DNA from: a sulfur-oxidizing endosymbiont of Gigantopelta aegis
GTDB lineage: Bacteria; Pseudomonadota; Gammaproteobacteria; GRL18
NCBI RefSeq assembly: GCF_016097415.1
Contig: NZ_JAEHGE010000005.1
Coordinates: 1-35,203, forward strand
Length of the DNA: 35,203 bases
Reading direction: 5' to 3'
The stretch's first letter is position 1; the number at the start of each line of letters is the position of its first letter. Made by a program: the position numbers and the translations under genes. Shown one piece after another: positions 1 to 35,203 of this stretch. The notes below the pieces were generated by a model that was not told where the DNA came from, did not search any database, and saw only the letters and a list, made by a program, of their open reading frames with translations.

Positions 1-779
1 ATGGTCTGGTTCAGGTTTAGCACTGCAACCGGGTTAAAATCGCGTTTTTTGTGTGATGTAACATGAAAATCAATCCGATCATTCCCCCGTATTTTTTTAT
101 ACGATACTTCAATATCGTATTCTTTGTAACTATTGATATTCTGAATGGCAGGCTTTAATACTTTAGCGTTAAAATACTTCCATTCCGTATATTTACCTTC
201 TACTCTGAACCCCAGCATCCCGCGCAAATCATCAAACCTGATACTGAATTGGGTGCGGAACGAATGTGACTTGAAAATTTCGTATAAACGAATTGTATTT
301 CCGGATGTAAATTCACTGAGTAATTTCAGCTCCAGTTGGCAATAGGATTCAATTGGCACCATTTCTTCATAAACAGCACTGTGAATTTCAACAAATAATT
401 CCTGATTTTTACTGTCCGGGTTATACGCTATTTGCGGAAACATCGTAACGAATCTAAATCCAATTTCATCTGAATTTTCTGCTTTTTTTGTGAATCCGAC
501 TCGTTTTTTTGATAGCGAGTCTGCTACGTCTAACAATTGCTGGGCTTTATTGCCGCCTTTCAGGAATTTTTCACGAATCAGTTTGACTGGCACTTTTACT
601 GTGATGTGATTACTGCCAAATTCTGAGATATTTTCATCAGCTCGATCCATGAAAAAATCCTTTACTGTGTCATAAATTTCAATGAATAAATACCTTTCAA
701 TTTTTGACCATGACTGATCATATTCGCCGACACTGAATTGCTTATTAACAATCCGTAATTCGTTTAATTCCTGATTCAT
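1..779 (-). CDS. rep: Replication initiator protein (Rep_3 family), N-terminal part, continuing past the window edge
   Basis: The minus-strand frame opens at ATG 779 behind a GGAG ribosome site (787-790) and stays open to base 1, giving the first 259 residues. The composition and order (N-terminal block with the string LRIVNKQFSVGEYDQSW, then a second block with FDDLRGMLGF around residues 182-191 followed by YFNAKVLKPAIQNIN) match the two winged-helix domains of Rep_3/RepB-type initiators that bind iterons. Eight iterons lie directly upstream, as expected. The frame continues without a stop into 35203-34807 if the window is circular, giving a 391-residue protein. The family is clear; the exact replicon type cannot be judged from sequence reading alone. 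Confidence 0.9.
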   Translation of the reverse strand, partial: MNQELNELRIVNKQFSVGEYDQSWSKIERYLFIEIYDTVKDFFMDRADENISEFGSNHITVKVPVKLIREKFLKGGNKAQQLLDVADSLSKKRVGFTKKAENSDEIGFRFVTMFPQIAYNPDSKNQELFVEIHSAVYEEMVPIESYCQLELKLLSEFTSGNTIRLYEIFKSHSFRTQFSIRFDDLRGMLGFRVEGKYTEWKYFNAKVLKPAIQNINSYKEYDIEVSYKKIRGNDRIDFHVTSHKKRDFNPVAVLNLNQT

Positions 780-862
780 TTTTATCTCCAGTTTTTAATG
801 TCTCGAAAATTACGACCTTTCTAGCCCTTTTCAGGCCAGTAAAATCAAGGGTTCCAGACAAA

Positions 863-1215
863 TCCACAAAAGTTTCCACCTTCAAATAATAACAATCTTT
901 CCTTTTTAAGTCCACAAAAGTTTCCACCTTTCTTGCCCTTTTCAGGCCAGTAAAACCAAGGGTTCCAGACAAGTCCACAAAAGTTTCCACCTTTCTTGCC
1001 CTTTTCAGGCCAGTAAAACCAAGGGTTCCAGACAAGTCCACAAAAGTTTCCACCTTTCTTGCCCTTTTCAGGCCAGTAAAACCAAGGGTTCCAGACAAGT
1101 CCACAAAAGTTTCCACCTTTCTAAACCCAAATCCACAAAAGTTTCCACCTTTCTAAACCCAAATCCACAAAAGTTTCCACCTTTCTAAACCCAAATCCAC
1201 AAAAGTTTCCACCTT
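863..1215. repeat. Iteron array of the plasmid origin (8 copies)
   Basis: Eight perfect copies of the 20-mer TCCACAAAAGTTTCCACCTT start at 863, 911, 974, 1037, 1100, 1132, 1164 and 1196. Start-to-start distances are 48, 63, 63, 63, 32, 32 and 32 bp. In the 63-bp class a 43-bp spacer carrying GCCCTTTTCAGGCCAGTAAA is itself repeated (931-973, 994-1036, 1057-1099, and a diverged copy at 820-862). In the 32-bp class the spacer is only the 12-mer TCTAAACCCAAA. A degenerate ninth iteron (13 of 20 matches) sits at 800-819, exactly 63 bp before the first perfect copy and 20 bp from the rep start codon. These are the expected binding sites for the adjacent Rep_3 protein; binding near the rep start suggests autoregulation. 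Confidence 0.93.
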
Positions 1216-1253
1216 CAACGCCAGAAACTTTTTATTATCAATAACTTACAAGC

Positions 1254-1321
1254 CTCTTATGTATTCTTATTATGTACTCTTATTATGTACTCTTAAGAAT
1301 ATAGCAAAGACCTGTGGATAA
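1254..1321. other. AT-rich DNA unwinding region with 13-mers and a DnaA box (origin core)
   Basis: Just past the last iteron is an AT-rich stretch with two abutting 13-mers CTTATTATGTACT (1266-1278, 1279-1291) and a weaker copy before them (about 1254-1265). A perfect consensus DnaA box, TGTGGATAA on this strand (TTATCCACA on the other), lies at 1313-1321. Iterons, AT-rich 13-mers and a DnaA box next to a Rep_3 gene are the standard parts of an iteron-controlled theta origin. The assignment rests on this arrangement; no start point of replication can be read from the sequence. Confidence 0.82.
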
Positions 1322-1377
1322 CTTTTTATTTGTTATAAATCAATTAGTTAAAAATTTAAAGTTTGTGCAGTCGCTTT

Positions 1378-1488
1378 CGTGATGGACAAGTTGTGAGTTT
1401 CGCAAGCGAACGTGATGGACAAGTCGATGGAAAACGCTATCGCGTTTACCACAACTTGACCACACTAACTCACAGCTTGACCACACTA
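1378..1488. repeat. Cluster of direct and inverted repeats beside the origin
   Basis: Two direct copies of CGTGATGGACAAGT (1378-1391, 1411-1424; 33 bp apart) flank the inverted repeat TTCGCAAGCGAA (1399-1410). Two direct copies of CTTGACCACACTA follow (1455-1467, 1476-1488; 21 bp apart). The second pair is an imperfect reverse complement of the first. No gene is visible here. The layout suits a protein-binding region such as a centromere or incompatibility determinant, with parAB starting about 1 kb downstream, but this is inference. From 1489 to 1728 I see only AT-rich sequence and no convincing gene. Confidence 0.6.
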
Positions 1489-1728
1489 CAGCGAGGAAAG
1501 CAAAGTGGTATATCAAGATGCCTGCGGCGCAATAATTAACAAATTGGTAATTTTTTTATTTTTAATGCCTTGGCGGTAGTGAGCCAGGAAAATGTTTGGC
1601 AAGGATTTTGTTCATTTCTTCATCTGAAAAAATAAAAAACGCTTGTGTCCTAATAGGTAGTATCATTATATTACATTCTGATGCGCCACTATTCAGAATG
1701 GTTTTTTAACTACTTGAGGAAAATGAAA

Positions 1729-2151
1729 ATGACCAATGTTGAATTGCAAGATAATGTTGTCACTGCTGTTAAGATTGCCGAAGAAGATAGAATGAATGTT
1801 TTACCATCAGTTTTTGGTAATCGTTTCATGAGCGCGGAGAGCGCAATTTATACCTTTATGGAAAGATTGAGCTGTGACTATCACGGCGGATACTGGGAAT
1901 TTATGGCTCTGAGTAACGGAGGATTCTTTATGTATCCAGCCATAGAAAAGGACTTGAGGATAACAGTAAATGGGAATTATTTTGATGATACCGTGAGCAA
2001 GCAGACTGCCGGGATTATCGCTTGTTTGTTTGCATATTCACATTTGTCATTCAATGATGATTCTGGCAGATTTGCTGACCTTTATCATTTGTTGCTTGAA
2101 TATGCTGATGGCTTGGATGAGGGCATGAAGGTGTTTAGTGCGATTGACTAG
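1729..2151 (+). CDS. klcA: Antirestriction protein, ArdB/KlcA family
   Basis: The 140-residue product has the family signature: a LPSVFGNRFMSAESAIYTF segment, then DYHGGYWEFMALSNGGFFMYP. ArdB/KlcA proteins protect incoming plasmid DNA from type I restriction in a new host. An upstream in-frame ATG exists at 1681, but the start is placed at 1729 because GAGGA (1716-1720) sits eight bases before it and the resulting length matches KlcA (about 140 residues). It is monocistronic, with a strong terminator right after it. It lies on the side of the candidate oriT that would enter the recipient early, which suits its role. The symbol follows family usage; ArdB would be equally valid. Confidence 0.9.
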   Translation: MTNVELQDNVVTAVKIAEEDRMNVLPSVFGNRFMSAESAIYTFMERLSCDYHGGYWEFMALSNGGFFMYPAIEKDLRITVNGNYFDDTVSKQTAGIIACLFAYSHLSFNDDSGRFADLYHLLLEYADGLDEGMKVFSAID

Positions 2152-2159
2152 ATGAGGGT

Positions 2160-2198
2160 GTCCTGTAGTCCACCACGACTACAGGACGTTTTATTTTA
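2160..2198 (+). terminator. Rho-independent terminator after the antirestriction gene
   Basis: An 11-bp perfect stem, GTCCTGTAGTC (2160-2170) with GACTACAGGAC (2177-2187), encloses a 6-base loop and is followed by a T-rich run (GTTTTATTTT). It lies nine bases past the stop codon and isolates this gene from the par operon. Confidence 0.88.
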
Positions 2199-2244
2199 TG
2201 AGGAAAATAAAACGCATTATGAATGGTTTTTTTAAGGGTTGCAA

Positions 2245-2535
2245 ATGAACTTGATTACACGATTTTTACGCATAGAACGAAACAGACTGAAACAGGAAGG
2301 TTACAAAGGATTAAATTCTGATGTGATTTTTTTCTTAAACAAAGAGCTAGGAACGAGATACCAACAAGGCCGAGTAAAGGAATGGGAGCGAGGCGAGCGG
2401 CGGCCTAGTGTCGAAACACATAATCATATTTTGAAAAGAGTTTTAACTTATGAATTGAAAAAAAATGGATTAGCTGAGGATGTTATCGGCGATATTATTC
2501 AGAAAACACAGTTACCGGAGGCCATGAAAAAATGA
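2245..2535 (+). CDS. Small putative DNA-binding protein leading the par operon
   Basis: The product is 96 residues. The middle part (SDVIFFLNKELGTRYQQGRVKEWERGERRPSVETHN) reads like an XRE-type helix-turn-helix, with the RVKEWERGERRPS segment typical of the recognition and following helices. No specific family is recognised. ATG 2245 is preferred over a TTG six bases earlier because AAGGG (2234-2238) is at good distance from it. Its stop overlaps the parA start by four bases (ATGA), so it is the first gene of the par operon and probably an autoregulator or copy-control protein. It is also a candidate repressor for the shared operator described elsewhere; both roles are inference. Confidence 0.7.
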   Translation: MNLITRFLRIERNRLKQEGYKGLNSDVIFFLNKELGTRYQQGRVKEWERGERRPSVETHNHILKRVLTYELKKNGLAEDVIGDIIQKTQLPEAMKK

Positions 2536-3290
2536 AAACAATTTGCATATCCAATCAAAAAGGGGGAGTTGGAAAAAGCACAATAGCCGTGCATCTTGCC
2601 CAGCATATTATTGAAAAAAACAATCGGGTGTTATTTGTTGATATAGATCCACAGGCGAATGCGAGTAAAACAATACGTCAGATTTCGGATGTTTTGCCCG
2701 TTGATGCCAGCCAATTATTTACCGATGAACTGGATGACCTAGCGGATGGCTCTGGAGCTATTAGTTTGATTCAGGCTGATGAAAAAATGGCGGATATTGA
2801 ACGCTCTGATCCTAATGTTTTACTGAAGTTTAAAAAGAATTTATCGTCGATCAGTGGTCAGTTTGATTACTGCATAATTGATACGCCACCAACTCTGGGC
2901 ATCCGAATGACTGCGGCTTTGATAGCGAGTCAGTATGTTTTGGCACCTATCGAACTTGAAGAATATAGTATTGATGGCATTACAAAAATGTTACAAACTA
3001 TTTTCGGTGTTCAGAATAAGTGGAATCAGGATTTAAAATTTTTAGGTATGTTGCCAAATCGTTTCAATCCGAGGTCATTGGCACAAAAGGCTACGCTGGA
3101 GAGTTTGCTGAAAAGTTATGCTCATTTGTTAATACCTGCGCCGATAGGCATCCGTTCATCGATCCCGGAGGCACTGAATGAAGGGATACCTGTCTGGAAG
3201 CTCAAAAAAACAGCGGCCAGAGTTGCCGGGCAAGAATTTAAAAAAGCATTTTCGATTATTGATAAAAAATTGGAAGGAGAAAAAGAATGA
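2532..3290 (+). CDS. parA: ParA-family partition ATPase
   Basis: A 252-residue Soj/ParA-type ATPase. The deviant Walker A motif NQKGGVGKST is at residues 8-17, the DIDPQAN segment at 37-43 and the Walker B-like IIDTPP at 115-120. It lacks a long N-terminal helix-turn-helix, so it resembles the short (type Ib/chromosomal-like) ParAs; the small gene just upstream could supply the missing DNA-binding function. It hydrolyses ATP on nucleoid DNA to move ParB-bound plasmid copies to daughter cells. It overlaps both neighbours by four bases, which indicates translational coupling in a three-gene operon. Confidence 0.95.
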   Translation: MKTICISNQKGGVGKSTIAVHLAQHIIEKNNRVLFVDIDPQANASKTIRQISDVLPVDASQLFTDELDDLADGSGAISLIQADEKMADIERSDPNVLLKFKKNLSSISGQFDYCIIDTPPTLGIRMTAALIASQYVLAPIELEEYSIDGITKMLQTIFGVQNKWNQDLKFLGMLPNRFNPRSLAQKATLESLLKSYAHLLIPAPIGIRSSIPEALNEGIPVWKLKKTAARVAGQEFKKAFSIIDKKLEGEKE

Positions 3291-4360
3291 GTAAAGGGGC
3301 TGATTTATCAGGACTGGACGATTTTAATGTTTCATCGTTATTGACCGGCAACAAAAAAGCAAAACGGGCGAATGAGGGGCAATTGAGCTATGCGCCGATT
3401 GATAAGTTCATCGAGGATGAAAATAACGCAAGACAGTCATTTGATTCAGATAAATTGAATGAGTTGGTTGAATCCATCAAAGCTATATCACCAGTGACAA
3501 ACAAGATGACAGGGGTTAAGCAGCCGTTGTCTGTCAGGAGGCATCCAGACAAGGAGGGATATTTTATTATCAATGGTGGCCATCGGCGTTATCGGGCGGC
3601 AAAGATCGCGGGGCTAACGGAATTACCGTATTTCATTTCAGATGAAAATGATGAACTGGATAATGTTGTCGATAATCTGATTCGGGAAGGATTAAAAGCT
3701 GATGAGGTGGCTAAGTTTATTGAAGCGAGAATTTTGGCTGGGGATAAGAAAAGCGAAATCGCAAAACGATTGGGAAAACAATTATCGTATGTTTCAGATC
3801 ATGCGGTGTTTTCGCAATTAGATGACAGTATTAAATCAATTTTTGATGAAAAGTATTGTGAGTCAATTAGAGGGTTGGCAAAGTTACACCGTGCCTTTAA
3901 AAAACACCCTGATAAAGTAAAAAATTACTGTAAAAACCTACATCAAAAAGTGTCCGTTTCTGATATTGATTTTTTTATCAAGTCTCTGGATGAAACTCAA
4001 AAGCAGGACAACAAAAATAATGATTTAGTGGATTCTGATGATAGTAAGTCCGATTCAGTTGAAAATAACAATGAGCGGGAAATAGAACCTCAAGAACCGA
4101 AACATGAACCCCATGAATCAAAAGCGATAAAACAGCAAACCAGAGAGGAACCAGAAAAGGATGTTTCTAAGGATCAGGCCAATTTTAGGAAAGTCAGAAT
4201 AAGAGTGAATGCCCTTGGTAACAAAGGTGATTTATTATTAAGGCCATGTGAAATTGACGATAATGGGGATGTGTTGCTTTGGGTGAAATTGGACGAAGAA
4301 GATGAACCTGTGCAATGTTTTTCACATTCAATTCAGATTGATGAAATTTCAGGATGTTAG
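3287..4360 (+). CDS. parB: ParB-family partition protein with a KorB-like C-terminus
   Basis: A 357-residue ParB/Spo0J/KorB-type protein. The nuclease-fold/CTP-binding domain shows INGGHRRYRAAKIAG at about 95-109, followed by a helix-turn-helix (KKSEIAKRLGKQLSYVSDH, about 144-162). The region that normally reads like IKxxGVxQP carries an insertion (SPVTNKMTGVKQP). A charged, low-complexity linker (about 240-295) leads to a final approximately 55-residue domain that resembles the SH3-like dimerisation domain of KorB from IncP plasmids. It may therefore combine partition with transcriptional control. It overlaps parA by four bases. The binding site is unknown; a palindrome 100 bp downstream is a candidate. 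Confidence 0.92.
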   Translation: MSKGADLSGLDDFNVSSLLTGNKKAKRANEGQLSYAPIDKFIEDENNARQSFDSDKLNELVESIKAISPVTNKMTGVKQPLSVRRHPDKEGYFIINGGHRRYRAAKIAGLTELPYFISDENDELDNVVDNLIREGLKADEVAKFIEARILAGDKKSEIAKRLGKQLSYVSDHAVFSQLDDSIKSIFDEKYCESIRGLAKLHRAFKKHPDKVKNYCKNLHQKVSVSDIDFFIKSLDETQKQDNKNNDLVDSDDSKSDSVENNNEREIEPQEPKHEPHESKAIKQQTREEPEKDVSKDQANFRKVRIRVNALGNKGDLLLRPCEIDDNGDVLLWVKLDEEDEPVQCFSHSIQIDEISGC

Positions 4361-4387
4361 TTGGGCGTTTCGCAACGATCCAGTTCC

Positions 4388-4457
4388 ATCATCCTTGCCT
4401 AAATACCTTGGGGTGAATGCGAAGCAGAGGGGCAAAGCCCCTTTGTTCGTTTTTTGT
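4388..4457 (+). terminator. Dispersed plasmid repeat, copy A, carrying a terminator for the par operon
   Basis: The hairpin AGGGGCAAAGCCCCT followed by TTGTTCGTTTTTT terminates the par operon on the plus strand. It is embedded in a longer sequence (ATCATCCTTGCCTAAATACC, then TTGGGGTGAATGCGAAGCAG, then the hairpin) that recurs almost unchanged at 12393-12431 plus 13865-13903 (split by an IS) and at 29903-29959. The terminator role is clear; the reason for the sequence being conserved upstream of the hairpin is not. Confidence 0.8.
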
Positions 4458-4459
4458 GG

Positions 4460-4479
4460 AATTTCGCACGTGCGAAATT
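4460..4479. promoter_or_regulatory. 20-bp perfect palindrome downstream of parB (parS candidate)
   Basis: AATTTCGCACGTGCGAAATT is a perfect palindrome with the CACGTG core also found in chromosomal parS sites. It lies 100 bp past parB. A near-identical 16-bp version, TTTCGCATGTGCGAAA, is at 13909-13924. On the plus strand copy A is followed by a T run, so it could instead be a second terminator stem. A ParB-binding role is inference from position and symmetry. Confidence 0.5.
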
Positions 4480-4484
4480 TTTTT

Positions 4485-4571
4485 TAGTGTTTAGTGCTAG
4501 TGCAGGATTCGCAAAACGTGGACGTTTGCCGGTAAAATGTGTTACATTTTGACTATCAGCACTAAACACTA
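4485..4571. other. oriT: Candidate origin of transfer (oriT)
   Basis: A perfect 14-bp inverted repeat, TAGTGTTTAGTGCT (4485-4498) and AGCACTAAACACTA (4558-4571), brackets 59 bp immediately upstream of the relaxosome operon. Inside are an imperfect dyad (GCAAAACGT/ACGTTTGC, about 4511-4529) and a perfect small hairpin AAAATGT-GTT-ACATTTT (about 4534-4550). The minus strand reads AATCCTGC at 4509-4502, close to the nic consensus YATCCTG|Y of MobP-type relaxases, which would put the nick between 4503 and 4502. The position next to mobC and the relaxase supports the call; the nick site is inferred. Confidence 0.65.
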
Positions 4572-4581
4572 ATCAATAAAT

Positions 4582-5097
4582 ATGGCCAGAATTGAAGTAA
4601 GATTAAAGGATGAAGAAAAAAAAGCATGGGAGGCATTCTGTCAAAAGCAAGGCGTAACCGGGGCGGCCATGCTGAGAAGAATGATTCAGCATGTAACCCA
4701 AGGTGAAGTTAATTTTCAATATGAAACCAAGGAACCCAAGGATGGCGTTTTACGGGTGCGCTTCAACAAAAAAGATATACCGTTGATAGAAGCCCGTTTG
4801 AAAGATGAAGGCTTTGCAACTAAAAGCGAATGGATAAGAGCCGTTATTCTGAATGTACTGGATAAACATCCAACCTTTACAGAAAATGAAATTTTCGCCA
4901 TCCGGGAAGCGAACAGAGAATTATCATCTATCGGACGAAACCTGAATCAGATTGCAAGGAAGTTAAATATTGACCCGGACAAAGCCGAAGGCCCGGAAGA
5001 AAAATTGTTAGTTGAGATAGCAAAGGAAATCCGGGAGCAACAGACACGAATTATGAAATTGCTGGATCGTTCTGAAAACAGGTGGAGTATTGAATAA
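4582..5097 (+). CDS. mobC: MobC-like relaxosome accessory protein
   Basis: A 171-residue basic protein. The first part (ARIEVRLKDEEKKAWEAFCQKQG) looks like a ribbon-helix-helix DNA-binding segment. Residues about 112-129 (EANRELSSIGRNLNQIARKLN) match the signature of bacterial mobilisation protein MobC, which helps melt oriT for the relaxase. It ends in TAATG, sharing a base with the relaxase start. No Shine-Dalgarno sequence is evident before ATG 4582 (AATCAATAAAT), and an in-frame stop lies just upstream, so initiation may be weak or leaderless. The adjacent inverted repeats could be its operator as well as oriT. Confidence 0.85.
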   Translation: MARIEVRLKDEEKKAWEAFCQKQGVTGAAMLRRMIQHVTQGEVNFQYETKEPKDGVLRVRFNKKDIPLIEARLKDEGFATKSEWIRAVILNVLDKHPTFTENEIFAIREANRELSSIGRNLNQIARKLNIDPDKAEGPEEKLLVEIAKEIREQQTRIMKLLDRSENRWSIE

Positions 5098-6086
5098 TGG
5101 CAGACTATGAGAGTTCACTACATGGTTTTTTGGAGGAGCCGGTTAAGTATCGCGGAAAAGTTAAAATTGATCCGGGGAGACGAGTAACATCACGGGGAAA
5201 AAGAGTTATTCGGCGGAGTCCAGAGGTCATGGTGAAGATAACAGGGAATACCAAGGGCGTTAGTCATACCGGATCACATTTAGACTATATCAGTCGAAAT
5301 GGTGATTTAAAACTGGAGAATGAGCGCGGAGAAGTCATCGAAGGCAAGGAGGCAATGAAAGAATTAAAAGAGGAATGGGCGGTTGGTCAGGGTAGAGGGC
5401 GAAAAAATAAGCGATTGACCACAAATATTATTTTATCCATGCCGAAAGGAACCAATACAAAAGGATTGGTGAAGGCGGCTAGGGGGTTTGCCAGCAAAAC
5501 ATTTGGTGATAATTATCAATATGTATTTGTTCTGCATGAAGATTCAGAAGGTGAAAATCCTCATGTGCATTTGACTGTTCGTAATCTAGGTTTTGATGGT
5601 AAGAGATTACATATTAAAAAAGGTGATCCGCAAATATGGCGAGAGACGTTTGCGACTGAACTACGGTGGTATGGGATTGATGCTGAGGCGACACCAAGAG
5701 CGGTGCGTGGTGTCGTAAAAAAAGGTGTTAGCCAGGTTATAAAACATATCAGGAAAAGTGGCAGAACGGCTCAGGTGGATAAAGATAAGGTTGATGAAAT
5801 CATCAAGGAGTTTGCAAAAAAGGAACAGAAGGAAAAGCCTTGGGAAGAAAAAATCATAAATCGACAAAATGTTATCAGAAAATTATGGTTGGGAACCGCA
5901 CAGAAGTTGCTAAAAAGTAAAAGCCAGGAAGATCAAGAATTAGGTAATGAGATTGTTGATTATGTGAATACGATGCCGCCATTGAAAACAGAGCGGCATG
6001 AAATGATGGAAAAAATGTTGGATATGACTATTAAACAGGAAAAGGAAATGCAGGCAAAGGGGAACGAGAATGGGCAAGAGCGATAA
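5097..6086 (+). CDS. MobP-family relaxase (VirD2/TraI-like nuclease domain)
   Basis: A 329-residue relaxase. Motif I is HTGSHLDYISRNG (about residues 56-68) with the candidate nucleophile tyrosine in DYIS. Motif III is HEDSEGENPHVHLTVRN (about 147-163) with the histidine triad that binds the metal. It should nick oriT and remain linked to the 5' end that VirD4 delivers to the channel. It is shorter than RP4 TraI: the LPD7-type domain often fused to such relaxases is here a separate gene at 16171-17430. The C-terminus ends in GQER; three other putative substrates of the system also end in ER. It overlaps traX by 17 bases. Confidence 0.92.
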   Translation: MADYESSLHGFLEEPVKYRGKVKIDPGRRVTSRGKRVIRRSPEVMVKITGNTKGVSHTGSHLDYISRNGDLKLENERGEVIEGKEAMKELKEEWAVGQGRGRKNKRLTTNIILSMPKGTNTKGLVKAARGFASKTFGDNYQYVFVLHEDSEGENPHVHLTVRNLGFDGKRLHIKKGDPQIWRETFATELRWYGIDAEATPRAVRGVVKKGVSQVIKHIRKSGRTAQVDKDKVDEIIKEFAKKEQKEKPWEEKIINRQNVIRKLWLGTAQKLLKSKSQEDQELGNEIVDYVNTMPPLKTERHEMMEKMLDMTIKQEKEMQAKGNENGQER

Positions 6087-6789
6087 GTTTATATTGTCAG
6101 ATGGCAGTGTTGAATTGTTGAAATGGGTGGCAGTTTGCTTGATGGTGGTAGATCATGTGAATAAATATCTGTTCGGCGAAGCCTATCCTGTTATGTTCAG
6201 TTTTGGGCGACTGGTATTACCCATCTTTGTCGTCGTGCTGGCTTATAATCTTTCAAGGGATGATGGATTGAGGAAAGGGGTTTATTTACGGGCAATGAAG
6301 CGTATGGTTATTTTTGGCTTGTTAGCGACACCGGCATTTGTCGGTTTGGGCGGTGATTTGGCATTGGTTAAAGACGGCCAGGAACTATGGTGGATACTGA
6401 ATATTTTATTTACTTTGGCACTTCTAACATGGTGCTTATATTGTTTCGATAGAGGTCAAACAGATAATTATTGGAATTGGGTTGGGTGGGGTTCTTTTTT
6501 ATTTGGAGGGGCTTTTGTGGAATTTTGGTGGGGAGCGTTAGGGTTAGGGATTGCAGTATGGTTATATTATAAAAATCTGGATAGTGGTGTAACTTGGTCG
6601 TTACTAGGTTTTTCTTTGTTTTTTTTATTGGTTGTGAACATTGGAAATTGGTGGTTTTTAATGGCGTTTCCACTGATCTATTTAGCATCAAAGATTCCTG
6701 TTCAAATTACTAGAATGAAATGGTTTTTTTATGGATTTTATCCAGTACATTTATCTATTATTTGGTGGATAAAGCACTATATGTTGTGA
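6070..6789 (+). CDS. traX: TraX-family membrane acetyltransferase
   Basis: A 239-residue membrane protein with about seven to eight hydrophobic segments. The N-terminal stretch LLKWVAVCLMVVDHVNKYLF followed by GRLVLPIFVVVLAYNLSRD is the TraX signature. In F, TraX N-acetylates the pilin subunit; related proteins are found on many conjugative plasmids. Here the likely substrate is the VirB2-like pilin encoded at 28433-28738. The start ATG lies inside the relaxase 3' end behind GGGGAACGAG, so the gene is the last of the mobC-relaxase-traX operon. Tryptophan-rich composition is typical of the family. Confidence 0.85.
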   Translation: MGKSDKFILSDGSVELLKWVAVCLMVVDHVNKYLFGEAYPVMFSFGRLVLPIFVVVLAYNLSRDDGLRKGVYLRAMKRMVIFGLLATPAFVGLGGDLALVKDGQELWWILNILFTLALLTWCLYCFDRGQTDNYWNWVGWGSFLFGGAFVEFWWGALGLGIAVWLYYKNLDSGVTWSLLGFSLFFLLVVNIGNWWFLMAFPLIYLASKIPVQITRMKWFFYGFYPVHLSIIWWIKHYML

Positions 6790-6828
6790 GAGCCGCGTAT
6801 CCAGATACAAGAAAGGTCGTTTTAAAAG

Positions 6829-6857
6829 TTGACACTATAACGCTATAGTGTTAAAAT
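6829..6857 (+). promoter_or_regulatory. Promoter with palindromic operator, copy 1 of 3
   Basis: A consensus -35 TTGACA (6829-6834) and -10 TAAAAT (6852-6857) are separated by exactly 17 bp. The palindrome ACACTATA-ACGC-TATAGTGT (6832-6851) fills the spacer, so a bound repressor would block RNA polymerase. The same module occurs on the minus strand at 34719-34747 and, with more changes, at 30220-30248. It drives the accessory operon that begins at 6897. Confidence 0.85.
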
Positions 6858-6896
6858 AAACCCTGATTTTTAATTTCAACTGCTAAAGGATGTTTT

Positions 6897-7196
6897 ATGA
6901 AAAGTTTAATTTCTTATTTTTTTGTTTTGTTTTTTTTATTGTTTCATTTGTCTGTTTCATATTCAGCCGACAAGGTTTTGATTAAAAAGCCGGGATCATT
7001 TCAACTGAATCCAACTGACCCAAAGGCTAACGAAGAGGTGTTTTTATTTAAGGAAATGATTGATGAATGCTTTGAACATAAGAATATAGAGTATAAAAAA
7101 ATCACAGCTATCATTAACAAAAAGATTTCAGCTTCATCTGAAACGCCAACAATTTCTTGTGAATATTTGGTTTCTGAATATATGAGGGAGTTATAA
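6897..7196 (+). CDS. Small exported protein of unknown function
   Basis: A 99-residue protein with a clear signal peptide (MKSLISYFFVLFFLLFHLSVSYS, cleavage likely after SYSA or SYS). The mature part is about 76 residues with two cysteines (DECFEH and ISCEYL) that could form a disulphide. No lipobox and no family recognised. It is the first gene behind the operator-bearing promoter at 6829, with ribosome site AAAGGA. A periplasmic role in transfer, exclusion or surface defence is possible but not shown. Confidence 0.75.
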   Translation: MKSLISYFFVLFFLLFHLSVSYSADKVLIKKPGSFQLNPTDPKANEEVFLFKEMIDECFEHKNIEYKKITAIINKKISASSETPTISCEYLVSEYMREL

Positions 7197-7198
7197 CG

Positions 7199-7429
7199 AT
7201 GGAAGTTGATGAAAAATTTGCGATACATACTGAAACTTTCAATGGTGGTATTGAACAAGGGCTATTGGAAATTGTGGGTAAGGATAATTTAAATCCTGAA
7301 TTTAAAAAGAGATTGGATTATTTACAATCATTACCGAGGGATCGAGGTATAACAAACGATGGAAAGATTGTTGATTTGAGAACAGGTGAGGTCATAAGCG
7401 CCAACTTAAGCCCCCAACCACTTGATTAA
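7199..7429 (+). CDS. Small unknown protein, 3' end replaced by IS insertion
   Basis: Starts two bases after the previous stop. The present reading frame gives 76 residues, of which the last 11 or so come from the IS4-like element inserted at 7393. Removing the IS and one copy of the 11-bp target duplication restores a 69-residue protein ending GEVIGDE, whose stop overlaps the next start (8783). The insertion therefore changes only the last few residues and may not inactivate the protein. The sequence (RDRGITNDGKIVDLRTGEV) matches no family I recognise; it is soluble and acidic. Confidence 0.65.
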   Translation: MEVDEKFAIHTETFNGGIEQGLLEIVGKDNLNPEFKKRLDYLQSLPRDRGITNDGKIVDLRTGEVISANLSPQPLD

Positions 7430-8763
7430 ACACGACTTACGCCCAGCTCTCTGCATTGTCGAATCATTCCCAAAATCGGTTCAGGTAGACTCTGCAACGA
7501 GGAAAACAGGCGTTCAATCCTGATTTAATGTCCTCAGCAATCGTTTTATACAAACGCCAGGGTGTCAATGCACGCGGCCCATCCATTTTCGTCAAGGCCT
7601 TGGTAAAACACCGCTGCGCGATCTTTTCCGTAACCACCGCATACAGAAGTTTGCCCTGTAAATACAATTCGGCCAATTGACTGTCTTTACGGGCACGTAA
7701 TTGATTGATCGCCAACAGGCTTTTCAGCCGTTTGATCACCAATTCCACCTGCCAGCGTACACGATAGAGCGCGGCAGCCGTTTCGGTGCTGAGCAACTCG
7801 ACCGGCACGGACGTTAAAATTAAGACCCATTCACTGAGATAGAGCGTTTTTTCCTGGGCTGTACGTCCTTTGTTCTGCGCTCTGAGTTTCGCTTTACGCC
7901 GGGCTTGCGCCGCTTTTTCGGCAGGTAACGGAACCGCATGTACCGTGCAGGCGATTCGTTTAGTATCATGGCACAAATAAACCGGAATAGCCCCCGCTTG
8001 TTTCCCGAGACGTTGTAATTTCGTTTCCCAGTCAATTTTTATCATTTTGCCGTGCTCGTCAAGCTCGTATAAATTCATGCTGTGTGCGTTATAGCGCAGC
8101 ACAATATCGCCACCTCGGTCAATAAAAGGCACCAACGACTTCGGTTGATTGTAGCCACGATCAATCAACACGACATCGCCCGATTCCAGCACATAATGGT
8201 CAAGGCTTCGCCAATCTTGTCCGTACTGACTTCAACCTGGCGCAATGTCAGTGAAATCAAATCTATCGCGATATGTAGCCGATACGTGGTTTCTGTCGCA
8301 CCGGGTTCCTGCACGGTCGAGCCATCAATAATAACGAAGCTTAATGAACCACTGTCAACCACCTGATGCAACCCAAATACGCCCGATAGCAAGGATTTTA
8401 CCCAAGGAACGCAGGCCGCCAGTCTTTTTTACCGCCGTATCACTTAAGTGAGCCCTGTAAGTGAGCCACCTCGCCGGCGCAACTCCGCAAGGAGAAATCC
8501 AGACCACAGTAGAGCATCACCAACTGTAACAGTTGTAAGGGCGAACGGATCTTGCGCGCACGCGTGAAGGCTTTAAATTCATAGGCTTGTTGTTGATAAT
8601 CTTCTGGAAGTTCTTGCACAAATTGTTCAAAACGAGTATCTATGTGAGGTGGCTGCTTTTTCATAGGGTTTTCACTTTTGTCGGCAAAAGACTCTATGTG
8701 GTGGCCACACCTTTATTTTTCAACACGTAATCAATGATTTAATGGCTTAAGTTGGCGCTTATG
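7393..8763 (-). mobile_element. IS4-family-like insertion sequence, copy 1 (internally deleted)
   Basis: The element is bounded by perfect 20-bp terminal inverted repeats CATAAGCGCCAACTTAAGCC (7393-7412 and, inverted, 8744-8763). It is flanked by a perfect 11-bp target duplication ACAGGTGAGGT (7382-7392, 8764-8774), as expected for the IS4 family. It is 1371 bp long. Compared with copy 2 (12432-13864) it lacks 61 bp near the left end and one T in the run at about 8206; I saw no other difference. The deletions frameshift the transposase, so this copy is probably not autonomous. Confidence 0.95.
7464..8664 (-). pseudogene. Broken IS4-like transposase of copy 1
   Basis: Three frame-shifted pieces: an N-terminal 74-residue piece (8440-8664), a middle piece with the first catalytic aspartate in IDGST (8165-8392), and a C-terminal piece (7464-8192) holding LIDRGYN and the Y-R-E-K signature YRVRWQVELVIKRLK. 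The single-base loss near 8206 and the 61-bp deletion after about 7540 are private to this copy. The break between the first two pieces is shared with copy 2. Confidence 0.9.
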
Positions 8764-8782
8764 ACAGGTGAGGTTATTGGTG

Positions 8783-9235
8783 ATGAGTGAATACTTAAAT
8801 AAACACCGGCCAATTAAGCAGAAAAGGATTGTTCGGGGGGTTTGTGTTAATCCGGTTTTGCGTGATGATTTCGATTATACACCTAACGATGCTAGACCTA
8901 ATCAGGAAGTACAAGATTGGTGGGGAAGGGCATTTGTAATAGAAAGTGAATATTATGCGCCAGATGCGTCTTATGAGGATTATATGGAGCGGATGGCATC
9001 GTATGATATGGATTACAGTGTGGAATCTAAAGAAGAATGGGCGGAAAGAACAGATAAATCTAGGCGATTGTTTGAAGAAAAATTCCCAACTGGAAAGAGG
9101 TACGATGTTAGAGTTTTGGATGGTGGCGCATGGGACAGAAGTACATGGAAAGCAACGGTAGCAACATTGGATGAGGCAGTAAATATAGCAATAGGGGTTT
9201 CTTCACATGGAGCTATAGGAGAGATGGCGAAATGA
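8783..9235 (+). CDS. Unknown soluble protein
   Basis: A 150-residue acidic protein, rich in tyrosine, tryptophan and aspartate (NQEVQDWWGRAFVIES; YYAPDASYEDYMERMASYDM). No family recognised. ATG 8783 is chosen over an earlier in-frame GTG (8768) because the GTG lies in the IS target duplication; in the pre-insertion sequence ATG 8783 overlaps the stop of the preceding gene. It overlaps the next gene by four bases (ATGA), so genes from 6897 to 10514 formed one operon before the IS arrived. The IS now separates it from the promoter at 6829. Confidence 0.7.
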   Translation: MSEYLNKHRPIKQKRIVRGVCVNPVLRDDFDYTPNDARPNQEVQDWWGRAFVIESEYYAPDASYEDYMERMASYDMDYSVESKEEWAERTDKSRRLFEEKFPTGKRYDVRVLDGGAWDRSTWKATVATLDEAVNIAIGVSSHGAIGEMAK

Positions 9236-9729
9236 GGATAAAGAACTTAATTAAATGTACAGTTCCAAAGACGAATAAAGAACATTACTTAACAAGTATT
9301 ACAGCATTAAATATTCCTTCCGATGAAGGAACTGGCGATTGGCATTTTTATGATGCTTTTTATGAGACTGCTGATTTTGTTCCTAAAAAGTATGTTGCCG
9401 GTATTGATACATTATCGACAAATGAAATTCTAGGTGATAATGGTGTTTATGATGCTTATTCGGTTTTAGTTGAAACGGGGTTGCAACCAATAACTGACAA
9501 TGTTTATGCCGCAGATCATTACAGGGCTGTAGCTGATATGGTGTTTGATTTAGTGAGAAAGGTTTCTACCCAAAGAGAATTAAATATGTTGATTATTCTT
9601 GATGACTGGCTGACTGAACCGGAGGAAAAAGAAAGGCTGTTTTCTCTCACAGATCAATTTAGGGGCGTTTTAACGAAAAAAGAATATCAAAGGTTAGAGT
9701 CGTGGAAAACAAGCAACTGGAAGGGCTGA
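9232..9729 (+). CDS. Unknown protein, possible partner (antitoxin) of the AbiEii-like gene
   Basis: A 165-residue acidic protein with no recognised domain. It overlaps the downstream nucleotidyltransferase gene by 28 bases and the upstream gene by four. AbiEii-type toxins are normally encoded directly after an antitoxin gene, and the tight overlap makes this product the positional candidate. However, it does not show the winged-helix features expected of AbiEi. The antitoxin role is therefore a guess from position only. Confidence 0.6.
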   Translation: MRIKNLIKCTVPKTNKEHYLTSITALNIPSDEGTGDWHFYDAFYETADFVPKKYVAGIDTLSTNEILGDNGVYDAYSVLVETGLQPITDNVYAADHYRAVADMVFDLVRKVSTQRELNMLIILDDWLTEPEEKERLFSLTDQFRGVLTKKEYQRLESWKTSNWKG

Positions 9730-10514
9730 CGGACGATCAAAAAGAGCATGTCAGCTTTATGATGGAAATCACCAAATCAGTAGCCGATACACCAATGGTT
9801 TTAAAAGGTGGTACTGCATTATTATTGGCTTATGGTTTAGATAGGTTCTCAGAAGATTTGGATTTTGATAGCACTCAGGCTATCAATCTTGAAAAAAGGA
9901 TTTATGATGCCGGGAAGCGATCAAAAGTCAGGATAGGTAAGATTTTTGTAAAAAAAAATACTGGGACAACAAGGCGGTATATTGTTAATTATGAAGGAAG
10001 GCATCGCCCACGAAGTTTAAAAATAGAAACATCATTCCGAAAGTCAGCTATTGAAAATGAATCAACAGAAATTTTGAATGGGATCAAAGTTTATAAGTTA
10101 AATACTTTAATTTCACAAAAGCTGGATGCAGGATTGAACAGATCAAAAGTAAGAGATTTGTATGATATTGCTTTTTTAAGCAGAAACTATCAACATTTAT
10201 TCACTTCCGAAAATATAGAGAAATTAGCTGAATTTGGTAGCGACCCTGATTCCTTGGTAAGTCGGTATCAACAAGATCATGTCTTAGATTCCATTTTAAA
10301 AGATAGATCATTAGATGAAATGGCATTGCAGGTAAGTTTAAATTTGGATAACTTGAGAGAGAGACAAACGAACAATATTACCCGATTGGCGGAAAAATTC
10401 AGTCAGGACAAATTTAACAATACCGAAGATCAGCAACGCTTTGTTAGCAGTGTGAATACACAAGTTGAAAGCATCAAGGAAGAAGCAACACAAGATCAGA
10501 ATTTTGAAAGATAA
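9702..10514 (+). CDS. AbiEii/MosT-like nucleotidyltransferase with an extra C-terminal tail
   Basis: A 270-residue protein starting at GTG 9702. Residues 35-56 (KGGTALLLAYGLDRFSEDLDFD) contain the GGT and S-x-DLDFD motifs of the AbiEii/AbiGii toxin nucleotidyltransferases. The QKLDAGLNRSKVRDLYDIAFL segment (139-159) matches their second conserved block. Such enzymes act as toxins in abortive infection or plasmid-maintenance modules. Residues about 227-270 are not part of that fold: AEKFSQDKFNNTEDQQRFVS is identical to the tail of the LPD7-like protein at 16171-17430, and the DNA is identical over 67 bp (10387-10453). The gene ends in FER and is followed by a terminator. Confidence 0.82.
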   Translation: MENKQLEGLTDDQKEHVSFMMEITKSVADTPMVLKGGTALLLAYGLDRFSEDLDFDSTQAINLEKRIYDAGKRSKVRIGKIFVKKNTGTTRRYIVNYEGRHRPRSLKIETSFRKSAIENESTEILNGIKVYKLNTLISQKLDAGLNRSKVRDLYDIAFLSRNYQHLFTSENIEKLAEFGSDPDSLVSRYQQDHVLDSILKDRSLDEMALQVSLNLDNLRERQTNNITRLAEKFSQDKFNNTEDQQRFVSSVNTQVESIKEEATQDQNFER

Positions 10515-10537
10515 AAGGGCAGATAAACCGCCCTTTT
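10513..10537 (+). terminator. Rho-independent terminator after the nucleotidyltransferase gene
   Basis: The stem AAAAGGGC (10513-10520) pairs with GCCCTTTT (10530-10537), with a 9-base loop, right at the stop codon of the preceding gene. The complementary A and T tracts make it potentially bidirectional. Confidence 0.8.
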
Positions 10538-10544
10538 AAAATAA

Positions 10545-10560
10545 GTGATATAAATATCAC
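10545..10560. promoter_or_regulatory. Short palindrome between operons
   Basis: GTGATAT-AA-ATATCAC has perfect 7-bp arms. It lies in the roughly 130-bp gap between the terminator at 10513 and the gene at 10648, so it could be an operator for the downstream pair. No consensus promoter could be placed with confidence. Confidence 0.4.
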
Positions 10561-10647
10561 CCTTGGCGGCCATCGGCTCCTCAGCCTGTACCGCATAATT
10601 ATTATAAGCAGAATTAAGATATTAAACAACTACCAAAGGTGGAAATT

Positions 10648-10995
10648 ATGAGCGATGATTATCTTGCCGAGCAAAACTATCGACTGGCTGGGCAACAATG
10701 GAATGAAGAAATGCGGCGGAGGAATGAAAGCTCATCAGCCGGGGAAGGATCAAGTGGATTTGGAATGGCTATTATATGCGGTTTGTTTGGTGGTGTTTTT
10801 GCACATTATCATCTTGTTGAGTGGTTAGATACCGCTATTGGGTGGCAATATGCCATTCTTGTTCTGGGGGATATTGCCGGGTTTGTACTTGGTGTGATTT
10901 TAATTCCGGTGGCCATTTTTGTTGGTGTTGTCGCATTAGTGCTTTACGGTATTTTTCATTTATTGAAATATATTTTATTCACAATGATTTTATAA
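10648..10995 (+). CDS. Small membrane protein of unknown function
   Basis: A 115-residue protein. The first 40 residues are hydrophilic (MSDDYLAEQNYRLAGQQWNE...). They are followed by about three hydrophobic segments (GMAIICGLFGGVFAH; AILVLGDIAGFVLGVILIPVAIFVGVVALVLYGIF; LLKYILFTMIL). ATG 10648 is preferred over GTG 10639 because AAAGGTGG (10635-10642) is then correctly spaced. It is followed ten bases later by the gene at 11005, whose ribosome site AAGGAG overlaps its stop codon region. No family recognised. Confidence 0.7.
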   Translation: MSDDYLAEQNYRLAGQQWNEEMRRRNESSSAGEGSSGFGMAIICGLFGGVFAHYHLVEWLDTAIGWQYAILVLGDIAGFVLGVILIPVAIFVGVVALVLYGIFHLLKYILFTMIL

Positions 10996-11074
10996 GGAGT
11001 TTATATGGATTTTTTCTTTGGGAAATTGCGCAAAAATGAATCTGGCCGAGTGGAAATGAATCTGAATGATTTTA

Positions 11075-11926
11075 GGGGCTGTTGCCGTTTTGAAAATCCC
11101 CCTTGAAATTCAATAACTCCGCCACATAGATTGTTTATTTTGACTCAAAAACAAGCAAACTATGCCCCGACAAATGCTTACGGATGAACTTTGGGAGAAA
11201 CTGAAGATAATTATGTTGAAAATGGGAATTTATGACAAACCTTGTCTTCGAAAAACAGTCGAAGGTATTTTTTATCGCTTGCGAGTAGGTTGTCCCTGGA
11301 GAGATTTACCCACGGCTTTTGGTAATTGGAATGCGGTATATAAACGATTCAATGACTGGTCTCGTAAAGAAAAACTGATGGGTATTTTTAACGCCTTGGT
11401 TGTTGATCCAGACCTGGAATGGGAATTTATTGATGGGAGTATTGTGAAAGCACATCAGCATAGTAGTGGTGCGGCCTGTGAACAAGAAACAGCGATAGGG
11501 AAATCTGTCGCCGGGAACACCAGTAAAATTCATATGGCCGTTGATGCCTGTGGTCTTCCTATTCATTTCTCAGTGACAGGCGGCGAAGTTCATGACTGTA
11601 AAGAAGCACCGAAATTAGTTGCAGAGCTCCCAAAAGGTGACTATATAGTTGCTGACAGAGGCTATGACAGTGAAGCATTACGTCTTCAAATTAAAGACAA
11701 AGGGGCTGTTCCTGTTATCCCAAGAAAAAAGAATTCAACTCGGGGAAATGATGAAATGGATTGGTGTCTCTACAAATATCGCCATCTCGTTGAAAATGTG
11801 TTTGCAAGACTTAAGCATTTCAGAGCGATCGCCACGCGATATGACAAACTCAAACGAAATTTTGAAGGCTCTATCGCTCTGGCTTGCGCCTTTTTATGGT
11901 TACCTATGTGAAATGGCAACAGCCCC
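11075..11926 (+). mobile_element. IS5-family-like insertion sequence (IS427-like group)
   Basis: Terminal inverted repeats GGGGCTGTTGCC (11075-11086) and GGCAACAGCCCC (11915-11926) are perfect over 12 bp. The flanking direct repeat is TA (11073-11074, 11927-11928), as in the TA-targeting members of the IS5 family. The length is 852 bp. The element appears complete and encodes one uninterrupted transposase in the same orientation as the gene it splits. Confidence 0.92.
11162..11911 (+). CDS. IS5-family-like DDE transposase
   Basis: A 249-residue enzyme. The N-terminal block LTDELWEKLKIIM...YRLRVGCPWRDLPTAFGNW is the DUF4096-type domain found in this group. The catalytic triad is read as D in FIDGSIVKAHQH (about residue 90), D in VADRGYDS (about 163) and E in HLVENVFARLKHFRAIATRYDK (about 211). 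Many IS427-group members make this protein by frameshifting between two frames; here a single frame covers the whole length, so the element may be active. Confidence 0.93.
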   Translation: MPRQMLTDELWEKLKIIMLKMGIYDKPCLRKTVEGIFYRLRVGCPWRDLPTAFGNWNAVYKRFNDWSRKEKLMGIFNALVVDPDLEWEFIDGSIVKAHQHSSGAACEQETAIGKSVAGNTSKIHMAVDACGLPIHFSVTGGEVHDCKEAPKLVAELPKGDYIVADRGYDSEALRLQIKDKGAVPVIPRKKNSTRGNDEMDWCLYKYRHLVENVFARLKHFRAIATRYDKLKRNFEGSIALACAFLWLPM

Positions 11927-12392
11927 TATTGATTTGGCTAATTATGTGGATAGTCGTTATTTTGTTCGGCAAGTCAACAGGCTTTTGCGTAAAGTAGATG
12001 GTTATTTGGATTTAACACATGGTACATCACATCCGCCGTTTGTACAGTTGATGGATTTATTTGGAAAAGGTGATATAGGGTTTAGCGTCATTACAGCCAG
12101 AAAGGATGTTAATGCGAGTGTTGAAGCAACACTGGACTGTTCTTTGTATCTTGACGAGGGTGTGATCCGGGTTGTTCCACATTGGTGTGCATATAAAGAG
12201 ATCAGAGCATCTGAAATTAGAGATACTTTGATGAGTCCATTATTTAGGCATGGCATGATTGGTAAAGTATTTTTAAGCCTGGCAGAAGATAAAGCTGGTT
12301 TGATAGCGCTTGCTAATAATGAGAAGGAAGCCTTGGCACAGTTATTTGCTCTGTCAGGTTATCCAACGATGAAGCTGAAAGATCAGTAAATA

Positions 12393-12431
12393 ATCATCCT
12401 TGTTTAAATACCTTGGGGTGAGCGAAGCAGA
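12393..12431 (+). repeat. Dispersed plasmid repeat, copy B, left part (split by IS4-like copy 2)
   Basis: ATCATCCTTGTTTAAATACC followed by TTGGGGTGAGCGAAGCAGA matches copies A (4388) and C (29903), except for a two-base gap. The IS4-like element entered inside it, duplicating AGCGAAGCAGA. The other part (AGGGGCAAAGCCCCTTTG hairpin and T-rich run) resumes at 13865-13903. Before the insertion it formed a terminator for the gene ending at 12389. Confidence 0.85.
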
Positions 12432-12464
12432 CATAAGCGCCAACTTAAGCCCCCAACCACTTGA

Positions 12465-13493
12465 TTAAACACGACTTACGCCCAGCTCTCTGCATTGTCG
12501 AATCATTCCCAAAATCGGTTCAGGTAGACTCTGCAACGAACGTTTTCTCGGGCGTTCGCTAACGCTTTTCAAATAATCACGCTGAAAGCGTTCTTGCTTC
12601 GGAAAACAGGCGTTCAATCCTGATTTAATGTCCTCAGCAATCGTTTTATACAAACGCCAGGGTGTCAATGCACGCGGCCCATCCATTTTCGTCAAGGCCT
12701 TGGTAAAACACCGCTGCGCGATCTTTTCCGTAACCACCGCATACAGAAGTTTGCCCTGTAAATACAATTCGGCCAATTGACTGTCTTTACGGGCACGTAA
12801 TTGATTGATCGCCAACAGGCTTTTCAGCCGTTTGATCACCAATTCCACCTGCCAGCGTACACGATAGAGCGCGGCAGCCGTTTCGGTGCTGAGCAACTCG
12901 ACCGGCACGGACGTTAAAATTAAGACCCATTCACTGAGATAGAGCGTTTTTTCCTGGGCTGTACGTCCTTTGTTCTGCGCTCTGAGTTTCGCTTTACGCC
13001 GGGCTTGCGCCGCTTTTTCGGCAGGTAACGGAACCGCATGTACCGTGCAGGCGATTCGTTTAGTATCATGGCACAAATAAACCGGAATAGCCCCCGCTTG
13101 TTTCCCGAGACGTTGTAATTTCGTTTCCCAGTCAATTTTTATCATTTTGCCGTGCTCGTCAAGCTCGTATAAATTCATGCTGTGTGCGTTATAGCGCAGC
13201 ACAATATCGCCACCTCGGTCAATAAAAGGCACCAACGACTTCGGTTGATTGTAGCCACGATCAATCAACACGACATCGCCCGATTCCAGCACATAATGGT
13301 CAAGGCTTTCGCCAATCTTGTCCGTACTGACTTCAACCTGGCGCAATGTCAGTGAAATCAAATCTATCGCGATATGTAGCCGATACGTGGTTTCTGTCGC
13401 ACCGGGTTCCTGCACGGTCGAGCCATCAATAATAACGAAGCTTAATGAACCACTGTCAACCACCTGATGCAACCCAAATACGCCCGATAGCAA
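12465..13493 (-). CDS. IS4-like transposase, main catalytic part (copy 2)
   Basis: A 342-residue reading frame with the full catalytic core: IDGST (first Asp, about residue 22), VLIDRGYN (second Asp, about 77) and the YRVRWQVELVIKRLK signature (Glu, about 191). It has no strong start of its own (a TTG at 13493). The true N-terminus is encoded in another frame at 13541-13765. Comparison with the expected protein flow (GSL-SDTAVKK-RLAACVPW) suggests two single-A insertions, one at CTTAAGT (about 13546) and one in the A6 run (about 13529). Confidence 0.85.
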   Translation of the reverse strand: MLSGVFGLHQVVDSGSLSFVIIDGSTVQEPGATETTYRLHIAIDLISLTLRQVEVSTDKIGESLDHYVLESGDVVLIDRGYNQPKSLVPFIDRGGDIVLRYNAHSMNLYELDEHGKMIKIDWETKLQRLGKQAGAIPVYLCHDTKRIACTVHAVPLPAEKAAQARRKAKLRAQNKGRTAQEKTLYLSEWVLILTSVPVELLSTETAAALYRVRWQVELVIKRLKSLLAINQLRARKDSQLAELYLQGKLLYAVVTEKIAQRCFTKALTKMDGPRALTPWRLYKTIAEDIKSGLNACFPKQERFQRDYLKSVSERPRKRSLQSLPEPILGMIRQCRELGVSRV

Positions 13494-13540
13494 GGATTTT
13501 ACCCAAGGAACGCAGGCCGCCAGTCTTTTTTACCGCCGTA

Positions 13541-13765
13541 TCACTTAAGTGAGCCCTGTAAGTGAGCCACCTCGCCGGCGCAACTCCGCAAGGAGAAATC
13601 CAGACCACAGTAGAGCATCACCAACTGTAACAGTTGTAAGGGCGAACGGATCTTGCGCGCACGCGTGAAGGCTTTAAATTCATAGGCTTGTTGTTGATAA
13701 TCTTCTGGAAGTTCTTGCACAAATTGTTCAAAACGAGTATCTATGTGAGGTGGCTGCTTTTTCAT
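13541..13765 (-). CDS. IS4-like transposase, N-terminal part (copy 2)
   Basis: A 74-residue frame beginning MKKQPPHIDTRFEQF and ending HLQGSLK at a premature TGA. It holds the N-terminal region of the transposase, and the catalytic core follows in a different frame. The same break is present in copy 1, so it predates the two insertions. It could be a defect mobilised in trans or, less likely, a programmed feature. Confidence 0.75.
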   Translation of the reverse strand: MKKQPPHIDTRFEQFVQELPEDYQQQAYEFKAFTRARKIRSPLQLLQLVMLYCGLDFSLRSCAGEVAHLQGSLK

Positions 13766-13908
13766 AGGGTTTTCACTTTTGTCGGCAAAAGACTCTATGT
13801 GGTGGCCACACCTTTATTTTTCAACACGTAATCAATGATTTAATGGCTTAAGTTGGCGCTTATGAGCGAAGCAGAGGGGCAAAGCCCCTTTGTTTGTTTT
13901 TAGTTAAA

Positions 13909-13924
13909 TTTCGCATGTGCGAAA
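13909..13924. promoter_or_regulatory. Second copy of the parS-candidate palindrome
   Basis: TTTCGCATGTGCGAAA differs only in the centre from the palindrome at 4460-4479. In both places it follows the dispersed repeat's terminator by a short distance. Here it lies just past the stop codon of the ArdC-like gene and could also act as a hairpin for that minus-strand transcript. Confidence 0.45.
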
Positions 13925-13926
13925 GC

Positions 13927-15894
13927 TTATCTTTCCATATCCGGCTGGGTAGGTTCTTTAATTTTGACATTTAAAGTAGGCTGTTCTATTTTATTTTCAA
14001 GTTGTTTTTGTACTTGTTCAATAAACCTATTTTTATCATCTTCGGTCTTAAAATTTTCGGTAAATTTTTTAGCCAATTTTATTGGTACGGCTTTTTGAGT
14101 TTGATGTAGCCCATTGTTAAATTCTTTATATTCTGGTGATCCAATAGGGTAGGGATTGTCGAATTGATTACTAGGTAAGATTGCTTCTTTTATACCTTGT
14201 TTAAAGGCTTCTGAGAGCTGAGGGTTTTCTTCTTTTTTTTCACTATAAATTCTATCGGCTATAGAGTCTGTAATTTCCCTTTTTGCGTTATTAAATCCAG
14301 CGCTAAACTCTTTAAATTCTGGTGAGCTTGGATGATAAGGGTTGTCGTAGTCAGTTGCAGATATTGCTTTTTCTACGCCAGATTTGAATGCTTCTGATAC
14401 TTCTGAACTTTTAATTTGTTCTGATGTTATAGATTGAGATTTTTCTTTTTCATAGCTCAACACCAAATTTGTTATCTTCTCGGCATCTTTACTTGCTATT
14501 AAAATTTCTTTTGGATCATCCTTGAGAACTTTTATCCAGCTTTTAACGTAAGCGGCATGTTGGCCCGGATCATGGCCAACCCCTAATTCTGTTCCAGTCA
14601 TTAAACTGCTTATTTCGGCCCGTAGTTCTTCTTTGGCATAGCTTTCGGAACCGAATCTGCCTGATAAATCCCGATCCAGTCTGGAAGGATGGCCGGTTGA
14701 GTGACCCAATTCATGCAAGGCAGTTGCATAATATTTACCGGCATCATCAAACTGTTCTTTCTTTGGTAAATGAATTTCGTCTTTACTTGGTATGTAATAA
14801 GCACTGTCTGATTGGTCGTGGTGAAGTGGAACGCCGGAATTGTTCAGGATTTTCTCCACTCTTTCGACTTCTTCCCAAGACATTTCTTTGCTTTTGTTTT
14901 CCAGTTCCGGCAAACCATCGACTTGCTCTGCATTGAAAACGGTTGCTGAAAATACCCTCGGTGTGTCTAGTTTGATTTTTATTTTTACTTTGTTGCCATC
15001 GGCATCAAGGACGGGTTTACCATTTTCATCACGTTTCAGTTTTTCTTCTTCAAATTTATAGTATTCAATCCGAGTGCCTTTTTCACCTTTTCTGACCTGT
15101 GCATTAACTGACTGTGCCTGCTTATATGTCAGCCAACGGGGATCGCTTCGCCCTTGCATAGAAAGGTGAAGGGCGTTAATGCCCTTATATCGATTGCCTG
15201 TCACTGCATTATGAGGGATAGCATCGAAACTTGCTTCCCAAGGTTTTTGCCAAGGGGCTGTTCCTTGTTCGAGTTGCTCAATCAATTTATTGGCAACCGT
15301 TTCATAGTAAGGTTCTTTTTTCCCGGTTTTCTGGAACTGGGCTTGGTCTGATTCAGGAAAAGTTTGTTGGGTAATTTGCCCGGTTTTCAATCCTTCTGAA
15401 ACATATTTTGAGATAGCTTTCAGATTATCCATGCTGAGATTATCCGCACGGATAGACTCATTGAACCGGACAGGGACATCATATTCAGTTTCCGAGATGG
15501 TGGCGAAAACTTCTTCAGCTAATCGGTTGTCATCGTGGTTCGGGTACAGCTTTTTTAACTGGTCTCTTTGTTCCTGAATTTCCTTATCCGGGGAATGCGT
15601 AATTGCATCAAGCAGTTTAGCTTTGTCATCAGGCGAAAAAGTGTTGATCCCGGCATGGCCAATCAATTCATGCCTGAGTGTTTTTTCAAGACCTTCCAAG
15701 GAATTGATGGCTTCATTATTAACAGCAACTATCCGGCTTTTTGGAAAAAAAGCACCTTGAAAATCGCCTAATGATTTGCCTTTTTCGCCAAACAGTTCTT
15801 CAGGGCTTCCGACTCGGATTTCAATATCATCGAGTCCTTTGTGATTATCAAGGAATGAATTACCAATATTTTCAATGAATGCTTTTTCTGTCAT
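13927..15894 (-). CDS. Double-zincin protein with ArdC-like antirestriction domain
   Basis: A 655-residue multidomain protein. Residues about 1-150 contain a first metallopeptidase motif, HELIGH (75-80). Residues about 192-325 match the ArdC N-terminal ssDNA-binding domain (YYETVANKLIEQLEQGTAPWQKPW; NRYKGINALHL). Residues about 340-480 hold a second zincin with HELGHSTGH (394-402) and the helper segment YAKEELRAEISS. Two degenerate repeats follow (EAFKSGVEKAI...DNPYHPSSPEFKEF and EAFKQGIKEAI...DNPYPIGSPEYKEF). The last 55 residues are a diverged version of the tail shared with two other plasmid proteins, ending DMER. ArdC proteins protect entering DNA and can be sent to the recipient. It is the last gene of the transfer operon. 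Confidence 0.85.
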   Translation of the reverse strand: MTEKAFIENIGNSFLDNHKGLDDIEIRVGSPEELFGEKGKSLGDFQGAFFPKSRIVAVNNEAINSLEGLEKTLRHELIGHAGINTFSPDDKAKLLDAITHSPDKEIQEQRDQLKKLYPNHDDNRLAEEVFATISETEYDVPVRFNESIRADNLSMDNLKAISKYVSEGLKTGQITQQTFPESDQAQFQKTGKKEPYYETVANKLIEQLEQGTAPWQKPWEASFDAIPHNAVTGNRYKGINALHLSMQGRSDPRWLTYKQAQSVNAQVRKGEKGTRIEYYKFEEEKLKRDENGKPVLDADGNKVKIKIKLDTPRVFSATVFNAEQVDGLPELENKSKEMSWEEVERVEKILNNSGVPLHHDQSDSAYYIPSKDEIHLPKKEQFDDAGKYYATALHELGHSTGHPSRLDRDLSGRFGSESYAKEELRAEISSLMTGTELGVGHDPGQHAAYVKSWIKVLKDDPKEILIASKDAEKITNLVLSYEKEKSQSITSEQIKSSEVSEAFKSGVEKAISATDYDNPYHPSSPEFKEFSAGFNNAKREITDSIADRIYSEKKEENPQLSEAFKQGIKEAILPSNQFDNPYPIGSPEYKEFNNGLHQTQKAVPIKLAKKFTENFKTEDDKNRFIEQVQKQLENKIEQPTLNVKIKEPTQPDMER

Positions 15895-16181
15895 TGTTTA
15901 ATGCCTCGACAAACATAAGCGGGAATGTCTAAAAATTCGCCTTTGGAGGCTGTTTCCGCCGCATCCACTACTCTAGGCTTTGTTTTGATACTTTGTCCTT
16001 CAGAATCGCTCTGCGTGTCAAAATTATGAGATTCCAAGGCATCTTCCATGCTCATGCTGTCATCTTCAAATGCGCCCATATATTCTGCTTCTTCGTGGGT
16101 GATTTCAACATATTGATCCGGATGTTCCTCAAGCTGTTTTCTGATTTGTTGTACTCGTTGTTCAAGATTTTTATCGCTCAT
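15891..16181 (-). CDS. Small acidic protein of the transfer operon, function unknown
   Basis: A 96-residue acidic protein (EQRVQQIRKQLEEHPDQYVEITHEEAEYMGAFEDDSMSMEDALES). It overlaps the ArdC-like gene by four bases and the LPD7-like gene by eleven, so all three are translationally coupled. No domain recognised. Position suggests a helper of one of its neighbours. Confidence 0.7.
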   Translation of the reverse strand: MSDKNLEQRVQQIRKQLEEHPDQYVEITHEEAEYMGAFEDDSMSMEDALESHNFDTQSDSEGQSIKTKPRVVDAAETASKGEFLDIPAYVCRGIKQ

Positions 16182-17430
16182 GGCTGGGTTCCTCTCTGGT
16201 TTTCTGTTTAACCTGTTGTTGCTCGTTTATTTTAACGGAAATGTCTTGCTGGCCCTGTTCAAGATTTTTGGCTAGATTTTCCCGGACACTGCTAACAAAG
16301 CGTTGCTGATCTTCGGTATTGTTAAATTTGTCCTGACTGAATTTTTCCGCCACTTTAATAGCGGCAATTTCATTGATTAAATCCGGGTGTTCTTTGGCCA
16401 AGTCCTCTGGTTCACTGTGTCGGATTTTGTCGGCCTTCAATTCCCAAATGTTCCGATTGGTCTGGATTTCTTTATGGCCGGTGATTTCGCCTTTCTCGTT
16501 CCTTATTGGTTCCTTTATCGTAACTGGCTTTCTGCCTTCGTTTTTCAGGCTGATTTCCTGACCGGGTTCAATCTTGTTTTCAGTCATAACCCGTTCAAGA
16601 TCGACACCCCATGTTGTATGTTCTTTTCCATTGGCATCTTTCAGCGTGACAAAATAACTTTGATTGTTTTTTTCATTAAACTGATAAGGGGCTTTGCCAT
16701 GTTGGACTAATGTGCCTGTAATTGTGCTGTCTTTGATTTTCTGATTTTCTGTTTCGTTAATAATTTCATTAGACTGTGCTTTTTGTTGCTGACTAAGCAA
16801 CGCCAGGTCTTTTTCATCCGGTTTGTAACCTTTAACATCCATTCCCTTTAATGATGCTTCTAGCCATACTGACCGCTTGAATGTTGTTGAGCCTCTTACT
16901 TTGAGTTCAGTCCATGATTTAGCCTCGGCGATGGCCACCATGGACCTTGCAATCGTTTTATTACCGAAAGGGGATTGAATTTTCTGATCTTTAATAACCA
17001 GTGCCTTTTGGTTGGGTTTATCCTTAAAGTGATAAACGCCGTTGCCTGTATTCAGATAAAGTCTATCAATTTCCGGGGGAATTTTCTGTTCGGTGCTGGC
17101 ATCATCAATATCGGTGGCCGGTTCCACTTCATTAGGTATATTTTTTTGTTGCTTATAAGCATCCAATGTTTTTTTTAATTCGTCCTCGGCATCTTTTTGT
17201 TTTTCTGATTTATCAATAACACCAGCGGCTTCCAATGTCGATTTCCTATCTTCCTTGGCCCACATTTTTTCTTCATCGGTTGATTCAGGATTACTTCTGA
17301 TTTCTTCTTCAATACGCCTTGCTTCCGCAACTCTCATATTGTGCTGTTCAGTTTGCAAAACTTCATCAATGTCCTGCTCGAATTTTTCAGTGACGATAGG
17401 TTCATTTGTTGATTCCCCGGACTCAGACAT
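16171..17430 (-). CDS. LPD7-domain protein of the transfer region
   Basis: A 419-residue protein. The first 100 residues are charged and probably helical. Residues about 118-206 (LYLNTGNGVYHFKDKPNQKALV ... WTELKVRGSTTFKRSVWLEASLKGMDVKGYKP) match the LPD7 polyvalent-protein domain often fused to relaxases. Residues about 236-330 (GTLVQHGKAPYQFNEKNNQSYFVTL ... TWGVDLERV) resemble the segment that follows LPD7 in large TraI-like proteins. The last 62 residues include AEKFSQDKFNNTEDQQRFVS (361-380), shared with the AbiEii-like protein, and end SHER. It looks like the C-terminal half of a relaxase encoded separately, perhaps delivered with it. Confidence 0.8.
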   Translation of the reverse strand: MSESGESTNEPIVTEKFEQDIDEVLQTEQHNMRVAEARRIEEEIRSNPESTDEEKMWAKEDRKSTLEAAGVIDKSEKQKDAEDELKKTLDAYKQQKNIPNEVEPATDIDDASTEQKIPPEIDRLYLNTGNGVYHFKDKPNQKALVIKDQKIQSPFGNKTIARSMVAIAEAKSWTELKVRGSTTFKRSVWLEASLKGMDVKGYKPDEKDLALLSQQQKAQSNEIINETENQKIKDSTITGTLVQHGKAPYQFNEKNNQSYFVTLKDANGKEHTTWGVDLERVMTENKIEPGQEISLKNEGRKPVTIKEPIRNEKGEITGHKEIQTNRNIWELKADKIRHSEPEDLAKEHPDLINEIAAIKVAEKFSQDKFNNTEDQQRFVSSVRENLAKNLEQGQQDISVKINEQQQVKQKTREEPSHER

Positions 17431-17911
17431 GATGTTTCCCCTTTAAAAAGATATATTGAAAAGATTTAGGATTGATGAATTTCACACCAACTTGAATAGT
17501 ATCCTGTTTAATAGATTTATGTACGATTTCACAAGTTATCGTAAACCAGTTATGAGCAAGCGATAATCGGAGTGAAAGTTTTTCACCTTTGTTTAAATTC
17601 AGTTTACCTATTTTTTTTCCGGCGATAGTAAATTTTGCCCCGTATAAGCTGTAATCAACCAGCAGTATTTGAATGGATTTTTTGTATATCCAAAATTGTT
17701 TAATGTTTATATATGCTTTGGTTCGATAACCGGGGCGGCGGCGATGATTGCGTTTTTCTACTGATCGGGTGTTATCAAACGTATTCAATGAATCACTGTC
17801 GTATAAAAATCCCAGTGGACTTTTGAACTCAATTTGGACAAAGCCATGTCGGGTGCGCTGGTGTTCTGTCCAGACTGTCCATTGTTGACTATTAGATAAT
17901 GATTTACTCAT
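17423..17911 (-). CDS. PilZ-domain protein in the transfer operon
   Basis: A 162-residue protein. It has both parts of the PilZ c-di-GMP-binding signature: RxxxR as R59-P-G-Y-R63 within HRRRPGYR, and D/NxSxxG as D86-Y-S-L-Y-G91 in LVDYSLYGAKF, at normal spacing, followed by beta-rich sequence ending VGVKFIN. The approximately 50 N-terminal residues are not recognised. It lies two bases after virD4 and overlaps the LPD7-like gene, so it is part of the transfer operon. The likely role is to tie coupling-protein or channel activity to c-di-GMP; this is inference from motif and position. Low identity outside the motifs leaves room for a PilZ-like fold without nucleotide binding. Confidence 0.75.
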   Translation of the reverse strand: MSKSLSNSQQWTVWTEHQRTRHGFVQIEFKSPLGFLYDSDSLNTFDNTRSVEKRNHRRRPGYRTKAYINIKQFWIYKKSIQILLVDYSLYGAKFTIAGKKIGKLNLNKGEKLSLRLSLAHNWFTITCEIVHKSIKQDTIQVGVKFINPKSFQYIFLKGKHHV

Positions 17912-17913
17912 CT

Positions 17914-19815
17914 TTACGAATCGGTCAATGTTGATAAAAAGGAAGCGGCAAGTTCTTCCATTTGTTCATCTGAAATTTTCCCTTCCGGGACTTCGATTTT
18001 TGAAAAATCACAACTAAAATCACTCAGGTCAAGATTGTCGATGTTTTCCAAGTCTTTCGCAGTGATCGGCCTTTCTTTTGCGGTTTCATTGGCCAGTGGG
18101 GAATATTCAATATCCCCGCGTTGATTATCCGTTGCAATAGTTGGAATCGCCGGTGCTGGAAATACAGGTGGCTGGTTTCTGTGGTTCCCGCGTTTTTTGA
18201 AAAGAGGATCGTTAAACCATTTGATCTTTTTACATTTGATCGGTGGTGTATTCTCGAACAGAATAATCTCTTGGTCGTCCCCTAATTGCATGACTTCTTG
18301 AGGAAGAAGCAATGCCCGGCCATGTTCATTAAGATTTTCGGAGCGTGATGTTTTACCAAAAATATCATTAGGACGTGATTTTCCCTTTGAGCGGTTATAA
18401 GTGGTTGTTGTACCCAGTGTGTCTGAAATTTCTTTAGCCACTTTAATATTTTGGGGGGTAAAGATAATTTTCAGGGCATGATTGTCAATAAATGTTTCGG
18501 CGGTGTCATGGCCATAAATGTCTCTGATTTGCGCCGGGGATTGAATAATGGGTAGTAGCCGCAAACCATAACCTGCAATGTACGCAATGCCTTTTGTGAG
18601 GATTGGTATTTTGCCGATTGCTGTAAATTCATCCATCAAAAGCAGGCATTGATATTTTAATGTGCTATTTTGTTCGGGTAGTTCTCTGGTATTCAGATCG
18701 ATCAACTGTTGAAAAAACAGGTTTATCAAAGGGGCCAGTCTATCCAGATCATCCGGGGAAATGCCAATATAAATCGACATTCGTTTTTTTCGCAGTTCCC
18801 GAAGGTCAAAATCATTACCGGCAGTAGCCGCATCGATGACCGGGTTATAAAATAACTCCAGACTAGATAAAAAACCTTTTCTTACTGATCCCCGTGTTTT
18901 TTCTGGAGTATCCAAGTATTCTTTTAATGATAAGTAACACTGTTCAGATAAAGGATTGTCTGATTTTTGCTTTTCATCAATTATCTTGGCCAGCCGGTCG
19001 TCGCCCATTGTTAATTGTCTGAGTGCCTCACCCATTGTCACAGGCAAACCCGACTCAATCAGATAGAGAATTAAACCTAACCATAACGACCTCGATGACG
19101 CTTGCCAGATAGGGGCTTCATGTGGGTTGGTTGGAAACAGCATTTGGCCAATTTTCTGAATATCATTGATCCTGAATGCCGGATCATTACTGATATAGAA
19201 TAACGGGTTCCAGCGATGGGTTTTGTAGTCACGCGGCGCAAAATTCAATAAATAACATTGCTGGCCATGTTTTTTTCTGAATCCAGCGGTGATATTCCAG
19301 TTTTCCTGTTTAATATCCAGAACAACTAGCGAATCATGCCATGATAGACAATTTGGAATAACCGTTGAAATACCTTTGCCGCTCCGTGTGGGTGCGGCTA
19401 AAAGGACGTGTAAACTTTCAGGTAAAATAAGATACTTTTCGACAAGTCCCCAAAAACTGGTGAACTTGCCAACAATGATTCCCGTTTCGGAAAATAACCC
19501 GGCTTTTCTTATCTCACTAGCATTCGCCCATCGAGCCTCACCGAACAGTTTTTGATTGTCCCTGACAGCATAATATATCAAGATAAAAGGGCTACTGATA
19601 GCAATTAACCCGCCAAAGAATGCCGTACTTATGAGTTCTTTGGTGTTTTTGTCGTCACCATAGAATTTCCAGTAATCATAAATAACACTTGCTTGGGTGG
19701 TGTTGGTATCAAGATGGGCCAGATAGAGAAAAATAAAACTGCTTATCCATAGAAAGCTGTAAATGATTCCTCCGGCCAACGTCAGAATAAGTGATAGTTT
19801 AAATGCCTTATACAT
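17914..19815 (-). CDS. virD4: VirD4-family coupling protein
   Basis: A 633-residue inner-membrane ATPase. Two transmembrane segments lie at the N-terminus (about 9-33 and 63-84). The Walker A motif is LLAAPTRSGKGISTVIPN (about 138-155) and the Walker B region is QCLLLMDEFTAIGK (about 386-399). This protein brings the relaxase-DNA complex to the channel. The final approximately 90 residues are acidic and variable (ENIDNLDLSDFSCDF), as is common for the substrate-contacting end. Its start overlaps the virB11 stop by eight bases. Confidence 0.93.
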   Translation of the reverse strand: MYKAFKLSLILTLAGGIIYSFLWISSFIFLYLAHLDTNTTQASVIYDYWKFYGDDKNTKELISTAFFGGLIAISSPFILIYYAVRDNQKLFGEARWANASEIRKAGLFSETGIIVGKFTSFWGLVEKYLILPESLHVLLAAPTRSGKGISTVIPNCLSWHDSLVVLDIKQENWNITAGFRKKHGQQCYLLNFAPRDYKTHRWNPLFYISNDPAFRINDIQKIGQMLFPTNPHEAPIWQASSRSLWLGLILYLIESGLPVTMGEALRQLTMGDDRLAKIIDEKQKSDNPLSEQCYLSLKEYLDTPEKTRGSVRKGFLSSLELFYNPVIDAATAGNDFDLRELRKKRMSIYIGISPDDLDRLAPLINLFFQQLIDLNTRELPEQNSTLKYQCLLLMDEFTAIGKIPILTKGIAYIAGYGLRLLPIIQSPAQIRDIYGHDTAETFIDNHALKIIFTPQNIKVAKEISDTLGTTTTYNRSKGKSRPNDIFGKTSRSENLNEHGRALLLPQEVMQLGDDQEIILFENTPPIKCKKIKWFNDPLFKKRGNHRNQPPVFPAPAIPTIATDNQRGDIEYSPLANETAKERPITAKDLENIDNLDLSDFSCDFSKIEVPEGKISDEQMEELAASFLSTLTDS

Positions 19816-20845
19816 TTATTTTTCTTTTTGGGTCAAAGTAAATTTCTTTGATATATCGCCGTCCGTTTTCACAAGAAATCTGGACGATAATATCAACACA
19901 CAAATAAAGCAGTTGCTTAATATCTTCACGGCTCAATGTATTACCGGCTTCTGATTCTTTAATGAATAGAACCAGTTGCTCGAATGCGAGTTCTGCGCTC
20001 GATGCGTGAAGCGATGTAATTGAACCTGGATGGCCACTATTGACATTACGCAAGTAATAAAACGCTTCGTCGCCTCGTATCAATTCGGCAACAAATATTC
20101 TATCCGGCTTCATTCGCAAACTACTTTCTAGTAATTGCTGTTGTGTCGCTGGGGACACGCCTTGTTTATTTGCCGAATAAAAAAGGCTTACACTGTTCGG
20201 GTGGGTTTTATACAGCTTTAGTTCGTCCACGTTTTCAATACTGATGAAACGTTCTTCTTTGGGTACTTCGTTAATCAATGTTCGGCTAAAAGTTGTTTTG
20301 CCTGATCCGGTGGCCCCTGAAATGATGATGTTTTTTTTTGATTTTACGGCCAGCCTGAAAAATTCCTCATAGTTTTTTTCACGCCTTAAATCCAAAAGTT
20401 TCTCATCATCAATAGAAATGCCTCTGCGATCAATGATGCAATGATCGAAGAAACCCTGTTTTCTGTAATCATCCAGTGTAAATGTTACGTCCGAGGGTTT
20501 CCGTATGGTCATGCTGATATGATTTGGCAACGTCACAGGCGGTATTACAATCTGAATCCGCTCACCATGTGGCAATGTGCCTGCAATGATTGGATGACGC
20601 TCATCAAGGCTTTGTTTTGTGTATGTTGCTGTCAGCTTTGCAATGTCCATGCACTTATTGAAGTTCAGATCAGGAACATGATGATATTTCCAACCATTAC
20701 GGCTTTCGGTTATAACTTCATGCGGTTTATTGATAACAATTTCCGTGTTTTCTTTATCCGATAAAAAATGGTCGAGAATTTTTAAATTCTCAACCAAGGA
20801 CACAGGTTGCCTTTCAACAAGTTTAATCGGTTGTTTGGAGTGCAT
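19808..20845 (-). CDS. virB11: VirB11-family secretion ATPase
   Basis: A 345-residue traffic ATPase. The N-terminal domain is followed by Walker A IISGATGSGKTTFSRTL (about 173-189). Further on come the Asp box (ISIENVDELKLY) and the His box (NSGHPGSITSLHASS, about 269-283), in the order seen in VirB11. It powers pilus assembly and substrate transfer with VirB4 and VirD4. It starts inside the end of virB10 (23-base overlap). Confidence 0.94.
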   Translation of the reverse strand: MHSKQPIKLVERQPVSLVENLKILDHFLSDKENTEIVINKPHEVITESRNGWKYHHVPDLNFNKCMDIAKLTATYTKQSLDERHPIIAGTLPHGERIQIVIPPVTLPNHISMTIRKPSDVTFTLDDYRKQGFFDHCIIDRRGISIDDEKLLDLRREKNYEEFFRLAVKSKKNIIISGATGSGKTTFSRTLINEVPKEERFISIENVDELKLYKTHPNSVSLFYSANKQGVSPATQQQLLESSLRMKPDRIFVAELIRGDEAFYYLRNVNSGHPGSITSLHASSAELAFEQLVLFIKESEAGNTLSREDIKQLLYLCVDIIVQISCENGRRYIKEIYFDPKRKINV

Positions 20846-21980
20846 ATACGCCTCTAAAGTCTAAGTCTCTCGCAACAAAAATACTGATGTGTTCGCCTTG
20901 GTGTTTAATCAAGGTCGGTGGAATGTTAATTGAATTTTTAAGGGCTATAGTCGCTGTATTTTCGACTTGATCGCCCCCGCCTACACTAACATTTCCATTG
21001 CTGGCCGCTTGGTTGCGAATGTAATCCCCGGCAATATCCAGCATTGTCAGCATAATGGCACTGCCGAACCGCTCCCAAAAGTGGTAATCGATGTATCCGT
21101 CATGGCCAGATCGACCTAATGGCCCGGTTCCCGGAGAATCAATATTGATAATTACGCCGGTGGGTGTCTCGATGCGCGACCATAGGACGAAAATTCTGGC
21201 AATGCCACGTTTAATGCCAGACTTATATTCACCGACAACTTTTGAGCCTTTTTCAAGCAATAGCACTTTGCCGCTGGTACTATAAACATCTCTTGTCAGT
21301 CGGCAACTTGTCATGCCTGCCAGATCAGAGCTAATAGCTGTTTCTAAGGCGCAATCGAGAAATGCGCCTTTAGTGATGAACATATTTCTATCGACCAATA
21401 AACTGGCTCTAGCCCCTTCCAGCCTAGTTGCTGTTAGCGCGGCTTCCATACCGTCCGCTTGGTCGCTATCTTCGAGTTCCGGTGATTGGCCGGATAACAT
21501 TCTGGCTTGTTCGTATGCTGATTTTATATCGTATGATTGTTGACTATTTGCGTTACCGTTACTATTTCCATTTATGTTGCCAGTATTGGTAGCAAGGACA
21601 AATAGGCCGCCAAGCCTTTTCCTTTCATCTGGCGTAAGTTCTCTTTTTCCATTGTTTACCATTCGCGGTGGTGGTGGCGGTGCAACCCGTGTTGTAATCA
21701 TCGGCGGCGGTGGTGCCTGTTTAGGCGGCTTGGGTGGCGGAGGCGGCGGAGGCGGTGCCGAACCAATTAAATTTCTAACATCTTTATTGGGTGTTGCATA
21801 ATCACTTTTCGGTTTTTCTTTGTCATCAAAACCGCCATTTACAAAGATTAGCGCGATTATTGCAAACAGCCCCAAAAGGGTAGGAACAATGATATTCATG
21901 ATTCCTTTACCGCCTGACTTTGTAACAGCAGGCATACCCCTTTCAACGTCTGAATTTAGTAAATCATTATCTTGATTCAT
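20823..21980 (-). CDS. virB10: VirB10-family channel protein
   Basis: A 385-residue bitopic protein. The cytoplasmic N-terminus is followed by one transmembrane segment (about 28-47), then a proline-rich periplasmic spacer (PPPPPPPKPPKQAPPPP, about 76-92), then the conserved C-terminal domain (DCALETAISSDLAGMTSCRL, ...SKVVGEY, ...GHDGYIDYHFWERFG). It spans inner and outer membranes in the core complex with VirB7 and VirB9. The start overlaps the virB9 stop by four bases. Confidence 0.95.
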   Translation of the reverse strand: MNQDNDLLNSDVERGMPAVTKSGGKGIMNIIVPTLLGLFAIIALIFVNGGFDDKEKPKSDYATPNKDVRNLIGSAPPPPPPPPKPPKQAPPPPMITTRVAPPPPPRMVNNGKRELTPDERKRLGGLFVLATNTGNINGNSNGNANSQQSYDIKSAYEQARMLSGQSPELEDSDQADGMEAALTATRLEGARASLLVDRNMFITKGAFLDCALETAISSDLAGMTSCRLTRDVYSTSGKVLLLEKGSKVVGEYKSGIKRGIARIFVLWSRIETPTGVIINIDSPGTGPLGRSGHDGYIDYHFWERFGSAIMLTMLDIAGDYIRNQAASNGNVSVGGGDQVENTATIALKNSINIPPTLIKHQGEHISIFVARDLDFRGVYALQTTD

Positions 21981-22828
21981 CGTTGCCCCTTGATAACTCG
22001 TTTAACATTTTTGATTGTTGTGCCTTTTCCAGTGGCTACTTCCCGTTTTCTTTTAAATCCTTTGTTTATGATGCAGGTAACGTGCTTTCCTTTCCTTAAA
22101 ACAAAATGACTATCGATTTTATGAACGACAATGGTGTATTTGTCTTTAGGGTCAATGTGGCTGTTTACCAGGCTTTCCAGTTCCACATCATCAGGATCAT
22201 CGGGGTCGTCAGGTTCTTTATCTACAACATAAATAGCGGGCATTTCCTGACTAGGCAAAAAAGTAAAATAGGTAAAACGACCATCATCATAGATTTTATC
22301 AGGCGTAATCGACCGGCTACCTTTTGCCCAGTAGTCCCAGTTAATGAATAAATCCTCCTTGTCGTCTTTTTCCAATTCTTTTTTGAGTTTTTCTGCTTTC
22401 GCCAGTCTGATTTGACGCTTCAATTCATCTTCCGGGTATTTGAATTTAATCTGAAACATCATGTCATTTGAATTTGCCCCATGTCTGGATTTGTGAGCAT
22501 ATAAAACAAAATTGTATGTTCTGCGATTTGTCAGTACCGTCATATTTGTCAAAGCTTTGTTGCCAATGGCCTTGATAAAAAGGTGATTACCGGTTGGTGC
22601 AATGTCCCACGCTTTTTTGTCGCCTAACGCAATTTGTTTAATTTCTTCACTAGGATCAAATTCAACGTGTGTTGAATAGCCATAATGACTCACTAACTTA
22701 ACCACTTCATCATCTTTGTAATCAATAAATCTGATCCGGTCGTCATGCTGGCCATGATGCGGAATTTCAATTGCTAGAGCGTCAAAAGAGAAAAGAAGCC
22801 CTAACAGTAAAATTATGTTTTTTTTCAT
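21977..22828 (-). CDS. virB9: VirB9-family core-complex protein
   Basis: A 283-residue periplasmic protein with signal peptide MKKNIILLLGLLFSFDALA. The N-terminal domain (FIDYKDDEVVKLVSHYGYSTHVEFDPSEEI) and the NYDYWAKGSRSI-like segment (here INWDYWAKGSRSITPDKIYDDGRFTYF) are typical. It forms the outer-membrane ring with VirB7 and VirB10. It overlaps virB8 and virB10 by four bases each. Confidence 0.95.
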   Translation of the reverse strand: MKKNIILLLGLLFSFDALAIEIPHHGQHDDRIRFIDYKDDEVVKLVSHYGYSTHVEFDPSEEIKQIALGDKKAWDIAPTGNHLFIKAIGNKALTNMTVLTNRRTYNFVLYAHKSRHGANSNDMMFQIKFKYPEDELKRQIRLAKAEKLKKELEKDDKEDLFINWDYWAKGSRSITPDKIYDDGRFTYFTFLPSQEMPAIYVVDKEPDDPDDPDDVELESLVNSHIDPKDKYTIVVHKIDSHFVLRKGKHVTCIINKGFKRKREVATGKGTTIKNVKRVIKGQR

Positions 22829-23556
22829 TGGGGTGCTTCCTGATCGTTCCTGTATGAAATAACTTGAAACCCAAGCGGGTTAATTGTTCTGTCTTTAACC
22901 TGCATAGGTGTTGAGCGATAGACGTATGTGATTGTCGCCGCCCAGTGAGTCAACGGGCTAAATTCACCTTTCTTTTTGACCTGTTTTGTATATCTGACTA
23001 ATGCGGTTATTTGCTTTTCATCCTTTACCTTTTCGGTTCGGATGAAGCTGATTTGTGGGGTTCCAATGATGACTTCCGCCAGTTCACCGTACACTGTTAC
23101 CGGTGCATTAGGATTTTTGGCTGGATCGCTGTATTCATCGTATGCAAACTGAACTTCTGGCGATGAAAGTAAGGCTGTTACATTTCTATCATAATCTCTT
23201 GTATTCCAATGATAGCCTTCACGATGCCGGACATATTTGGCCAAGAAATATTTATCGAGTAATTCCTGTGCTTCTTCTTTAATCTGTCCATCTGTTTCAG
23301 CTATCGTTGAGATAACATCAATATAGCCCGTATTGTTATCAACCCTGACAACAAATGGTTCAATCGATTTTAAAGGGGCGAGAAAAGCAACAGCAACAAC
23401 CGCTAAAACCGCTATAGTTGATGCGCCAATAGCTACCCACCAAGCCCGTTTTTCAGACTTCCTTAAATTTTGTGTGATGGAGGTATCCCATTCGGCCACC
23501 TCATCAAAATATGATTTTTTGATTTCCTTTGATTTGTCCTGTTTATCGTTGCTCAT
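22825..23556 (-). CDS. virB8: VirB8-family assembly protein
   Basis: A 243-residue protein with a short cytoplasmic part, one transmembrane segment (about 39-61, WWVAIGASTIAVLAVVAVAF) and a periplasmic NTF2-like domain (VRVDNNTGYIDV, ...SFIRTEKV...HWAATITYVY...INPLGFQVISYR). It nucleates the inner-membrane complex. Its start lies inside the end of the virB7 gene. Confidence 0.94.
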   Translation of the reverse strand: MSNDKQDKSKEIKKSYFDEVAEWDTSITQNLRKSEKRAWWVAIGASTIAVLAVVAVAFLAPLKSIEPFVVRVDNNTGYIDVISTIAETDGQIKEEAQELLDKYFLAKYVRHREGYHWNTRDYDRNVTALLSSPEVQFAYDEYSDPAKNPNAPVTVYGELAEVIIGTPQISFIRTEKVKDEKQITALVRYTKQVKKKGEFSPLTHWAATITYVYRSTPMQVKDRTINPLGFQVISYRNDQEAPQ

Positions 23557-23689
23557 GAAGTTCCACCATTCCTTTATTTACAGGTCTTAATTGATCGTCA
23601 ATGTCAGTGCAATGAACGGGTTTAGGGGTTGCGCACCCAACCATTGAAACCAGTAAAAGGGTTACTAAAAAAGGTTTTAAAAAAACCAT
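23543..23689 (-). CDS. virB7: VirB7-like lipoprotein
   Basis: A 48-residue lipoprotein that is easily missed because of its size. It starts at ATG 23689 behind AGGAG, with signal sequence MVFLKPFLVTLLLVSMVGCA and lipobox VGC (cysteine at residue 19). The mature part (CATPKPVHCTDIDDQLRPVN) has the second cysteine and the LxPVN ending known from VirB7/TrwH-type proteins. Position between virB6 and virB8 and the 14-base overlap with virB8 agree. It anchors VirB9 at the outer membrane. It is the first gene behind the promoter at 23712. Confidence 0.88.
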   Translation of the reverse strand: MVFLKPFLVTLLLVSMVGCATPKPVHCTDIDDQLRPVNKGMVELHEQR

Positions 23690-23711
23690 ATTTCACTCCT
23701 GTAAAATTATC

Positions 23712-23741
23712 ATTATATAGTATTTTGATATTTATAGACAA
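23712..23741 (-). promoter_or_regulatory. Promoter for the virB7-virD4 half of the transfer operon
   Basis: On the minus strand TTGTCT (23741-23736) and a perfect TATAAT (23717-23712) are 18 bp apart. The virB7 start codon is 23 bases further on, with AGGAG between. It follows directly on a terminator, so the downstream transfer genes can be expressed separately from virB1-virB6. Confidence 0.7.
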
Positions 23742-23765
23742 AAAAAACCTGCATCAAGCAGGTTT
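23738..23765 (-). terminator. Terminator between virB6 and virB7
   Basis: On the minus strand AAACCTGC-TTGAT-GCAGGTTT is followed by a run of T. It lies about 30 bases past the virB6 stop and overlaps the -35 region of the next promoter. Confidence 0.85.
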
Positions 23766-23794
23766 ATAGGCCGGATATTAACCAGCCTTCTCAT

Positions 23795-24820
23795 TCAATT
23801 CCCAGATATTCTGTTTGGCCTAAATTTTCGATAAGCAGCCGCACTCAATCTATTACTATCTCTGAATCTGTTTTCCGCCGCTGGAATTTTGTTTTTTAAG
23901 TTTTCAATATGAGCCGGTGTTCTATCAATATGGTTTAAACCTTTGCCAACTGCTCGTGCACCGCTACTAAATAATTTTTTGCCAGTTCTAACATTGCTTG
24001 TGAATCGACTCATCATTCCCGAAATGGATAGGCCAAACCCGGCCCCTAATGAAGCGGCTAGACTTGGTATTTGTTGAATAAAATAAATTAACATCGAGTA
24101 AATAATGAACACTCCAAAAGCATCTGCTGTTGAAGGATTTAATCTGCTGGATATATAGTTATTTCCTATCGTCGTAAATATAGAGCCGATTCCAGCGACA
24201 AGAATTAAGGTGAAACTTTGATTCATTAAAACACCAATCCATGAATCGAAAAAGCGTTGCGTAGATTGAAATAAAGTAGCAATGATAAAGATTGGCCCAA
24301 TAGCTAAAAGAAGTGTTATCGCTACTTTAGATAACATCAATAAAGCACCCAATAGAACGACCATGAAACCACCAAAACCCCAGATTATTAACGCAATTAT
24401 TAGCGGACTAAATTTTGTCATGCCTCCTCTATCCCACGATGATTTACCTGCGGAATAGATAGAATTCATTATATTGTCTAATAATCCATATATATTACTT
24501 GTAGGGTTTCCAGAAATGGTTGATGCTATTTGTTCTGGCATTCCTTGTAAGAATGGCACAATAATTTCATTGTATTGTGCTGTTTTTAGTCCCAGTGTAA
24601 TAATAAATGCTACTTTCAGAATTTTAAAGAAACTATCCTGCAATAGTCCTTCAATTCTACCCATCATGGCCATGTAGCCCCAAATTGTTATCCAAATAAT
24701 CATCATGCTAGTGAAGATGGGGGTTAAAGTAGTAATCAAATTATCACTAGCATTAACAATATAATTGGCTAGTGCCTCATCAACATTAGTAAACGTATCT
24801 TGAAAAAAGGTTAAGGCCAT
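23795..24820 (-). CDS. virB6: VirB6-family inner-membrane protein
   Basis: A 341-residue polytopic membrane protein with about five to six hydrophobic segments (LTPIFTSMMIIWITIWGYMAMM; ILKVAFIITLGL; LIIALIIWGFGGFMVVLLGALLML; VAITLLLAIGPIFIIATLF; FTLILVAGIGSIF; VFIIYSMLIYFI). Length and position after virB5 and the Eex-like gene fit VirB6/TrbL-type proteins, which form the inner-membrane passage. The basic C-terminal tail is cytoplasmic or periplasmic. It is followed by a terminator. Confidence 0.9.
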   Translation of the reverse strand: MALTFFQDTFTNVDEALANYIVNASDNLITTLTPIFTSMMIIWITIWGYMAMMGRIEGLLQDSFFKILKVAFIITLGLKTAQYNEIIVPFLQGMPEQIASTISGNPTSNIYGLLDNIMNSIYSAGKSSWDRGGMTKFSPLIIALIIWGFGGFMVVLLGALLMLSKVAITLLLAIGPIFIIATLFQSTQRFFDSWIGVLMNQSFTLILVAGIGSIFTTIGNNYISSRLNPSTADAFGVFIIYSMLIYFIQQIPSLAASLGAGFGLSISGMMSRFTSNVRTGKKLFSSGARAVGKGLNHIDRTPAHIENLKNKIPAAENRFRDSNRLSAAAYRKFRPNRISGN

Positions 24821-24826
24821 TTTTTG

Positions 24827-25036
24827 TTATCTTATATGGTAAGCACGAGTAGCGTTTTTGCAATTTGGAGTTTTTTCCAGTTCACCTGGATCATTTTGAC
24901 ATTGATCTAGAGTTTTGAATAATACATCTTCATGTTTTAAGAACCAGTCAACAGTACGGGTTTCTTCTTTTTTTTCTTCTTCAAAACATCCAGCTAATGA
25001 TGTTGAGATTGCTAATATTAAAATTATTTTCTTCAT
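24827..25036 (-). CDS. EexN-like entry-exclusion lipoprotein
   Basis: A 69-residue lipoprotein with signal MKKIILILAISTSLAGC (lipobox LAGC). The mature part (TVDWFLKHEDVLFKTLDQCQNDPGELEKTPNCKNATRA) has the W, two-cysteine and NA pattern of the EexN family found between virB5 and virB6 in this class of plasmids. Such proteins stop the host cell from receiving a second copy of the same plasmid. Confidence 0.82.
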   Translation of the reverse strand: MKKIILILAISTSLAGCFEEEKKEETRTVDWFLKHEDVLFKTLDQCQNDPGELEKTPNCKNATRAYHIR

Positions 25037-25040
25037 TTTA

Positions 25041-25691
25041 TCACCAGTTTATATCGTCAGCTTCACCTGAATATTGTAAATGTAGTTGCTGCTCTTTTCT
25101 TTCCAAAATTGCTTGATTCGCTTCATTTTGCGCTCTAAGCGCGGCTATTTTTATTAACTCATTTTGAAGCATCGCGTTTTCAGCACCGATCCGCGCTTGT
25201 AAATCAAGAACGTCTTTTTGATCTGGAACAGCATTAACTTTATTCACCAGTCGCATAATTTCATTAAACCGGGTTTGCGCCTGCTGTAGTGTTTTTCCAG
25301 TTTGACCCAAATATTGAGCTGACAGATTATTTGCCGCATTATAAAGGGCGGCAGTCGCACCATTTATCCCTAGGTTTTGTGCTGTTTGCAAGCCATTGTT
25401 TTGCAAAATACTGTTTGTATTTACAGCCATATTAGGATCATAAACGCTATTTAAAACACTACCCATGCCGCGCGATCCACTCATGCTTTGTAATGTATTA
25501 TTGGCTGTTTGAAGTTGTGATTGTGCTGTTTGAACCTGTTGCGCCAACCTTGCCAATTGTTGAACCATGTTGGCCACTTGAATAATCTGCTGGGCAAGGT
25601 TTGTCGCATCAATGACAGGTATTCCCGCCTGACTCTGGGTTGAACCAAAGCCAAACAGGATGAATGCAATTAACCTGATTTTCTTTTTCAT
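25041..25691 (-). CDS. virB5: VirB5-family pilus-tip protein
   Basis: A 216-residue exported protein with signal MKKKIRLIAFILFGFGSTQSQAG. The mature part is helical and rich in glutamine and asparagine (LAQQIIQVANMVQQLARLAQQVQTAQSQLQ), as in VirB5/TraC. An upstream in-frame ATG exists at 25724, but 25691 is chosen: it overlaps the virB4 stop (ATGA), has AGGAG in front, and begins the signal peptide. VirB5 caps the pilus and aids recipient contact. Confidence 0.9.
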   Translation of the reverse strand: MKKKIRLIAFILFGFGSTQSQAGIPVIDATNLAQQIIQVANMVQQLARLAQQVQTAQSQLQTANNTLQSMSGSRGMGSVLNSVYDPNMAVNTNSILQNNGLQTAQNLGINGATAALYNAANNLSAQYLGQTGKTLQQAQTRFNEIMRLVNKVNAVPDQKDVLDLQARIGAENAMLQNELIKIAALRAQNEANQAILERKEQQLHLQYSGEADDINW

Positions 25692-28123
25692 TTTTTTCTC
25701 CTTTCGTGAAAGATTGGAACCCATTTATCTGGATTGCTCCCGACTTCTTCAATTATTTCAGAAACCAACAAAACATTATCAGTTGTTCCTGAAATGATTG
25801 CCAGTTCGTCATCAAACCCTTTCAGATTTAATTCTGCAACTACACTTTCATGACCTTTCTTAATTAAGAATTTTCTTGAGTTAGGCAACAGTTCGCGCTT
25901 GATTAACTCAAATTCACGTTCTGTTAAATGAAAACCGTTAATATAATCTTCCTCTCTGGCTTTTGGATTTGGCATGAATATAAACGTGGCACACTGTTCA
26001 ATCAAAGCCGGTGCTATTTTTGACTTCAATACATCGGATGCTGATTGAGTGCCGTAAACCATGATACCGTTTTGCTTCCGAATCACTTTTTGCTTATTCA
26101 ATGCAAAATCTTCAAAGTATTCATCAAGCAATAGTTTCCAAAACTCATCCAAGAAAATTTGTAATGGTTCGCCATTGACCAGTTCATTAACACGATGAAA
26201 CAGGTACATGATGACCGGGGTTCTGATCTCGTCATTATCGATAAAATCCGTTACATCGAAACCAAAATTTTTATTGCCGGAAAACGATAATTCATCTATT
26301 TCATTATCAAACACCCATGCCAGAGTGCCTTCATAACACCATTTCTGGAGGCGTTCATACGGACTTGTTTCTGATACAGGGTCAAGAAATTCCAGAATTG
26401 CTCTTAATCGTCTGGATTCCTTTGATAGCTTCATTACGCCATTGACCGCATTTTCTATTTCTCTTTCTTCTTTGGTTGATAATGTTCCACCGCACAATTT
26501 TTTAACCAAGCTCACCAAGAAGTTTAAATTGTCCGCCGTTGGATCGATCTGAAAAGGGTTAAATCCGGTTTTTTTGCCGGTCAGCAATGGCAAGTAAACG
26601 CCTCCTTTAGCCCTGATAAAAATTTCCAGTCCCCGATCCTTGTCAAAAACAACTTGTGTCGGGTCAAACTTTTGACTTTGTGACATTAAAAAGCCCTGTA
26701 CAACTGTTTTACCAGTCCCCGATGGGCCGATAATCAACGTATTACCCAAAGCTTTTTGACCGCTTTTGTTTTCCTGTTCTTCATCCTCGATACCTTCCCG
26801 CTTGATTGCTCGCTTATAACTGTCCAAAGGTTCATGGAAGTTAAAAAAGTAAGGAGCGCCGGATGATGTTTTAAACGAGGTTACTGCTGGCCCCCATTGA
26901 TTCCCGTCAATTTCGCCAATCGGGTAATTATGAAACGATGAAAACCCTGCAAAATTACGCGAACTGATTAACGCCGGTCTTGGTCGATATTGTGTATTCC
27001 CCGGCAGTTGTGACCAGAAAGCCGCCGATAACGATAAATCCTCTCTTGCAACAACCAACCCGCTATCAGCTAATTCCGCCTGTGCCGCCGACAAGTTTTT
27101 TCGTAATTGCTCTGTCGTGTCTGCATAAACAGAAAGGTTCAGGTGGTGGTGTCCAAAAACAATCCTACCGGACACCACATCATCTAAAGCATCACTGATA
27201 GCCGCAATTTGAGATTCAGCCAAGTCTCCGTCTTGGATCATTGTGCGTTGCTGTCTTTGTAATGTCTTGACAGCAACCGGGCGAGAAATAAACCCGAATG
27301 ATTGAGTAAGCACAAACTGAAACGGTGCCGATAATAATGAATTTATCAATCCGGCATCTGTTTCTTCCGGGTATTCCAGAATGCCTAATGTTGCCCCAAA
27401 TTTACGATCTGCAACGGAACGGATTTCAAAGGCTTCCATACCAAAGAAAACCCGTGATCGTGCTAAAACTTCATTGACGGGCTTTCTTTGCAAATATCGA
27501 GGTGTCCAGTAACCATTTATCAGGTAATCAAGAAATTCGAGTGGTTCAGAACACAGCCTATTGTTGCGTTCATAAATTTCCAGCATTCTTGGTCTGTAAA
27601 CAGCTAACGCGCTTTGAACATAGCTGGTTATATCATCGAAGTCCTGTAAATGTTCTTTTTGCTGTTCTTTCAGGTTTTCAATATTTGTTTCAAATTTTGA
27701 AAACAGCCCAACAACCCGGCTATTTTCAGGGCGAAAGACAATAGAGAGATACAACTCATTCACAAATGTTTTTGTTTTCTGAATTGATCCCCTGTATTTG
27801 TCGTTCAGTTTTCTATCAAATGGATGATTAAACAATCCTTTCGGATACTGCTTGATCTCACGCCTGACGGTATTTGTCCAAAGACACAGGTTCGGGCTGG
27901 CGATGTTTTTCAGCAAACTGTTAAGCTGTTCTTTCCAGTTTTCTATATCATCAATGCTGGCCGCTTCATGGGCAACCCCTTCCAACTTGATAATCCTGAC
28001 AAAATCCCCGGACTGGCATTTGATAGTGTAATCATCAATTTGCGCGCGATATGGAATAAACTCAGATGCCGGGTTTTCCGGCCTAAGCGCATCTTTGTCT
28101 ATTCCTTCAATAACGGCACTCAT
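25688..28123 (-). CDS. virB4: VirB4-family secretion ATPase
   Basis: An 811-residue ATPase. The N-terminal half matches VirB4 (EFIPYRAQIDDYTIKCQSGDFVRIIKLEG). The Walker A motif is LIIGPSGTGKTVVQGFLM (about 461-478) and the Walker B region is LQIFLDEFWKLL. It is the largest motor of the channel and is needed for pilus growth. Length and order agree with the family. It is coupled to virB3 (TAATG) and virB5 (ATGA). Confidence 0.96.
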   Translation of the reverse strand: MSAVIEGIDKDALRPENPASEFIPYRAQIDDYTIKCQSGDFVRIIKLEGVAHEAASIDDIENWKEQLNSLLKNIASPNLCLWTNTVRREIKQYPKGLFNHPFDRKLNDKYRGSIQKTKTFVNELYLSIVFRPENSRVVGLFSKFETNIENLKEQQKEHLQDFDDITSYVQSALAVYRPRMLEIYERNNRLCSEPLEFLDYLINGYWTPRYLQRKPVNEVLARSRVFFGMEAFEIRSVADRKFGATLGILEYPEETDAGLINSLLSAPFQFVLTQSFGFISRPVAVKTLQRQQRTMIQDGDLAESQIAAISDALDDVVSGRIVFGHHHLNLSVYADTTEQLRKNLSAAQAELADSGLVVAREDLSLSAAFWSQLPGNTQYRPRPALISSRNFAGFSSFHNYPIGEIDGNQWGPAVTSFKTSSGAPYFFNFHEPLDSYKRAIKREGIEDEEQENKSGQKALGNTLIIGPSGTGKTVVQGFLMSQSQKFDPTQVVFDKDRGLEIFIRAKGGVYLPLLTGKKTGFNPFQIDPTADNLNFLVSLVKKLCGGTLSTKEEREIENAVNGVMKLSKESRRLRAILEFLDPVSETSPYERLQKWCYEGTLAWVFDNEIDELSFSGNKNFGFDVTDFIDNDEIRTPVIMYLFHRVNELVNGEPLQIFLDEFWKLLLDEYFEDFALNKQKVIRKQNGIMVYGTQSASDVLKSKIAPALIEQCATFIFMPNPKAREEDYINGFHLTEREFELIKRELLPNSRKFLIKKGHESVVAELNLKGFDDELAIISGTTDNVLLVSEIIEEVGSNPDKWVPIFHERRKK

Positions 28124-28419
28124 TATTTTTTTCTCGTCGGTTTGAAAATTGCGGCTGATGAAGCCATAAATCGCGTTCTAACAAATGTTGACCGCCATCT
28201 TGTCAAAGTGGCCATATAAAGCAGTCTAAACCTGTTCGGATCTTTATAAGTGATTAAATAAACAACGATATAGGCCACTGGAAATGCCATCAGTGACCAT
28301 AAACTTTTAACCCCTACAAAGATTATCGATGACACCATCACCATTACCTTGAACGCATCAGCCGGTATTCCCATAATTAGAGTTGGTCTGGTCAAACCCG
28401 CAAATAATGGATCACTCAT
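28123..28419 (-). CDS. virB3: VirB3-family membrane protein
   Basis: A 98-residue protein with the typical opening DPLFAGLTRPTLIMGIP, two hydrophobic segments (about 24-42 and 43-58) and the VirB3 segment YKDPNRFRLLY. It works with VirB4 in pilus assembly. It ends in TAATG shared with virB4. Confidence 0.93.
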   Translation of the reverse strand: MSDPLFAGLTRPTLIMGIPADAFKVMVMVSSIIFVGVKSLWSLMAFPVAYIVVYLITYKDPNRFRLLYMATLTRWRSTFVRTRFMASSAAIFKPTRKK

Positions 28420-28432
28420 ATCTTGTTCCTTG

Positions 28433-28738
28433 TTAGATGCTACCAGTGATTAGCGCAACGATTCGCGCTCCGCCGAATACCAGCACAATTCCGATAATAA
28501 ACCTGAGAACAATATCTGCTGCAAGGCGGCCAGCAAATGCCATATAGCCCAATACCGTAATCGCTAAAATAGCGACACTGGTGGCCAGTGTGGAATTTAA
28601 TAGATTCATTAACCAGTTGACACCGTTCAGGATCGGGTTTCCGCCTGTACCAGCAAAGGCAAGCTCTGGCAATAAGGTTCCGGCCATAACTACTGCTAAT
28701 AGTGCTAATTTACGACCTTGGTTTTCTCTTTTTTTCAT
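28433..28738 (-). CDS. virB2: VirB2-family major pilin
   Basis: A 101-residue pro-pilin. The start is set at 28738 (MKKRENQGRK), giving a signal peptide that would be cut after ELAFA. The mature approximately 70 residues contain two hydrophobic helices (LATSVAILAITVLGYMAFAG; IVLRFIIGIVLVFGGARIVALI) with a short basic loop between, the VirB2 pattern. The longer in-frame opening from 28819 would lie inside the upstream gene and put a charged segment before the signal. Likely substrate of the TraX protein. Confidence 0.92.
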   Translation of the reverse strand: MKKRENQGRKLALLAVVMAGTLLPELAFAGTGGNPILNGVNWLMNLLNSTLATSVAILAITVLGYMAFAGRLAADIVLRFIIGIVLVFGGARIVALITGSI

Positions 28739-28997
28739 AATGTATTTCCTTTTTAAGAAGGATTTTAATGACTTTAATGTAGTTGCAATGTGTTCTAAGG
28801 TGCTTGATAAGCCTATCAAGACTTACCCAAGTTCGTATTTCACCGCGCTGAGTTTGCACATAATATTCTGTCTCAGAATCCTTTAGTTGAACATAAATAG
28901 AATAATGGCCGTTTGTCAGTTGCTTAATCTGTAAACAGTCAATTATTTGTGTTTGTGAAAAATAAACTAACTCCTTCTCAGAAATTGGTCTTTTCAT
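28710..28997 (-). CDS. Small putative regulator upstream of virB2
   Basis: A 95-residue basic protein (MKRPISEKELVYFSQTQIIDCLQIKQLTNGHYSIYVQLKDS...EIRTWVSLDRLIKHLRTHC). It overlaps virB2 by 29 bases. The layout, with a beta-rich middle and the RTWVSLDRLIKHLR ending, resembles short plasmid proteins annotated as ParC-like or of unknown function; I cannot confirm the family. A 7-bp-arm dyad (29000-29027) sits directly in front of the start codon, which suggests autoregulation of the virB2-virB6 genes. Confidence 0.65.
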   Translation of the reverse strand: MKRPISEKELVYFSQTQIIDCLQIKQLTNGHYSIYVQLKDSETEYYVQTQRGEIRTWVSLDRLIKHLRTHCNYIKVIKILLKKEIHYEKKRKPRS

Positions 28998-28999
28998 AC

Positions 29000-29027
29000 T
29001 ACCTCACAGTTTTTATCTGATGAGGTA
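29000..29027 (-). promoter_or_regulatory. Operator-like dyad in front of the virB2 operon
   Basis: TACCTCA (29000-29006) and TGAGGTA (29021-29027) form a perfect 7-bp inverted repeat two bases upstream of the start codon of the gene at 28997. The right half extends to CTGATGAGGTA; a related string TGATGAGGTG occurs at 29811-29820 upstream of the virB1-like gene. Confidence 0.5.
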
Positions 29028-29122
29028 TTGTACGATATAGACTACAAAAAGCAGATCCAAATATCATTATTACATATTTTGATTTAATCTTATTATTTTT
29101 CATTCCATCTGTAAAGCGTTTT

Positions 29123-29746
29123 TTAAAAAATCATCCAACCTTGTTTTTCCTGAGCTTTCCGGTATATATCCCATGACGGAATCACAGCGGTTTTTGCCTT
29201 ATCATTATTGATAGAATGATAAAATTCATGATCCTTAATGACTTTAGAGGGTTTGCTGTTTCCGAATCGTGTCAATCCGGGGCTGACTTTGCCTTGCTGT
29301 TCTCTACTCGCAACAACCAACGGATTTTGAAAATACAAACTACCTTTTGTCGGGTCTTGCAAGTCACCGCTTTGAATGAGTTGCAAGATTGTTTTGATTT
29401 CTTTTTTATGCGAACTTGATGGTTCTGGCAAGTTCTTCCAGCCTTTTGATTTTGTTGCTGGTTCAAACTGATTTTTGGCATTGATTATTTGCTCTATTGA
29501 ATCGCCAAAATTTTTACTAATTAGGCGATTAAGGATAACAAACGTGACCGCCGTGATTCCAACGCTTCCTTGATTGCCTGCTTCTGCATAGGTTATTTTG
29601 CTAATTGCATCCATTTGTTCGTCAGAAATTTCAATATTCGTCAGTTGTGTTTGGTATGTTGAAAAGGTTTCGTGGCAGTTGTTGTCGAAAAATTCTTGCG
29701 TATTAGAAAGCGCATAGCACATGGCTAACGCGGCAAATAATTCCAT
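29123..29746 (-). CDS. virB1: Cell-wall hydrolase (SleB/CwlJ-like), VirB1-type role
   Basis: A 207-residue protein with a weak N-terminal hydrophobic stretch (MELFAALAMCYALS) that may export it. The core ISKITYAEAGNQGSVGITAVTFVILNRL (about 50-77), NQFEPATKSKGW and SLYFQNP match the Hydrolase_2 (SleB/CwlJ) peptidoglycan hydrolases, with the glutamate in YAEAG as the likely catalytic residue. VirB1 proteins of Ti plasmids are lytic transglycosylases of another family; this gene takes the same place at the head of the cluster, so the symbol marks role, not homology. Confidence 0.8.
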   Translation of the reverse strand: MELFAALAMCYALSNTQEFFDNNCHETFSTYQTQLTNIEISDEQMDAISKITYAEAGNQGSVGITAVTFVILNRLISKNFGDSIEQIINAKNQFEPATKSKGWKNLPEPSSSHKKEIKTILQLIQSGDLQDPTKGSLYFQNPLVVASREQQGKVSPGLTRFGNSKPSKVIKDHEFYHSINNDKAKTAVIPSWDIYRKAQEKQGWMIF

Positions 29747-29782
29747 ATTTAACCCTTTTTAAAATTCATGTGAATATGATGG

Positions 29783-29809
29783 AAAATCAATATATATCAT
29801 ATTGATTTT
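29783..29809 (-). promoter_or_regulatory. Perfect 11-bp dyad upstream of the virB1-like gene
   Basis: AAAATCAATAT (29783-29793) and ATATTGATTTT (29799-29809) are perfect inverted repeats five bases apart, 37 bases in front of the start codon at 29746. The size and position fit a repressor or activator site controlling entry into the transfer operon. No clear sigma-70 boxes could be fixed around it. Confidence 0.55.
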
Positions 29810-29902
29810 TTGATGAGGTGTCTAATTAGAGTATGCGGATCATATTTGAATCAATGACCAAAAGGACAAACAAAAGCGATCAATGCGGCCATTGACAATG
29901 TA

Positions 29903-29959
29903 ATCATCCTTGCTTAAATACCTTGGGGTGAATGCGAAGCAGAGGGGCAAAGCCCCTTT
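29903..29959. repeat. Dispersed plasmid repeat, copy C
   Basis: ATCATCCTTGCTTAAATACC, TTGGGGTGAATGCGAAGCAG and AGGGGCAAAGCCCCTTTG repeat copy A (4388) with only one or two changes. Its plus-strand hairpin has a T-rich run after it (CTCTATTTTTC). Here no plus-strand gene precedes it; it lies past the stop of the minus-strand gene at 29963. It lacks the palindrome that follows copies A and B. Confidence 0.8.
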
Positions 29960-29962
29960 GCT

Positions 29963-30133
29963 CTATTTTTCTTTTAATTTGCTTCTTTGATATTTATCTT
30001 TTTGTTTGCATTTATTTGAACAGAATTTTGCCCTTTTCAGGCCCAAAAATTCTTCTCTACAAACAACACATTTTTTTAGCTCTTTTTTTCTCATCGAGGC
30101 TAAAGTTGCCCCGGCTGTTATTTTTTCTGTCAT
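29963..30133 (-). CDS. Small zinc-finger protein
   Basis: A 56-residue basic protein (start at 30133; an alternative ATG at 30157 adds eight residues). The motif CVVCREEFLG...AKFCSNKCKQK gives a CxxC...CxxxC zinc-binding site like those of small MYM-type or YHS-like nucleic-acid-binding fingers. ATG 30133 overlaps the stop of a 17-residue leader frame (ATGA), suggesting coupling. It is transcribed from promoter copy 2 (30220-30248). Confidence 0.65.
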   Translation of the reverse strand: MTEKITAGATLASMRKKELKKCVVCREEFLGLKRAKFCSNKCKQKDKYQRSKLKEK

Positions 30134-30183
30134 TGGATTTTTGATAAATCTTCCCATTTGCCGCCATTTTCCATAATTTTCAT
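30130..30183 (-). CDS. 17-residue leader peptide ahead of the zinc-finger gene
   Basis: ATG 30183 lies behind CCCGGAGATC, a good ribosome site. The frame reads MKIMENGGKWEDLSKIQ and stops at a TGA that overlaps the ATG at 30133. It has no recognisable function; it may simply deliver ribosomes to the next gene. It is supported only by the ribosome site and the ATGA overlap. Confidence 0.4.
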   Translation of the reverse strand: MKIMENGGKWEDLSKIQ

Positions 30184-30219
30184 GGTTATGATCTCCGGGT
30201 GTGTTTTAAAATTGGATTT

Positions 30220-30248
30220 ATTTTAACACTTTTACGCTTAGGTGTTAA
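30220..30248 (-). promoter_or_regulatory. Promoter with operator-like spacer, copy 2 of 3
   Basis: On the minus strand -35 TTAACA (30248-30243) and -10 TAAAAT (30225-30220) are 17 bp apart. The spacer right half AAGTGT is shared with copies 1 and 3, but the palindrome is more diverged. The sequence downstream (AACACACCCGGAG) matches the leader of copy 3. It overlaps the end of the recombinase gene. Confidence 0.7.
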
Positions 30249-30870
30249 TTTTTTCCCATCCTTTCATAACCATTTCCCGTTTTTCTTTTCCCGCAAATTG
30301 TAAATAAATTTCGGTGGTGCTGGTTGAAGCATGGCCTAGTAAATCTTTCAGTATTGTTAGTGGCATTCCTGTTTGTGCCATTGCAATTCCAAAGCCATGT
30401 CGAAAGCCTTTAGGGGTGGCCTGTGGCCCGGTGATTTCGGCTTTTTCCATGACTTTTTTAATAAGTCGCCAAGCTGTTGCCCGACTCATATTCCATAGTA
30501 ATTCATCGCCGTATCTTTTTTGTTTTTGGATTCTTCTTAGATCAAAAACCAAATCCAGTTCATCAATCAATTTGGCTGGAACCGGGATATGTCGGTATTG
30601 TTCTTTTCTAGGGTTTCCATTTTGGTCAACCTTTCTTTTTTTTAAGGTTCTAAAGATGATTTCCTGATCCGGTAACAGAATCCTGCTTGTCGTTAGTTCC
30701 AACGCCTCTGATATTCTGCATCCAGTAAAGTGCAGTACATGGCAAAAAACCCGGTTTTCCCGGCATTCTTCGGATGCGGCCTTTAAAAAGCGATCCCTTT
30801 CATCTTGGGTCAAATAAAGTCGTTGACCTCGATTGTCATGGAGCCGCATTTCAGGAATAAAAGTGGTCAT
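30238..30870 (-). CDS. Tyrosine recombinase (probable multimer resolution)
   Basis: A 210-residue protein with a full catalytic domain but only a short N-terminus. The conserved arginine is in FTGCRISEALELT (about 49-61), the second Arg-His pair in PKGFRHGFGIAMAQTG (about 153-168), the histidine in LLGHASTST (about 177-185) and the nucleophile tyrosine in TEIYLQF. The usual first histidine of the HxLRH box is a lysine here (PKGFRH), as I recall for other plasmid-borne integrases. No cargo cassette or attachment pair is seen, so dimer resolution of the plasmid is more likely than integration. A repeat in front of the gene may be its site. Confidence 0.85.
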   Translation of the reverse strand: MTTFIPEMRLHDNRGQRLYLTQDERDRFLKAASEECRENRVFCHVLHFTGCRISEALELTTSRILLPDQEIIFRTLKKRKVDQNGNPRKEQYRHIPVPAKLIDELDLVFDLRRIQKQKRYGDELLWNMSRATAWRLIKKVMEKAEITGPQATPKGFRHGFGIAMAQTGMPLTILKDLLGHASTSTTEIYLQFAGKEKREMVMKGWEKINT

Positions 30871-30878
30871 AATCTTAA

Positions 30879-30905
30879 TGAAACAAGTCTAAAAGTTTTG
30901 TTTCA
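30879..30905. repeat. Inverted repeat in front of the recombinase gene (candidate recombination site or operator)
   Basis: TGAAACAA (30879-30886) and TTGTTTCA (30898-30905) are perfect inverted repeats with an 11-bp spacer. A further TGTTTCATTAA lies at about 30925-30935, matching TTAATGAAACA at 30875-30885. Position 8 bp from the start codon suits either a resolution core site or an autoregulatory operator. Confidence 0.45.
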
Positions 30906-30913
30906 ATTTACCA

Positions 30914-30944
30914 TAAAAAAAACCTGTTTCATTAAAAAAACAGG
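30914..30944 (-). terminator. Terminator of the antirestriction-nuclease operon
   Basis: On the minus strand CCTGTTT (30944-30938) pairs with AAACAGG (30929-30923), followed by a run of eight T. It lies about 50 bases past the stop of the split gene ending at 30996 and protects the recombinase gene from readthrough. Confidence 0.85.
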
Positions 30945-31346
30945 GGCAGGCAGGCTGGGAGGTCAGTCAACATGAAACACTATGAGGTATTCTGTTTAAG
31001 CAATCAGGAGTTTGTTTTCGGCAAGTTTTTTTGCGATTCTGTTATGAATGAAATAAATGTCAGCATTTTTTTCATTCCACGATGCAATTTCATTCAAAGC
31101 GTCAATAACACTTTCTCTGCAATCAAAAAAACATGGATCAGTTCGTATCCAAGCGAAAACTTGATTAGTTTCGTTATCAACTGCCACCAAAATATGATCC
31201 TTCTTAACCGGTGTTAATGGCCATCTAAACTGACCCACTAGCGGACAACAAAAATGACCCCTTTTTTAACCTAAGGGGCAATTGTCCCGTATGCTTTCAT
31301 CTTTTCTTGAGCTTTAGAAAAGGAGAAGGCTTTGAAGGAGTGGTGT

Positions 31347-32846
31347 ATGATTCATAAAATAAAATCGTTATATGATGATGGCAACGGCTTGGGTAAAAAG
31401 GCCATAGCTCGGCAACTGGGTATTTCAGTCAACACGGTGCGCAAGTATCTGGCGATGGATGAAGTGGCGATGAGTGCTTATCTGTCCAATCGGCCACGGC
31501 ACAAACAGCTGGATGATTACCGGGACTACATTATCCATCTGCTGAAAACCTTTCCCCAGCTGAGTGCCGTCAAGGTACAACGTAAATTGAAAGAAAAGTA
31601 TCCAGAACTGGAGGTTTCGTCCCGTTCAATCCGTCGTTATGTCAATACGCTCCGGGAAACGGTTGCCTGCAAATCAAAACGGTATTATCAGCCCGTGCTG
31701 GACATGGTGCCGGGGGAGCAGTGTCAGGTGGACCCTGGGGAGCTTCGGGGCGTGTTGATTAATGGCGTGGAAACCACGGTTTACTTTGTGGTGTTTGTGT
31801 TGTCCTTTTCCCGGTTGATGCATGTCAGTGTGTCGGACAAACCGATTGATACGGAGCGCTTTATCCAGATGCATGATGCGGCGTTTCGTTATTTCGGCGG
31901 TGTAACAGCCGAATGTGTCTATGATCAGACCAAGTTAGTGGTGATTGAAGAGCTGTACCGGGAATTGACGGTGAATGCGCGCTTTAATGAATATGCCACG
32001 CACGCGGGGTTCAGAATACACGCTTGTGAAGGCTATGACCCGGAAAGCAAAGGTAAGGTCGAGGCGGGCGTGAAATATGTCAAAAACAATGCCCTGTACG
32101 GCGAGGTATTTGCAGACTGGGCAGAGCTTGAATCCTATCTGGCCGACTGGCTGGACAACACAGCCAATCAGCGGGTGCATGCGACGACCGGCAACGTGCC
32201 ACAAGTGTATTATGATCAGCACGAACGTGCACAGATGAAACCCTATCTGTCTCCGGCAATGGTGCAGGCCGATGAGGCATTGATGACCCGCAAGGTGGAC
32301 AAGACCGGGCTGATTTCCTATCAGTCCAACAAATACTCCGTCCCCATGGCCTATCAGCAAGCCACCGTGGGCATCCGTGTTGAGGGGGAATACCTGATTA
32401 TCATGGACCTGGAAAAGGACAAAGAAATCGCCCGGCATCCTTTGACCACAGGCCACGGCAACATCAGCAAAAACAACCATCATTACCGCGACCCAGCGCA
32501 GCGGATTGAACAGTTAGAGCAAGCACTGCGGGCGCTTGTCGGGCAAGCTCAGGCCGATACCTTGGCCGCGCTTCTCAAGCAAAGCGAACCCAAAATCTAT
32601 AAAGACCAACTGGCCGGCGTCATTCAGGAAATCAAAAAACATCAACCGGTGACAGCGGCACTGCTGGACAAACTCTGCCAAAGACCCAGGCTCAGCGCCA
32701 CCCAGGTTCGAGACTTCCTGGACGCCTATCAGGCGCATCCGGAACGCCTGACCCCGGCCGATGCGGTGCCAGTTCATGCCCCAGAAGGTCAACTGGATGC
32801 CTACCGTGCCCTGATCACCCAGGAGGTCAGCCATGTGTCTCATTGA
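31347..32846 (+). CDS. istA: IS21 transposase IstA
   Basis: A 499-residue DDE transposase. The N-terminal helix-turn-helix reads GLGKKAIARQLGISVNTVRKYL (about 14-35). The catalytic aspartates are in QCQVDPGE and ECVYDQTK and the glutamate in PESKGKVEAGVKYVKNN. The start is placed at ATG 31347 behind AAGGAG (31335-31340). It overlaps istB by 14 bases. Confidence 0.95.
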   Translation: MIHKIKSLYDDGNGLGKKAIARQLGISVNTVRKYLAMDEVAMSAYLSNRPRHKQLDDYRDYIIHLLKTFPQLSAVKVQRKLKEKYPELEVSSRSIRRYVNTLRETVACKSKRYYQPVLDMVPGEQCQVDPGELRGVLINGVETTVYFVVFVLSFSRLMHVSVSDKPIDTERFIQMHDAAFRYFGGVTAECVYDQTKLVVIEELYRELTVNARFNEYATHAGFRIHACEGYDPESKGKVEAGVKYVKNNALYGEVFADWAELESYLADWLDNTANQRVHATTGNVPQVYYDQHERAQMKPYLSPAMVQADEALMTRKVDKTGLISYQSNKYSVPMAYQQATVGIRVEGEYLIIMDLEKDKEIARHPLTTGHGNISKNNHHYRDPAQRIEQLEQALRALVGQAQADTLAALLKQSEPKIYKDQLAGVIQEIKKHQPVTAALLDKLCQRPRLSATQVRDFLDAYQAHPERLTPADAVPVHAPEGQLDAYRALITQEVSHVSH

Positions 32847-33573
32847 ACAGGTTAACCGGCAGTGTCAGCATTTAAAGCTCAGTAGCCTGACCACCGCCTT
32901 GCCGGAACTGCTGCAACAGGCCGAAACCAATGAACTGTCCTATCTCCAGTATACCGACCTACTGTTAGGGCATGAAGTCAAAACCCGCAATGACAAGCGC
33001 CTGAGTGCCAATCGAAGAAAGGCCGGCTTCCCGATCGAAAAACACCTGGAAAGCTTTGATTACCGGCATCAGACCACCATCACCAAACGCCAGGTCAATC
33101 AACTGCTGGACTTTGACTTTATCGACAATCGCCACAACCTGATCTTTATCGGGCCGCCGGGTGTCGGTAAAACCCACCTGTCTATCGGTATTAGCCTCAA
33201 AGCCATTGATGCCGGCTACAAGGTCTTGTTTGTCAATGCCTTATCACTGGTCGAAACCCTGGAAGTGGCCGAACTTAAAGGCGAGCTGAAAAAGAAAATC
33301 AGCAGCCTTTGTAAATTTGATCTGCTCATTATTGATGAACTGGGCTACCTGCCCATGAACAAACAGGGTAACTACAACCTGTTCCAGCTGATCAATGCCC
33401 TCTACGAATACCGCTCAATCATCCTGACCACCAATAAGGATTTCACTGCCTGGGGTGAGTTCTTCGTGGATGAAAATGTGGCTGTACCCATTATTGACCG
33501 GCTGATTCATCATTCAAAAATATTCATGTTAGGAGGGGAAAGCTATCGTTTAAAACAGAAAACCAACACATAA
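32833..33573 (+). CDS. istB: IS21 helper ATPase IstB
   Basis: A 246-residue AAA+ protein with Walker A FIGPPGVGKTHLSIG (about 108-122) and Walker B LLIIDELGYLPMN. It selects the target and activates IstA. The frame is complete, so the element is potentially active. Confidence 0.95.
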   Translation: MCLIEQVNRQCQHLKLSSLTTALPELLQQAETNELSYLQYTDLLLGHEVKTRNDKRLSANRRKAGFPIEKHLESFDYRHQTTITKRQVNQLLDFDFIDNRHNLIFIGPPGVGKTHLSIGISLKAIDAGYKVLFVNALSLVETLEVAELKGELKKKISSLCKFDLLIIDELGYLPMNKQGNYNLFQLINALYEYRSIILTTNKDFTAWGEFFVDENVAVPIIDRLIHHSKIFMLGGESYRLKQKTNT

Positions 33574-33699
33574 TTTTTTTGATCCAAGGGGGTCAAAATT
33601 ATTGTCCGAAAGGGGGTCAATTATTTTGGCCATTGACAACCGGAATACCACTTTTTTTCAGAAGTGGAAGCAAAAAAATAAATTTAAAATTTTTAATCA

Positions 33700-34128
33700 T
33701 TATTTTTTCCGTTTATCCATCCCTCGCCACTCCCAAGGTGGAATAGCTTGATATTCACTGGTGTTCCATAACCCTAAGTGATGGTTTTTTGCATATCGCT
33801 CAACCTTCAAATAATCTGTGCCTTTATAGTATTTTCTGTAAACCCATGCCCCGCCGGTGGCCACCATCTCTCTGTTAATATCGACACCATAAAATATTAT
33901 TGTACAAATCAATCGTTGGTAACGGTCTTTTTTGGGACAATCAAGGTTCACTCGTTTATTCCAGATCATATTAGCTAACATTTGCTTAGACTTCTTTCCG
34001 AACGGCTGTTTACGTTCTGGAGCGTCGATAGATGCCAGCCTGACTTTTATTTGATGATTGTTTTTATCAAGGACTTTTATTGTGTCACCATCTGTAATCG
34101 CTATAACCAAAATCATTTCAAGAAACAT
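33700..34128 (-). CDS. Thermonuclease-like (SNase family) nuclease
   Basis: A 142-residue protein of the staphylococcal nuclease fold. Conserved parts are ITDGDTIKV (metal-binding Asp), VRLASIDAPERKQPFG (Arg and catalytic Glu), CPKKDRYQRLICTI (second Arg) and the end NREMVATGGAWVYRKYY...GLWNTSEYQAIPPWEWR. The opening MFLEMILVIA is hydrophobic but very short for a signal peptide, so export is uncertain. Related nucleases are common on conjugative plasmids, where their role is not settled. It sits in an operon with an ArdR-like gene behind promoter copy 3. Confidence 0.87.
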   Translation of the reverse strand: MFLEMILVIAITDGDTIKVLDKNNHQIKVRLASIDAPERKQPFGKKSKQMLANMIWNKRVNLDCPKKDRYQRLICTIIFYGVDINREMVATGGAWVYRKYYKGTDYLKVERYAKNHHLGLWNTSEYQAIPPWEWRGMDKRKK

Positions 34129-34143
34129 GGTAAGTTTTCCTTG

Positions 34144-34437
34144 TTAAAGGGAATCATTAACATCAAGAATGTCGCAAATCTCCATTGCTTCATCCAGTAT
34201 TGATTGGATTTCTTTATCTTCAATTCCAGTACCAGCTTTGACAATACCATGTAGTTTTATTTTTTTTAGTATTGGTGCTAATGGACTAGCCTTAAAGAAA
34301 TTTTTACCTTTGCTATATGCTACTGCTCTAAAAATATTTTCTTCTTTTTCAATTTGGTTTTTTCCTTTAACAGAAAAGGAAAGTCCATTTTCTATAAGGT
34401 TTTGTAATAGCCGACTTGAATTGTATTGCTTATCCAT
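34144..34437 (-). CDS. Unknown small protein
   Basis: A 97-residue protein (MDKQYNSSRLLQNLIENGLSFSVKGKNQIEKEENIFRAVAYSKGK...). ATG 34437 overlaps the upstream stop by eight bases (ATGGATAA); an earlier in-frame ATG at 34464 would extend it further into that gene. No family recognised. Second gene of the operon starting at 34672. Confidence 0.65.
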   Translation of the reverse strand: MDKQYNSSRLLQNLIENGLSFSVKGKNQIEKEENIFRAVAYSKGKNFFKASPLAPILKKIKLHGIVKAGTGIEDKEIQSILDEAMEICDILDVNDSL

Positions 34438-34672
34438 CAATAGCCACCCAGCATTTCGCTCCACTCACATCATCCCCCCCCTTTGCTTCAAAAATATGGC
34501 CAGCCGCATCTATCGCGATCACGCCTGGTCGTTCGTGGCCAGCATCCCTTAGCTCATTTTTCCATCCATATACAACATTGTTCCAAATTAGAACAATTCC
34601 AAATTCAGAGCGTTCACTTGATTGCTGGGAACGCCATTGTTGAGCAAGTTTGATTTTTTCACTCTGATTCAT
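34430..34672 (-). CDS. Small conserved plasmid protein, possibly ArdR-like
   Basis: An 80-residue protein (VLIWNNVVYGWKNELRDAGHERPGVIAIDAAGHIFEAKGGDD). The GWKNELRD...RPGVIAIDAAGHIFEA pattern recalls short proteins of conjugative elements annotated as antirestriction protein ArdR; this is from memory of the family style and is not secure. It has a clear AAGGAG ribosome site and is the first gene behind promoter copy 3. Confidence 0.6.
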   Translation of the reverse strand: MNQSEKIKLAQQWRSQQSSERSEFGIVLIWNNVVYGWKNELRDAGHERPGVIAIDAAGHIFEAKGGDDVSGAKCWVAIDG

Positions 34673-34718
34673 TGTGACTTCTCCTTTCAGCCTCCGGGTG
34701 TTTAAAAAATCAGGTTTT

Positions 34719-34747
34719 ATTTTAACACTTTACCGTTATAGTGTCAA
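34719..34747 (-). promoter_or_regulatory. Promoter with operator, copy 3 of 3
   Basis: On the minus strand TTGACA (34747-34742) and TAAAAT (34724-34719) are 17 bp apart, with spacer CTATAACGGTAAAGTGT. It differs from copy 1 in two bases of the spacer. The flanks are also shared with copy 1 (TTTTAAA before, AAACCTGATTTTT after). It drives the operon 34672-30996. Confidence 0.85.
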
Positions 34748-34806
34748 ACTTTAAAACCCCAATATATTGTGTATGTGGGAGCTGGCCAAATCACAACATA
34801 TAGTGT

Positions 34807-35203
34807 TTAAATAGTATTAGGGTCATCAAGTATAAACCCAAACCGATTAGCAATTATTTGTTCCTCAGTGAACATTTCCTTTATTTTTTTATAATAGCCT
34901 CTTGATTCTAGGGTCTTGATTTTTTGATATATATCTTCATCAAACTTAGCTGATGAATCAGCTAAATACTTGTGACAATACGGCTCTGTATATTGTCCAA
35001 ACCGAATTTGTTTGCTGATTTCATTTAGAGCCTTTTTCCAGTTAAATTCTGTATCGGTATTTTGTTGTTGATTGATAATGTCAGATACTATCCATTCCCT
35101 AAGTTCGCCTTTGTTGGTAATTTCAACCCGTTTGGCACACGTTTCAATAACCGTTTCGATATATTTTCTTTGAATCCTGTTAGGTTCTCTAGTCTCAGGA
35201 TTG
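34807..35203 (-). CDS. rep: Replication initiator protein, C-terminal part (continues from position 1)
   Basis: The frame is open from the right edge to a stop at 34807, encoding 131 residues plus the last base of a codon begun at positions 2-1. The opening NPETREPNRIQRKYIETVIE follows on from NLNQT-I of the left-hand part without a break. It contains no start codon with a ribosome site of its own that would explain it as a separate gene. It completes a 391-residue Rep; the C-terminal part (FGQYTEPYCHKYLADSSAKF) is not assigned to a domain. Confidence 0.85.
   Translation of the reverse strand, partial: NPETREPNRIQRKYIETVIETCAKRVEITNKGELREWIVSDIINQQQNTDTEFNWKKALNEISKQIRFGQYTEPYCHKYLADSSAKFDEDIYQKIKTLESRGYYKKIKEMFTEEQIIANRFGFILDDPNTI

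Follow-up and report, generated by a model that had tools for sequence, protein, structure and literature searches.

RA3 is the archetype of the IncU plasmids. Its oriT region has been dissected experimentally: RA3 could mobilise a 417-bp fragment of it, mobilisation fell to less than 1 per 1e7, an undetectable level, when two bases of the nick site were substituted, mutation of the IR3a arm beside the nick reduced it 100-fold, and upstream deletions reduced it 5 to 20-fold, the left arm of the long repeat IR2 being lost in some of these constructs along with other elements (PMC4175270). The RA3 MobC protein is an autorepressor whose binding site is a palindrome located between the two hexamers of the promoter, and the palindrome IR-SnaBI is a KorB site; repression by MobC requires neither arm of IR2 (PMC4175270). 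The IR2 arms are 75 nt apart, three of five PromA plasmids conserve both their sequence and their position, and the authors assign them no role (PMC4175270). A 45-nt oriT (in the coordinates of the paper) gives self-transfer at the frequency of RA3 (PMC4175270); from its sequence, this stretch holds one IR2 arm only.

Here we compare with these systems a contig of 35,203 bases, called the window throughout. We conclude that positions 4460 to 4580 very probably constitute the oriT of a conjugative plasmid that belongs to the RA3 (IncU)/PromA transfer family, with a likely partition site adjoining on the left and the candidate mobC promoter on the right. This identification is drawn from relatives, namely from the conserved core, the kinship of the proteins with those of RA3 and the RA3 experiments.

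Sequences and Searches

The window is the whole of contig G000:C5, in a genome (G000) of 4.9 Mb and 11 contigs; no terminal repeat was found at the ends of the contig. A tblastn search of plasmids with the window relaxase gave 2770 records, of which 288 had at least 80% query coverage. Locus counts were taken on the best 80 of 403 relaxase-related genome loci. For the analysis of the long repeat, L068 and L094 were excluded because their upstream DNA was too short, of two GCAGGAT matches in L021 one was kept, by place, and 78 loci were reduced by an 80% identity rule to 37 non-redundant ones, 19 non-alphaproteobacterial and 18 alphaproteobacterial. Each was scored by the best stem that the 40 bases to the left of the core could form with bases +35 to +100. 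An earlier matrix of 13 loci had been hand-picked, and the test was redone with all 37.

Results

Organization of the transfer and partition genes

The proteins encoded around the site were identified by Pfam above the gathering scores (Table 1), which bore out the mobC, relaxase, parB, parA and antirestriction genes named in a previous sequence-only reading of this DNA. The 98-aa "small regulator" of that reading gave no Pfam match, and this protein, which occupies the place of korA, has no detectable similarity to RA3 KorA or KorC. The relaxase scored 58.4 bits against PF03432 (threshold 24.6), which indicates a nuclease domain of the MOBP type, and 108.1 bits against the NCBIfam MobP1 model (NF041450), below the cut-off of 200. 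Residues H147, D149, PHVH 155-158 and Y64, the last of which we take to be the catalytic tyrosine, are invariant in six aligned relatives; in the window protein the spacing from D149 to PHVH is longer by two residues.

Pfam also recognised VirB-type secretion genes on the other strand and a TraX family gene (6070-6789), whose start overlaps the relaxase gene; at this place the annotations of RA3 and of the Serratia plasmid described below show no such gene. Further along, an AbiEii-type nucleotidyltransferase gene (9232-10514) and an overlapping upstream gene with no Pfam match form a possible type IV toxin-antitoxin pair. Insertion sequences are found at 7464-8192, 11162-11911, 12465-13493 and 31332-33573; they comprise a DDE transposase (PF01609) that is present twice, its first copy being shortened, an IS5-family transposase and an IstA/IstB (IS21-type) pair.

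Table 1. Features of the putative oriT region and of the neighbouring genes (a slash before C marks the inferred nick; percentages are identities)
Feature	Position	Strand	Basis and remarks
Antirestriction protein, PF03230	1681-2151	+	Pfam; 38% to RA3 antirestriction protein (143 aa); predicted leading region
98-aa protein, korA position	2239-2535	+	53% to counterpart in L015
ParA/IncC	2532-3290	+	Pfam; 66% to RA3 IncC (247 aa)
ParB/KorB	3287-4360	+	Pfam; 51% to RA3 KorB (220 aa); first gene of predicted leading region
Intrinsic-terminator-like hairpin after parB	4423-4457	+	Stem 4423-4447; part of a recurring repeat
Candidate parS/OB (ParB/KorB site)	4460-4479		20-bp perfect palindrome AATTTCGCACGTGCGAAATT; at the place of RA3 TTTCGTACGTACGAAA (IR-SnaBI)
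Left arm of 15-bp repeat (IR2-like)	4484-4498		Predicted leading end of T-strand; place of RA3 IR2a
Nic core, GCTAGTGCAGGATTCGCAAA on plus strand	4496-4515	-	T-strand TTTGCGAATCCTG/C; inferred nick 4503/4502, relaxase on C4502
Nick-proximal hairpin, GCAAAACGT/ACGTTTGC	4511-4529	-	Centroid fold; one bulged base; 8 nt from inferred nick; position of RA3 IR3
Candidate mobC promoter	4519-4548	+	TGGACG (4519-4524), 18 nt, TACATT (4543-4548); from position only; weak consensus
Palindrome AAAATGT-GTT-ACATTTT, candidate MobC operator	4534-4550	+	Between and over the promoter hexamers; by analogy with RA3 OM
Right arm of 15-bp repeat	4558-4572		Predicted trailing end of T-strand and predicted mobC leader; place of RA3 IR2b
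MobC (NikA-like/MobC), 171 aa	4582-5097	+	Pfam; 40% to RA3 MobC (170 aa)
MobA/VirD2-like (MOBP-type) relaxase, 329 aa	5097-6086	+	Pfam; 55% to RA3 Nic (314 aa)

The nic core is conserved in strand and place

The sequence-only reading had singled out a MobP-like nic match on the minus strand at 4509-4502. The octamer AATCCTGC is present there and differs by one base from YATCCTGY. However, the window contains 88 one-mismatch matches to this consensus compared with 73.2 in shuffled sequences (sd 8.0; 88 was reached in 4 of 100 shuffles). Since this is hardly above chance, a single match says little, and the consensus was dropped as sole evidence for an oriT. The motif acquires its meaning from its position and from its conservation in relatives.

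Among the best 80 of 403 loci, GCAGGAT occurred on the same strand, within 1500 bases upstream of the relaxase gene, in 72, and the opposite-strand word in 7. The form found in the window, GCAGGATTCG, was shared by 10 of the 72; 61 had GCAGGATAGG, which is the classic TATCCTGC, and one had GCAGGATAGCT. The word was not found within 1500 bases upstream in the other eight (L015, L026, L032, L048, L065, L070, L078, L088). L078 and L088 are short of upstream DNA, L026 carries a variant with one base changed (GCTGGATTCG), and in L015, the best of the 80 by its relaxase, the site itself is cut short. A longer core, GCAGGATTCGCAA on the mobC coding strand and thus TTGCGAATCCTG/C on the other, is identical in L008, L009, L010 and RA3, which also have in common the arrangement with a neighbouring palindrome. 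The motif called one base off the MobP consensus is an exact match to the core of its subfamily, more than the sequence-only reading had credited it with, and its proposal of a candidate oriT gains support from the 72 loci and from the RA3 counterpart. Core, place, orientation and neighbours are conserved: the core lies on the strand opposite mobC, directly upstream of the mobC-relaxase pair, as in oriTs of the RA3 (IncU)/PromA type. Mimics of the oriT elsewhere in the 4.9-Mb host genome were looked for and not found: with up to three mismatches allowed, the core matched once. A shorter core, with at most one mismatch allowed, matched three of 144 related genomes, namely G000 and two further genomes in which one base differed.

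On the two sides of the core lie candidate regulatory elements. A likely parS, which had escaped the sequence-only reading, is a perfect palindrome at the place of the RA3 KorB site. A 14-mer of it has a one-mismatch copy at 13910-13923, but two or more matches were obtained in 33 of 100 shuffles, hence this copy is not above chance. The TACATT of the candidate mobC promoter has the same offset from GCAGGAT (+41) as TATAAT in L009; a promoter scan did not include this promoter among those that it listed. These elements raise the alternative that the region serves regulation and partition only, as a parS and a mobC promoter with operators, the long repeat being an operator pair and the oriT lying elsewhere on the plasmid. 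The operator-like palindrome at the KorB-site position and the palindrome over the promoter fit such a function, and the RA3 counterparts of both are regulatory (PMC4175270). This explanation is nevertheless highly improbable, as it conflicts with the conserved strand and rough place of the nic core in 72 of the best 80 of 403 loci, with the mobilisation of the RA3 fragment and its abolition by changes at the nick site, and with repression by RA3 MobC, for which neither IR2 arm is needed (PMC4175270).

The terminator-like hairpin and the palindrome belong to a repeat that recurs in the window (4388-4477, 12393-12431 plus 13866-13924, 29903-29970). The parts at 12393-12431 and 13866-13924, to which ten bases of the query are common, resemble a single copy that was interrupted by an insertion holding the DDE transposase gene (12465-13493, PF01609). 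Shorter stretches related to this repeat are found in two other contigs of this genome, C1 and C4, and in L015 behind parB.

A long inverted repeat keeps its pairing while its sequence changes

The perfect inverted repeat reported before mobC is real, but it measures 15 bp and not 14: TTAGTGTTTAGTGCT and AGCACTAAACACTAA, spaced by 59 nt, lie on either side of the inferred nick and around the promoter and the operator. The 35,203 bases of the window contain no other perfect inverted repeat that reaches 13 bp and has its arms within 100 nt of each other; among 200 dinucleotide shuffles, three had a repeat of at least 14 bp and none had one of 15 bp. In pairing and place it resembles the long repeat around promoter and nick in oriTs of the RA3/PromA type, but not in their GC-rich primary sequence. 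The internal hairpins, GCAAAACGT/ACGTTTGC and AAAATGT/ACATTTT, are likewise confirmed. Folded as DNA, the minus strand from 4480 to 4576 reached -20.3 kcal/mol compared with a shuffle mean of -8.07 (z -6.15), and none of 200 shuffles was as good. When the first 5.2 kb of the minus strand were scanned in 145 segments, those around the terminator (2155-2192) and around the hairpin 1366-1505 ranked ahead of the putative oriT.

Pairing of the arms was then evaluated across the 37 loci. The two arms of a locus gave a mean score of 8.59, and arms exchanged between loci 5.81; the own pair was the maximum of its row in 17 of 37, and none of 100,000 permutations did as well, figures that are not independent probabilities because the loci share kinship. 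The 19 non-alphaproteobacterial loci gave 10.42 versus 6.52 (row maximum in 14; 0 of 100,000 permutations) and the 18 alphaproteobacterial loci 6.67 versus 5.66 (row maximum in 4; 50 of 100,000). At the level of single loci, the best stem was reached by at most 1 of 300 shuffles in 10 of 37 loci and by at most 15 of 300 in 15 of 37. The outer letters of the arms covary in close relatives (ATATGGGGGG/CCCCCCATAT, GAAATGGGGGG/CCCCCCATTTC, ATTTGGGGGGT/ACCCCCCAAAT). Pairing of the long repeat is thus kept through sequence change. We conclude from these sequences that it is pairing or symmetry, rather than the G-tract, that is maintained. The long repeat as a family-wide feature was rejected: little of it is present in the 18 alphaproteobacterial loci, and in the retained loci of the Halomonas group (L019, L022) the stem is no better than chance, being reached by 71 and 86 of 300 shuffles.

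What the repeat does can be read in more than one way. It may act in the T-strand, where the leading and trailing arms would pair, hold the ends and aid their re-joining, or else its extrusion as a cruciform would expose the nick. The position of the arms either side of the nick, their better pairing with each other than with swapped arms, the T-strand fold and the fact that the window arms are unlike the G-tract arms of RA3 yet perfect are all consistent with this action, as is the 5 to 20-fold loss of mobilisation upon upstream deletion in RA3, although other elements were removed as well (PMC4175270). On the other hand, the 45-nt RA3 oriT with one arm transfers as often as RA3 (PMC4175270), the repeat is weak or absent in many relatives, 15 of 37 loci having a best stem that no more than 15 of 300 shuffles equal and 17 of 37 an own-pair maximum, and covariation would be expected of paired protein sites too. 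We therefore regard an action in the T-strand as tentative and somewhat unlikely. Slightly more doubtful is the proposal that the arms are a pair of sites for a dimeric protein, other than MobC, that would loop the promoter and the nick. In the window as in RA3 the arms flank promoter, operator and nick, and symmetric sites can covary; but the arms differ wholly from those of RA3 while the nic core is identical, RA3 MobC represses independently of both arms (PMC4175270), and a candidate protein was not found. A bolder version of pairing in the T-strand, and an unlikely one, is that the repeat is selected for pairing of the T-strand ends, which closes the linear transferred strand into a panhandle and so brings its 3′ end to the relaxase that sits on the 5′ end. 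It would then be a termination aid of RA3/PromA-type origins, and the present plasmid a natural compensatory mutant.

Predicted nicking and direction of transfer

MOBP-type relaxases remain attached to the 5′ C of the cut strand, and it is this rule that sets the strand and the direction proposed here. From RA3 and from MOBP biochemistry we infer the following course for the oriT. The relaxase, aided by MobC, would recognise the nick-proximal hairpin on the minus strand, cut after GAATCCTG, before the C at 4502, and remain on this 5′ C. The minus strand would then exit 5′ first towards lower coordinates. The likely parS, parB, parA, the 98-aa gene and the antirestriction gene would enter first and, provided that the contig is circular, traX, the relaxase gene and mobC last.

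The antirestriction gene is on the plus strand and the inferred T-strand is the minus strand; given this nick strand, the incoming DNA would be the template of the leading genes. For anti-defence genes of leading regions in general, the arriving strand is the template (PMC11541004). The same report describes no enrichment of such genes in the leading region for MOBT, MOBP2 and MOBC, so that the general result may not carry over (PMC11541004). An annotated antirestriction gene lies on the leading side, in the direction of mobC, in three of four other whole plasmids (RA3, the Serratia plasmid and pSFA231), at 6 to 7 kb from the nick compared with 2.4 kb in the window. The names annotated in the Serratia plasmid and pSFA231 are ArdR and ArdC; in the Vibrio plasmid no annotated antirestriction gene was found. 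The window encodes a second antirestriction-type protein, ArdC-like (13927-15894, minus strand), which would enter late.

The predicted leading region also includes a likely vegetative origin (1257-1500), with three 13-mers TTATGTA(C/T)TCTTA, a DnaA-box match TGTGGATAA at 1313-1321 and an iteron-like motif whose two direct and two inverted copies form a long hairpin. This hairpin (about 1372-1500; z -5.78 and -5.72 on the two strands) is read as part of oriV because it lies among the iteron-like repeats, near the DnaA-box match and the 13-mers; it may also be a single-strand promoter. A candidate Frpo-like single-strand promoter upstream of the antirestriction gene was rejected, the 12-bp repeat 1552-1563/1628-1639 being A/T-rich and its fold weak (z -1.65). 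Pfam named no replication initiator among 30 proteins scanned, and tblastn with the rep genes of the Serratia, Vibrio and pSFA231 plasmids gave nothing in the window at E <= 0.1.

Discussion

The analysis backs a nick site that had been read by eye from the raw sequence. The kinship with RA3 and the fact that the long repeat spans the nick had not been part of that reading, and the compensatory change of the repeat is the point that goes beyond its oriT call. The site adds a diverged plasmid to the RA3/PromA transfer family and bears on IR2 of RA3, in that the pairing is kept and not the G-tract.

Relatives of the core occur in other settings. In L015, from the thiotrophic symbiont of Bathymodiolus heckerae, the terminator-like repeat, a palindrome, a G-tract and CTAGTGCAGGA are retained at 3430-3620. 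The sequence then passes directly into mobC at about residue 27, and the oriT thus apparently lacks its right half and mobC its start. Two small plasmids of E. coli and Salmonella, L095 (NZ_CP072805, 1943 bp) and L096 (NZ_CP090544, 3042 bp; 2485-2650), have no annotated relaxase and are typed as non-mobilizable. Both have a nic core of the RA3 type together with the palindrome TTTCGTACGTACGAAA of RA3, and a second nic lies 53 bases further along. Part of this second nic recurs unchanged in larger conjugative plasmids, some with an annotated DNA distortion polypeptide. The two small plasmids are apparent hitchhikers on two transfer systems; at least 80% of the 166-base query was found in 36 of 2529 matching records.

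In annotated plasmid records, the order parA-parB and then mobC-relaxase is annotated in RA3, pSFA231, the Serratia plasmid (NZ_MT039143) and the Vibrio plasmid (NZ_CP082305), the last two having additional genes between parB and oriT. Both of these, and the Piscirickettsia/Edwardsiella plasmids (NZ_CP013819, CP001136), in which no par genes adjoin the oriT, have GCAGGATTCGCAA and on its left a TTCG..CGAA palindrome like the window, but unlike it their arms are G-tracts. In pSFA231 (KJ850907), presumably a PromA plasmid, the oriT also lies between the korB operon and a mobC-like gene, and a long repeat that includes a C/G tract likewise encloses the nick, whereas its core is GCAGGATAGGCT (TATCCTGC) and its relaxase is 39% identical. 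More remotely, the taxA-taxC region of IncX4 (NZ_CP023373) is similar in that TATCCTGC lies upstream of its auxiliary gene, but its relaxase is distant (29.8% over 48% of the query) and its repeats are different.

The closest comparison is with RA3 (NC_010919.1), to which the window is alike in its transfer and partition modules; the rep gene of RA3, CDS 1-1380, was without a tblastn match in the window at E <= 0.1. RA3 differs by an SprT-like gene between korB and oriT, which the window lacks, by its parS palindrome (TTCGTACGTACGAA, compared with TTCGCACGTGCGAA in the window) and by the arms of its repeat, AAACATGGGGGGG with a G-tract instead of TTAGTGTTTAGTGCT, around a loop of 75 instead of 59. 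Shared by the two are the order partition operon, parS, oriT, mobC and relaxase, the core GCAGGATTCGCAA, a nick-proximal hairpin arm at equal offset, a long repeat round the nick and an antirestriction gene on the leading side. The putative oriT of the window thus lies between the partition operon and mobC, beside a candidate KorB site. The same gene order and core, the palindrome at the place of the KorB site and the position of the mobC promoter support the view that it is the counterpart of the experimentally supported RA3 oriT.
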